Below are positions 1 through 64,000 of a stretch of DNA of 64,000 bases, in pieces. Below the pieces are notes generated by a model. It worked only from the letters and a program-made list of their open reading frames with translations. It searched no databases and had not been told where the DNA came from. The translations under genes were made by a program, and so were the position numbers. The stretch spans positions 4,340,001 to 4,404,000 of the forward strand of contig NC_049565.1 of the NCBI RefSeq assembly GCF_013368755.1. The letters run 5' to 3'. This DNA is from Talaromyces rugulosus. Lineage: Eukaryota > Ascomycota > Eurotiomycetes > Eurotiales > Trichocomaceae. Position 1 is the stretch's first letter. Each line of letters begins with the position of its first letter.

Positions 1-855
1 AGAGATGTGGGTTCAGCCGAATTCGGCAGATAAAACTATCCAACTTTTTCTAACATAGTTGCTACATATCCATTTCTGTGGCTATGCTCGAGGTAGTTGT
101 TCTGGTTTCTGGTTTCTGGTTTCAAATTGCCACTGGTAGACTTAATTGATTATAAGGCGGAAATTCACCGAAAGGAATAATTTGCCCTGCTTGAAATGAC
201 ACTCTAGCGTGGTGTATTATCTGCCTACGTGACTGGACATATTTTTGATGTTATAGTTAGAACCTCTCCACGGCCCACGAGTCTCTCCGCAATGGCTATC
301 CATTATAAACTAAGTAATATCTTGAGGCAGCCGCTGCAGGCCTGTCACCAAATCTGGTTTCGCTTGGTATTTACGCAAGTATTGGTTGGATTTCTGTATA
401 TAATTTATAATGGCTGCCGTAGATAAGCACTGCTAGTAAGCCGGGAATCGGAAGTCGGGAGTCGGTGCAATTATTGTTCCAAACCTAGAAAAAAAGATTG
501 CCAAAAAATATTGTTGCATTCGGCAAGGCTCCAAGTCCAATAGATTGGATTACGGCTGGTCTTTTCGCCCAAATCCGTGCGTGGCGGACTTTTTCCATAC
601 CCAAATCGTATTTTACTGTTACTGTATAAACAAGAAAAACGGATATAATTTTAAAATAACTTTTTATTGTTTTTGTTATTTTTACGGCCTTCATATCAAT
701 CCAATGCGGGACAATCGCCCGCTAGCGTACCAAGTTCGACATCAAACCATTCCGGTAGGGATTACATCAGCCAAGGATTTATCTATATCCTCTCTACGTT
801 CCCGTCTACTGTCATGAGTTGCAAGCTGCTTTTCATACCAGGCTTCTGACCAAAA
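1..855. other. intergenic, no gene seen
   Basis: I find no open frame with family-like composition or splice structure here. The region is AT-rich and ends at the start of the reductase gene at 856. Confidence 0.5.
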
Positions 856-2153
856 ATGCTATCCGTTTGTATATCTTCCCACGCCAAACCATCGGAGTAC
901 CAGCTCCTTGAACTTCCGCGTCCCGAAATCACAGATCCAACAGATGTTATTATCAAGGTCCATGCTGCAAGTGTCAATCCCGTCGATTTGAAAAAGGCGG
1001 AAGGGGCATTCAAGGTCGCTCTTAAAGACTCGTAAGCGCAAATTTCTTCACAGTAAAAACTCGCTAAACAAAGACGCCGCAGTTTTCCGTACAAGCTCGG
1101 TTACGACGCCGCTGGAACGGTCGCAGAGATCGGGGCTGGTGTAACCAGATTTAGAATTGGTGATGCTGTTTATGTTAGATTACCAGAGTCTCATCGAGGT
1201 GCTTGATATGCGATTTCACTGATGTGTCATATTTTCTGCTGACTAGTAATTTTTTAGGCTCATGGAGTGAATATGCTGTATGCCCTGAGCGCTACATCGC
1301 CCTGAAGCCATCCTCGCTGTCATTTGAGAATGCAGCCTCAATACCGCTGGCCGCTAGCACCGCATTTCAAGCCCTGAGAAAATATGATGGTGACCTTTCA
1401 GGGAAAACTGTTTTCGTGCCCGCCGGTTGTATGTTACTTTTCACTCTAGATTCGGCGTGTTTGATTGCTAAAAATGCTGATAGTAAGTGGAACTGGCCTT
1501 TTTGCTTGTCAATTGGCCAAAAATGTTTTCCGCGCAGGGAAAGTGATCACTACTGTTTCAACAGCCAAGGTCCCCAAAATACCAGAACTTCTAGGGGAGG
1601 GAACTGTCGACCAAGGTACGTACTGATAATAATCTAATATTCAATTTCTCGCAAATATAGCTTCTAATATCCAAAAGTCATCGACTACAAGAAAGTCGAC
1701 CCAAAATCAGTCATTGAGCATGGCTCAGTTGATTTTTTATTTGACACGAACGGACTCGCTATGGAGTATCTCTGTCTGATGCGATCCGGGAGTGGTTGTA
1801 TTATATCTATATCGACGGCACCATCGGGAACTCAGCTACAAAATTCAGCAGTAATGAGGCTCCCCCATCACCCTACTGTTCCATTGGTCCCGCGAATTCT
1901 CTTAAATACGATGGATTATATTCGCAAGCTCCGTGCAAAGCGCTATGGTGTCAGTTACTCATACATGTTCCTAGAACCGAATGGCGAAGACCTGGACAAG
2001 TTAAGGGGGTACATTGAGGAGGATAAACTGAAACAAGTAGTTGGAACTACTGTTAATATGCAGGATATTTCCGAAGTTCGAAAGGCATGTCAGGTCGTAT
2101 ACAACAATCGCGGCGGTCTTGGAAAAGTTGTTATCAGAGTCATCGAGGCATGA
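856..2153 (+). CDS. medium-chain dehydrogenase/reductase (quinone reductase-like MDR)
   Basis: This is a five-exon gene: 856-1031, 1083-1198, 1258-1428, 1484-1615 and 1678-2153. The exons join in frame to 356 residues, the usual length for a zinc-independent MDR enzyme. The N-terminal GroES-like fold shows VHAASVNPVDLKKAEG and GYDAAGTVAEIGAGV. The middle holds ENAASIPLAASTAFQAL, and the Rossmann segment VPAGLSGTGL followed by QLAKNVF crosses intron 3. Because these family motifs read through every junction, the intron model is well supported. The likely reaction is NAD(P)H-dependent reduction of a quinone or enone. The substrate is unknown. No GHE-type catalytic zinc site is visible, which argues against a classical alcohol dehydrogenase. 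The neighbour downstream on the same strand is an acetoacetate-decarboxylase-like gene, a possible metabolic partner by position only. Confidence 0.85.
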
Positions 2154-2565
2154 AATGATCGATAGACTTCTCTAGTCTATAGATTTTTGCGTATTTTGTG
2201 TCTATTAACTATGTTCTAATTTATGTATTATATCAGGCCTGCATTTCTAGCTTGAAATTCCACGTGGCTCTTTCGATACTGACAGAGGCTTTTTTGGGTG
2301 TGATTTTGATTACAATAATATCTAGTAGAAGGATTTACAACCTAATACATTTAATATGAATTTATTTCATGCCAAGTATTTACAATACAAACTATACTCG
2401 GCACGCCGGGTGGGTCCAATATTATACTAGTTTGTGGGGCATGCATAAATGGCGGTAAGAACTAAGAAACTTTAAGGATGTGGAGATGAGCCGCACTCGG
2501 GTGATTCATTTGACCGTCATATCAGTCTCCGCAACTCCATCTTAAGTCCGTAAACAAGAGTATGA

Positions 2566-2982
2566 TCATGAGTCTAGTAACTCAATATATTTAGGGAGGA
2601 AATGGTCTTCATTTATTCCGCTTGTTGGGGTGACTAAAATTCTCTCTCGTTCGTTAGTTTCCGTGGTTCCATTTCGAAGTATAATCGAGACGTGGATACG
2701 GTCAGCTGCGGCGTAATTTCGTAATAAATACATTTTCTGGTTTTTGTAGTACTTATGAACCAAAAAGTTTTCGGGTTTCGGGCACACTCTAGCTATTTTT
2801 CCAGCTTTTGTACCAGAGTTCCGTGCCTCATCTACTTGATATTTTCGTCTTAGAGTTTGCGTTAGCCATATTCTTGATGTCGCCATCTCAATTCCAGTTA
2901 CAGCAACCTCAGGAACCATCTTCTGAGCCGGTTGAAGGGGTGCCGACATCGCGTCTGAGATAAATATCAGCATACTTCGCAT
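2566..2982 (-). CDS. small hypothetical ORF, doubtful
   Basis: An ATG-started 138-codon frame lies between two genes. I recognise no domain, signal peptide or membrane segment. Composition is basic in the centre. It could be a real small gene or a chance frame in an 890-bp gap; nothing upstream or downstream decides it. Confidence 0.2.
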   Translation of the reverse strand: MRSMLIFISDAMSAPLQPAQKMVPEVAVTGIEMATSRIWLTQTLRRKYQVDEARNSGTKAGKIARVCPKPENFLVHKYYKNQKMYLLRNYAAADRIHVSIILRNGTTETNERERILVTPTSGINEDHFLPKYIELLDS

Positions 2983-3040
2983 CTTCTGCCGGACGAGATC
3001 AACACATTCCGGCCTTTCTGTCTAGAATACCGCCAGCATC

Positions 3041-4077
3041 ATGTCTTCCATCGTAGGCCACTCATCGGTGGTATCATCAAAGACCTCCGCACCGTATGTG
3101 TCCTCAAGTCCACTCCTCACCTTCACATGGTACTTACTACTATATGAATTTGTAGACGCCCAAAGGATCAGACCGTTCAGGTCGAGTTCGGAGGTCAGAA
3201 GGTTGATGTACCAAAAGATGGATACTACGACCGTTACCGTATGAACCCGAACCTGGATGAGGTAGCCCGTGATCCTGCCGTTGGATCCGACATCGACTTC
3301 TTCTGGAAGATCCCAAAGAAGCTGGTCGATTCGAGGGTCGGTCAAATATACGCACCCAACTTCTATTATCGCACTAGGAGTGTCCAACTCGTCTTTCTCG
3401 CCCCCCTCGACCACTTGAAGTCTAAACTCCCTTCGCCCTTGAAACCCATCACGGCGTTGCCTGGCTACGGTTTGGTCGCGTTGACTTTTTACTCGTACCT
3501 CGTCTGCGACAACGATCCTTACAACGAAGTTTCGGTCGCTATCATCGTCCGTCAGCCGGGGAAAAATAGTTATAGTACGACCCAGCTGCTCAGCTCCGTA
3601 TGGAACCGAACCTTCTACGGATACGTGCTGGCTCTACCCGTCGATACCGAGATCGCTCGAGTACGAGGCGTATACGGATATCAATTCCCCAAATGGCTCG
3701 CCAATATTAATCTAGAGATGGATGATCACAACATCAAGGCCGACCTCACCGCGGCCGATGGGACACCGGATCTGATACTAGACGTACCTCTTCCGCCTCT
3801 GAAGACCATGCCGTCGCAAACTTCGATCGGAACCAACAATGCGATTAACAAGATCGACGGGAAGTGGTACCAGGTGGCAGTCCAGACGAACCCGCTCCTA
3901 GGGACACAATGCCTTTTTCCTAGTAACGTCAAGCTCTCTCGGAGGGAAGGTCCACTGAGTAAAATCCTTAACGAGTTGGGAGTTTCGACCATCCTACGGA
4001 TGGATGTCCTTAAGGATGCACAAATGGTCTTGAACATGCCCACACCCTTGAATGCGTTCGATAATGTTAAGCTATGA
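3041..4077 (+). CDS. acetoacetate decarboxylase (ADC)-like protein
   Basis: Two exons, 3041-3093 and 3156-4077, give 324 residues. Without the 62-nt intron the frame upstream of 3156 has a stop; with it, a continuous segment DQTVQVEFGGQKVDVPKDGY leads into the long frame. The body carries the beta-rich ADC-like pattern, including VGQIYAPNFYYRTRSVQL, LPGYGLVALTFYSY, YNEVSVAIIVRQPG and VYGYQFPKWLANI. The bacterial enzyme decarboxylates acetoacetate through a Schiff-base lysine. Fungal family members are mostly uncharacterised and many act on other acids, so the substrate is open. No signal peptide is seen, so a cytosolic location is likely. It is transcribed toward the DJ-1 gene, which lies tail to tail with it. 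Confidence 0.8.
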
Positions 4078-4451
4078 ATAACATTGTACACTCCTCCTAC
4101 CAGTCAGGAAATGAATATGTTGTTGTCTTGTATTGTTTCTGCTACTGATAATACGGAGCTGGCTGAGCTCGTGGTTTTTGTGGAATGCCTGTATTGGAGT
4201 TGCTTTATGGTAGGCATTATATGATACCTATGACAAGCTTTGTTACATGCGAATTCATTGTATTATGTAGGAATTGCTGGTAACCCATTGGAGAGTAGTT
4301 ATGAGGGTATGTGGTATATTGAATTCCTTTATGCTTTTTAAGTGTTGAGTTTTAAATTTTTCATTACATATATAAAGAACTTAGTGTTAATTAGCTTCTC
4401 CTATGATGCGCTCCTTAGTTTCCATCTCCCACGCGGTTGCTGGCGGTGTAT

Positions 4452-5153
4452 TCATGACCGGCTGAGGGCGGCGACGACCTTCTTCGCGGTCTCCTTAGCA
4501 GACATAGGGTTCTGGCCAGTCACCAGGTTTCCGTCGACTACAGCGTAGGATACAAACGGCAGTTTGGCCTTCTTGTAGTGGACACCGCGCTTCTTCGCCT
4601 CTTTTTCGGCGTTATAAGGCACGAGCTTGTCCACACGAGCAAGCACTTCCTCCAGCCAGGCAAACCCAGTCATGTTGCGTCCGGCAATCAGGTAGGAACC
4701 GTCAGAGAGCTTGGTGTTGAGCAAGCCGCAGTAGCCGTGGCAGACCGAGGAAACAATGCCACCTCGTTCGAAGATCTCTCGAGTGATCCGCTGCAGGCTC
4801 TCGCTGTCGCGAAAGTCGTACATCACAGCATGTCCGCCAGTGAAGTAGATAGCGTCGAAGTCGGTCGAGTTAATCCGGTCGGGACTGGTAGTATTTTCCA
4901 ACAGTGTCATCCGTGCCGGATTGGCCTTCCACGCTTTCGCGGTTTTGTCGTAGTTGGGGAACTTCAGCGACCGCGGCTCCAGGGGACAAGCTCCGCCGGC
5001 CGGGCTGATGATGGTCTGCTCGAATCCGTGCTTCTCAAAGATGTCCCAGGCGTGCGTGAGCTCGGACAACCACAAGCCAGTCGGGTGGGATGGATCGTCG
5101 TAGTGCTCGACGTTGGTGACAACGATCAAGATGTGCTTGGCCATGCCTGACAT
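4452..5153 (-). CDS. DJ-1/PfpI (ThiJ) family protein, Hsp31-like glyoxalase III candidate
   Basis: A single exon encodes 233 residues, or 230 if the second in-frame Met (MAKHILIVVTNV) is used. It has the class I glutamine-amidotransferase-like fold. The nucleophile elbow is SSVCHGYCGL with Cys138-His139. An upstream acidic residue sits in GLWLSEL (Glu31), completing the Glu-Cys-His set of Hsp31-type proteins. FTGGHAVMYDF is the conserved loop after strand 4. Members act as glutathione-independent glyoxalases or chaperones that detoxify methylglyoxal. The conserved triad supports catalysis, but the precise role is inferred. A detoxifying role next to a ketone-producing decarboxylase-like gene would make sense, though shared function is only a positional guess. 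Confidence 0.88.
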   Translation of the reverse strand: MSGMAKHILIVVTNVEHYDDPSHPTGLWLSELTHAWDIFEKHGFEQTIISPAGGACPLEPRSLKFPNYDKTAKAWKANPARMTLLENTTSPDRINSTDFDAIYFTGGHAVMYDFRDSESLQRITREIFERGGIVSSVCHGYCGLLNTKLSDGSYLIAGRNMTGFAWLEEVLARVDKLVPYNAEKEAKKRGVHYKKAKLPFVSYAVVDGNLVTGQNPMSAKETAKKVVAALSRS

Positions 5154-6063
5154 TCCTTAGTGCGTAATTGACTGTACTCACGTTTGTAGGCGTCTAGTGA
5201 GTTGAATGACAAATTCAATTAAACTGAGATACAAGTCTGAGTTGCAAAGGACTCATTCTATCCAGATGTACGGAGTATTTATATGAGAATACACACTAGT
5301 ATTTGGCCTCGGGTGGGTCAGTAATTAATTTTCGCCACTTTTCGGTGCTGTGTTTTGATGTGGTTGATCGTAATTTTGGGCATTCCGAACCTATCCTCAA
5401 ACCGCTTAGTTTCAAATATTCTAAAAGTTTGTCGTAGTGGCGTGACCGGTCACCGCGGGCGTTACCGGCGAAAAGCATGAAGATGTAAGTCAGCTTTGGT
5501 ACAAGGAAAGAAAGGATATTCTTTCAGATCATCATTTGTGAAGAGAGTTGTCGAGCTTGACTTTATTCTCTATGCTTGTTTATCTGCTTGTTTTTGAGAT
5601 GCCCCTTTATTGCTAATATTTCACCGACTTTGTGGAAGGCTTTGGTCAACCTCAGTCAAACCCCCCTCCAATTGGGAATAGTACACAACGCTTAAAGAGA
5701 ACAACTCATGTCCAAATCGGCAAGGAATTTTTTATATTTTGTCTGTGTTATTCTCGTGTCCTAAGAATAACAGTCCTAATTACATGCGAGCATAGTGGCG
5801 CATAAACGCCAGGTGGATGTGGAACGCATCCCAGACCTAATAATAAATAGTCATCACAGATCTATAGGGTGGCTTGATTTTTAAATCAAAATCTTGTATA
5901 ATTAAGACACCAATATTAGAGATGCTTATACCTCAACAGCCTGAAGAAAGCCGATTAAGCTAGCTGAACGAGCAGATTATAACAACATTATTACGTAGTA
6001 TTTTAATATGCAGGGGGGGTTGTTTCTAAAAGAGGAAATTTCTTAACCATATATCTTCATTTT
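5154..6063. other. intergenic, no gene seen
   Basis: About 900 bp of AT-rich sequence lies between the DJ-1 promoter and the 3' end of the F-box-like gene. A 60-codon minus-strand frame at 5296-5478 lacks any recognisable feature, and I treat it as noise. Confidence 0.5.
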
Positions 6064-7446
6064 TTATTTTGAATGGCGTACCGCAGTTAGGCTATTGATG
6101 TAATTTTCGCACTCACCCCAAGGAATTTCCATGCGGTATATGTCTAGGTTAACTTTCAGTTTTTGTGGAATACTTTTCCATTCTTGTATGTGAGTCTCCA
6201 GGTCCTTTGAAAGCTGGCGCTGCTGCCCTCCTGGTAACCTGACCACTTCTTGCATAAAAGCCTCTTGCCATCGAATTGATACGCAAGTTGAGCGATAAGG
6301 GTAGTTGCAAGGATTCCTCAGAGGGCCTCGATCTAAGAAGCCGTGATACATCTCTGCAAGTCCGAGATAACCTAGCCGTTTGCAGTCCCAGATGCAGAGA
6401 CCTAGATAATCCGGGAATTGAGGCTCATAGTTCTCTGGCTTTGGATGTTTCCACTTGTACTCAAACCAGAAATACCAAAGCAAATTTCTGAAACGACTAC
6501 TTTCTCTACTCACAAGATCACTGTGCTGACCGTCGTGCCAAGCCCTGATTCCAGTCATGGGTTTTGGTTCTTCGTATCGCCAGTGCGCAGCCTCTTCGAA
6601 AATAATAGATGCGCATTTGTTAATCCTAAAATTCGGGGGGGTCCAGCTTGTGAACGCGGTGAATAGGTGACATCGATCATCTGTACAACTCAAAAGGTCA
6701 CGAGTAGCTGCCAGCAGACACTTCATCTCTTCAACTTCATGGCCTAGGAATGTTTTATCGTTTTTAAAATCCGGTTCAAGACATGGACTAATGTGCCGAA
6801 TTGCCGCACAGTACTGAGAAAGCCTGTAGTCATCTTGATGGTTCGGATAGATGGCCTGAATATTCCAGTATATAATTAAGTGCCAAAGTGCCCGCGTTAT
6901 CCGTGTTTTTTCAACCCATGACGGAGACCACCAAGCAGCTGCCTGAAAGTCAATACCAGATTTTGATCGTTTTATAGAATAGAAAACGGATTCTGGTTCA
7001 TCTGTGGGTACAATGTACCATATCGCTTCATGAATGTTCTGGAGTAGAGAAACGAAGCAAACGTGCTGAAGTATTTCTATCCGGTATGCTGTGAGTACCA
7101 GGTAGCGAGGACCTGGTGTACCAGTTTCAAATGCAGAAGATGCTGGAGCTGTCGTAAGAACGTCTTTTGGCAGATTGTTGTACTTGTCCACTAAATCCTG
7201 AAAGGTGGGATGCAATGATAAAGACGCCGAAAATGATCCTAAAATAGTAACCATGCGAGCAAGGTGTTTGAATTCAGGGATTGAACGTTCTATTGCGCCG
7301 TCTAAAATCCGAGCAGGGCTGATTTCGAATGCTGCGTTAACCATCGCGGATGCACAGATGAAGGTGTAGATTGTTGAAAGATTTGGTGCATATTCAAGAA
7401 TAATGATTAACACTTCCAGAGGAAGACGAGAAAATGAGCTAGTCAT
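6064..7446 (-). CDS. F-box-like fungal protein of unknown function
   Basis: I chose the ATG at 7446, which gives 460 residues. The open frame extends further upstream only through a TTG codon. The protein begins with SRLPLEVLIIILEYAPNL, the leucine/proline pattern of an F-box helix, followed by a long region without repeats that I recognise. Tryptophan-rich stretches such as WSPSWVEKTRITRALWHL are typical of the many fungal F-box-containing or DUF-type proteins. If the F-box is real, it would dock Skp1 in an SCF ubiquitin ligase, with the remainder binding a substrate. No introns are needed. Codon use looks ordinary, and there is no obvious operon-like partner. Confidence 0.65.
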   Translation of the reverse strand: MTSSFSRLPLEVLIIILEYAPNLSTIYTFICASAMVNAAFEISPARILDGAIERSIPEFKHLARMVTILGSFSASLSLHPTFQDLVDKYNNLPKDVLTTAPASSAFETGTPGPRYLVLTAYRIEILQHVCFVSLLQNIHEAIWYIVPTDEPESVFYSIKRSKSGIDFQAAAWWSPSWVEKTRITRALWHLIIYWNIQAIYPNHQDDYRLSQYCAAIRHISPCLEPDFKNDKTFLGHEVEEMKCLLAATRDLLSCTDDRCHLFTAFTSWTPPNFRINKCASIIFEEAAHWRYEEPKPMTGIRAWHDGQHSDLVSRESSRFRNLLWYFWFEYKWKHPKPENYEPQFPDYLGLCIWDCKRLGYLGLAEMYHGFLDRGPLRNPCNYPYRSTCVSIRWQEAFMQEVVRLPGGQQRQLSKDLETHIQEWKSIPQKLKVNLDIYRMEIPWGECENYINSLTAVRHSK

Positions 7447-8160
7447 TTTTGTATCTGCTGAAAAGAGAAGTTTTGAAACGTACTGATACAGTTGATGCTG
7501 TTGACTCTTCAGCAGGCGCAACTATCAGGTGTCGATATGTATTAGAGGGTAAAAACGTACTTCACCAGACCTGACAGGAGTATAAGAAACTCAGTATGTC
7601 TCACCTAATGGTAATGGGCTTGCTAGTTACATCGAATAAAGATAACCGCTCAAGTGAAAGAAGCTTGGTGGCTATTTAAAATTGTTCAGAATGAGTCAGT
7701 AGTCAATAGGCAACCTCGTAGTTGAGAGATAAAGACACTCGAAGAATCACTATGACGACAACTGGAAGAACATTACCTCAGAACATCAGAGTGAATTTAT
7801 ACTTTAGAAATAATCTTAACTCTCAGAAATTTAAGAATCTAAGAATCTAACTCCAAGTGACAAACTATACACAGTAACAACCCGAACTATTCCAGTCGTC
7901 GGAGAGGCTGTGCTACCCCAGAAATCTTGCGATCGATTTACAAATACGTGCCAATCTCTGGGATTAGCTGGGACAATTTGTAAGGTAGCAAGTTACAGTA
8001 AATAAAACCATAGATCTAGTAGAGAAATCATATGTTTTGGTGTGTAGATGAAAGATGTAGTTCTAATACAGTGTTGAACCGTCCGCCCACACAAGTAACA
8101 GTGCAGCGTTATTCTCAATACACTTCATTATCATCGTCATTATCACCAAAGTATTTTAGA
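7447..8160. other. intergenic, no gene seen
   Basis: This AT-rich spacer sits upstream of the F-box-like gene. No open frame or splice pattern with coding character was found. Confidence 0.45.
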
Positions 8161-8350
8161 CTACCTATCAGCATCCGTCGAATCTGCCGAAGGGAAATCC
8201 CTCATCCGCGTATTAACCATATCCCAATCGAACTCTGTGCCCGAAAGCAGAGCATCATTGAACAATGTTGGATCGTAGTCAAATAGGCTAAGTTCAAGAT
8301 GAATAAAGGCCGCAAATTGGAGGAAGCTGTTGTAGGTGAATCCTTGCGAT
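8161..8350 (-). pseudogene. C-terminal relic of a fungal transcription-factor-like protein
   Basis: On the minus strand a frame reads FLQFAAFIHLELSLFDYDP, then GTEFDWDMVNTRMRDFP, and terminates at 8161-8163. This acidic, aromatic tail resembles the ends of fungal-specific Zn2Cys6 regulators. Immediately upstream the same frame meets TAA and TAG stops, some explicable by CAA-to-TAA changes, and no zinc cluster or middle domain is present nearby. I read it as a decayed fragment. It could instead be the end of a hypothetical protein from another family. Confidence 0.45.
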
Positions 8351-8578
8351 TATGATGGGTCGGTGGTGCTTTAGACATCCTAGTCTACATCCTGCTCGCC
8401 GTTAGGGCTATTCTGGGTACTGTATACAAAGGAAGGCCCTTCGGCCCATCAATAGCTTCATCCAAAGTGGCTGCGTTTCGCCGATTCTCCTACAAACAAT
8501 GGTCCAGGAGAGATTCGCTAAAAAGAAGACAACAGCTAAACCATAAATATCACTTCATACTTTCGATTCTAATTCAGG

Positions 8579-10714
8579 ATGAGATTAAGCAACCAAGGAA
8601 AATCTGACGCAGCTTTGTACTGGGGTCGGATGATCCGTATGTCGCGCGCCTTCCGTGCTCTGAAAATAGAAACACGTGAGTAGCGTGTCTACCTGCCCCC
8701 CAACCATGAGGCCCTTCTCCCAGATTATTGGTCTTCTCTTTTATCCTTCGAGCACCGTTCATCGACCGAGTAAGTTATCGTTTATAGGCGCCCTTCTGTG
8801 TGTATTACAATACTCGTCTTTGCTAATGTTGGGTTTAATGATAGTAACGATCAGAGAAAAAGTAAGTAATTACCCCCTATCTCAATTGATAACAGTGGCT
8901 AACTTGTCTCGATCAAGAAAATCGTAAGCAAGCCAGACCCCGGTGCCGTCCACCACTCCTCGCAGCGATTCTCACAACGGTAGAAACGTGTGTGAAGATA
9001 TACACTAGACCTATAGCACTACTAAAGAAAACAATGGCTAACAATAGGCTCGTTCTGACAGCAACTTGCTACAGCCGTAAGTCTACTCCACTCTCTCCTA
9101 GCTCGGTGTTGAGCAGGGCCTAACTAACTTAATGGCAGAACGCCTGTAGGTATATCTATCCAGTGACTGGGTGTATCGCCCGATGCTTACATACTTGTTG
9201 TTACCTTACCAGTTATCGGACAATGGGTAAGCTGGCTACTCATCCCTCGATAAACAGTGGATGTTTTACGGAGGTGGCTAATGAAAGTCATCTGCTTTTA
9301 TTTCGAGTAGAATACAAGAAGAAACGTTAGTTGACTTCCCCAGCCATTACGTGAACCCTGCTAATGCTTACTTTGTTAAACCTAGCTTCGACTGTATACA
9401 GCCTTTATAGAACCTTGGATGTATCGATACTAAAGCGAAGATAGTGCGATCTGTGCCACGGGCGTGGCCATTCAAAAAAGCAATGTCCGCTTCGGGCGGA
9501 CGATACAGTACGATTTCCAGAACCGATTCTCCTACTCTGACGATTTCATGTCACTAACAGTTTGATAGGCGAAGGTACTTTGTGTGATACTGGGACTATT
9601 ACTGTGATCGTCATATTCTGACGCATGACTCCATGGCTAGGGGAAATGCCCTGTGGTAAGCGAGGGCCCTATATCTTTCTTGAACAATAACTGACAGCTT
9701 TGTTGGGTTCTAGGGCTCGGCGAAGGTATGTAATTCCTTAAATCTATTATCAGATTTGCAATAGCTAGCTGATACGATGATTTTTCAGCACTATGAGAAC
9801 ACGGTTGCGGTATTTATATTCTGAATCTTATCATGCAACATAGACTAATGGACAAGTTAGTTGCTGCAGTCTGAGATCGAGGTGAATTCCAAGTCATCCA
9901 ATAGCAGTCTAGTGTTTTCAATGCTAAACTGCCATTCCTATTTGATAGGAGTTAAGGAACCAGGTGCTCGTGAGTAGCAACTCATCTAAATGATATATGA
10001 ATATCAAGATGAACGTTGTTTAACACTCCAAATGCTACAGATGATCAAGGATCATATCGAAGTATGTGATTTTCAAGTTCATACCGAGGTCTGTATCATT
10101 AATCCCCAGCTCCAGGCAAAACTTTCCCAAGTACAGGTATGATTTCTCATTTTGTATAAGACTTGTCAACAAAACAGTGCTAACCGCAGTTACTGTCTAT
10201 AGTACTACACAGGGTTGAAGAATGTAAGCCCATTGTTTATTCCATATGCTGTTATGTGTAAATTGATCGTAGTAGGCCGCTACTCTGTCCGAGGCACAGC
10301 AAGCCCAACCAGCCCAACCAGCCGATGCCTCTGCAGGTTCTGCGGTATGTCCATTCAAATCGAACTCTAGCCATATCATTACTGATAGATATTAGCAGTA
10401 ATTATGATTTGCTTTTCGTGGTATGTACTAATTTTCTGATCGGTGAGTATACTGGGATGTAGCAGATATGCTGACATACGATTCTACTCAATCCTAAGTC
10501 GGAACCACTGGGGTAAGCACCTATAGATATCTATCAATTCAGTTAAACTAATTGAGTACGATGACGGTGTATAGTTTTCTTCTCCATTGAGAATGTAAGT
10601 TGATTTCAATCATACACAAATACACGGGCAGAAACTATCCAGATCACTAACCACGCTCTATAGGAGTTTCTATTGTTTATTTTTTATACTTTTTTTATTA
10701 AAAAAAAAGAATGA
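8579..10714 (+). CDS. microexon gene: CCHC zinc knuckle plus heptad-per-exon coiled coil
   Basis: About 25 exons of 4-97 nt are separated by 44-85 nt introns. My model: 8579-8675, 8724-8769, 8845-8861, 8918-8923, 8984-8987, 9048-9076, 9139-9145, 9213-9226, 9311-9325, 9386-9393, 9445-9507, 9569-9574, 9641-9655, 9714-9725, 9789-9809, 9861-9881, 9949-9969, 10041-10061, 10110-10130, 10203-10223, 10276-10344, 10389-10420, 10499-10512, 10575-10594 and 10664-10714. The sum is 651 nt (216 residues) in one frame. Exon 9445-9507 encodes CDLCHGRGHSKKQC, a CX2CX4HX4C zinc knuckle. Six later exons are exactly 21 nt and phase 0; five of them (HYENTVA, LLQSEIE, ELRNQVL, MIKDHIE, LQAKLSQ) make a heptad coiled coil. 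Next come an Ala/Gln/Pro linker and hydrophobic C-terminal segments. Most donors are GTAAG/GTATG/GTGAG, and many introns show CTAAC, CTAAT or CTGAC before the acceptor. The exon core 9386-10344 is well supported. The 5' end (including a 4-nt exon) and 3' end are less certain. Function is unknown. Confidence 0.7.
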
Positions 10715-10752
10715 ATTCCAAAGTTTTTCCGTTTTCCTAACTTTCTACTAAA

Positions 10753-12053
10753 TTATTCAAACTCGCTTGACGGTCCCATCATGATATTTAATCCCGTAAT
10801 TGATCCTCCAGTTGGTCCATTTAATATCACAAAACCATAGGCATCCTCTCCGTAGTCGTCTGTGCCATCAGTATTTTGTCCAGTCTTTGGTGGATCATGG
10901 TGTTGTTAGCTTGCTCATCGCTGTACGGCCACATGACATTGGAGGTAGAATTGTCGAAGTAGATTTCCCATAATTTCTTAGGGTCTACTGGCCAATCTTT
11001 CGTGTACTTACTTGGTGGAGAGCAGCAGTATGGATAGTATAAAAACCCTCCTCCAGGCGATGTAGCGGCCTGGCAGTTGTCTCCTTGGTAAGGAGGTGGG
11101 CCAAGAGCTATTACGACCTGAATCTGAGTGTCTTCGCATGCAGACGGATTGCAAAGTTTATTGGGATCCGTTGAGGCTCAGTCCGATGTAATTTCATTGG
11201 ACCAGTTGCATGTTGCGAATGTTTGGCTAGTCGGGCAACAGAGAGCACCTTTAAAGCTGTTATGGTGTGGGCTCCTGACCTTTTTGCCCTCGGAAACATA
11301 CTCATCCGAACACCATCTCTTCCCGTCCGGTTTGTCAAATCGGAGGGTCTGATACTCATATCCTTCGGGACATTTTGGATTATCTGAATATCCAAGTGGG
11401 CCTTGGCAACTTGTCCAAATACAATTGTCGATTAATGGTGTCGAGTCACAACAGAGTGACTGAGTCGATGCTGCGTGAAACAAGCACGCATCATTTCCTT
11501 TCTCATCTGAGGCTGTGTTACTGTTGAGCAAAAACTTTTTTACCGCAGGTATTTTTAGGCATGGCATCCCTCGGACAGAAAATGTGGTGGATTGACCCCA
11601 AAGAGCAACCAGGGGCCGGGAAAGGATTATGTGCCGTTGCAACTGATTGATACCCATTCGGACAGACCTGGTCAGGCCCCAGTTGGTCTTTGCTTCCGTC
11701 CGTACATTTCGTAGTGACAAAGCAATCCTGTCCCGTGTAAGATCCAAGCTCATGTGCAATCTTTTTCTGTTAGGCTTCTGTTGAGCCTTCTGTTGAGCCT
11801 CCGCCTTTTTCCATCTCAAGACTCGATATATCGCCCCTGAGCGCGTTTAGTGCGTCTGCCTCCCCGGTATCTTCATCAAGTGACTAAATCATCAGTCCAC
11901 TAAGGCAGCAAGATGAAAGAAATCCCATTTTGTCATGCCAAGACTCCTCATCATCATAAGAAACCCATTGGTCGCCCTCATACACGTTGTATTTGACGGT
12001 TGATGTAGAGTTATAATACGTATCCGGGACACCCGTTTCACTGCCATCTGGAT
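10753..12053 (-). pseudogene. relic of a GH18 chitinase (subgroup C type), C-terminal half
   Basis: Reading the minus strand across frames recovers the end of a GH18 domain (VKYNVYEGDQWVSYDDEESW, then SGLMI, a TAG stop where Trp is expected, then SLDEDTGEADALNAL). A cysteine-rich tail follows, with QDCFVTTKCTDGSKDQLGP, CPNGYQSVATAHNPFPAPGC, CPEGYEYQTLRFDKPDGKRW and YYPYCCSPPSKYTKDWPVDP. The final segment, DGTDDYGEDAYGFVILNGP, ends at a stop at 10753. This Cys-rich architecture is typical of subgroup C fungal chitinases, which resemble the alpha/beta subunit of yeast zymocin and usually also carry LysM and chitin-binding domains. Here the N-terminal half is absent, at least two frameshifts and one nonsense codon interrupt the frame, and no product is expected. 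It converges on the microexon gene. Confidence 0.8.
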
Positions 12054-12398
12054 GTCAACCGCTAACCAACAAGCTATTAGCAGATCCTTTGAGCCTTATA
12101 TCCAACAAAGGAGAGAGTCACGTCATTGGTTGATAAGACCTTGTTCAATATTTGTTTTTGAAATAAGAAGAGGGAAACTAAAGAGCCTTGTTACCAAAGT
12201 TATATTTTATCCCTTGGGCAAAATGGTGTCGGAGAAATTTAGTTTAATTTACACAAGTTCAATGCTGTGTTGTATACACTAACTCTCTATTTATGCATAT
12301 TTTTGGGAGAATTGCTTTGAATACATGTCCGTGTCTTCTGCGACTGATTCAATTTTACTCGTTAGGACCTAATAATTACATATACAGGAACACTAGAA
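12054..12398. other. intergenic
   Basis: This short spacer lies between the chitinase relic and the acyl-CoA dehydrogenase 3' end. Nothing coding was recognised. Confidence 0.4.
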
Positions 12399-14234
12399 TC
12401 ATAATTTGGCCTGTGCTGATTCATCCCCAAAGACAATTTTCCTGTCCCACACGGAATCCTCTTTCCAACTCCGAGAGTTGTTTCCACCATGAATCCAACG
12501 TAATGCAATCTCTCGCGCCAAAACGTCTGGGTCTCTCGCAGCGTCAAGGATCAAAAGACAGCCGCAGACGAGAAAATCCAGCTCTCGCAGGTAATCCTTG
12601 CCCTTGAACTTCAATTCTTCCTTATCCTTACTGCCAAAGTCTGAAAGCAGCTCTTCTGCCGTGGACTGCAGGATGGAAGACTGCTCTTCAAACCCCGACT
12701 TTCTACCCACGGTAAAAGCTTTATCTAGCCACGCTTTCAAGGTGCTCAGAACTTGAGGACCGCCTGCACCTCGAATCGATCGTACTAGATCGTCGGCCAT
12801 TATATCTGTGGTGCCTTCCCAGATAGCCAGTACATTAGTGTCGCGGAATATTCTGGCAACGTTTAGTTCTGGGTCTTCGTTTTCCAAATATCCAACTCCG
12901 CCAAGGCTTTCCATGCAGGCTCGGAGACCGTAGATGGAAGAGAGCGCTGTCTGAGCTTTGGCGAGAGGGGTGAGGACACGATAGAGCGCGTTCACGTCTT
13001 TGATGGCTTCAGGCAGCATCCAGGATCGTGCATCCGACGAGTCGTTGGAAGGAGAGAAGCCTTCAGAACGACCGAGCAGCGCCGCGATGAAATAAGCCAG
13101 CTGCATATGGGCCCAGTATTTCACATGCTCCTGAGCCAATCCTCGTACGTGCGCTGGAATATCACACAGCAACCTCCCTCCAGACGTTCTCACTCTCGCA
13201 AAAGCCCGGCTAATGGCAAGGCCACGGCCCCATGCGCCCACTGCAGAGACGATGTTCTGCATTCGTGTGATGTTGAGAACAGTAGATATCTCCTTTACTC
13301 CTTGCCCTTCTTTGCCAATAATATAACCTCGCATACCCTTCAACTCGAGTTCAGCTGTTGGAAGGGGCTTGGTACCAAGTTTATTTTTCAGTCGTTGGAT
13401 CCTGATACCATTGAGTTCTGTTTCTCCATCGGCACCTCCACGGACTCGTCTCCGTAGAGGTGCGTAAAAGGCGCTAATCTGGTCGTCTTTCCCGGTCTTG
13501 GCCAGAAGTATAGTCATGTTGGCATCAGTTGCTGACGAAAACCACTTGAATCCGTTGATCTTCCATGGGCCCAGAGGCACGCCATCAGCATCGAAGCCAT
13601 CGGTTTCGTCGTTGCCTGTAACTCTGGTGGCAATTGTCTCGGTGCCTCTCACATCGCTACCACCCTTGCGCTCCGTCATCCATTGACCACTTGTCCATGC
13701 GACGCCATTTTCACGGCTAATCAGCTTGGCTCTTGCCTTTGCAAAAACCTGGCCATATTCATCGTCCAGGTGACAGCCTAGCAGTTTTGCGGCTCCGTCT
13801 GTCATTGCACTAGGGCAAGTGACAATTGCTGAACTCCCGCTCCAGACATGGTACTTGATATATTGATGTATCCGGTGATTCCATTTGTCCTTGGATCCTT
13901 CGTAGGCTATGGCAACTATGCCTTCTCGAATACCTGTGTCTTGCAGCGCCCTCCACCCCTCAGTGGTAACTAAAGGATCCTCTTTGTTTTCGGCACCGAA
14001 AGAGCTATGAGACTTTATAGTCGGGGTGTTCTTTTCTGCATCTGCTATGTAGCCGAGGATCGGTTTTGAGAGAACTAGGTGAGAAAATCGCAGGAGATCC
14101 TCAGAGATAGACTTTGGAATTGGCGAGGGTAGGTGAAGAGATATTATTCGCTGGAGAGCTCTGTCTTCCAAAAACTGAGGTGGAATGATAGGCTTTGGCT
14201 GGAAAAAGCCCTTAGTAGAGCTGGAAGCTTCCAT
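12399..14234 (-). CDS. acyl-CoA dehydrogenase, AidB-like
   Basis: A single exon of 611 residues starts at the ATG at 14234. The order of elements fits the AidB/IBR3 branch of acyl-CoA dehydrogenases: an N-terminal helical domain, then the FAD-contacting strand region WTSGQWMTERKGGSDVRGT, then ISAFYAPLRRRV and NGIRIQRLKNKLGTKPLPTA. The C-terminal helical domain holds RACMESLGGVGYLENE and ARIFRDTNVLAIWEGTTDIM, the latter being the end-of-family signature. The enzyme would use FAD to oxidise an acyl-CoA or a related thioester. AidB itself binds DNA and has weak dehydrogenase activity, so the true substrate is open. The extra N-terminus compared with short-chain enzymes (about 380 residues) is also typical of this branch. 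No peroxisomal SKL end is present (the protein ends in AKL, a PTS1-like variant), so peroxisomal import is plausible. Confidence 0.9.
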   Translation of the reverse strand: MEASSSTKGFFQPKPIIPPQFLEDRALQRIISLHLPSPIPKSISEDLLRFSHLVLSKPILGYIADAEKNTPTIKSHSSFGAENKEDPLVTTEGWRALQDTGIREGIVAIAYEGSKDKWNHRIHQYIKYHVWSGSSAIVTCPSAMTDGAAKLLGCHLDDEYGQVFAKARAKLISRENGVAWTSGQWMTERKGGSDVRGTETIATRVTGNDETDGFDADGVPLGPWKINGFKWFSSATDANMTILLAKTGKDDQISAFYAPLRRRVRGGADGETELNGIRIQRLKNKLGTKPLPTAELELKGMRGYIIGKEGQGVKEISTVLNITRMQNIVSAVGAWGRGLAISRAFARVRTSGGRLLCDIPAHVRGLAQEHVKYWAHMQLAYFIAALLGRSEGFSPSNDSSDARSWMLPEAIKDVNALYRVLTPLAKAQTALSSIYGLRACMESLGGVGYLENEDPELNVARIFRDTNVLAIWEGTTDIMADDLVRSIRGAGGPQVLSTLKAWLDKAFTVGRKSGFEEQSSILQSTAEELLSDFGSKDKEELKFKGKDYLRELDFLVCGCLLILDAARDPDVLAREIALRWIHGGNNSRSWKEDSVWDRKIVFGDESAQAKL

Positions 14235-14778
14235 TTCGGATGGGCTCTAGTGCTAACGTAGATTAGTCACTTTATCGATGGTGTAAAAGCAATCTCTCAC
14301 GCATATTTATTGATGAGAAGCAAGCGACAGTCTTCTCGTCAAGGTCCGTCATACTTGTAGCAACATTACCGGGGGCCTCGGCATGTGATAAGCTTTGGTT
14401 TGATGGAGCTTTGTTTCCCCGCAATATAGACGAGGCATTCATTGGCTGGTCCATGATGGGGAAATGGTTTCTTCCTGGGTCGTGACAGATGATCGAAGAT
14501 GACACAGCCATCATCTGATTGATTGATATCGTTGCACCGGCTTACAATTTGCCGAACAAAGCACTTGGCTGTTGACGAGGCTGTAGCCGCCAAGACCACA
14601 GCGGTCACGTGCCACGCACGCGCACAGACCGCCCACGGATGTCTTTGGCGCGAAACTTTCAGCTTGCTTTCTTTCTTTCTCGCTTCACTACTGTGCACCA
14701 TTCTCCTGCCTTTGCCGACACCCTCGTGCCTGGCAATTCGGCTTCGATATGGTGTAAAGAATGCGAATATCGTACAAG

Positions 14779-14983
14779 GTAAGCCATTCAGCTTTTTTTT
14801 TTTATTTCTCTCTTCGAGCTCCCCTTTTTAAAATGATGAATCTTTATTATTGGAGCTGTCTTAGCCTTGCGATGCTGATAGCCTTTATTATACGCAAACA
14901 ACATTATCTGATTTTATTTATGTCTCTTTGATGTGTCTGACGAGGATGTTATTTTTACCATGGTGCTAATTTCTCCTTGATAG
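14779..14983 (+). other. probable 5'-leader intron of the SSU72 gene
   Basis: A donor GTAAGC follows CGTACAAG at 14779, and an acceptor CTTGATAG ends at 14983. The sequence between is T-rich. The only in-frame ATG of the phosphatase is at 15090, so splicing here would alter only the untranslated leader. This is an inference from splice signals alone. Confidence 0.4.
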
Positions 14984-15089
14984 GCCCCTTCGAGTGCCGG
15001 TATTCGAGTTTTTCAACCTCCTTGATACACCAGCCGCTGTACGTGAAAACACCACACGCAGGTTGAAAGAAAACAACCCCCCCCTTAGA

Positions 15090-15944
15090 ATGGCTTCAGA
15101 TCCGCGTCGAGGGAGAGTAGCCGAGGTTACTCCCGATGCATCATCTACCCCTGAAACAGTCCCAGCTACAGAGGTGGCATCCACAGAAATCCTACAACAG
15201 GATGGCTCGGTGACACCGACGCCGGAAGGGCCATCATACAAGCTCAAATTCTGCACAGTATGTGCCTCTAACCAAAACCGGTCGATGGAAGCACACTACC
15301 AGCTCTCCTCTGTTCCTTACCCAGTCATCTCCTTTGGTACTGGCTCTTTGGTCCGACTTCCCGGTCCCTCTATCACACAACCAAATGTGTTTAATTTCAA
15401 CTCAACGTCGTATTCTCAGATGTATGACGAGTTGATCTCCAAAGACCAGCGACTTTATCGCAATAATGGAATTTTAAACATGCTGGAGCGGAACAAAAAT
15501 CTCAAATGGGGTCCGGAGAGATTCCAAGATTGGGTGCCCGGCCAACCTCGTATGGACCACATCTCAAAGGGCGAAAAAGGTAGTTTGGGGACCGAGGCCG
15601 GAGTCGTAGACGTTATCATTACTTGTGAAGAACGTTGTTGGGACGCGGTTGTCGACGATCTCATGAACAAAGGATCACCGCTCAACCGACCAGTCCATGT
15701 CTTCAACGTGGATATCCGAGATAATCATGAAGAGGCCCTTTTGGGAGGCAAGGCTATCCGGGACCTAGCTGCAAAGCTGAATGAGGCCGCCACTGAGGAA
15801 CGCCGTTTGGGCGGTGTTGATGGATGGGATCAAGGTACGGGTGCAGCTCGACAAAGCTTTGACGAGAAGGTACCAGAAATTCTGGCTTCGTGGCAGGAGA
15901 GGTATCCCAATCTACCGGCTCTGTGGACCTTGTCATGGTTTTAG
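15090..15944 (+). CDS. ssu72: RNA polymerase II CTD phosphatase SSU72
   Basis: A single exon of 284 residues starts at the ATG at 15090; the frame continues upstream only through a GTG codon. About 50 Ser/Thr/Pro-rich residues precede the catalytic domain. The P-loop CASNQNRS holds the CX5R signature (nucleophile Cys58, Arg64). [16 protein letters not shown] and the [18 protein letters not shown] segment near the general-acid region are typical of Ssu72. Ssu72 removes Ser5 phosphate (and Ser7 phosphate) from the polymerase II C-terminal domain inside the cleavage/polyadenylation factor, in the nucleus. Fungal orthologues are slightly longer than the 206-residue yeast protein, mostly through the N-terminal extension seen here. 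The gene looks intact and ordinary in codon use. Confidence 0.95.
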
Positions 15945-16275
15945 TCTTTGTCTTTGGTTTTAGGGTCGGCGCTCACGTGACATGTTATATACCTATTTGA
16001 GTCAAAAGCCAGCGTTGAATAGCAATTTATTCTTGAACATGACATTTCTCTATCATCGTCACCACCATAGGACTAATCATGCGAGATCCCGGTTCATGCA
16101 TACATGTAGATCACGTGGCAGGCAGTGGAATGGAAGCCTAATTCGCCTCCCTAGTAATGATCGGACGATGGCTCATCATGTAATCCGACGCCTTGAATAG
16201 TCCATTTCGAATTATCTTATATGATATTTCAGTTGTACAGATATATATCAGGTTTTTATTCTTTTTATATTGAAC

Positions 16276-17081
16276 ATGGTCTCGCAAAATGAAACCGCCT
16301 TCGTCCCCGCCTTGATTGTTGTTGACATGCAAGAAGATTTTTGCCCGCCAGTAAGCTTAGATGCGCCAGGATGAGTGGCGTCCCTTGTGTTTTTGTTCAC
16401 TCTAACCACGATCGGTGCCGTTTCTAGAATGGATCGCTGGCCGTTCAAGACGGACGAAAAATCGCGCCTGTGATCAACTATCTTCTAAACCTGCCCGCGT
16501 TCGTGCTCCGCATCGGCACACAGGACTGGCATCCGGCCGACCATATATCCTTTGCCAGCAACCATGCGCCACCCAACAACAAGCCGTTTGAGTCATATAT
16601 TGAGATGAACAACCCGGCCCCGGGCCGAGAACACGAGAAAAAATCGCAACGACTGTGGCCGGTGCACTGCGTTGGGGCGACGGACGGGGCTCGAATCATC
16701 CCGGAGATCGCACATGACAAGCTAGATGTGCTAGCCAAAAAGGGCATGGATGCCCGAGTCGAGATGTATTCCTGTTTTGGAGACTCCTTTCACAATACGA
16801 ACCCGGTCCTGGTGAGGCAGTCGGTCGACGTGAATGTGATAGAGTTGTTGCAGGAGAAGAACGTCACGGATGTTTTTGTGGTTGGCTTGGCGGGCGATTA
16901 TTGCGTCAAGTATACGGCGCTGGATGCCGTGAGGGCTGGGTTCAAGAGCTGGGTTGTTGAGGATGCTACCAAGTGTGTTGACTCGCGAGAGGGTTGGGGC
17001 CAGTCTCTGCTCGAGTTTAAGAAGCTTGGGGTGACGGTGGTTCGAAGCGATGGTGCTGAGCTGGCCAGTCTCAGAGCGTGA
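16276..17081 (+). CDS. nicotinamidase (PNC1-type isochorismatase-fold hydrolase)
   Basis: Two exons, 16276-16350 and 16428-17081, give 242 residues. The first exon supplies ALIVVDMQEDFCPP with catalytic Asp17, so the intron is essential to the model. TQDWHPADHISFASNH holds the metal-binding Asp and His residues. The nucleophile Cys184 lies in VGLAGDYCVKYTALDA, with the family's cis-peptide region just before it. The enzyme converts nicotinamide to nicotinate and ammonia in the NAD salvage pathway, in cytosol and peroxisome. It controls nicotinamide levels that inhibit sirtuins. Length and motifs match yeast Pnc1 (216 residues) with a modest extension. The gene appears intact. Confidence 0.93.
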
Positions 17082-19354
17082 GCGATTGCTGTATTTTTTT
17101 GGGTCAGATATCGACCTTTTTGAATAGATCTCTTCTTGGTTTGTACGTTCATCTTGCTGACATGATTATACGGATCAACATTTGGACGATCCATGGCAAT
17201 ATCACAATATCAAGTATATTAATGATTGATATCAATCAATACATCATTTTGAATGCCAGTTGACATGTAGCCATCAGCATTACACGAGGATACACAAGAT
17301 TCAACGTTGAAGTACCCAACACAACAACATTTTTAATGAATAAGATATATGTCATAGATATGTTTTGTATTTACAACACAGAACAACCAACATTGGTTCT
17401 ATATCAAACCTACACTTCTTCAACAGCGATAGAAAGCCAATTTCAAATATGTCAATACTTGGAGATTCGTACTGCTGGTATAGCCAAATGACTGTTGGCT
17501 CCTTGTGATATACCATAATCGGATAAGACAAGGCCAGTCTGGATTATACAGACCCTAGTAAGGTTCAGAATACACAACCTATTATCCACTGTGGATACCA
17601 GTGCTAGTCAGAACATGGTAAATGGTTACTGATCTATATGTATGTGCAACTACCCCGTATACCATAAATAAATCGTGAACATATACAGTATTCCAGCACG
17701 CTCGACTGTTGCATGTCGAGGCCATGTTGCCAACTTGAAGCTTGGCCTCTCGAAGGTGTGGAAACAGAGAAAAGGTCGGTGTTCTTCTGGTTGATACTAC
17801 AATACAATACATAAGACTTGTCGGTGGCGGCTTTAGAGCTTAAAATCTTCCGTAAGAAACGGATGAGTGCGGGTTAGTACTCGATGTCCTTCACTGTACG
17901 TTAAAAAGGATTTGCTAGTATCAAACGATCAGTAACATTTACAACAACCATTCCACCTACAGATGGCTTGAACAGCTGAACAGCCACCAGTATTCAGCAG
18001 ACTTTCTTCAATGTCTGGGGTAGACAAAGAAAGACACCGCAAAAGGAATGCATCCCTTCCTTATTGGCGATGAATAATCAACTAGCCCGGGTGGCTTGGT
18101 TGCGAAAACTCCGATGCAGAAACCCACCGATTTTCTGTCTTGATAGGATAATGGCGACAAATATGACTTTATCGATATCGAACGATTGTCAGCATCAAAG
18201 GCCCCCACCAGGTGTGAAAAGGTGTCGGGCTTTTGTCAAGTACCCAATCATAACAATGCCCCCGCGTCAAATCTGCAGCAGAATGATCACTGATGAGATC
18301 GATGCCGAAGGTGGGGTCGACTTTTTAGACGTATATGTGTACCATTATCATCCTCGTTATTATCGTAGGCACAGTACAGTCAGCGTTGGATGGAGAGGAA
18401 ATTGAATGGTGGCGGACTGGTGTAGATATGCTGCAGCCTAGCACAAATGGCGGTGTCTGCACACCAATGGCGGGTGGGCAGTCTAAGTAGAACGGAGAAG
18501 ACCCAAGTCCAGATCCTACGCCCCAAAAAAAAAAAAGACAATTAATGGTATTTCAAAGAAGCCAAAAGCCGTGCTAGTGCGCATACCAGGTAACAGGTTT
18601 GGGTTAAGATGCAGCGAATGCCGCAACTTAGCGAGCGACGATCGTACGCTGGAAGGTGCAGCACTGCAGCGCGCGTTTTCTGGCGGTGGAGCGCGAGCCA
18701 CCGCTAGGCCCGATGCGGAGTAGCCCGTGCTTTCCGCCTGCTGGGAAAAATACATTAGTTCAGGGCTAGTTCTCCCTTTCAGGCCTCTTCCCCCCCCCCC
18801 GAAAATCCACCACGTTCGCCGATAAACCAGACAGTTCCTCTCTCTTCGTCGCATTCCTTCGCCCTGCTGTTCTACTGTTGACGGTCCTGCTTCTCGTCGA
18901 CCCGTGCCGTGCCAATTGCTTGCTTGGTATTGACTGCCGCCTCAACGCCACAGGCAGTCTCTTATCGGGATCGTAGTCACCGAGCAAGAGGAAAAAGCTC
19001 GAATCCGATTCATTTGTAGGTCCCACTGCTCCCCTCCCCCTTGCTACTGTTGAGACTCGGGAGAACGCCAAAGGAAGAAGCAGAAAGCTTGTCGACGGCA
19101 CACCTGGTACATTCGTTGTTGGTTGGTGTTGGCCTTTGCTGCTTTCACGGGCAGTTGCTGCTCAGTCTACCTGGTGCATGAATGAGTCAAACGTAGACTA
19201 ACCTGGATGTTTCTTACAGTTCCCAGGGTCCTTTTCGACAAATTATTTGCCTCAGATCTCCTCCCCAATGCTGTAGATCGACCAGCAGACACTCACGTAT
19301 CCGGTCCACCCCCTTTCCTAGCCACGGTCACGCAGAGACGGACAACCTGCGCTG
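17082..19354. other. long upstream region of the HMG-CoA reductase gene
   Basis: About 2.3 kb without a convincing gene. The stretch 18.5-19.35 kb has homopolymer C and CT-rich tracts and several putative donor/acceptor pairs, which would suit a long leader for the reductase gene. I could not establish a coding frame or a specific regulatory motif. Confidence 0.4.
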
Positions 19355-22300
19355 ATGGCTTCCTGGATTCCCCAGCGGTTTCGTGTCGCTGCAGACGACG
19401 AGCCTGCTGAGCCGAGCTGGCTGCGACGCCAGGTGACGGCTTCTCTACAAGATATTTCTCGTCGAGCTTGTGCTCACCCAATCCACACAATTGTTGGCAT
19501 TGCTCTTCTTGCCAGCACCACCTACGTCGGCCTTCTTGAAGGCAGCATCTTTGACTCCTTCCGCACTCCTGGAGATGCGTCAGGACCGCTGGACACATCC
19601 TCTTTCCTTTATGGTAGTCGAACCCTTCGCCTCGGAGAACAGACCGCCTGGCGCTGGCAAAGCGAAGATGGCACATCCTCTCCTTCTGGCGATGTAAGTC
19701 ATGCTCTTGGTCGTGTGTTCTTGACAATGATTTTCTGACTATAACCTCACAGATTAGCCAGCATCTAGCACTATCTACCTTTATCTTCTCCGACGCATCT
19801 AACTCGAACATCCCGATCGTCGACGACATTGTTCTCCCCGACAATGTCACTGCCACCCCGGTCCCATATACTCCAAACGTCTTTTCTTCCTTCTCTCACG
19901 ACTCATCCATTGCCTTCGCTGTTCCTTTCGAGAGTCTTCCAGATTTCCTCAAGGCCGTGCAAGAGATTCCCGATCCCTCTACCGAGGACGAGGAGGGTGA
20001 GCAGCGGAAGTGGATTATGAAGGCTGCTCGCGGAAAAGGGTCTCGCCAGGCTTTCAAGGTCTGGGTCACCGAGGCCTGGAGCTCTTTTGTGGATCTGATC
20101 AAGGTAAGGAGCGAATATATCATAACCGTTACAGTAGTATACTAACTCTCTGTAGCACGCCGAAACCATTGATATTGCTATCATGACCTTGGGATATCTC
20201 TCAATGCACTTAACCTTTGTCTCACTGTTCCTTTCAATGAGACGCATGGGTTCCCAATTTTGGCTGGCGACTTCAGTCCTCCTTTCGAGCGTGTTTGCCT
20301 TCTTGTTCGGGCTTTTGGTCACCACCAAGCTCGGCGTCCCAATCAACATGCTGCTGCTTTCCGAGGGTCTCCCTTTCCTAGTTGTGACGGTTGGTTTTGA
20401 AAAATCCATCCTTTTGACCAAGGCCGTCCTTTCGGCATCCCTCAACGTCAAGGGCGGTGCCAATGCCAATACCAACGCCCGTTCCGCGAGGTCAATTCAA
20501 GAGAATATCGAACTGGCCATCAAGGAGGAGGGATTCGGCATAGTCCGGGACTATCTCATCGAGATTGGCATTCTCACCATTGGGGCAGCATCTGGAGTCC
20601 AAGGCGGGCTTCGTCAGTTCTGTTTCCTTGCCGCGTGGATTTTGTTCTTCGACTGCGTTCTTCTTTTCACCTTCTACACTACGATCCTTTGCATCAAACT
20701 AGAAATCACTCGCATTAGGCGACACGTCACCTTGCGCAAGGCCTTGGAAGAGGATGGCGTTTCTCGACAAGTCGCCGAGAATGTGGCCTCAAGCAGCGAC
20801 TGGCCCCAGGCGGACCCCAACGATAGCAAGACCACAGGCACTGTTTTCGGCAAGAAGAACCAAGCCGGCAGCGTGTCCAAATTCAAGTTGCTGATGGTTG
20901 GCGGGTTTGCACTTGTGAATGTAGTCAACATGGGCTCGATTCCCTTCCGGCACCCTGAACAAGGAGATGAGGGCCTTCGGGTCTTTTCGCGGCTATCCAA
21001 TGTACTGGCTGCGGCCCCCATTGATCCTTTTAGAGTCGCCGACAATGGCCTGGACTCGATTTACGTGTCTGCAAAGGGTCACAAACTGGAGACTCTCGTC
21101 ACCGTCCTTCCACCTATCAAGTACAGGCGTGAATATCCCTCTGTTCACTATGCTCGCTCGGACTACAACGGCCAAATGGATATTGAATACAGCGAGCAGT
21201 TTTTGGATGCCATCGGTGGTAATATGCTCGAGAGCCTCCTGAAGAGCGTCGAGGACCCCGTGATCAGCAAATGGATTATCGCCGCCCTAACCCTGAGTAT
21301 CGTTCTAAACGGTTACTTGTTCAACGCGGCGCGGTTTAGCATTAAAGAGCCTGAAGCGGCAGCACCACCTCCTGCTCCGGCACCCGTCCAGACTCCTCGG
21401 GTGGCCGTTGAATACAAAGATGACGGCGTAAAGAGAACCAAGGAAGAAGTGGACGCGATGTTGAAAGAAAAGAAGGCTTCTCTCTTGAATGATGAGGAAC
21501 TTATTGCTCTGTCTCTTCGGGGCAAGATTCCTGGCTACGCACTGGAAAAGACGATGGAGGACCAACCTATAATGACTCGCCGGGAAGCTTTCACTCGAGC
21601 TGTCAAGATCCGTCGAGCTACCGTTTCACGAACACCCGTTACCTCGTCTATTACTGAAGGACTGGAGACGTCTTTGGTTCCATACAAAGATTTCAACTAT
21701 ACTCTCGTCCATGGAGCCTGCTGTGAGAACGTCATTGGATACCTCCCCTTGCCCTTGGGTGTTGCCGGACCACTAGTTATCGACGGACAAAATTACTTTA
21801 TTCCCATGGCCACTACTGAGGGTGTTTTGGTTGCTAGCACTAGTCGTGGTTGCAAGGCCATCAACGCTGGTGGCGGTGCAATTACTGTTGTTCACGGAGA
21901 CGGCATGACACGTGGACCTTGTGTTTCTTTCCCAACCCTTGCGCGTGCCGCAGAGGCCAAGACATGGCTGGATTCGGAGGAGGGCATGAGAACGATAAAG
22001 AGCGCATTCGACTCTACCAGCCGCTTTGCCCGTCTTCAGATCCTAAAGACTGCTCTGGCCGGCACTTATCTATACATTCGATTCAAGACTACCACCGGTG
22101 ATGCCATGGGCATGAACATGATTTCTAAGGGTGTGGAAAAGGCACTTGAAGTCATGAGCACAGAGTGTGGCTTCAGTGATATGTCGACGATTTCTTTGTC
22201 GGCAAATTACTGCACTGACAAGAAGCCGGCGGCTATCAACTGGATTGATGGCCGTGGAAAATCCGTTGTTGCCGAGGCCATCATTCCAGGAGAGGTTGTG

Positions 22301-22899
22301 AAGAAGGTGTTGAAGAGCGATGTTGACGCTTTGGTTGAACTTAACATCAGCAAGAACTTAGTCGGAAGTGCGATGGCTGGAAGTATTGGTGGATTCAACG
22401 CTCACGCGTCTAACATTTTGACGGCTATCTTTTTGGCCACTGGCCAGGATCCTGCCCAGAACGTGGAAAGCAGTAACTGTATCACCCTTATGAAGAAGTA
22501 CGCTCCCCTTTTTGTTGTTTGATTTGTAAAATGACTAACATCGGACCTAGCCAAAATGGAAACCTCCACATCTCTGTGTCGATGCCTTCGATTGAAGTCG
22601 GTACCCTCGGAGGCGGCACTATCCTCGAAGCCCAGGGAGCGATGCTGGAGTTGCTCGGCGTCAAAGGCGCACACCCAACCAACCCTGGCGAGAACGCGCG
22701 CCAGCTGGCTCGGATTGTGGCAGCTTCAGTTCTTGCTGGCGAGCTCAGTCTGTGCGCAGCTCTTGCTGCTGGCCACCTGGTCAAGGCGCACATGGCGCAC
22801 AACCGTAGCGCGGTGCCTACACGCGCAACGACGCCTGTTTCAGCCGCCGTGGGCGCTGCTCGCAGCAGCGAAAAGCTCACCATGACATCTACCAAATGA
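19355..22899 (+). CDS. 3-hydroxy-3-methylglutaryl-CoA reductase
   Basis: Four exons, 19355-19693, 19753-20103, 20156-22497 and 22551-22899, encode 1126 residues, the usual fungal length. Membrane helices begin near residue 50, and a sterol-sensing-type block follows from about residue 240 ([18 protein letters not shown] onward). After a linker, the catalytic domain shows [37 protein letters not shown] (catalytic Glu near 783), [19 protein letters not shown] (NADPH site), [18 protein letters not shown] (catalytic Lys near 918), [13 protein letters not shown] (Asp near 994), [13 protein letters not shown] and the catalytic His in KAHMAHNRS. The last motif also carries the serine that AMP-activated kinase targets in animals. 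The enzyme makes mevalonate for sterols and isoprenoids in the ER membrane and is the statin target. All catalytic residues are present. The final intron splits the NADPH domain, and its splice restores [16 protein letters not shown]. Confidence 0.97.
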
Positions 22900-24175
22900 G
22901 CAGCTAGATGTCTCGTTTTTTCGGACTGAGAAGATTACTTCTCTTCATCAGGTTGGCGTTTTGAACTATTTACGATCGCATGATCGGATTATTTTCCATG
23001 TTACAGTTTTCTTAATTGAGCCAATTCTCTGATATCAGTGTTGGTGCGAAAACGTCCAAGAGAAAGAAAGAATATGGCAGCAATGCCCTTGTCTATTTCC
23101 CGCTGTCATGACTGACTTTTGTGTGAATATTGCTGCGTGTTTGATTGGCGTTTGGGCGAGCAATCAGTATTTTCATGCACTCGAAAGGTGTCTCCATTAC
23201 GATGCTATTATACTTACATCAGGGCATCCAGTCAGGATGGCCTGCCTATTTATGTCATCCAAATATAAATCTATTGCATTCACCTACTCAATGTTTCACC
23301 TATTTGCGTATGTATACCTTATAATAATGACCATAATATGTAATCGATGCAGGTCTACAATTTCAAAAAGCAGTGGAGACATGGCGTTTTTCGGAGTCCA
23401 AGCCCTAACCGTGCCACTTGCGCATGAATAGATCATCTTTCTGCTCTACACATGACCGCACCTTACACAATTTAATATAGAATATTATAATTACTTATCC
23501 AATTAATTAATCTTTATATTATTATTTATATATATATTTCTCCTCTAATATATATCCCCTAGTTATTTAACCTACATGTCTGTCTGTCATAGCCTAGGGC
23601 TCGGTATAGACGTTAAATATGATTAAATAATAATAATAAGTAACCTACATGTAGGTTATAATCAAATTATTAAAAAATACGTTACATAAAATATATATCT
23701 TATAGGCCGCCTAGCAGTTCTATAAAATTGAAAACTGCACCGCACTATCTTGCGATCCTGGTTCCTTGCGGTGCGGTCCGAGACCTAGTCATCACTATTC
23801 GGTCTTTGCGGCCTTTGAAGACGGCGACGACGGGAAGGGTCCCGCACAACTCTGTGGGACGAAAGTAAGATCACCATGTTCATCTGATAGCTTTCGTTCA
23901 ATGAGTGGGAGACGTCCCGTGCACTGGTGGCATTGGGAATAACCTACCTTGACTCTCGCCGAGTTATATGGTCATCCATTTGGGCTAAATGTTATAAGCG
24001 GTTGAGACTTTATATTCAACTACTGTCAAAGCAGTTTCATCCATTCACGATTGGCAGTCGGGAGACAACATATGTAAGAGAGTCCACCCTGATACCCAGT
24101 CGTACCAAATCATTGGCCTTTCAACTAAATATCAGCAGAGATATCAGCATTCGAGGAACTTCATACTTCTGCAGT
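22900..24175. other. intergenic, very AT-rich around 23.45-23.72 kb
   Basis: The 3' flank of the reductase gene leads into a nearly pure A/T stretch with TA-rich runs and an 18-bp perfect palindrome at 23641-23658. No gene was recognised. The open frame before 24176 in phase with the next gene contains no Met-supported domain. Confidence 0.45.
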
Positions 24176-25165
24176 ATGGCGGATCAAAAGCCAGCTCCCA
24201 AGATCAACCGGTCGGTGGAATTGCGGTGTGTTGGCGACTGGGGTCAAGCCAATTTCCACCGGATTTTGTCATGGTTAACCCAAGAATTCTGTGACCGTAC
24301 TGGGCCACAGAGTCGGACTCTGATTGCATCCCTGCGTGATGGAGGCATGGATTCTCCGCTTCAAGTTCAGCAGGGAGCAGCAGATATTGGAATCTGCACA
24401 CCGGCCAATATCCTCAAGGCAGCAGCAACAGGCGAAGAGACCTTTGCAAAGACAGGCCCGTTACCTGATCTGCGCGCATTAGCTGCTCTTCCACAAAGAG
24501 ACCGCATGATGTTCGCGATCCATCCACGATTCGGCGTCAAATCTTTTGCCGAGATTCGAGAGCATAAGCTCCCACTCCGCATTGCTGTCTCAGCCGACGA
24601 TGGCACCAACTTTATTGGATACGTGGCGGCGCGAATGTTGGAAGCTCATGGCCTCGGCGAAGAGACTGTCTCCTCTTGGGGCGGTTCCTTCGTGAAGGCT
24701 TGTCGGCCAGAGCAGGTCTTGGAACTAGTTCAAACCGGCCAAGCCGATGCCGTTGTTCAGGAAGCGATTATGACCCCCTGGTGGAGAGATCTAATCGAGA
24801 GCAAGGCCATTGTGCCCATCTCAGTTGAGGATTCCGCGTTAAGCCAGCTTGGGAGCAGAGTCGGGTTCAATAAAGCTTTCGTTAGAAAATGCTTTTGGAA
24901 AACAATTGACTTTGACGTAGCATGCGTGGACTTTTCTGATTTTTTGGTTCTGGTTCCGGCCAGCATGAGCGACGATGTTGCCTATTTACTGACGTGGTGT
25001 TTGGTGGAGACACGTCAAACCCTAGAAGCTCAGTATCGCCATATTCCCCCAGAGAGAAGTCCTCTTTCATATCCATTGGATCCGGTGAAGATGGCTCATA
25101 CTACAATATTGCTGCACCCTGCTGCTGAGAGATTCTACAAGGAAAATGGATATTTAAGTGAATGA
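24176..25165 (+). CDS. TAXI/NMT1-type periplasmic-binding-fold protein
   Basis: A single exon of 329 residues starts at the ATG at 24176. The fold is that of the TAXI (TRAP-associated extracytoplasmic immunogenic) or NMT1-like solute-binding family. The N-terminal lobe has GDWGQANFHRILSWLTQEF and LQVQQGAADIGICTPANIL. The hinge region has LPLRIAVSADDGTNFIGYVA, and the second lobe has VLELVQTGQADAVVQEAIM and PWWRDLIESKAIVPISVED. Bacterial TAXI proteins are exported and feed a TRAP membrane pump. Here I see no signal peptide and no transporter gene nearby, so the fungal protein is likely a soluble, repurposed binder or a lineage-specific enzyme. A distant link to the fungal thiamine-pyrimidine synthase THI5 fold is possible, but its CCCFC motif is absent. 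Ligand unknown. Confidence 0.72.
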   Translation: MADQKPAPKINRSVELRCVGDWGQANFHRILSWLTQEFCDRTGPQSRTLIASLRDGGMDSPLQVQQGAADIGICTPANILKAAATGEETFAKTGPLPDLRALAALPQRDRMMFAIHPRFGVKSFAEIREHKLPLRIAVSADDGTNFIGYVAARMLEAHGLGEETVSSWGGSFVKACRPEQVLELVQTGQADAVVQEAIMTPWWRDLIESKAIVPISVEDSALSQLGSRVGFNKAFVRKCFWKTIDFDVACVDFSDFLVLVPASMSDDVAYLLTWCLVETRQTLEAQYRHIPPERSPLSYPLDPVKMAHTTILLHPAAERFYKENGYLSE

Positions 25166-26113
25166 AGAAGCGGCAAGGGTTGCAAGCTGTCAGGGAAAGG
25201 TTGAGCTCACTCTCTTGTGGTTCAGGGGAATCGATTGATTATGTTTTTATTTTACTGGAAATAACTGAAGTTATATATACAATGAGCAGATCAAGTTGAT
25301 TTCCGATCAACTTGGTTTTACGTATAGATACCCGGGGAACCAATTACGATGATGCGGCCTCGGTCTTGGTCTGTATCAGCCTCATATCACAACACAGTCT
25401 CAAATTAAATATTTGTCATATCAGTATTGTGTCTGCAATTGTTTCCATTCAGTCATCTTCGTTAAAAGGTTAGACTTTTCCCGAGGTCATCTAAAATTTC
25501 CCGTTCATTAGGCTACCAATTTCAATAGAAATGAATAGGCTCGTGTAAATGAAATCAAATGTTAAACCACGTGATTATCTTATCAGTACGTGCATTTCCC
25601 CGGGTTTGTTGTAGAACTGTCCTCACAGTTCCCTTTGCAGTAGATGCTATCGTTGTTTTGGGTTCTGGTCGCTTTGGTATCTTAGCATCATCCTGTTGCA
25701 AAAGCTGGGAACCGCCCCGAGAATTTCAATTTCATCTGTATTGCAATTTCCTATCGTGGACTAGATTTCTAGATTTTCCGTTTCCAGACTTAGACAAAAA
25801 AAAAGTCCTACTCTCAAACAAAATGAGCAAGATTTAGGGGGGCAGGTGCCTCTTCCAAAATTTCATAATTGAGGAGAGTTTATCCTGGCGACATGTACCG
25901 CTTGTGCGTCATCTGCGGTATACTGGGATGTCAAGAATGATGGTAAGGGGCTTGCACGCCACGGCCACCTCATATCATGAGGCCTAAAACCATCTAATGC
26001 CGTCTTCTTTTAGTATGAAATGGAGTCATTCGCATCAAATATTTTGTTTTAAGACCAACTACATCCAAACCATATCCAAGGCAGCGGCTGCTAGTAAATT
26101 CTCCGGCCAGGCT
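25166..26113. other. intergenic, no gene seen
   Basis: This convergent spacer lies between the TAXI-like gene and the questin-oxidase-like gene. The 92-codon frame at 25559-25837 has no recognisable feature. Confidence 0.45.
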
Positions 26114-27587
26114 TCAAGTGGGCTTGTAACCATCACGGTTAGGGAGGAACCCTTCAACACCATCGCCGAACCCTTCCCAACCATTGAACTCAGCGATAAA
26201 CTTGGCGGATGCTTTGAGATAAAAATTGTCCTTGTCCCCGTAAGTTTCATGGAACACCATAGGTGCTCGCACGACCTTAAAGAAGTGCGAGTCTTTAAGC
26301 CATCGATGACCCAATGCTTTCGCTCTCACGGACTCCCAGTCCTGATCACCAAGTTCCACAGACAAGATTGTATCGATGATATTCGCTTCAAATGCTGGCT
26401 TCTTCTGGCAAATATAAACCAAGATTATGAAGAGCGCATATTGTCTTAAGATACAGATGCGTTGATCCTCGGGGAACAGATCCCACAGAACACGCAGTCC
26501 GTGGGCGACGGTCATGGTATGAGCTAGATAGAAGTCATACTTGGTTTGGCGATTTCCTGTACCAATTGCCAAGAGCACAGACACGTCGCAGCAGTGTTCG
26601 AGCTGTGCAAGAGAATCCGACATATGCCAAGCGTTCCAGTGTTCTAGAACAGCATCGTACCGTTTTTGCAGCACAACTTCAATATTGGTAATTCCTTGTT
26701 CGGAAAATAAGTTGTCAAAACGCTCGTCTTCGTAAATTCGATGAATAACGTCAGCAAGGCTTGAGGTCTTGTAAGTCGAGTTATCTGGAGGATACTGGTC
26801 AAGGAGATGGTGCAGTCCGAAGTACTCGGTGCATCCTAATGATAGAGCCTCCGAAGCCACAGTCTGGCATTGTAACTCCCATGAGTAAGCCAAGTGAATA
26901 AAAGGATGGCCCACTGTAGGACAAAGTTAGTATATGCCATCTCAGTGGCGGCGCAAAATTTCATTAGACTTACAGCCACCCGCAAGACCGTTGACGAGAG
27001 GCTGTGATCCTGTGAAAAGATACGTCCTCAGGACCTGTTTCCAGTCCCCTTTGACTCGCTTGATTTCCTTGTCGAAAAAATCCACGTAAGCGACAGTGTG
27101 GCTATGCAAATAATTAGCCTTGAGTCTGGAATGGCCTGACTTTTACCGAGTTAATGAAGCTGATGTGATACCTCTTTTGGGTAAGAAAGCCCCTCCAGTT
27201 CCCCTGTGTGATCACATCGCCGCGAATGAAACTATCGTTAATTTCAACAAGAGTCGTAACCTCATGCTCGTAAAGCTCTTCTAGCAGCTTGCTGTTCGCG
27301 CCAAGAAGGTAGGCCGAACCCAGGAGCTAGAACCTTGTGTCAACATTATTCCTCGCAATTTGTAGACTACGACCGAGAAGATTGATTCCTTGACATACGT
27401 GAGGAAGATGACTGTGAAGTATCAATTTCGGCTCTCGGAGCGGTGCCACAGAGAAATGGCCCTTCTCCAAAAGCCGTCGTAGAGTTTCAGTTCTTTCTCC
27501 TTCGTGACCCTCAAGGGTGTCCACGGGGTTAAGAGCTTGCAGAAGCGCCGGCGAAGGTAGTCGGACAAGTGGGGAAGGCTGATCCAT
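26114..27587 (-). CDS. questin-oxidase-like (AflY/HypA-type) oxidoreductase
   Basis: Four exons on the minus strand, 27399-27587, 27172-27326, 26974-27101 and 26114-26913, give 423 residues, close to the roughly 430 typical of the family. Diagnostic pieces include LLGSAYLLGANSKLLEELYE, INDSFIRGDVITQGNWRGFL, VDFFDKEIKRV, GSQPLVNGLAGG running across the last intron into GHPFIHLAYSWEL, and HTMTVAHGLRVLWDL. The family includes GedK, which opens the questin ring by Baeyer-Villiger-type oxidation in geodin synthesis, and AflY/HypA of the aflatoxin route. These proteins are cofactor-poor, all-helical oxygenases whose chemistry is still debated. The product here is unknown, and no polyketide synthase lies in the window. 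Frame continuity at all three introns supports an intact gene. Confidence 0.87.
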
Positions 27588-28075
27588 TGTGTTTATATCG
27601 AGAAGCTTTACGGGATAGAGCAGCGACAAGAGAAACTATTGATTCTCTTAAGTGAGAGACTCAGCGGATAGAATAGATGGAAAACCATAGGCACTGTCCG
27701 TGCTCGGCGGGACCGACATTTGCATTTGCGACCAACTTCTATATTCGTAGGGTGTCATAACGCGCTTTTATCATCTCCATTCGGTAGGCCTACTACATCT
27801 GATGTCGCCTCGCCTGGGTTGATTGTGGAGAACTCTCGACGGTCTCTGCGGGGTTTTGGGCGGATTTTGCCTTTCGGCTTTTGGCCAGCCTTAATGTCCC
27901 ACTGACTCCAGGTGAACCAGTGGAGTCATGTTGGAGTCCCGCTAGGGAGAAGGCTTATCGTGCTGTGGATTTCGTTAAGAGGCTAGGGAATGTCGGAGGC
28001 TCATAACCCTAAGAGCTATCTATTTACAATCAGAGAGCTTGTGCTTCTTGTTCCTACATTGTTTTAAGACACCTG
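27588..28075. promoter_or_regulatory. divergent promoter region
   Basis: About 490 bp separate the divergently transcribed questin-oxidase-like and class II aldolase genes, so the interval probably carries both promoters. No specific operator was identified. Confidence 0.35.
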
Positions 28076-29129
28076 ATGATGGCCGAATCCAGCATCTCGT
28101 CATCCACCGACGTTCTCAAACGAACATTCATATCCGGGTGTCATATTCTTCATCACCACCGGTACGTGGTTTGATCTATTTGGCGACCATGACAGTGAAT
28201 CGCTTTAGGCTAATTCGGATGTCAGTGTTCTTGATGCATACGGCCATATTTCTGTTAGAAACCCGCGCCGCCATGATACCTTCTTTATGCCGCGAAATCT
28301 GGCCCCTGGACTCATTTCCTCGGCCGAGGATATTTTGGAGTACTTCGTCGACGATGCTGCGCCCGTTGATCCCCTCAGTCCGAATGGGTATGTTGAACGC
28401 TTCATCCACAGTGAGATTTACCGAAGGTATCCGGAAGTTCAAAGTGTGGTCCACAGCCACGCTCCTTCCGTGCTCCCATACACTATAACAGGTTCGTTCA
28501 TACGTCCTCATTGATCTGCACTTGATAGCTTCTTCATTTTTGGATGACTCTTTCCAAATTTCAATGGGCCTGCTCAGTTCATAATATGCTAATGGCATCT
28601 CTAGACGTCGAAATGAGACCTTGTGTTCACATGAGCGGCTTTTTGGGTAAGGAAGCCCTCGCGGTCAGTTTTCAGGGGAAATATTCTGACGGACTTTGCT
28701 CAATCTACAGGCCAGTCAGTCCAAAAGTTCGATGTTTCCCAATTTTACGCCAAAGATGATACACGCGATCTCTTGATCCGAAATAAGTCTTTGGGTGCCC
28801 GCTTCGCAGAATCTTTCTCTCGTCCTGACCAGACACTCCACGGGCCTGTCGTGTTGATGCGTGGGCATGGTTTCACAGTAATTGGAGGAAGCATCGAGGA
28901 GAGTGTCTTCCGCGCTATCTACACTGCGGAGAATGCCCGCATTCAAACAACAGCCATGGCTATCGATGCTTCGGACAGAGGACGCGAGCCGGATAATAAA
29001 GGATTGCACTATCTTCAAGATTCAGAGCTAGTTGATACGACCGAAATGACGAGGTGGTCAGTTATGCGGCCTTGGAAATTGTGGGTACGCGAGGTTGAGA
29101 CAACTGGCCTGTATGAGAATTCGGCTTAA
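28076..29129 (+). CDS. class II aldolase/adducin family protein
   Basis: Four exons, 28076-28161, 28226-28491, 28605-28646 and 28711-29129, join to 270 residues. The first junction creates CHILHHHRVLDAYGHISVRN, the family's N-terminal hallmark. YRRYPEVQSVVHSHAPSVLP supplies the HxH zinc ligands, and VVLMRGHGFTVIGGSIEESV supplies the third metal histidine. MRPCVHMSGFLG spans exon 3. Members cleave or rearrange sugar phosphates (fuculose or ribulose 5-phosphate enzymes) or dehydrate hydroxy acids. Fungal relatives sit in many catabolic and secondary-metabolite clusters. Substrate unknown. Two adjacent ATG codons open the frame. The very short 42-nt third exon is secure because it carries conserved residues and keeps phase. 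Confidence 0.85.
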
Positions 29130-30435
29130 GACCAGTGGACATAGCGCATCCTCAAATCAAAACAAGGCCACACCAGTAAGCCCGAGGCTAAGATAAAATG
29201 CCCGTTCTTGCCATCAACATAGGATTCTAAAGCACTAGGGCTAGTCATCTATAGCTTCTTTCCAAGTCCCTCTAGCCTTACATGGCTCTGACGGCGGTGA
29301 CTAGCTCATGTATCCATTTCGATGAGGTTGTCATGCAATGAATTGCGTTCAAATGCTAATCGACAGGACTATTTCTGCATTCTAACAACCTCGCCTCTAT
29401 TCACTCCATCTAGCAGCTGAATTATAAGATGTTACTTCTTACAAGGACATGGCATAATGGGTTTTCCTGATCGTGGCATTCTATGAATGATCAGAGTTGG
29501 CCTGTTAAACCCTGAACCTGTTAAAAGAAAGATGACAGTTCATAGAATTCGTCAATTTTACAGCACCCGTCCAAGCGGTAATAGTAAGGTGTGAATACCT
29601 GCTTCAAAGGCATAGAAACATAATTGGAAGCGATGCGTCTTGTAAACCAAAAAAAACTTATTCTGAGATCAAGAAGAGGGGCTATGGTGCTATGCTCCTT
29701 CAATTTCGGACCAGAGGTTTTTCTTCTATGTAGCAATGATAGTCTGTGTTGATGTTCACTTCACTACCGCAATAAAAACCTAAACAGACCAGCCTTCGGT
29801 CCCCTCATCGTGATTGACGCCACCTTTGTGGGACCGAATGAGCAAAGATCGCTATGACCATGTCTGCCATCAGAATTCACGTTTCGATGCCACCTAAAAC
29901 CAAGTTCCGCTAAGACCGAGACCTCCTAATCGGAGAGTCGGCCGTTCAGTTTCCCGAGATGTAGAACGGGCAATACCGCTAGTTAAGCTATATAGGTGTA
30001 TTGTACGGTGTGTACGAAAAGCTGAATGCGGGGAGATTCGTCTATAATCCATTAATAAAGCTACTTGGAACTAGATGTGAATTCAGAGAGACGCAAATTA
30101 TGGTATGATAAAGACTTTCACTGGATAATTTTGGGATACTGCCAATCCTGGATGGGTCGACCCCTTCTGCGAAGTCTTGTATGGCATCGAGCCTTGCTTC
30201 CAGTATCCAGCTGTCTTTCGTTTGTCCCACATAATTCACGGAACTAGAGCGAAGTTTTGTCATTTCCTCCAATACCGGTGCTTAACGATCGAACCCCCGA
30301 ACGCACAAGTGGCTCTCTCTACCCATGTCATACAAAAGCCAACTATATCAAGGCCTCTGGACCTTTACATGAACATCGTACATCGATTTTGTCATTTATC
30401 ACATCTACCTATCAAAGACACAGTGCACCGTCCAA
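29130..30435. other. intergenic, no gene seen
   Basis: This 1.3-kb stretch holds only short frames without domain-like sequence. It includes the likely promoter of the NmrA-like reductase gene. Confidence 0.45.
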
Positions 30436-31293
30436 ATGCCGACGTCAACTCATGAGGGTGGCCCAAGCCGCGTTGCCTTGCTAGGTGCCACCGGTAATAC
30501 TGGTCGAATTGTCTTGGAGAAGTTATTGAAGACCTCGTACGCCTCTTCTCCCGGTATCAATATCTACGTTCGCTCCCGGGCTAAGATAGAGAGACTGTTT
30601 CCTTCTCTATCGAATGACCCTTCGGTGAAGATCTTTGAAGGAAGTATCACAAATGAAAGCGTGATCCAGGACTGTCTCGCTACAGCTGGCACAATTATTT
30701 GCACTTTGGGAGAGAACGAGAACATCCCAGGTGTCACTGTTCTTGAAGATTTTGCTCGAGCAACGACCAATGCTCTATCAACCCTCCAAAATAAAAATGA
30801 ATCTTCGATTAAGCCCCACCTCATCATGTTGTCATCTGCGACTATGAATCCCCGATTCGCAGCAGCCCGACCTGCACTTTTACACTGGATGATTCGAAAC
30901 GCATTCGACAAGCCCTACAACGATTTAATCACAGCCCAGGAGATGCTACTAGCTATTCCAGAACTACTCTCCGTTACCTTGATCCAGCCAAATGCCCTCG
31001 TGGAAGAGAAATCAACAGGCTGTGTCGTGAGCACGGAATTCGCTCACATGGCCTGTTCATATGAGGATTTGGCTGAGGGATTCCTTCAGGTCTATACATC
31101 CGCTTCATTGCAAAATCTACCTCGCATCGGAGTGTCTAGTGGACGAGCTGAGAATGGCATGCTTTACGCGCCTTTTGTAATCGGCAAGGTCTTCCGTGGA
31201 CTCGCTTTTCAATTCATACCTGGTTATTGGCAGGTGGAGTACTGGATCGCAGCACGACTTCGAACTTGGGAGAATAGACCAAAGAGAGATTGA
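30436..31293 (+). CDS. NmrA-like/atypical SDR NAD(P)-binding protein (AflX/OrdB-type)
   Basis: A single exon of 285 residues begins with MPTSTHEGGPSRVALLGATG, where the Rossmann glycine motif GATGNTG lies at about residues 17-23. Later elements of the NAD(P)-binding domain are INIYVRSRAKIERLFPS, IFEGSITNESVIQDCL, HLIMLSSATMNPRF and SVTLIQPNALVEE. The catalytic YxxxK of classical SDRs is not evident, which fits the NmrA/AflX group. AflX works with AflY in the aflatoxin/sterigmatocystin route. Here an AflY-type gene lies 2.8 kb upstream on the opposite strand, with one aldolase gene between. The C-terminal hydrophobic segment VIGKVFRGLAFQFIPGYW may contact a membrane or partner. Function in this organism is inferred only. 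Confidence 0.75.
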   Translation: MPTSTHEGGPSRVALLGATGNTGRIVLEKLLKTSYASSPGINIYVRSRAKIERLFPSLSNDPSVKIFEGSITNESVIQDCLATAGTIICTLGENENIPGVTVLEDFARATTNALSTLQNKNESSIKPHLIMLSSATMNPRFAAARPALLHWMIRNAFDKPYNDLITAQEMLLAIPELLSVTLIQPNALVEEKSTGCVVSTEFAHMACSYEDLAEGFLQVYTSASLQNLPRIGVSSGRAENGMLYAPFVIGKVFRGLAFQFIPGYWQVEYWIAARLRTWENRPKRD

Positions 31294-32178
31294 ATGTGGC
31301 GGACGGCTGTAGTAATTCGGCCAGCCTGATTTGCTGCGGCATTTTGTATAGTCTACCTGCATCTCTTAAGATTTCGTGGTTGAAATAAAGATGCAGCTGT
31401 TGTTTTCTTCAAAAGAAACCGGTGGTATTTCCGATAGATTTACGGAGTAGCATACACCTAGCTCACAATGTTGACAGAATGCCCAGACAGCCTTTCCTTC
31501 TTTTTTTCTTTTTTTTTTTTTGTATCTAGTATGAGAATCACAGCCATCTACAATTTGAACACCGAAGCATCATTTATCAACAACCCACCCACTGGTACCC
31601 AAATAACCCACAAACATATACATGCATCAATTCCCCTACCATGACTTAGTTGATTTTTACGTACGTTTAGCTGTTCGGGTTCCACATTCAGCGACTTGGT
31701 GACATGGCCCGCCAAAACCCGCCAAAACCCGCCAAACACCGACAGGTTCCGACCAATTGGTACATCACTGCCCCTTGAGGAACATGTTAGTTCCGAAACT
31801 TATCAAGTATGAATCCTGTCGGCCGTTCGGGCAAACCTCTGGAAATTGACAAGCAGCTCCTATGGCTGCCCACATATAGGTTTTATATTAACTGAACTGA
31901 AATATGTATCCCCGGATTCCCGGCTCTTACTGTAATTGTAGAACATGCCCCGGATTTAGGTACGTTTTAACTGCCTCTTTGATTTGCTAAGATGGTAGTC
32001 TCGTTGGACTCTTGACATCTCATCATTTACTTGTGACATGTCACGTGCCGAACCCTTCCCGCTAACTCTTAATTTACGATGTCTACACTAAATTCATTCT
32101 TTGTTTCTTGCGAAAGGATCCTTCCCCACCTCAACTTACCCCAAAACCGCCTTTATATCTACCGTGGGGGTTTATATC
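31294..32178. other. intergenic region upstream of the Zn2Cys6 gene
   Basis: Mostly AT-rich, with a T-run near 31.5 kb and a short tandem decamer described separately. It likely contains the promoter of the regulator gene. No coding signal was seen. Confidence 0.45.
31708..31737. repeat. three tandem decamers CCCGCCAAAA
   Basis: Two perfect copies and one variant copy (last base C) of the ten-base unit CCCGCCAAAA lie head to tail about 440 bp upstream of the regulator's ATG. Such phased GC-rich boxes in an AT-rich promoter can be protein-binding sites. No binding factor can be named from the sequence. Confidence 0.75.
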
Positions 32179-34396
32179 ATGAGTAATCTACCCGACCAGT
32201 TAGCCAACTACGGAAGTGTCTCGGCTCATTCTGGGTCTTCTGGACTACGGGTACGACTTTCTTGTGAGAGATGCCATCAGCGCAAGGTGAGATGCGACAA
32301 AGCCAGCCCTTGTACGAATTGTCTGCGATTTGGTGCCCACTGCGTGCCCGTCGAGCGGGCCCGCCTGCCAAGAGGCCGGACGAGAAATGCTGTCGGAGGT
32401 CGGCCAGTTAGCAGCTCGAACTCTGAACTATTGAAACGAGTAGATAGGATCGAACAGCAGATTCTCCAAATGGGTTGTTCTGGTCGAAATGATGGCATTA
32501 TGGACAAGGTGCTTCCAGCTGCAGCAAGAAAGAATCATATAACGAAAAGAAACAGCGAGACCGATTATTGGGCAGGCGAGAAGGATAATCCGGGGTATCC
32601 AAACAATGAGTATCCAACTCAGCAGGTAAGTGGTTGTAAAGATTCATCTTATCTATTACCCGTCCTCATCATCGTTGCTGTACTATCGTTGACGGTCTCG
32701 AGAAGAGGCAAGGAAATATGAACAAATTAGGGTTTGGAGTCTTTCTTGCCAGCTCTATGTCTGCAGACAGCATCTATACCTCGCCCTATACATCGCCACA
32801 AGTACGCCAATTACTGTGCGACATCTACTTTCGGAATGTCGATCCTTTGTTTAAAATCCTTCATCAGCCATCAATCCAAAAATTTCTTCGTGATGGGGAG
32901 TGTTATCTCGACTATGAGCGGGGCCATCAAGTACCCGCTACACTCGCCTCCGCTATTTACTTTGCTGCTGTTTGTTCCCTCGACAACTCAGAATGCCAGT
33001 CTTTCTTTCACAGAGATAAAAGAACACTAGTAGCATTGTTACAAAAGAAAACCGAAGCAGCCCTAGTGGAGGCAGACTGTGCTACATCCAACCACTTGGC
33101 TGTCTTACAAGCCTATGTTCTCTCTCTAGTAAGATCCCTTTCCTGTCACGCCTCATTTTAGCCTCGCCTGGCAGAAAATAGAGAGCATTTTGCAAAACTT
33201 TTTTTCACTAAACCCATTAGCTTGCTACTCGTTCCCAGGATCAAAGCCGGCGAATATGGACCATGCTCAGCATGGCTCTCCGAATGGCCCAAGCGCTGTC
33301 CTTGCATAAACCAAACCCTCCATTTCCTGTATGCACATTTGAACAGGAAATGCGCAGGCGTCTTTGGCTAGCTATTGGCTTACTGGACGTATCTGTCTCG
33401 CTAAACCGAGCAACTGAGCCAATGATGCAGACGGCCTGGTTGCAATCACATCCACCTTCTAATGTAAACGATGACGATATATGGTTCGACATGGATGGGC
33501 CAGTCCAGGAACTGGATGATAGCATCTTTACAGATATGTCCTTTTCCTTAATCCTCTCAGCGGCACAAAATGTTATCAGATCTATCGGCTTCTCTGAGTT
33601 TACAGAACCTTCTGTAGAACCCTTGGCCTTGCGCCATCGTCTTGTTCATGATTTCCAACAGACAGCTTCAAGGTTGCTCCGTGGGTGCATGCCAGACTCA
33701 GAGACTTTCCATTGGTACACGAAAAATTCTACACGGACCATCAATGCATGGTTACAGCTAATCTCCTTTCGACCATTGCTAAGGAGTAGGGGCTTCGTAC
33801 CTCCTACAGTTCCTGGAGATTATGTGCTTAGATTGGCCGCTGAAACCTTTCAAAGGATGCAGGAGGTATATAGTGACCCCCGAGCATCTGCGTGGCGATG
33901 GTTTGAATGCATGTGGATTCCGTGGCACGGACTTGCTGTGGCCATGGCGGAGCTACGCGTGTGCGAAGATCCGGTCGCTATGGCACAATATTATCCTATA
34001 GTCGAGCAGGTCTATTCTGGATCGAGCTCACTCATCAATGATACACAGAGTGGAATTATACGAAAGCCTATGGAAAACCTGATGAGCGAGACGAGGGCCA
34101 AAAAAAGTGAACTCTTAGATCATCGTGGTGTCGGTGGATTGACAACACAAACCTCGTGTGGCAGCTCTTCAAATGAGATTGATCTTGCAGGATTTGAAGT
34201 TCGGTCGCTCACGAGCCTTCCATTGGGCTTGAAGCCAATTGCCAATTCCCACGAACAAATCCCTTACGATACGGACCCTTCCATTTTACCCAAATATGGC
34301 CAAATGTATGGAACGAGTTGGATCTTGGTGACTTGGGGTTTAATAATGAGGGTAACACGTCTTGGAAAAGTTACGAGAACTTCATTCATGATTTAA
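32179..34396 (+). CDS. Zn2Cys6 transcription factor with fungal-specific middle domain
   Basis: Three exons are modelled as 32179-32625, 32706-33128 and 33239-34396. The DNA-binding cluster [17 protein letters not shown] plus TNC and HCVPVE gives the six cysteines of a GAL4-type zinc cluster. The basic [11 protein letters not shown] and the helix [15 protein letters not shown] follow as linker and dimerisation element. The fungal-specific domain contains [20 protein letters not shown] and [20 protein letters not shown] across the last two exons. The second exon boundary near 32706 is the least certain. Near 34295 the reading frame appears to shift. The present frame ends in a non-conserved tail, whereas the +1-displaced frame continues with [20 protein letters not shown] and stops at 34410, a typical acidic C-terminus. 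This is either a frameshift mutation, an assembly error or an unseen intron. It may regulate the flanking oxidoreductase genes. Confidence 0.8.
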
Positions 34397-34410
34397 ATCA
34401 AAATACCTAA

Positions 34411-35131
34411 TGTATATTTACGCCACGTTGGTCACCAAGAGTCCAAATAACCCTGAGGTCTTCGTATATGGATTTGGCATCTCTCATAACTTGTGCATTA
34501 ACTCCCTTTCCAACAATCCGAATATCCTTCCACGAGATTAATATCACCGACATGCTAGCACCACAAGCACTTCGATATGAGCGATAAGGCTTCACGGCCT
34601 GCGACTATTACTATGGGACGAAACCTCTAGGGAGGAAAAAAAAAAGAACGACTCTCCTGAATTAATCCAGTAAAGAATATCTTTTTTACGACGGTAAGAT
34701 GGAAATAAACTAAAATCTATGGATGCGAATCCCAGCCGAGACAAAACTCCGGAGCCCTCGCAATAAGAATGATATGTAGGACACTGATTTGATCCTTATA
34801 TCCTGGTGAGGCGAAGGATTTCCGTTTGCGGTGACACAGGGAAACCCATAGGAAACTCTAAGAACTGTCGACTTGGAACCGACGGGACCATAAAATTAAC
34901 ATTTAAGCACCACTTTTTGGCAGTTCGCAAATCCCAACAAATCCCACCAGTCAAATGAAGCCAAAACATGTACCCCGCAGATCCATCGTCTGATCTGTCT
35001 GCTGTTTCTATTAACCAATGATGTCATATGCGGACTCTAATATATCTTCACATCAAAAACAACACCTGTCCCGCCGCTTCTCTCTTCACAATTCCAAGTT
35101 CTTCATTCTATCCCATTAAGTTTCTCCTGCG
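34411..35131. other. intergenic, no gene seen
   Basis: About 720 bp of spacer includes the promoter of the anthrone-oxygenase-like gene. No frame with domain-like content was found. Confidence 0.45.
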
Positions 35132-35723
35132 ATGAATACCTTCCCTATTGGCTATCGTGTTGCCCAAGCCATCGGCTTCACGGGTGCTGCCTGGCTATCT
35201 GGTAAGCGGCTTTTATTCTGTGGATTTGTTTCAAGGCTAACCACCCCTTGTTAATTGGATAGGCAACATAGCCGCTCTAAGCATGAATGCTGCACCTGCA
35301 CTCATACGTGCCCGGAAGGAAGACCATTTACCCATCACAAACACGGTTAAGCTCTGGAGAAATCTCTTTGAATCCGGGAAATCCCAGAATCCCCCTATTG
35401 CTGCGCTCACCGCGTCCTCCTTCTTCTACCTTGCATGGTCTACACGGTCCAGCTCGACATTATTCCGTCAAGTCGCGCCCAACAGCACTATACTATACGG
35501 TACAGCGGCAATTTTAACCCTCGGTATTGTACCTTACACTATTGTCGCAATGAGTGGTACAAATAATGCGCTTTTGGCCAAAACAAAATTGGACTATGAA
35601 CCGTCTTCTCAGGCTAGTGCGGAAATCGAGGAGCTCGTCAACAATTGGGCCTTGCTCAATGGCTTCCGAAGTCTTTTACCGTTGGCGGGTGGTCTACTGG
35701 GAATTTTCGCCGCCCTTGCGTAA
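35132..35723 (+). CDS. DUF1772 / anthrone oxygenase-like membrane protein (HypC-type)
   Basis: Two exons, 35132-35201 and 35263-35723, give 176 residues. The first junction forms AAWLSGNIAALSMNAAPAL, the conserved first helix of the family. Further helices are IAALTASSFFYLAWSTRSSS, ILYGTAAILTLGIVPYTIVA and SLLPLAGGLLGIFAALA, so a four-helix membrane protein is expected. HypC of the aflatoxin cluster and GedH of the geodin cluster oxidise anthrones to anthraquinones and belong here. The conserved Asn/Trp near the C-terminus (NNWALLNGFRS) is visible. In this window the gene follows a Zn2Cys6 regulator. With the questin-oxidase-like and NmrA-like genes, it completes a set of aromatic-polyketide tailoring functions, but the chemistry here is inferred. 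Confidence 0.82.
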
Positions 35724-37603
35724 GATCAAGGTGGAAATGTTGTGATTTTCGATTCGATTATGAAATTTTTATTCAACCAAAATCACGGCTTCTGTTATGA
35801 ACCATTCTAAATTGGTATTTTACGGACATGTGTATTGTAAATAAGTGATATATCCGCGGTAGTTAGTGATCGCCGAAAAGTATTTAAATTGCTTCAGTTA
35901 GCGCCGCCTTACAAGGCCTTCGTCCAATGCCCCTCCCCTAAGCAATACCCAATAGCACGTGGTCTTGATCTGATTTTTCTAATGGTTCAAAGTTAGCAAC
36001 ATTAGCAGGAACTTGGAAATCGACTGACATCTAAGCGGCAGCTTTCTCGGCTATGTGCTGGTAGATGATGGTTCCTTGGGGATATTTGTCTAGAGTTTTC
36101 TGAAAAGCCCTCTTGCTTGTACGACTTCCACATAGCAATATTCAAAATGATAGTATTGTTTTCAATGCAGCTAGGCGGTGAGGATACCAGGTTGATCTTC
36201 CATTAAGTGAGAATTTAGTTGGGAACAACTTCAAGACAATGGGACCAACGCTGTGTTCTATCTACAGAAGGGAATGAGCTTTCGGGGACAATTTTGCCAA
36301 AGGTAAACATGTATAAGAACCAGTGCACACCACCAGGAGGCTGAACCACCTGGTTTGCCCTAAAGCTGCACCAGTTTCCTATAAAAGTCCTGAGCAATAA
36401 CCGTAATTCAAACTATAAAACTAGGATAACAAAGCTTTATCTATCTATATATATCTATATATATATATATATATAGATAAGAGATAAAATAGAAATATCG
36501 GAGATCTACGAATAATAATAATAATAACAAAAAAACAGGGTTGTCGTTCCAGCCCCCTAAAGCGGGAGCTCCATGTAAATTTACACTTATTTGGCCAATG
36601 ACGTGTCGAAATGCGGGTAGGTACACTGTATTTGACTGTATTGGTGTAGTACTAATGTAATTTAATCACCCAGTTTTTTTGATCGGACGCGGAGTAATTC
36701 TTCAGTCCGGCCGACTCCTGCAGGAGATCTAATAATAACAATATTACTATCACTTCATACGGAACAGAGGAATAGTAATAGTAATTCAATATAGTAATAA
36801 ATAATGCTATTATGCTGGGATAAGACTCCATGTAGGGCCCGTGCTCTGATTGGGCCGCCCTGAAAAGTGTATCGGTTGGACTCGTAAGTACGCATACGTA
36901 CCTTGGTAGGAGTAAGTAGTTACTGGCTAGGTTCCTAGCAGGTTAGTGGCAGTAGTAGCTGCTGCTGCACGGCGGAAAAAGAGATTAATATATATCAATG
37001 AGTTACATTTGCACCTTTAGTTCTCTTAGTTCTATAGCAGAGCTGGTAGTATTGCTACCTCGGCCTGGCGACCCCTATCTAGTATCGAGTCTAAATGCCA
37101 ATTAACTATTTAACCAATAATTAATTCAGAGGAGTATGTTGTGGCTGTGGCGCCTCGCTTCGCACTAGCAGCGCTCTCCTGACACTAGAGGCTGGTCTAG
37201 CCACACGATTCCGTCGCTCTTGCCTCCGCTTTGTGCAGCGCCCGCCCCCGTTGGCTGCTCTTGCCCGTTCCCTGTTCTGCGCGCTCTCTCTTAGTTTGTG
37301 CAGTGTTTTCCATCTCTCGACTCTCTTCATCAAGAAGGGGAGCGAGAAGAAGAAGAAGACGACGAAGAAGAAGAACTCCGCTTGTCTGACTGTGTGACTC
37401 GCCTCGCCTCTTTTTGTCTCTTGCTCTCCTTGCGTCAAATCGGTGACTTTGTGACGACTCTGAAACGCGAATCGCACGCCTGCATGTGGTGCTGGAGAGA
37501 TCGAGCTGATCGACCGGAATCCCAATACTACTAGACGTCGATGTCGCTTTTGCTTTTGTGAATGGAGACAGCCCTCGCACAGAACAGCACTCGCTAGCTC
37601 ACC
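35724..37603. other. intergenic and probable spaA leader
   Basis: This 1.9-kb region has TA and AAT microsatellites near 36.4-36.5 kb. A GAAGAAGAAGAC-type purine tract at 37.35 kb lies close to the spaA start, as expected for a promoter/leader of a highly expressed gene. No gene was recognised. Confidence 0.45.
36437..36480. repeat. TATC/TA microsatellite
   Basis: Simple TATC and TA repeats run for about 44 bp, with an adjacent run of AAT triplets at about 36510-36527. Such arrays are usually length-polymorphic. Confidence 0.8.
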
Positions 37604-40445
37604 ATGAATGGTCGCAACGGCACCATGTCTCCCATTTCCGTCGATGGAAGCGAGTGGTCTGGCATCGGCCAGTACCAACTAGGCCTCAAGCAAGAACCCC
37701 CCTTCTCGCCCACAATGTCGAATCGAGGAACGCTGGCGACTCCTCCAGTCTCTGCCGGTCCTGTGTCTCCCAGTTCGATGGGCTTGAACGTCGCCCAACC
37801 CGCGCCTCGACGGCCTGGGGATCCAGGCAACCCGTCTCCTCCCAATTCCATCGCTGCGAGATCCAGCGTGGGCACCTTGTCCGACCAGCATGGCGGCCGA
37901 CACCGGCGAATTGAAGAAGCGCTCGCTCAGCACTACAATGCGTTGCGCCGCTACCTGGGGAACCCTTACCAGAGCGAGAGAGCCGCCATGAAAACGAATA
38001 AAGCGCGCGACAAGCTGCTGCGGCTATCGGCCACCCAGTTCCACGAGTTGAGTACCGACGTCTTTGACGAACTGATCCGCCGGCAACAAGCATCCGGTGG
38101 ACCCAACCGCCCTCCCCGACCAGACATTCCGCCTTTCCTCCCTCCCCGTAACGATTTCCACGAGAAACGTAACCAGGCTCGGCAGAAGCTGGCTTCGCTG
38201 CAGGGGCCTCGCTTTCGCGACCTCGCAACCGATGTCTTTTGCGAGTTGGAGCGTCGCTTTCCGCAATTTGCTGGTCCCGATATGCCTCGTATGGGCAGTC
38301 CAGCAGGCAGCATGCGTGGAGGTCCGTTCCGTCCGGGATCCAACGGCTTCCCACCACCTGGATTCCCCGGCGGTCCACGACCGGGGTCGCGAGGTCCTGG
38401 TCCGGCCGGCAGGGGGTTTCCGCCAGGAGGTCCTCCCGGTGGTCGCTTCCCGCCGCGCCAGCAATCGCTTAGTGGTGGTGGTATGAGCCCCGGTGACGAA
38501 AATGGACCGCTGCCAAAGTCATTCCAGAGCAACACCATGGTGCCTAACAAGAGTACCTTGGTAGAGGATGATGACGACGATCTGGATGATGATTTTGACG
38601 GACGCAGTGATGCTTTTGGATTGGATGTCCTGCAGAGCCGACGAGGAACGACCGCGACTATTGGCGATAAGAAACTGTTGGCAGACAGCCAGGCACAAGC
38701 TACCTCGTTGCAAGAACGTATCGACGAATTGGAGAGTTTGATGAAGAGCAAAGACCAGGAGATCTCTCGTCTGCAGGACGAGCATGAAAAGTCGCAGGTA
38801 GGTTTTTTGCTCCATGTGAAGAAGATGAATACTGAACAAAACAGGCAAGCACTAGTGAACGTGAGGAATGGGAAAGCCTAAAAGCCGATTTGGAAGGCAA
38901 GGTGGCAGATGTCGAAAATGCCAACACGTATCTGCAATCGAGAATCGAGGAGTTACAAGAGAACCATTCGAGTAAAGAGCAAGATCTGCTTCAGCAGCTT
39001 GAAGCACTTGGAGCGGCGCACAGTACCGGCGGAGATGCTGAATTGCAACAGCGATACGAAGAGCTGGAATCACGGCATCAGTCCTTGCAGGTCGAGCTGC
39101 AGGAACACCACAACACGACTGAGGAGGTCCGACGAGACGCGGCGACTTTCTTGAAAGAAATGAGAGCAATGTCGGAACGCAGCAACGCTACCTGGGAGCG
39201 AGAAGAGAAGCTTTCTCGTGATGTCAATCGGCTCGAAGAAGAAGTCAAGGAATGGAAGAGCCGCTATATCAAGGCAAAGACACAACTACGCCATCTCCGT
39301 ACATCTTCGGTTGGCATCTCCAACTTCCGAGCAGATGTGGGCAACTTTGCCAAGGAAAACGAACTCATGCAACCAAATGGCATGGTCAAGGATACCCATG
39401 TGACCAAGTTCCAAATCTCGGTCGACGAGCTGCTCCGTACCGCGCGCTCCGGTGAGCCCGGGTTGGTTCTGGACCAGATGAAGGTTGTTGTTGTTGCCGT
39501 TCGCCACATCATCAATGACATTGAAATCGTCCAAAAGGGCGAGGAGCTGCCTTTCTCGCAGAAGCGTGCCAAGTCTAAGGTTTCAACCACTGCAAATAAC
39601 TTGATCACCGCATCAAAGAACTTTGCCAGCTCCAGTGGCTTGTCACCCATCTCACTGCTCGATGCAGCTGCATCTCATCTCAGCACGGCCGTCATTGAGC
39701 TCCTTCGGCAAGTGAAGATTTCTGCCAGCCCTGCCGAGGACCTGGAAGAGGAAGATCAAGACAACATCGCTCCGATGCAGTCTCCTGGTTACTTTAGCGT
39801 TGCTCCCAGCCAGGGCCGGCTTAGCCACAACGGCTCCGTGTACAGTGCGATCAGTTCTCCATCAACTAGACCTCGAAGCACAGCTCACCGCCACACGATG
39901 TCTCGCGGTGGCATCCCTGGCGTCCAAGCTCTTGCAATTGGAAAGGCCAATTATGGACTGCGCCCGCAGGACCATGAGCTAGAAGAACTCAAGGTATGTA
40001 TACCATTACGCTAAGTTTTAAGTCATTTGTCTAACAAAATCAGCTTTACCTCGAAGACCAAACCGAGGGTTTAATCCACACCATCCAGTCGCTAGTTGCC
40101 AGCATCCGCAGCGAAGAACCCATCTCATCGATTGGCGGTCACATTGCCACGATATCGGCTGTTGTCGGCAACGTGGTGTCATCGACCGACCAAGCCATGG
40201 ACAAAGCAGAGATCAGTCCAACAGTACGAGAACGCCTTGGACCAGTAGTCCAGACCCTAGCAGACTGCTCTGACCGACTGTCACGCACGGGAGCTGAGGG
40301 AGAAGAGGTTGATAGCCCTGAGCACCTTAGGGATATCACCAGCAAACTGCCACCCATTGCCTTTGAGATTGCCCGCGAAACAAAGGAGCTGGTTCAACGT
40401 ATTGGCCAACTCGAGCTAGACCAGGGAGATGACGAATTCCGGTAG
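37604..40445 (+). CDS. spaA: Spa2/SpaA-type polarity scaffold
   Basis: Three exons, 37604-38797, 38845-39993 and 40044-40445, encode 914 residues. Two Spa2-homology (SHD/GIT) repeats lie near residues 103-160 (NKARDKLLRLSATQFHELST, DVFDELIRR) and 183-222 (RNQARQKLASLQGPRFRDLA, DVFCELERR). A Pro/Gly-rich linker (FPPPGFPGGPRPGSRGPGP) and an acidic run DDDDDLDDDFDGR follow. A long coiled coil then runs from about residue 365 to 560 across the first intron. The C-terminal half includes DELLRTARSGEPGLVLDQMK, the conserved Spa2 tail domain. Spa2 proteins cap the polarisome at hyphal tips, binding formin, Bud6 and MAP kinase kinases. All exon joins are phase 0, and domain order matches Aspergillus SpaA. 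The gene looks intact. Confidence 0.93.
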
Positions 40446-41163
40446 ATTCGTTTATTTTAACCGTGACGCTTATTTGACTTTTTCGACTTTTTTCGACTTT
40501 TTCAGCGAATCCGCTTGTTGGTTCCTTTTGAGTACACGTAACGCCCTGTGGTCTATACAAACAAACAAAGTATAGGCCGAGGATGTATATTCATGGGTAG
40601 TCCCCGATTGTGAATGACATGGACGATTCAACGACACTGGTGCATGATTTTCTTTTTATTTCATGTCTGGAAATTTTTGTTTCATGTTGCATTTTATCTT
40701 GCGACCTGCCTTTTTCTTTCTTCTTTTATATTTATTGCTTGAGAGTTTGGAGGGACTCTTAATGTTTCTTTTCTAATATTCCAGGATTGCATGAGTTGTA
40801 TGATTCTGGCTGTTTATTGGTGATGGATTATTATTGGGGTTATGTATTATATATCTTGTTGCTTCTTGTGGTTGATACTTGAGGGCTGTGTTTTCCGTGC
40901 AGATATGGGTCATCGTGTGACTATGACAATTATGAATTATCAATATAACTAGCATTACGTCAACTGCACATGTGGTGGTAGGACGGTGTGGATGTATCAA
41001 TTGATCCAATTCGTAGTGCAATCTTTTTAACTGTATGTCACTGGTGTATGACATGATAATGAAATATGACCCCGGTCTAAACCAAAAAAAAAAAAAAAAA
41101 ATTAGGAACGTCAATTAAAACGTAATTTACAAACATCATAAAACTCTATATCAAGGAACATAA
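40446..41163. other. convergent intergenic region
   Basis: The 3' flanks of spaA and the GT32 gene meet here. It contains an 18-base A-run near 41083. No gene was recognised. Confidence 0.45.
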
Positions 41164-42393
41164 CTACACTACTCCATCAGCCTGGTTCTGGGCTTCTGCC
41201 TGTTTTGCGGCTTCTTCTTTCTTTTTGGCCTCTTCTTCCTCCTTCTGTTTGGCCTCCTCCTGGAGCTTCTTCTTGTGCTCCTTGGCCTCCTTGTCGGCGT
41301 CCTTCCACGAGCCCCAATAGTGATGCGACACCAGCTCGTCGCTCTGGTCATCCGGATGCCCGTTCTGGGCGGCCGCAAACGAGTTCCCAGGCATGATTAG
41401 AAGATCACCAATCAGTTTCGGCTGTTTGATATGATGGAACTCGCGGTCATCGATGGGCCGGTCCAGCGCCTTACTGAGACTTTTGAGCACCCAGACCGTC
41501 ATGATTTTTGGCCCGGTTACGTCGACCACATCCGACAGCATCTCCAGTTCAAGCTTCTGCATGGGCACGTTGTTATCGGCGGCGATTTTGCGTAATGTGT
41601 CGGCCACAGCGTCCACGACGGCCTGCAAGTGTCGCGACGACGGGCGTGCTGCGAATACCCAGTTGCAAAACTGCGATGCTACCTGTGTTCCCTCCCCATG
41701 CCATTCCATATCAAACTCCAACCCAACAATCATATCAATCGGCTTGTCGCGGTATTCTTCAGGTACCCATTCCGACACTTCCTTTTCGCACGTCGCGTCC
41801 AAGTCACTCCATATCCCGCCATCGGCCAACACCATCAGATACCGCAACAGATCGGCCCTCAAGATCGGAATCGGGATTGATTCGTACAGTTCGACAAGGT
41901 CGGGTCGAGTCGCCGAGAATTTCGCGCGCACAAAGGTTACGGCGGATTCGTCGGTGAGTAGTTCCTGTCGGTGGTATGGGTTTTTCTCGGTCCAGGTGTA
42001 TACCCATTCCAGTTGGTTCTTTTCGAGTTGGTTGGTTTTGGAGGATTGCCAGACCTTGTCGGGGATGCCTAGGATGGCGGTTTTGTAAAGGGGGCTGTTT
42101 TCATTTTGAATATTGTTTGTAGAAGGAGAAGAAGGAGGACGTGAGTCGTAATAATCGGCGTCGGAAGAGTCGGGTTTAGGAGAAAATGAAGAAATAGGTC
42201 TCGCGGTCGTCTCCTCTGAGTTTGACACCGGCACAGAAGACGGTTTGCTGCTCTGAGGAGCTTGAGTCGTCCCGAGAGACCGATGCAATGGTTCCCAGTT
42301 GACGTGCAAGATATACAACAAGACCAGGAGTAAAGGAGTGACGATGGCAACCAAGCGCAGGAAGCGCCCGCTCTTTAGAAGTGGGGCTAGCAT
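41164..42393 (-). CDS. GT32 (Och1-like) glycosyltransferase, type II membrane protein
   Basis: A single exon. The ATG at 42393 (MLAPLLKSGRF) gives 409 residues; the longer frame starts only at a TTG codon. A signal-anchor helix, LRLVAIVTPLLLVLLYILHV, lies near the N-terminus, followed by a Ser/Pro-rich stem. The catalytic domain begins near ILGIPDKVWQSSKTNQLEKN and includes RADLLRYLMVLADGGIWSDL directly followed by DAT, which supplies the DXD sugar-nucleotide/metal motif. A conserved histidine pair in VSHHYWGSW ends the domain. A Lys/Glu/Ala-rich helix closes the protein. Och1-family enzymes add alpha-1,6-mannose to N-glycans in the Golgi. Members with this domain may act on other acceptors, so acceptor specificity is inferred. 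Length and topology are typical. Confidence 0.88.
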   Translation of the reverse strand: MLAPLLKSGRFLRLVAIVTPLLLVLLYILHVNWEPLHRSLGTTQAPQSSKPSSVPVSNSEETTARPISSFSPKPDSSDADYYDSRPPSSPSTNNIQNENSPLYKTAILGIPDKVWQSSKTNQLEKNQLEWVYTWTEKNPYHRQELLTDESAVTFVRAKFSATRPDLVELYESIPIPILRADLLRYLMVLADGGIWSDLDATCEKEVSEWVPEEYRDKPIDMIVGLEFDMEWHGEGTQVASQFCNWVFAARPSSRHLQAVVDAVADTLRKIAADNNVPMQKLELEMLSDVVDVTGPKIMTVWVLKSLSKALDRPIDDREFHHIKQPKLIGDLLIMPGNSFAAAQNGHPDDQSDELVSHHYWGSWKDADKEAKEHKKKLQEEAKQKEEEEAKKKEEAAKQAEAQNQADGVV

Positions 42394-43406
42394 TGGAGTG
42401 TCGAGCGGAAGGGCATGGTATATAAAATTATTATTTTTTGGGATATCCAAAATGAATATTTCAAAGGAAAGAAAATAAGAAACCGAAAGAAAGCAAGGTG
42501 AATAATGGATCTGGGGTGAGTTGAGGCGAGCTGACAGATAACCTGATGGGTCCTGATAGCAATAAATAATACCGTGGTATCAGCCGCGTATTATTTACTA
42601 TTCATTCTCGCAATAACTTGGTACGAGCGATACAACTTTTCTGCACAGAAGAGTGGGGGCTCTTCCGACCAAAGCGTCTTCAGCGCACATCCACGTTCCC
42701 CCATACTGCCCAGATATTCGCTGCTGCCTGGAAGCGATAGCGTCCGTTTTAGGCATAGTGTCGGTCTGTTATCCACCTGTATCAAAAACGAAAAATGGGG
42801 ACCTTTTTTAGTGGTATGGAATACCTTAGTTTCTTTACAGCTTAGGCTACATTATTAAAATAACTGATCGGCGCTGGTGCAAAAGGGGGTGAGCTTTAGG
42901 GAAACAAAGAAGAGACAAATATAGGACTATTCCTGTCTGATACAAGTCCACAACAAGTCAGGACAATAATCTTCTGCTAGTCGATTTAAGATCGTTTGCG
43001 TCTCCATACCGCCTAGCCGGGAGCCAATCGGCATCGCCGAATGGAGTGCTAAGATTTAATAGAGCTTGCTTATGTAAGACTGGGGCCTTGGCAGTAATCT
43101 CTATGCTGATTGGCTAGATTCGTCTGAATAAGTACTTTTACACGCCCTCGAGTATATATCACTTCTTCACTGCGCCAGCCCCGATTCCAAAGACAGCACG
43201 CAGAATCAAGTAGAGTGGAAAGATGGAAAAGATGGAAAGGTAAGAAAAACTAGGCTAATTTTGAAATCGACAATATAAAAAAAGACAACCAATCACAGAA
43301 TAAAAAAGACCGTTGAAGCTTCCACCACAAGTCGAAATGGAATAGTATAGACAGGATTCAACTCAAAGCGTGTGTGACAACAAACCATGAAACATGACCA
43401 ACTTTA
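42394..43406. other. intergenic, no gene seen
   Basis: About 1 kb contains the GT32 promoter and the 3' flank of the epsin gene. Short frames on both strands lack domain-like sequence. Confidence 0.45.
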
Positions 43407-45291
43407 TCAGCCCAGCAAATCGTCAAAGGCTGATCCACCGCTTTGGGCAGGAGGCTTTGGCTGTGATGAAGCTGCACCAGGGGTGCCCCAAATGCCCGCG
43501 CTGGACTTTTCCTTGGCCATGCTTGCCAGATTAGGTCCCTTGTTGGGCGCGTTCTTTTGAATACCGGCGCCAGCACTGGCTGTGTTCCAGAGAGATCCGA
43601 ACGCGTCGCCGCCAGATGATTTCGACGCTGCCGGCTTGGCAGCTCCAGCAGCTGGTGATGCAGAAGATGCGGTCAGAGAGGAGAACGAAGAAGTGGTCTG
43701 GTGGAGACCAGGTCTGCCACCGGCCGATGGCGAGATGGGCTGGTTCACGTTGGTATTGACCGAGGTGTAGTAGTTTGGTGTTACTGCTTGATATCCTGTT
43801 GGCTTGATAGCAGGCTGCTGTTGCAGGGGTGCAGCAAATGAAGACGCTGAGGAAAGAGGCGGCGATATCGTGGCGGAACCGGTCGGCGTGGGTGTGGCAG
43901 AAGTGAACCCAGCAAGTCCGCTCAAGTCGGCACCTTGGGACGCAGACACCGGCTTGGGGGCAGCGAACTGGGTGCTTGATGTGGTTGTAACTGTCGACGC
44001 AGGAGGAGAAATTGCCGAGAACTGAGCAGACGGCGCGGCGGCCGGTGATGCCGACTGGAAGTCATCAAAGTCATCATCATCCGCACCCGACCCAAGTATG
44101 TCCAATCCATTATTGCCAGCAGCCGGCTGTTTTCCAGCAGCAGTGGAGGTGACCTCATCATCATCGCCAAAATCAAACAAATCTGCTTCCTTTGGCTTGG
44201 GTGGTTCGGGCTCCTTGGCCTGTGGCTTTGGTTCCGTTCGTCGCCGTATCGGTGCCGAAAGCTCGTCGTCGCCCTCGTCGTACTCTTCAAACCGGTTGCT
44301 TCGTCGGCCGGACTCCCTGCTTATATCACTGATATTGCTGGCTCCACCAAACCCGCCACCATCACCAAACACTCCTCCGCTATATCCACCATAACTGTCA
44401 CTACCGAACCCGCCGTATCGTCCACTTCCCTGTCCGGATAATCCGCCTGCCATGCCGCCACCTTCCATACCGCCAAACTTGTTGCGGTTGGCGCGAGCCT
44501 TTTTGCGCTCGTTACGGATAGCATCGACATCGCCGAGTAGTTTGGTTAGTTCTTGCGATCGGTTGCGGACATTGATACCCTGGTCCTTGCCATTGGGGTC
44601 GATATAATGGAATTGGCGAAGCATTCGTAAAAGAGACATGTGAGACCGAGCATCGTCAATGACCCGCTCAGAACCATTCTTGATGAGGAATTCGAGAAGT
44701 TGCAGCGCCTATTTATCATTTAGTATCGAGTAGTCAGCAACAAACGAAAAATCCCTTCATTAAATAACTCTCTGCTGGCTCACCTTGTATATCTGCCGCC
44801 ACTCTTCTGCCGTCTTTTCTGTGAACCGTTTGTAGATCAAAGGCATGATCTCGTTGAGCAATTGACTATAATGACCCGGTCAGCCGCGGATTGCATCGTA
44901 TCGTGGTGTCAGAGGAGGGTGGACCGACTAGTGATGCGTGCCATTGGCGATTTCCTGCATCAAAGTCGAGGATGCGCCCCAAGGTTCGTTGTTTGTGGCT
45001 TCTCGGACCTAAATGGGGTGTTTTGTTGGTAAGCCGACGCAACATCGAAAAAAAGAACAACAAAAAAAACAACAAACCTTGGACTCCATTTCCGTGTAGT
45101 TCATGACAGCTGAAGCAATTACCCCCGATCAGTAAAGGTATACCAACAACATTTCCCTTTTCTCAATTTCTCCTCCATCCCTTCAACTTCCTTGGCGTGG
45201 ACACCTTACCATTTTGCAACTTGCGAGCACCCGCCTTGATGTCGTACAAGGTCAGGTTGCTCACCTGGTCTTTAAGACTGTTGAAATCCAT
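43407..45291 (-). CDS. epsin-like ENTH-domain protein, Ent3 type
   Basis: Five exons on the minus strand, 45210-45291, 45078-45109, 44929-45008, 44784-44865 and 43407-44708, give 525 residues. The ENTH domain (about residues 1-150) starts MDFNSLKDQVSNLTLYDIKA and continues AVMNYTEMESKVREATNNEP, WGASSTLMQEIANGTHH, YKRFTEKTAEEWRQIYKALQ and GSERVIDDARSHMSLLRML across the joins. The remainder is disordered and Gly/Ser/Ala/Pro-rich. DDDDFDDFQSA is a gamma-ear/GGA-binding acidic-phenylalanine motif, and DDLLG ends the chain as a clathrin-box-like site. The DFxDF-type motif and lack of NPF tripeptides favour an Ent3/epsinR role at trans-Golgi and endosomes over plasma-membrane epsins. The intron after exon 3 has an unusual GTCGGT donor, but frame and family identity require it. 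Confidence 0.9.
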
Positions 45292-46099
45292 TGTATTTCA
45301 CGGCGGCTTTTCGTCAATGAATATAACCAAAGGGGAAATAAAGTGAGAGATCCTGTGCGGAATCCAGATGACCTGAAGGTGAGGGCAATATCACGGATAG
45401 ATCGATTAGCCGCAACTGCCCCTGTTAGTGATCAGTGGCGTCGGGAGATCACGTGATTCCTCAGTACTACAATATATACAGACAGACCATGTAAAATGTA
45501 AAGAAAAAGAGAGAGAGAAAGATTTTTGTGAAAATTCTTATTTCCTTTTCGTTCTAATTCCAACATACAACTAACAGGGGACAAGCTGCAAAGTTATTGT
45601 GATACACCAACTGTATTCAATGTTACATATACTGGTCGCTACGGAGTCTTCTATGTAGACACCATCAACATCCAGATGTCAATTGATTGATCAATTAATG
45701 TTACCGAGCAGAAACACTTTCAAGAGTATATATTATTCTCAAGTTAACTTACATACAGGTCGAAAGCAAATAGTACATGAAAATGCAAATCCTATCAATA
45801 TCAATATCCACAACCAAGCACCGCCAACCGAAAACAACCACCAGCTCACAGCTCAGTGCTGATTCTAAAACAAAAAATAAGAAGAAAAATGCTGCTAAAA
45901 AAAAAGGGCGAGGTGCTATATCAATGCGAATATAAACCACGACACTAAGTGCGCCGTTGTCGAACCTCTTTCCTTCTCCCATTCATAACCTCGATCCACC
46001 CTAGGATATCATTCGATGTGATTGATCGCTGTAAACCGAAGAGACCGTATAAAATTCCATCATGCACGCTAAACAAACACCAAAACGACCAAATGCCCG
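45292..46099. promoter_or_regulatory. epsin promoter and IQGAP 3' flank
   Basis: Genes on the same strand are spaced by about 800 bp. The epsin promoter lies at the left, near 45.3-45.5 kb; the right part is the downstream flank of the IQGAP gene. No defined motif was identified. Confidence 0.3.
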
Positions 46100-49000
46100 T
46101 TACTCGTTATAAAACTTCTTCATGATCAAATGCAAGAACAAGTTCACGTTCACACGGAGGCAGCCCTCGAAAAAGTCCAGGAATTGAGTGCTGTTGAATT
46201 GCGCTTGGAGTAGATCATCCAGTGGTACCTGGGCATTCGCTCCGGGAATCATCATGTTGCCACTACTACCATCCAAGGTAAACACGCCGACTTCGTTACT
46301 AGATATTGTGAGATCGACGCGATCCCATTGGCGCTCCATATAGCCTTTCCAGTGAACGAGAACCCCTTTGTCTGCAAGGTTGCGTGCTGAGTATTTGTAT
46401 GACCCAAACTTGAAAACTCGTCCCGTTTTCTGGAGCTCACGTTCGTGATCCCATTGTTTGGTAAATGGCAGCAGGAACCTCTTCTTGCCTTTCTTGTTCT
46501 GAAGTGTAATCATGGCCTGCTCGATGTAGTCGTTGTAGGTCTTGAGTTGTTGTTCGAGATAGACGGCTTGGTCGTTCAACCTGGACGACGTCATCCGAGC
46601 GCTATCGAGTTCTCGCTCGCGTTGAATCCTGCGTCGATGCTTGGTCCGGATGTCCACGGCAATTGCATTCAGAATGTCTTGGTATTGATTGTGACGGCCG
46701 ATCTTTCCGTAGCTCTCTAGTTGCAGGATATTTTCAAGTGCAACCCTCTTCAAATCGGCGTAGCTCAGAACACTAAGATCAAGGACCGTGTTTGCCTCTG
46801 AGTAGGCTCCCTTTCTTTGATTGCTTGTAGTGAGCTCGTCGTGGACAAGACACTTCCATCGTTGCTCGTCCTCTTCCGTGGGAGGTTTAAGCATGACTTC
46901 CATGAGATTTGCGCCAGACTGCACTCTAATTATATAGAGAATGCATCGCTTAGTCTCCATGAAGAGAGTTTTGATACCAGCCTCAGGATCTATATTCCAT
47001 GTAAGTATTTTGCGGCAAAATTGACAAATATTCCTTTCTTACCTTCGGTATTCGTAAGTCTTGGGTGTAACGTCAGGCTGATCTCCGATGTGCTGACTGT
47101 CATTAGCTCATGCTGGTTAGACTTGACATTGCCCAGTTCTCGAATGATTTCCTTGAAGAAGTCGTCCCGATTCGTGCAGAGAAAGTCGATATCGGATGCA
47201 ACAAGTTGGTGGATTGAGAAGATGTCGGACATTTTGATATACAATGTCGGTTTGGTCTTGGCATAAAGGTCGTTGAATTCATCAATGTCGAAATAAGATT
47301 CTGCGTCTTGTACCGATATCACTAGAAACAGTGTTAAAAATAAAATTAAAAAAATGAGAAAAGGCGTTGGTAAACTTACTATTGGCCCAGATCTCCCCAA
47401 GGCGCAATATTGAATCTCCCACGTGTTTATTGAGAGGCTGCAAGTAGACATTTTCGTTGCCAAATAATCGTCCTGATGCTACTTGGGATAGCACCTTTGA
47501 GATTTCACCCAGGTTCTTCTTGTGTTTGGGGTTCAATCCACGGTCGATCACGCCGTGCTTCTCGGGTTCAAGTACCGCGGATTGGAAATAGTTCTTCCAA
47601 ATACATTGACCAGCTACTTGAAGGATGAAGCCAGGATCCTCGTGTCCGTATTGAGCAAGGAGACATTCGTATAATTCTTTGGCAATGTAACGGATTCCAA
47701 ACGGCATTCTCAGAAGCGCTTCCTGGAATTTAGCCAAAAACTGGTCTGTAATGTCGCGAAGATCTTGCAAATGCTGAATGAAGATGGCTCGTGTTTCTGG
47801 ATCTCGGATAGCTGCCTCTGTCGGTACGTCAAGAGGACGCCTGCTTCTCTGCCCAGTACGAAGTTCTTCGTTGCTAACAGCCGAGCGGTAAATCTGCACT
47901 GGGTCACTTTCAAGATCGAGTTCTGCGTTTTCGATAACCCATTCTTTGACAAGGGGGTTCAGAACCTCGCGCAAGAATTTTCGATCCCTTGGTGACTTGA
48001 CGTAAGCCATGAAAAGTTTGATCCAGAAAGAGTTGCACCGAGCCCAGTCTTGCAGGGAGGGGCAGCTTTGGATTTCCTCCTTGATAGACTTCACAAGCAA
48101 TTTGATGAGATAATACTCTTCACGTCGTTTCTGAGAATACCCGAACAACCCCATAATCAAATGCTTCGTCCTCTCGTACTCCTTTTCGCCGGTGTTTTGT
48201 TCTCGGAGCTTGCGGAACAGCCTGGCGAGATACTGCGGTTGAGTTTGAAGAATAAAAAACAGTACTTGATACTGCTCTAATTTTTTCCTTGAATTCTTGT
48301 TGAGAGCTTTGAGGTCAAAAGGGTCTTTCGAGGACATATTAGAATTCGATATTAAGGATCCGAAGTGTCCGCCGAAATGCTTTTGATGCTTCACAACTTC
48401 GTCGAGGGTAATCTTGTTCTTGACCAATAATGCAATCTTGATGTCTAGTTGTGTGACATACTGATCAGCCATTTCGTTTTGTCGCACTTGCTGAACGACA
48501 GTTTTCCGGAGACGCTCAAATTCGATCTCTTGATCAAAGTCAAAGTCGCTGTCATTAAGGAGATGCACAAAGCCTTTAATAGTTCCAACCGGGGGGTTTT
48601 TCCCACTTGTGAGGCTCTTGTATGCCTGTCCTTGTATTTTGCCTCTGACAAAACTTTGTACTTTGATAACTTTTTCCATATTTTGTCGGAAGAAACGTTG
48701 TTTTTCGGCAAAACTTCGCCGCACAAAGGTTGCTCGGATGCATGATTGAAGATTAACAATCATATCTTCTTCATTTTCTAGATCAGACAACAAATCTCCA
48801 ACGTCGACTCGAACAAGCATAGCCCTAGCGAGAGCTTGTAGCTGGGCTACCTCGTCTTCACAACCTTCAAGATCATAAAGAAGCTTGCCAACGTCTTTCC
48901 TGACCATTGCAGCTCGAGAAAGAGATTGAAGGGCGATCACCATTGGTTCGTTCTGTTCGAGAGCTTGAAGATCTTCGCTGACTAGCTCTCTTGACAGCAT

Positions 49001-51205
49001 GCCACGGATGCAAGATTGTAGAAGCACGACTTGAGCTTCCGATTGTCCCAGCTGACTCTTCTGCTCCTCAATTTTTGAGCGAGTGAGACTTGCACGAACA
49101 ATGCTCTGAAAGAGTACGACCGATTCTTGCTGTTCAGAAAGCTGGTCACGAAGGGTTTGAAGTTGTTTGCGCGCTTTTCCACCCCGAACAGAAGACTGCA
49201 AAGCACACCAATGATCACCCAAACCCTCCAATCTCTTCTGCAAAGTCGCTAAACGGGCTCTTTCCGCCAAAGCACGAGCGGCAGATTGAACAAGGACAAT
49301 AGACGGAACTTGAGCTTCGAGCTGGGCAGTATTTTTGCTCAGGATAGAACGGCATTGCATGCCACGGGTAGCCGCTTGAAGAGACAGTACTTCTACTTCT
49401 GCGCCCTTGGTTTGTTCAACTTGGTCGAGTGCCTGTTTTCGCTGCAGTGCTCCTCTGATTGCTGCTTGGAAGCTCTTGATTCCAGACTCCTCTTTTCGTA
49501 TCCGAGTCTTCAAGTGGTCGACCTGGGCTCTTGCTTTCCGACCCCTGACTAGATTTTGGAGTTTCAAGACGTCCTTCTCCTTGCCTCTCCACCAATCCTC
49601 ATTTCTTTGTCTTTGTGATCGCACTATAAAGCCGCGAGAGATAGCTTGAAGACCAACTGCGAATTGGCGCATGCTCAGTCGGTAGCCAATAATCTGGCGT
49701 GCCCAGTCGCCTCGTATCCTGGATTGAAGATCGAGAATCCAATGTTCGTTGTCCCATAGCTGATTCATGACATTACCTAGTTGGATGCGCAAGATGGCGC
49801 CTCGTATTTGCGTTTGTAGATCAGAAATACTGTCCTCGTTTTCATGCAACTCGCGTTCGATGCGTTGCTCATCGGTTTCAGGGGGTTCTGGCTCTGGTTC
49901 TGGTTCTGGCTCAGCACCAAACGTAGCCCCCATTCCAGAAAAGCTGGGCATGCTGACACCAGCCTTATCTAGACCCTTTTGTGTTTGTTCAAGTTCGTGG
50001 TGTTCGAATTCTAGCTGACCAACCAAATTACCTATACGGAAGTCGACTATTCCGTTCTTGAATAACAACCATGAAAGGGCGTGGATACAGTGTATCACCT
50101 TAGGGATATTCTTCTTCTCGTATAAGTCGATCAGTTCAAACCGAAAAATGTCGGGCAAAGCCATCTCATCCAAGAACTGGTTAAAGAGGGCAATATTGTC
50201 TGAGTGACGATATTGAAGTTTTGGATTTCGAAAGATGCGCAAGATTCGGTTGGGATATAAGGCTTGAACAATTTCAGCCAGAGTCACGCCATCGCGCAAA
50301 GCTTCCTCCAACTGGACGATGGGAGGGATTTCCTTTTTTATGATGTCCTCAATCCATTCTTTGGCTTCTCCAATATGGCAGAGATATTCATAAGCCTGAA
50401 GGAATTGTCGTTGCTTGTCCATCCAATTTCCTGCAGCCCACGACGACGCAGACATGCTTTTACTTTTCTGGTGAGTCGGTCCTCGGATAGAGTCTGATCG
50501 TTTCAAGCGCCTTCTGCCATGAAGACCGACAACAGACGGCAAAGTAGAATCGATTACAAATTCCTCGGTTTCTCCAGACTTTGCAAACTTGGAGAGGGTG
50601 CGAAGATGGCCAGTCGATGACTTTTGGAAAGTTTCGAGCTCCGGCGCAGTGAAAGCCGTGGTAAGCGCTGGCGGATGGGGACTGTTGTGGCTTTGCGAAT
50701 GCTGAGATTTCGGACGAGGGGGGGTGGCATAGTCGGATACCTCATTTTCTTGCCATCTGATCCTGCGTTCTGGTGTACCGGCTGGGGATACAGACTTTCG
50801 GTATGCCGTCTCGTCGATAGTATAGCTTCTAGCATGACGGGTGACTGCATCTTTCTGCGACGTTTTCGGGGAGGAATTCGGTGCTTGCGGGAGTGGTCGC
50901 AAGGAGCGACGAATACTTCCATATGTTTCTGCAGCGGTGGAACTTTTCTCAGGCATTGTTGACATGGGCACGAAAGTATTTAATTCGCTTCTGCCACGTC
51001 TGTGGCCAAACCCCCCGAGGGACGATGCATTTGAAGAAATAGTGCTACTTCGGCTGGGAGGTGCTTCGTTCGAGAAGACAGAATATGTGGTTGAGGCTGT
51101 CGAGGCTGTAGAGTCATGTCGCATCGGACTTCCAGCGGAGGCCCCAATGTCGGTTTGCGATCGCCTGAACGACGTTATGTTGGACATCACGGAGTGTTGT
51201 GTCAT
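46100..51205 (-). CDS. IQGAP-family scaffold, Rng2/SepG-like
   Basis: Three exons, 47380-51205, 47043-47321 and 46100-46989, encode 1664 residues. An N-terminal disordered region precedes a calponin-homology domain near residues 265-375 (FLQAYEYLCHIGEAKEWIED, ALRDGVTLAEIVQALYPNRI). About 20 IQ-like units then run from roughly residue 455 to 870, each with a VLLQSCIRGMLSRELV-type pattern. The RasGAP-related domain follows (LARLFRKLREQNTGEKEYE, FLAKFQEALLRMPFGIRYIA), and the RasGAP C-terminal domain is spread over exons 2 and 3 (DEFNDLYAKTKPTLYIKM, FKFGSYKYSARNLADKGVLV). The IQGAP protein anchors actomyosin ring components and binds calmodulin, Cdc42-type GTPases and F-actin during septation. 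Both introns have phase 1, and the joins give SYFDIDEFND and TNTEGDPEAGIKTL. The gene appears complete. Confidence 0.93.
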
Positions 51206-52100
51206 GCGACAGGGTGTAAGTCGAGCAGAAATCTATACACCATGGGACGCATGCCTGCGCCCTTGGCTTTGAAGTCGGGATGATGGGTTGGAGCAGTCGC
51301 GCAAGGTCTGTCGGATCAAGGGCGGTGAATGTTGATGGGACGACGACCCCTTCAAAGGTATGCTATGCTGGTGAAGATCCGGGTCAACGACAAAAGCCTT
51401 GGAGCGTCGAGAGAGAGAAGCGACAAAATCGTCAATGAGTCAAGTCAGCCGAGATAAGGCGCTTGTTAGACGACGGTTGATACGAGCTGGAGGAGGGAGG
51501 AGCAGTAAGGCTGGGCCGGAGGGGTTTGTTTACCTTGTTTACAATTCTCCCGATCGGGGAAGGTGGCGCGTTGCCGGTGCCGGCTGTTGACATCACGTGA
51601 TCTGTCTTACCCTTTTCTCTTCTTGTTGTTATTATTAAATTCAGATCGAGTTTTATTTAAGGTTATTATTAATCGCTGGTTGTATTCTCTTCTTCAGAGT
51701 TTAGCTTCTGTTTAAAATCTAGTATTTATCGTATTAATGAGCATAGGATATGATATGTATCTATTGTGGACGCTCACCCAAGCCGGTTTGCTATCAACAT
51801 CAATGATCAATGATTGAAAATGTTTTTTATACATAGCAACAGTGATTTTAAATGACCCCGGCTTAAATTTTATTTTTATTATTTCTATATTTTTTTTTTT
51901 TTTTGAATATGTGCCAAAATCCTAGAACCGACGCTCGGAACGCGAATGACACAATACTCGAGATTTATGCAGTGAGGGAAGCCCCACCTTCGCCATTTAT
52001 CAACACTACTCTACGGACTCTTCACATGTTTTGTTGCCGTGCCTGTTTTTTATACCAATATTATTAAACAAGGAACATTGAAGGAAACCAAGGCAGCAAA
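51206..52100. other. divergent upstream region
   Basis: This interval contains the promoters of the IQGAP gene and of the DUF952 gene. A T-run sits near 51.9 kb. No gene was recognised. Confidence 0.4.
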
Positions 52101-52555
52101 ATGACAGCTCCAACTCCCAGATACCTCTATAAGCTTCTTCCATCCGATACACCCACTCCCGAGTCCGGCACACTGCCCGTCAGCAATCTTGACCAGCAAT
52201 CCGGATTTATTCATCTCTCCACCGCACTTCAGGTCCCCAATACGCTCAAAATTTTCTTCAAGGATGAGCCCCTCATCTACGTACTCCGGATTGAGTATGA
52301 GAAAGTCGAGGGAGACATCCGATGGGAGAGTCCAGATGGCAAGGTGGGCGGACCACGGGGAGGCGAAGGAATGTTTCCGGTAAGCTTGAATGGATAAGAT
52401 ACTCGGGTTTCAAATGGTCTAACATGCATACTATAAAGCATCTCTATAATGGCCACAAGCTAGGATCAGATGAGATAGAAAGCATGGTTATCTGGAAGAA
52501 TGAGGGTGACTGGGACCATGTATCGGAGAACGCCGGATCATGGCTGACGTATTAA
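52101..52555 (+). CDS. DUF952 family protein
   Basis: Two exons, 52101-52379 and 52439-52555, give 131 residues. The N-terminal half has YLYKLLPSDTPTPESGTLPV and QQSGFIHLSTALQVPNTLKI, containing the strongly conserved GFIHLS motif of DUF952. The second exon adds HLYNGHKLGSDEIESMVIWK, the closing strand region. Bacterial and fungal members are small proteins related to the glutathione S-transferase/ART-like fold group, without a firm activity. The intron is phase 0 with a canonical GTAAGC donor and CTAAC-type branch site. Reading past the donor gives only a short non-conserved tail. No membrane or signal segment. Confidence 0.88.
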
Positions 52556-53817
52556 TGGGTGGAACAAAATTACAATTATACTATTTTGCTCTCGAGTATA
52601 CATACATGTATGTATGTATAACGCTTAAACGCTCGGCGTGTTCACTTTAATATACTCCAGCCCGACTAAGCAGGATCTGCAGGTAATAGTTTTAAGTTAC
52701 CTTTAGTTGCCATACCATTAATAATATAACCTAAAGTAAGGTTTGTGTCCACGATAGCTTTAGTCGTCCTGTACTGGGACCGGAAAAGGATCATCCTTTC
52801 TCTCCCGTACTATGCCTCACAATGATTTAAGTAATTCATATATAAAACCACTATTTGTTAGAAGAACTCGATGAATGCCACCGGTTTAAATGAAAATTCA
52901 ATGTTGACGCCGCCAAAATTGAACGATAATTTCATATTTAGAACATTCGATAAGTAGCACCACGCACTATCTTCTTCATACCAAATAACTATGTGCTAAA
53001 GTTCTCTTTAAGATAGCCACTTAACACCCCCTAGATGCTTATCTTTGTTTATGGTTTGTAAGGAAAGGCTCACTGACAACGCATATCAAAGCTAGCTGGC
53101 GGGCGTAAAGCCCTTAAAAGAATTGAGACACCTCCGGGCGCAGACCATTACGATATGCTATGTAATTTTCCTAAGGGGGATCTTGCGAATGAAGTGTCAT
53201 ACCTACTTCAGAATTAGAAAATCGTAAAGACTTGTGAGCAATTATGGTGACTACCAGACCATGGTCGACTGACCTTCATTCAGATTCTCGGAATTTTTCA
53301 ATACCTAACCTGGCATAGAATAATAACGACATTCGTCAGATTGATTAAACTTAGCAAGTACGATCGATCCAAATTATACGTTCAATTGCCCAATTTATTT
53401 TATGTTTCTGGATGCTTTTATTCAATCACCTCACATTAAAGGGACAGTCTCCGGTGAAAAAAGATGATTCGGAAAAGCCTCGGGCCACAAAAGTGATTGA
53501 ATTACTGCGCTTATGTGCTTCCTATTTTCATATGAGCACAGCCTAGAGTTGTTTTATCTTGATTAATTTACGCGATGGATTAACAATGAAAATTATTAAG
53601 TTATAAAATATTTTGTGTTAATGGAACATCAGCTCCTAGTTACCGGTTACCAGAAGACCTATGCAATTACTTATAACAGAGTCTGATCTAGTTATAGATA
53701 TACTCCACACAGTGGTAGGAAATTAGTAGTACTACTAATTAGTTGTACAACGAAGCTTAAACAAGGGGTGACGCCACAAAAATCCATATATAGTTAAATA
53801 TGGACGATCATCTCAAC
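52556..53817. other. AT-rich gene-poor stretch
   Basis: Base composition falls to strongly A/T-biased, and coding potential disappears. Frames are short and stop-rich in all six readings. It may be an inactivated repeat landscape, as repeat-induced point mutation produces such composition, but no repeat family could be identified. Confidence 0.4.
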
Positions 53818-53889
53818 GGGCGATTGGTCTAGTGGTATGACGCATCTTTAGCATAGATGAGGTCCCGGTTTCGATTACCGGATTGTCCA
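53818..53889 (+). tRNA. tRNA-Ala (anticodon AGC), copy A
   Basis: The sequence folds into a full cloverleaf: acceptor GGGCGAT/ATTGTCC, D-stem GTC/GAC, anticodon stem CATCT/AGATG with loop TTAGCAT (anticodon AGC), variable loop AGGTC, and T-arm CCGGT-TTCGATT-ACCGG. G3-U70 and A73 are the known alanine identity elements. A short T-run after the gene can serve as polymerase III terminator. Identical in sequence to two further copies at 57 kb. No intron. Confidence 0.93.
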
Positions 53890-55017
53890 CATATTTTTGC
53901 TGTTTTTTAAAATTTCATATTGTCAATAACCTAAATTGAATGACGTGGTGGTTAAACGCGGAAAAACACGGATATCAAAGAATTATTTTTGCGAAAAACT
54001 GCGCCAAGAGTGATGGATTTTGCAACCGTCAACTGCTCGCTGGAGGAATACTGAGCAGCGACACTCAGGAGGCCGCGTCAGTTATATTTTAAGAATGCAG
54101 TAGACAAAATAATATGTAGACGTCGAAAACGCGGTCTCCGACAACAGCTCATTGTGTCGCGAGCTGTCTGACGCCATCGCTGTCGATCCAGCAGTGATAG
54201 ATTATTAGTGCCTATTTCATGCCTGCTTCCTCGATTTTATGCCAATTACCCAAACGAAGAATCATGCCACCAGCTGCTCGATGCAACTGTTATAGGAATT
54301 AATAAAATAAAACAATGTGGTTTTTGTATTTCTTTCTAGCGAACTAACTAAGCGAAGGGAGATCAGTAAGTTAAGTAATCTAGAGCTTCTTAGCCTTCAT
54401 CTCCGCTGCTGTTTTCCGATCTTTTTTTAGATAGCAGTCGTCGTCCTAATTGTATAGACTCGTAGTAATCTATACCTTCGAAAACGTATACTAAACGATT
54501 CATGCATTTTACAGCATAATCCCCTTTAGCTAATAAAATCCTTAGTTCACCCGATCCATCCCCGATCTGTGTCTGCTAATATCATTAGTCGACTGGCTGG
54601 ATCACCGGGAAGAGCATCGCGGGCGTATCGCAAACTATGTGGCCTGTCCAATAAGACAGGCTTAATGAATGCAAATTTTCCATCCATCTTCCCATTTGGC
54701 GTTGAATTTGCCGGGATTTCCTTTCCTTGCCCAGACACGTTCTTTCTAGGATTCACCTTATCATATTGTCCCAGCTTGAAACGTGGAATCTCAAGATTGA
54801 TCGGGTATTAGGATTATGTAGCCTTGTAGTACCCTATACCAGTATGATATATTTGGAGTTGTCTTCCACGGGTAAGGAAGTCACGAGCGTTCTCCTGAGC
54901 GATCTTTTGATGTACTGCGTGAGCTGTTTCTATCGCATGTTTCTTGGCACGCAGAAATTTCTCGAAGTTTGAAAACCAAACTTCCTGTATTTTAAGATCA
55001 AGATGTTCACGAAGACG
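53890..55017. other. AT-rich spacer, possible short relic frames
   Basis: The minus-strand frame at 54547-54756 has a basic, proline-containing product with no recognised domain and may be the end of a decayed protein. Nothing else coding was seen. Confidence 0.35.
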
Positions 55018-56157
55018 TTAATAGGAATCTCGTAAATCAATAGCCCACTCTCGACGAAGTTCATCGTTGTCGTGAAGTATTTTAGTAAATTCTTCACTTG
55101 ACATCTTAATTTCATCATACGAAAAGGCTCCTTCCATTTTGAATCCTTGCCATAATGGAAGAGCCACATTCAGATCTCGCTCTGCCCAGACTCGTGGGAT
55201 ATTTTCGGACAACCACTCTTCAACATCAGAAGCTTTTAATGTTTGTAGAACAATCGGTAGGAACATCTCTTCAAGATTCAAGATTAGTTGCTCATGGGAA
55301 TTGCGTGGTCGATGATCGAATGCTGCTAATTTCACAAAAATAGAACTGAATCTATTTATTACTTTAATTTCATCCCAAATATTGTAATGTAGTGATGGAT
55401 GAATGGCTCGTTTGGTAGTGTCGTTGTGGAACTCGAGACGCTCCTTGAATTTGTATGCTTGTCCGATATATAGATAGAATCGGTCTGCTGTTTTAAGAAT
55501 ATGGAGATAGATCCCCTTGTCTTCGGCTTCCTCAGGATAGCCACCGATATTAATTAAACTAGGATAGATTAGTCTCAATTTAACTTAATAAACTCTATCA
55601 AAATAATCTTACTTAGGTAGTTTGATCGGATGTTTTTTTAAGGCTTTCATAGCAGCTGAGGTCAGATTATCGATAAGGATCTTCGTAATCTCTTCCGTTT
55701 TGATGATAGATTTGCTGTAACGATTGCTCTGAGTCTTACTAGAACTTATACTTTCAAGCATGTGCCCAGCAATACGTTCTAGGGGTGGTTTGTTCAAGTG
55801 GAGATCTTGTTGAGTAGGGAGTTGAAAGACTTGGTCATGATGTTCCTCATCGGCCAAGAGGTGAGAAATCCAGCCAGGATCGCGTATTCTGACCTCTTCA
55901 ATGACAGATTGTATGTATTTTTCATGTTTACTGTCACCATCGTTGCCATCACGTTCATCATCGCTAGGCAGAGTACCATCGACAGTTTTTGCACCAGAAG
56001 ATCTGATAGAAGAATGATATGGACATGTTCGACAAGCAATTTTGTGGCCTTCCGGGAATAAGGCGATTTCATGTTGATCTTCAGGGTCGACGCGAAATAT
56101 AGTTAAATAATTGCCACAGTGAGGACAGACTGGAAGGCTTTGTTTTGTGGGCTTATG
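55018..56157 (-). CDS. zinc-ribbon plus GIY-YIG nuclease-like protein, 5' end unclear
   Basis: Two exons are visible on the minus strand: about 56157-55613, then, after a 54-nt intron (55559-55612), 55558-55018. They give at least 360 residues. The N-terminal part reads VCPHCGNYLTIFRVDPED, then HKIACRTCPYHSS, a CX2C...CX2C zinc ribbon strongly resembling the first ribbon of RNA polymerase III subunit C11. A linker rich in acidic and basic residues follows. The second exon begins NLINIGGYPEEAEDKGIYLH and contains GIYLHILKTADRFYLYIG followed by QAYKFKERLEFHND, the GIY-YIG core with its conserved arginine. GIY-YIG domains cut DNA with one metal ion and are found in mobile and repair nucleases. 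I find no ATG for the first exon, and a dispersed repeat occupies its upstream edge, so it may be 5'-truncated or spliced to an unseen exon. Confidence 0.6.
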
Positions 56158-56298
56158 TAACAGGCTTATATGCCCAGATCTGGCACCGCGCGTTAGGGTT
56201 GTTACCCCTCCTGCCTGAGGCCCCTATCTGCCCGAGGCTCCTACCAGGCTCCGAGTCAGCTCCTACCCTTGGGGATAGCCTCAGCCGTCACAGTTACC
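56149..56298. repeat. dispersed repeat, copy 1
   Basis: About 150 bp align with 57762-57927 in the same orientation, sharing AGATCTGGCACCGCG, GTTAGGGTTG, CCTGCCTGAGGCC and CTCCTACCCTTGGGGATAG. The copies differ by small indels and substitutions. The left terminal inverted repeat seen in copy 2 is degraded here. It abuts the first visible exon of the zinc-ribbon/GIY-YIG gene. Confidence 0.75.
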
Positions 56299-56754
56299 TG
56301 TTCTTCGCCTCGAGCTTTCGTATGCTATAACCCTCAGCGTTTTCTCGAATTTTACCCGTCCGACAACACTAATTGCGAGATATCAGAGATATTAGAAGCT
56401 TTCCAAGATGTCAAAGCATTTCGAATTTCCACCGGTGTGACGACGAGTCAATTCCTAGGCACTAAGAGCACTCTGCAACAAGAAAACCACATGGGAAAGA
56501 AAAGAGAAAATGAGAAAATGGAGGGGGCCTTGCAGGCCTTTATATAATAGTCCCTTTGTGTGGCAAACTAATCCTTTCCCACCTCCGCCATGAAGTTATT
56601 CCCAACGGAGTACCGCCTAGGGCCATTCGCTGGAATACTCCGCGGGAGTGCCTTTGTTGTAGCCTCAGGCATCCGCACCTTTGTCCCCTACTTAGGGCTG
56701 TCACGGCCAGGGATCTTGTGTAAGTGTGATTCCTAACACTAGCTTAGAAATGAC

Positions 56755-56838
56755 AGATAGATTCCTTCTCCATGCATGTTGTCCTAGAGAACCGCACCCC
56801 TAGATAGGAATCAAACGTCTTTGGAAAGGTACGTCACA
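56755..56838. repeat. inverted-repeat arm 1
   Basis: This segment is the reverse complement, at roughly 80-85 percent identity by eye, of 57652-57735. Shared core: GATTCCTATCTAGGGGTGCG. The two arms enclose about 800 bp that include two tRNA-Ala genes. Confidence 0.75.
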
Positions 56839-57288
56839 CAACAGTCAAATATGTTGACATTGAGATAAAATAATTGCATTCAACTTCTAAAATTGATAGA
56901 AGTATGCTTATTAGAATTATCTAGGGAGGATGAAGCTATCTGGGTGCAGTAAACGACCGTTTTGTTTGCCCGGCTGAGATCCCAATTCCCGCAAATACAT
57001 TTTCACATTTACCCCACCCGCCTTCCCCCCCCCGCGCCCTCCCTTACCCTTATAATGAAGGTGTACTTTGAGGAGGTTCAGTGTTCCTCTTTTTGCTCTT
57101 TTTTTTTTTTTAAGAGTTCCTCCGGCCTAAAATAATGGTATTTTTTCACATACATAATCGCTGTGTGCGGGTGGAAATCCCGGAATGGTACGTGATATTC
57201 AACGGACTTTCTCTCCACACAAAACCTTCTTCACTCGGCCGTTGATTAAAAAATATTGCCCGTCCAGAGTACAGGCGTAGAAAAAAAG

Positions 57289-57360
57289 TGGACAATCCGG
57301 TAATCGAAACCGGGACCTCATCTATGCTAAAGATGCGTCATACCACTAGACCAATCGCCC
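57289..57360 (-). tRNA. tRNA-Ala (anticodon AGC), copy B
   Basis: All 72 bases are identical to copy A, including G3-U70, A73 and the AGC loop. A run of T residues directly downstream on the transcribed strand provides a polymerase III terminator. Confidence 0.93.
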
Positions 57361-57440
57361 GTTGGAAAATTTCTCTGAATTTTCACCTAAAAGATAGATC
57401 CGTATCTGAGATATAAAACGTATTTATGCATTCAAAAAAA

Positions 57441-57512
57441 TGGACAATCCGGTAATCGAAACCGGGACCTCATCTATGCTAAAGATGCGTCATACCACTA
57501 GACCAATCGCCC
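57441..57512 (-). tRNA. tRNA-Ala (anticodon AGC), copy C
   Basis: This gene is identical to copies A and B, and has the same orientation as B with a 152-bp offset. Flanks differ from B outside the gene, so identity is confined to the tRNA. A T-run follows as terminator. Confidence 0.93.
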
Positions 57513-57651
57513 GATGTGCAGGTTGGACGAAATTGTGTATCTAGAGACAAATAAACTCATATTACCCTACGACAACTACAGATGAAATAGGCGATCCATG
57601 TTACAGAGTTGTGCGTGGACCAGGTGAACTGGAAACCCAAATTCAAAGACT

Positions 57652-57735
57652 GTGACGTGCCTTTTCCAAAGATATTCGATTCCTATCTAGGGGTGCGATT
57701 CTCTAAAACAACAAGCATGGGAAAGGAATCTAACT
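57652..57735. repeat. inverted-repeat arm 2
   Basis: Reverse-complement partner of 56755-56838; see that entry for the shared core. Confidence 0.75.
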
Positions 57736-57761
57736 ACCAGGACCTGCGGGAAGGTTTTATC

Positions 57762-57927
57762 TTGTGTGCTTAGGTAACCAGCTTGACCCCTTATGGCCCC
57801 GGGGTGAGGCTATCCCCAGATCTGGCACCGCGGGTTAGGGTTGATGCCCTTCCTGCCTGAGGCCTCCCATCCGGCCACGAGGCCGCTCCTACCCTTGGGG
57901 ATAGCCTCAGGCTCAGCCGTCACAAAG
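57762..57927. repeat. dispersed repeat, copy 2, with 12-bp terminal inverted repeats
   Basis: This is the better-preserved copy of the element at 56149-56298. GAGGCTATCCCC near 57806 and GGGGATAGCCTC near 57898-57909 are perfect inverted repeats bounding about 100 bp, as in short non-autonomous (MITE-like) elements. No transposase is encoded. The frame at 57810-58010 runs through the repeat and is not credible as a gene. Confidence 0.7.
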
Positions 57928-58779
57928 ACAACCAAGCGTATTTGGGTTTGAATAGGCTCAAAACTACCTTGTTTAGGATCTTTCATACCCCGAAACTTGA
58001 TCCCAAACAATGGAAGTCTTTCTTCTCCTATTCATGTTGAAAGTGCTTGCCAGGTCTGATCTCTATTGCGTTCGACAAGGAACCTCTCGTGCGATCAAAG
58101 ATCAAAGTGGTAGCTCTTAAGAAGTTCGGTCAACATAAGGTTAGCAGAACTCGCCCGCCTGGTTAAATAAATAATTGTTTAATTTTACCTACCTTTTTTT
58201 TTTTTTCTCTCTATTCCTCTACTTCGCTGTTAGATATCGACTATCTTTCAGAGATCTCCATTCTTTCCCTTGCCAATAGCTCAACAGCCAAGTTTATTTA
58301 TTCGATTTGAAAGCAAGAATCGTGAATAAGACATTTCGTTCTTTGGCAACTTGTGGCTTGAACCACCATAGTTCTATCTTCCCCAAAAAAAATGATATGA
58401 AAGAATTTGAACTGCTACTTCCATAATAACTTTGAAAAAGGTAAAACTCAAGTTAAGAGAAGATTTGCTTGTTTCGCTCTTTAAACCGAGAAAATGACTT
58501 ACAGACAAATCCAATTATAGATACCAGATCTACTCCATATTCAGCAAACTGGGACAATAATAAAGCATTTCACAACTTCCAGTCAAGGGAAGTGAATTGG
58601 TAGAAGATGACGCAAGTTGTCACAGAAATCGATAACACTCAGCCAATAAATGTAATAGCGGATGCTATTATATAAATAACAGTTCATTAATATTATTAGT
58701 AGAGAGAATCTTGAATTATATATATAAAAAAGAAAATGCATATACTTATATTTTTATATTAGCAGATAGGTAATATATT
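57928..58779. other. AT-rich spacer, no gene seen
   Basis: Coding signals are absent, with A/T runs and short tandem TA stretches toward the right end. Confidence 0.4.
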
Positions 58780-58846
58780 TAAAAAAAATTGTAGGCGGCC
58801 AAGCCTCTCTGAAACTGACTCCCTTGATAGGCTCATAATACATGTA

Positions 58847-59528
58847 TTGGCCTCTGATAATGAGATCCTCAGTTTTTACCCCTCATTGAAAGACCGTCTG
58901 TTTTGTATAGATGTTAGCCGACGTTCCCAAAGTTTTGTACAAGAACGCATAGCCTGCGGGATAGGCTTGGAAGAACCTAGAGCTTATTCATCTCGAAGGC
59001 TGACCTACAAAACTGGGAAAGACGACGTGGACGGGGAAAAGCCAGCGGATGACACGGAGATGATTGCGTCTAGCCTAGTTTTGGACTCGATACTCGCCCT
59101 GGCACGGAGATGGCAAAATCTGGTGGATGCAGTCGGTTGCTCCCGAAGTTTTGCTCATCCATTACAATGAGGATGAAATAGTGTACTGGGGAAATTTACC
59201 GCTGCCTGATGTTGCCTCGGTGAGTGATGACGAGTGGTCGTCTCTCCTTCAGGCCCTACTTTCACCAGCACTTGGGCTCAAAGAAACTTGCGTCAAACTC
59301 AGATGGGCTCTAGATATGATTGAGCGCCTAGATGGATTGAAAGAATCGGAACTTAGAACATACTTGGTCGTTAGCATCGAACAACGTGTTACAAAAGGTG
59401 CTAGGCACCGAAAAGAGCCTTCAGGATATTAGAGTGGATATGATGATGAGGATGATAGCATGGCGGATTTCGAGTATATCATCGTGCCGGTTCAATCCTA
59501 TATGGTCCCCAAACCCTTTGATTTGTCC
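58847..59528 (+). pseudogene. frameshifted relic of an unrecognised fungal protein
   Basis: Three consecutive frames in one direction carry protein-like sequence. The first ends with SLVLDSILALARRWQNLVDA. The second continues with APEVLLIHYNEDEIVYWGNL, PDVASVSDDEWSSLLQALLS and LKESELRTYLVVSIEQRVTK. The third reads DDEDDSMADFEYIIVPVQSY and ends at a stop near 59537. The content is continuous in sense but needs at least two frame changes (near 59127 and between 59390 and 59440) that do not coincide with good splice sites. I therefore call a decaying gene. Family not recognised; a spliced gene with unusual introns is the alternative. Confidence 0.45.
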
Positions 59529-59947
59529 GCATCTTGACAAAGGCATGGAAAATAGGAATATGTGGATTTTCCTCTTTGATTGATTGATGCCTCAATCATA
59601 GTTCGGTAGAGAACCTTTTTGTTGAGGGCTAGGCAGGCTCCAACACTGGGCCAAGTACATGCATCCTGCATCTTTTTATTTTAGACCCTACAGCCTCCGT
59701 GGCTACGTTAATGCAGAAGATGTGTTGCATATTAACACATTTACCAGCTGCATTTTTAACAATTAGCGCGCGAGGCTAAATCAGCCCACCACAACTCAGC
59801 CAAACTTTTCGGTAATAATTACGGAGATTAGATTAGTGTCAGATAATAGTACCAATGTGTCACTTGTCAATGTTCCACTGCGCAAACACTGACCCATGAC
59901 TATTTCACACGTAGAAGGTACTCTCACACAACTGGCGCATGATGCTA

Positions 59948-60400
59948 AGCCTGCAAGCCGGTTAGTAAGGTTATATAAATGTCTCTGCAGCAAGACTAAT
60001 TTGATTGATTTAATAGTATATTCAGGAAGCTTACAGGTCTGTATATACTAATTTAACTGGTTTGATGGTGTACTCAGGGGGTCTGCAGGTCTGCACATCA
60101 ACTTGACTGGCTTAAAAAGGCTGAAAGCCAGTTAGTGATATTATATAGGTGCACCTGCAGCGAGGCTGGTTTGACTTCAACAGCTTACTTAAGAAGCTTG
60201 GAAGCTTGCAGGCCCATAATATAGCTACATGTAATTTGACTAGTTTATCAAACCCGTAAGCTAATTAGTAAGGCTATATAGATATATCCACAGTAAAACT
60301 AATTTACTTAAAGGGCCTACAGGCCGATATATACATTGATACCAATCCAACCAATTTACTACGCCTGTAAGCTAGTTAGTGGGGTTATATTATTATCCCT
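59948..60400. repeat. degenerate tandem repeats of about 110-170 bp
   Basis: A motif resembling CCTGYAAGCYRGTTAGTRAG, followed by GTTATATA, recurs near 59949, 60117, 60251 and 60362. It is followed each time by related CTGCAG, TAATTTGACT and ACAGGTCTGTATATAC-like pieces. Copies differ mostly by transitions, which fits old duplications altered by C-to-T mutation. No coding capacity. Confidence 0.6.
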
Positions 60401-60817
60401 GTATTAACAGGAAGTTGAGGTAGCCGGAAAGCAGAAAAATCATAGGACTGAATAGGTGCTTAGTTAGAAGTACAACAAAAACACTTCTTAGTTCTTAGTA
60501 TGTATGTATATGAGAGATGAGAGAGAAAATGCGCTAGTCCCGATGTAGAGGCGTTATCGGGCCGATAAGCGGCCGACATTGACCGCCTAGCCAGAGACTT
60601 CGCGCTAGCGCAGGGTCGGCCCACAGCGCAAAAAAAAGTTATCGCGGGCTCGTCCCGAATTTCTCTTCTTCTTTTTTTCTTTCTTTTCTTTGGGAAAGGA
60701 AACTCTTCCCCGTCAACAGGAACCTCTAACCGTTGCTTCCGTTGACTATTTTCTCATTCTACTTGGTTTATTATCGTTTTTCTTGAGACTACGATATATT
60801 CCAACCCTTATTTCGCC

Positions 60818-62660
60818 ATGGCTACCAAAGCAGAAATCCAGGACTACACCAAAGCCCTGGAGGTTTTGGAGAACGACTATCCAACCAGAGATGGTTTGGA
60901 TGTCGATGCCCTGCTTGACTCGGACAAGCACGGTGCCTTGACTTACAATGATTTCTTGATCTTGCCTGGCTACGTTGGTGCGATATGTTGCAAGCAGAAT
61001 ATGTGCTGGCCTCATTACTGATTCGTTCCCTAGGCTTTCCCGCCTCGGATATCACTCTTGATACACCGATCACCAAGCGGATCTCTTTGAAGACTCCTCT
61101 TTTGTCTTCCCCCATGGACACCGTCACCGAGCATAACATGGCTATCCACATGGCCCTCCTCGGTGGCCTTGGTGTTATCCACCACAACTGTACTCCTGAG
61201 GACCAAGCCGAGATGGTCCGCAAAGTGAAGAGATATGAGAACGGTTTCATTCTTGATCCTGTTGTTATCTCTCCCAAAACCACTGTTGCCGAAGCGAAGG
61301 AACTGAAATCCACCTGGGGATTCGGTGGATTTCCTGTGACTGGTGAGTTTTTTTCTCTTTTTTTTTTTCTCTGGATTATTATGATGTTTCAAACTCTTTT
61401 TATATAACTTTCGTTCCACCGTTAGCAGCGAGAGCTGCCATGTGGAGAACAAGATTTCTATCTGAATATACCCCAACACCACATATATTGTTATGGACTG
61501 TTAGATTTTAGTTCAAAAGACTGACAGGTTTTGAAACAGAAAATGGCACACTTCGCTCGAAACTCATTGGTATTGTCACCAGCCGTGATATCCAATTCCA
61601 CACCTCCGACGAAGATCCAGTGACCCAAGTCATGTCTACTGATCTCGTTACTGCCCCCTCCGGCACTACCTTGTCTGAAGCTAACGAAGTCTTGCGTAAC
61701 TCCAAGAAGGGAAAGCTTCCTATTATCGACAAGGATGGAAATCTTGTTTCTCTCCTCTCTCGCTCTGATTTGAGGAAGAACTTGCACTATCCCTTGGCTT
61801 CCAAGCTTCCCGACTCCAAGCAGCTTCTCTCGGCTGCCACTATTGGCACGCGAGAAGCCGACAAGGAGCGGTTGACACAGCTCGTTGACGCTGGCCTGGA
61901 CATTGTCATTCTTGACAGCAGCCAGGGTAACAGTATCTACCAGATCGACATGCTCAAATGGACCAAGAAGACATTCCCTGAGCTTGAGGTTATTGGCGGC
62001 AACGTGGTCACCCGCGAACAAGCTGCGAACTTGATTGCCAACGGTGTCGATGGCCTGAGAATTGGCATGGGCAGCGGCAGTGCATGCATCACGCAGGAGG
62101 TCATGGCTGTCGGTCGTCCCCAAGCCGCGGCCGTCCGCAGTGTTACCTCGTTCGCAGCCCGCTTCGGTGTTCCTTGCATTGCCGACGGTGGTATCCAGAA
62201 CGTTGGCCACATTGTCAAGGGTCTTGCCATGGGCGCTTCCACTGTCATGATGGGAGGTCTCCTCGCCGGTACCACCGAGTCCCCTGGTGAGTACTTTGTC
62301 AGCGGCGAGGGCCAGCTTGTCAAGGCCTACCGTGGAATGGGCAGCATTGACGCCATGGAAGACAAGAAGTCTGGCAAAACCAACGCTGGTACCGCCAGAT
62401 ATTTCTCTGAAAAGGATCGCGTTCTCGTGGCCCAGGGTGTCTCCGGATCTGTCTTGGACCGTGGTTCCGTGACCAAGTTCATTCCATACCTTGTCGCCGG
62501 TATCCAGCACTCGCTGCAGGAACTCGGTGTCAAGTCCGTCCAAGAGCTTCACGACAATGTGAACAACAAGACTATCCGCTTTGAACTTCGCAGTGGCAGT
62601 GCCCAGGCTGAAGGCAACGTCCACGGTCTGCACAGCTACGACAAGAAGCTCTACTCGTAG
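60818..62660 (+). CDS. inosine-5'-monophosphate dehydrogenase
   Basis: Three exons, 60818-60977, 61034-61342 and 61540-62660, encode 529 residues, normal for IMPDH. The first intron splits [14 protein letters not shown] and [11 protein letters not shown]. The CBS (Bateman) pair lies in exons 2-3 ([38 protein letters not shown]). The catalytic barrel shows [40 protein letters not shown] with the catalytic Cys, [20 protein letters not shown], and the flap [12 protein letters not shown]. The enzyme makes XMP, the rate-limiting step to GMP, and is the target of mycophenolic acid. The flap Tyr is retained, so there is no sign of the Phe change found in the resistant MpaF enzyme. The second intron (197 nt) has two possible acceptors, at 61527 and 61539; the latter gives the usual [13 protein letters not shown] pyrimidine-rich tract precedes the ATG. 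Confidence 0.96.
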
Positions 62661-63050
62661 ACGAAGACGTATGTCGACGACGGAACAAAAAAAGAGTTTG
62701 ATTGTAATTAAAATGAGTTGATGTCTTTGAATGAATGTCTAATTAAAATGGCTGTTGAAATTAGAAGCATGGTCTATTTGAGCTAGCTGCTGTAGGATTT
62801 TATTGATTAATTGGCTGTAGTTTTTGCAGTGAAGAGAATGTTCCTGGAGTTCCTTGAGGCCCTGTTCTTCGAGGCTGCAAGTATCTTAGCCTCGGCCCCT
62901 GCAGCTTTCCCCGCGCTTAGCCGTGTTGCTGACAACCTCTACTTGCATTAGACAGGCATAGAAGAATTATGCAACCGAGGTCAGCGCTATCTGAATATTA
63001 ATAACTGTCTTTTTTTCTTTTCTTTCTGGTGTCCGCGTTTCTACATAGAC
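62661..63050. other. intergenic
   Basis: The short spacer is the 3' flank of the IMPDH gene and the promoter of the Nudix gene. A pyrimidine tract occurs at about 63008-63030. Confidence 0.45.
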
Positions 63051-64000
63051 ATGTCATTTATTCCCAGGTTGGGAAACACCATCACGCCGCCAAAATATTG
63101 TCGCTACGCCAAGTTCCGTTCACCGCAAGCATTATTCTACTGCTATAGCGCGCTGTCAGATAAATACAGTCACGTCTCGGTAAAGATTGGCCAAGTTAAA
63201 TTCTCTACCATTTCTAGACCAAGCAGTCGCCCAGAAATCCTATCTGGTCATTCAAAAATGTCGACCAAGGCAGCGAAGAGCAAGGAGGTGGCAGTCCCTC
63301 GGCCAAGCTCGAGGTAAGCCCTTTGCCAGAACCCACTACGTAAATTACATGTGCAGTTGATAGGATTGTTGATAATAATAAATCATATTTCACCAGCGTC
63401 ATCCTCATATCTCCAGAAAACGAAGTCCTTTTGCTCCACAGAGTCGAGACCTCGACTTCATTTGCATCGGCACATGTGTTTCCCGGAGGCAATATATCGG
63501 CAAACCAAGATGGCGAGTGTCCACCCCCAACAGATACCAAACGGCATGACGATGCCCTCAATTATCGAAAAGCTGCAATCCGCGAGCTTTTTGAAGAAAG
63601 CGGCATCTTGCTTGCCAAGGACCGCGTCTCGGGGAAACTGGTGCATGTCAACGATGCCGAAAAGGAACGAGGCAGGCGAGATATCCACGCTGACAAGCTT
63701 ACGTTTTCCGACTGGCTTCGTGGGCAAAACGACGCGGCTGAGCCGGATATAGGTACGTTTATTTAATACCGATAGTTCTTTTGCTTTGTGGCTTTTTTTT
63801 ATCTTTCTTCCTTTTGGCTTACGACTTGATAGACGGGTTGATCCCATTCACCCATTGGATTACGCCACCGAATCTACCAAAAAGATTTACAACACAGATG
63901 TATCTATACTTCTTACCCATCGTTGAGTTGTCAGAGCCAGACAACACTGCTCAAGGTTTGCCAGAAGGTGGACGACAAGAAATCCAAACGCCGACATCTG
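63051..64000 (+). CDS. Nudix hydrolase, NUDT19/RP2-like, 3' partial
   Basis: Exons 63051-63313, 63397-63752 and 63833 onward run off the window. The ATG at 63258 (MSTKAAKSKEVAVPRPSSR) is an alternative start, and the longer N-terminus could be an organelle-targeting extension rich in Ser/Arg/Lys/Tyr. After the first intron the core reads VILISPENEVLLLHRV and SFASAHVFPGGNISANQDG. The Nudix box follows as RKAAIRELFEESGILLAKD, showing the REUxEExGU pattern. Exon 3 begins DGLIPFTHWITPPNLPKRFT, typical of the NUDT19 group, which hydrolyses CoA or acyl-CoA diphosphate bonds, often in peroxisomes. Substrate is inferred. The C-terminus lies beyond the window, so a targeting signal cannot be checked. 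Confidence 0.85.

Follow-up and report, generated by a model that had tools for sequence, protein, structure and literature searches.

Can a fungal gene be built largely from exons only a few codons long? The question is raised by a locus at positions 8579-10714 of the window analysed here, a stretch of 64,000 nucleotides of the Talaromyces rugulosus genome (G000:C5:4340001-4404000; 35.76 Mb in six contigs), for which the original prediction had proposed a gene of about 25 microexons, with exons of 21 nt each encoding one heptad of a coiled coil. The locus is not new: the public model TRUGW13939_10024, made by others, already covers it, and this 156-aa T. rugulosus protein was exactly the one entry returned when the predicted product was used as a protein query. 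By computation, a chain of splice signals, a coding signal in the core and a common heptad register could be shown here. The splice statistics lend good support to a fungal gene composed mostly of microexons, and we think it rather probable that TRUGW13939_10024 is a spliced microexon gene encoding a small protein with a zinc knuckle and a coiled coil.

A chain of splice signals

Strong donors (GTANGT or GTGAGT) within 8579-10714 number 13 on the forward strand and two on the reverse. Introns were scored by donor, branch, acceptor and length, and a dynamic programme found the best intron chain with reading frame ignored; the splice weights were set by hand from general knowledge and from 23 introns that we found ourselves between long open frames, some of which may be wrong. 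With each intron penalized by 5 bits, the frame-free chain over 8401-10760 (+) held 22 introns and scored 105.7 bits, as against 22.2 for the best non-overlapping window (386 control windows, 264 kb, both strands), 16.6 for the best of 60 dinucleotide shuffles and 5.6 for the reverse strand. With the penalty at 7 bits it held 13 introns (41.3 versus 14.2 for the best non-overlapping window) and at 9 bits four (12.3 versus 10.2); the locus ranks first at all three settings, by a margin that narrows as the penalty rises. An initial penalty of 12 bits, at which only one intron of 2.2 bits was found (shuffles ≤ 0.9), was dropped as mis-set. Taken by part, the chain scored 38.4 in the 5' part, 50.2 in the core and 17.1 in the 3' part, while 300 shuffles reached at most 17.5, 15.8 and 9.2, respectively, so each part outscores 300 of 300 shuffles. 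This evidence is independent of any protein reading, and the intron-dense locus is a genuine feature of the sequence. YAG acceptors are found at 24 of the 25 introns in the model. Outside the locus, the best chain (L013:8321-9434, +) comprised nine mostly weak introns and 22.2 bits at the 5-bit penalty.

The 26-exon model has an open frame from the ATG at 8579 to the TGA at 10714 (660 nt, 219 aa). When models were sampled by splice and codon score together (3000 at each of three penalties), they had 19-25 exons, with at least 19 in all 9000. The 5' exons of 4-8 nt as originally drawn are not supported (see below). Junctions 9077-9138, 9508-9568, 9656-9713, 9970-10040, 10137-10202 and 10224-10275 each occurred in at least 0.96 of the models sampled at 5 bits. 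Less certain are the donors at 9575 or 9582 and at 9726 or 9730, the intron 9882-9948 (36%) and the acceptor at 10109 or 10115.

Extent of the coding signal

Codon usage scored with stops set aside supported exons 12-22 (p 0.001), and for exons 16-22 the observed score was reached by none of 2000 shuffles; exons 1-11 (p 0.19) and 23-26 (p 0.21) gave no such signal. Counting stops improved the latter two sets (p 0.002 and 0.03), an advantage that is to be expected because their exons had been picked for openness. This picking is allowed for by a permutation test in which exon bases were permuted and all frame-aware models re-summed: the observed score was reached in 0/4000 permutations of all exons, and in 22/4000 of exons 12-22, as against 610/4000 for exons 1-11 and 795/4000 for exons 23-26; the 11/200 obtained for exons 16-22 alone counts against coding there. 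Base composition follows the same division. In the core, the exons of the frame-free chain have a GC content of 0.492 and the introns 0.372, a contrast matched by 0 of 102 slid chains, while there is none in the 5' part (0.453 versus 0.451) or the 3' part (0.371 versus 0.370). Thus, since the codon scores, the permutation test and the GC contrast all single out the core whereas the splice chain runs throughout, the locus has splice signals along its whole length and coding support confined to 9445-10344.

Core microexons and their heptads

All core exons lie on the forward strand, and over 9569-10344 TRUGW13939_10024 has the same peptides as the predicted exons, its protein including AKGKCPVGSAKHYENTVALLQSEIEELRNQVLMIKDHIE and LQAKLSQVQYYTGLKNAATLSEAQQAQPAQPADASAGSA. 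The series begins with a 6-nt exon, AK (9569-9574; flanking introns scoring 10.7 and 7.6, or 8.9 for the latter with donor 9582, which makes the exon 13 nt), and goes on with a 15-nt exon, GKCPV (9641-9655; 7.6 and 12.3), and a 12-nt exon, GSAK (9714-9725; 12.3 and 11.5). Four phase-0 exons of 21 nt come next, encoding the heptads HYENTVA (9789-9809; 11.5 and 7.3), LLQSEIE (9861-9881; 7.3 and 2.1), ELRNQVL (9949-9969; 2.1 and 8.4) and MIKDHIE (10041-10061; 8.4 and 9.5). An exon encoding LQAKLSQVQ (10110-10136, 27 nt; or 21 nt and AKLSQVQ if the tandem acceptor 10115 is used) is followed by a fifth phase-0 exon of 21 nt, YYTGLKN (10203-10223; 10.8 and 7.5), and by a 69-nt exon, AATLSEAQQAQPAQPADASAGSA (10276-10344; 7.5 and 9.1-11.8), with which the public model ends. 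Around the LQAKLSQVQ exon, introns 10062-10109, 10062-10115 and 10137-10202 score 9.5, 9.9 and 10.8. The weakest of the series is the intron between two of the heptads, 9882-9948 (2.1, donor GTGAAT), which TRUGW13939_10024 uses too.

Six exons of exactly 21 nt had been predicted. Five are as described (9789, 9861, 9949, 10041 and 10203), but the sixth, at 10110, would need the weak donor GTACAG (4.4) to be 21 nt long, and with the donor GTATGA at 10137 (10.8) its length is 27 nt. The same exon qualifies the proposal of one heptad per exon: HYENTVA, LLQSEIE, ELRNQVL and MIKDHIE share one a/d register, but the borders of the predicted LQAKLSQ exon do not hold. These four consecutive heptads are hydrophobic at positions 2 and 6, filling 8/8 a/d places, as only 0.00025 of random heptad quartets do. 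The a/d pattern typical of a coiled coil is therefore present over several heptads, and it breaks after MIKDHIE. Judging by this register, a layout of one heptad per exon is plausible and, for these four, exceeds what chance would give. A wider scheme of multiples of 21 found no support outside the heptad exons. In particular, the predicted sum of 6 + 15 = 21 had left out the 12-nt exon at 9714-9725 and is meaningless, because that exon intervenes between those two exons and the heptads.

The zinc-knuckle-like exon

Upstream of the heptads, the predicted 63-nt phase-0 exon (9445-9507, +) is present, with a CCHC zinc-knuckle-like sequence, CDLCHGRGHSKKQC, of the form CX2CX3GHX4C. In six frames of 264 kb, CX2CX4HX4C occurs twice, here and at L024:9279. 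The motif at L024:9279 lies above the PF00098 cut-off in a whole-genome search; the knuckle at 9445-9507 falls below the Pfam cut-off (zf-CCHC_6, 11.4 versus 22 bits) and is not among the 112 places in the genome that match PF00098. No known domain in the predicted product exceeded its Pfam cut-off, and a sequence search of the PDB gave one match, a nucleocapsid protein, at chance level (E 0.37). All three reading frames of the exon are open, and the codon model favours one other than the zinc frame, which appears in 8-19% of samples. Elsewhere in the same genome, the open frames that contain fifteen equal-scoring zf-CCHC matches are 1462-1950 aa long, which fits what is expected of a multicopy retroelement.

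LLQSEIE, ELRNQVL and MIKDHIE were joined in 30-31% of sampled models, and together with the zinc frame in 3-6%. Both features are likelier than these frequencies, because the sampler made no use of the peptides of TRUGW13939_10024, the a/d register or the rarity of the knuckle. Comparison with the window shows that the public model shares the heptad exons, bypasses the zinc-knuckle exon by an apparent 342-nt intron and leaves the stop-free intron 10062-10109 (48 nt) unspliced; its 5' exons are in frames different from those of the original prediction. At the zinc-knuckle exon and the retained intron the public model appears to be wrong, which suggests that automatic annotation overlooks exons of this kind.

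The 5' and 3' parts

In the spliced 5' part (8579-9444, +), which combines the high chain score with flat GC and the unremarkable permutation result given above, the introns are 8770-8844, 8862-8917 (or -8928), 8988-9047 (or -9061), 9077-9138, 9146-9212, 9227-9287 (or -9310), 9326-9385 and 9394-9444 (+). This third of the locus may be 5' UTR, wholly or partly. A GC-rich stretch (8929-8987, +; GC 0.61) includes or adjoins the 4- and 6-nt exons predicted at 8984 and 8918, and is probably a single exon of 59 nt that replaces both; intron 8862-8928 occurs in 0.72 of the samples drawn at the 5-bit penalty. Another predicted 6-nt exon, at 8670, would require an intron of 33 nt and was not confirmed. 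A candidate start codon in favourable context (ACAATGG) can be read at 9223-9225 (+); via introns 9227-9310, 9326-9385 and 9394-9444 it would be in frame with the knuckle and would yield MEYKKKPSTCDLC... At the extreme 5' end, a consensus branch and acceptor (CTAATTCAG, 8572-8577) are separated by a single base from the predicted start codon; no good donor was seen close by upstream, and there may be an exon further upstream.

On the 3' side, an intron at 10345-10401 (+) has tandem acceptors at 10388, 10395 and 10398 (scores 9.1, 11.2 and 11.8). The acceptor at 10388 reads on, that at 10395 leads to SAQ-stop and that at 10398 to SA-stop, as TRUGW13939_10024 ends; a hydrophobic C-terminal stretch results only from 10388. 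The part beyond (10402-10714, +) contains introns 10421-10462 (or -10465, -10498), 10513-10574 and 10595-10663, and here too a chain exceeding all 300 shuffles (17.1 versus 9.2) goes with flat GC and a permutation score reached in 795/4000. It may be a 3' UTR that contains introns, or else a read-on C-terminus that runs to the TGA at 10712-10714. Reading on to 10714 was sampled 2847, 2569 and 1513 times in 3000 at 4, 5 and 6 bits, and the stop at 10401, as in the public model, 39, 264 and 1316 times; in earlier sampling, which lacked the 38-nt minimum intron length, 10714 was preferred at 3 and 5 bits, and the stop at 10401 at 7 bits.

Relatives and origin

Searches of 5.77 billion proteins with three queries (the complete model, its core and a model with an alternative 5' part) produced 117, 1 and 69 candidates, respectively, and returned TRUGW13939_10024 only. 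As evidence of a lineage-specific gene this null result is weak, since any mis-annotated relatives would have few five-residue words in common with the queries. In its own genome no paralogue was found: the product gave six matches at E ≤ 10, five being its own exons and one at chance level (E 1.42), in a search that is weak for exons this small; the DNA of 9400-10300 had no second genome match in a search that skips very common words and excluded the rest of the locus. Tandem duplication of the heptad exons finds a hint in one of 15 pairs, E17/E19 (12/21 identical, p 0.0004 uncorrected), and in the summed identity (p 0.046), the introns being dissimilar; this likeness says little about duplication, because the heptad constraint alone could produce it. 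Recent introners were rejected as a source of the introns, which are dissimilar (best pair score 22, versus maxima of 18-25 in 20 shuffled sets) and do not include near-identical introns in many copies, the mark of an introner burst.

A proposed gene and its rivals

In the reading that we favour, a spliced microexon gene, about 18-25 introns, mostly of 42-84 nt, would be packed within 2.1 kb. The coding core, at 9445-10344 and with the ATG at 9223 as its possible start, would comprise about 100 aa in some 11 exons of phase 0, of which nine measure 6-27 nt. We infer that the locus is transcribed and spliced as modelled. In intron definition, exon size is unimportant, and the mode suits short introns with mostly YAG acceptors; the short introns here would be recognized in this way, leaving exon length nearly irrelevant. 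The predicted product combines a single CCHC zinc knuckle with a coiled coil of one heptad per exon and with an Ala/Gln/Pro tail, and might oligomerize through the coiled coil and bind single-stranded nucleic acid through the knuckle. As the core exons are in phase 0, in-frame skipping is possible, and skipping or the choice of tandem acceptors could alter the length of the coiled coil or the stop without a frameshift: those at 10109/10115 and 10388/10395/10398 could lengthen the product by two residues or shift its stop. A bolder version, that this is the first fungal micro-exon gene, in which splicing sets the length of the rod in whole heptads and tandem acceptors give the product either a soluble stop or a C-terminus that is hydrophobic, we regard as doubtful.

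Alternatively, the locus could produce a non-coding transcript with heavy splicing, in which the open frame owes something to chance and to selection among alternative splice sites. Its 5' and 3' parts are spliced with no convincing coding signal, three strong introns lie beyond the stop of the public model, the knuckle exon is open in all three frames, and the searches of 5.77 billion proteins returned no homologues. We nevertheless consider this unlikely, in view of the GC contrast, codon score and permutation test of the core, the knuckle motif and the heptad register. Nor does Rfam lend it support: over 7500-10800 there is no snoRNA and a single match far below threshold (21.6 versus a gathering score of 50 bits, E 4.6), in a collection that may lack fungal snoRNAs. 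Introns of 42-84 nt are, moreover, short for snoRNA hosting.

Less likely again, the gene could have about 12-15 ordinary small exons, several tiny ones being artefacts of wrong splice choices or of nested introns of the stwintron type, described in Aspergillus (PMC6616335). Many junctions do have near-equal alternatives, GC content speaks against the 5' exons of 4-6 nt, and the chain shrinks to 13 and four introns at the 7- and 9-bit penalties; against this, no sampled model in 9000 had fewer than 19 exons, and the frame-free chain has 22 introns at 5 bits. A recent introner-like burst fragmenting an intron-poor gene could account for a local intron density that is extreme relative to the sampled genome. 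It is highly improbable, given that the introns are unlike each other, that the DNA of 9400-10300 had no second match in a search passing over very common words and that random insertion would not predict the regular 21-nt spacing.

Comparison with known microexon genes

The exons of fibrillar collagen are of 54 bp. Our locus resembles these in having exon lengths that are whole numbers of a structural repeat in uniform phase, and differs in that each repeat is a coiled-coil heptad (21 nt), with only four clean copies. Among animal microexon genes, the MEGs of schistosomes are made up, for about 80% of the coding sequence, of symmetric exons of 6-36 bp, and their products are almost without exception secreted or membrane-anchored (PMC5825161). 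Short symmetric exon runs that permit in-frame skipping, and fast divergence that hides relatives, are shared with them; unlike them, the host is a fungus, and microexons make up 165/297 nt of the core and 192/660 nt (29%) of the whole model. Inspection of the predicted N-terminus by eye revealed no signal peptide, and an analogy with secreted effectors is not supported. Aphid bicycle genes, as described in PMC9168663, likewise contain many unusually small internal exons (on average about 17 exons per gene), nearly all of the internal ones being in phase 2; the 11 core exons here start in phase 0, and this is a single gene for which no family was found. In our reading, the TRUGW13939_10024 locus resembles animal microexon genes without having their defining features.

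The original prediction had also held that no fungal gene of this design was described. In the literature covered, which took in only a minority of subscription papers, no fungal gene built as a microexon array was found, but fungal microexons as such are known. Xlr2 of Trichoderma virens has a 20-nt switch exon with condition-dependent inclusion, and its authors state that no functional microexons had been described earlier in filamentous fungi (PMC11121469); P450 genes of Phanerochaete contain exons of 2-10 aa (PMC1184071). As far as these sources go, those are single microexons in ordinary genes, whereas here about nine are consecutive. If transcripts confirm the model, microexon arrays, which the sources cited above describe for schistosome and aphid genes, would extend to a fungus. 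Intron-definition splicing should make tiny exons cheap in fungi, and the locus, if the reading is true, would be a simple model, in a culturable host, for the origin of exon-per-repeat genes and for in-frame skipping of fungal microexons.

Open frames elsewhere in the window include one of 485 aa upstream on the opposite strand (6064-7521, -), with no Pfam family at E ≤ 0.001, an HMG-CoA reductase with a sterol-sensing domain (20156-22522, +) and an IMP dehydrogenase (61512-62660, +).
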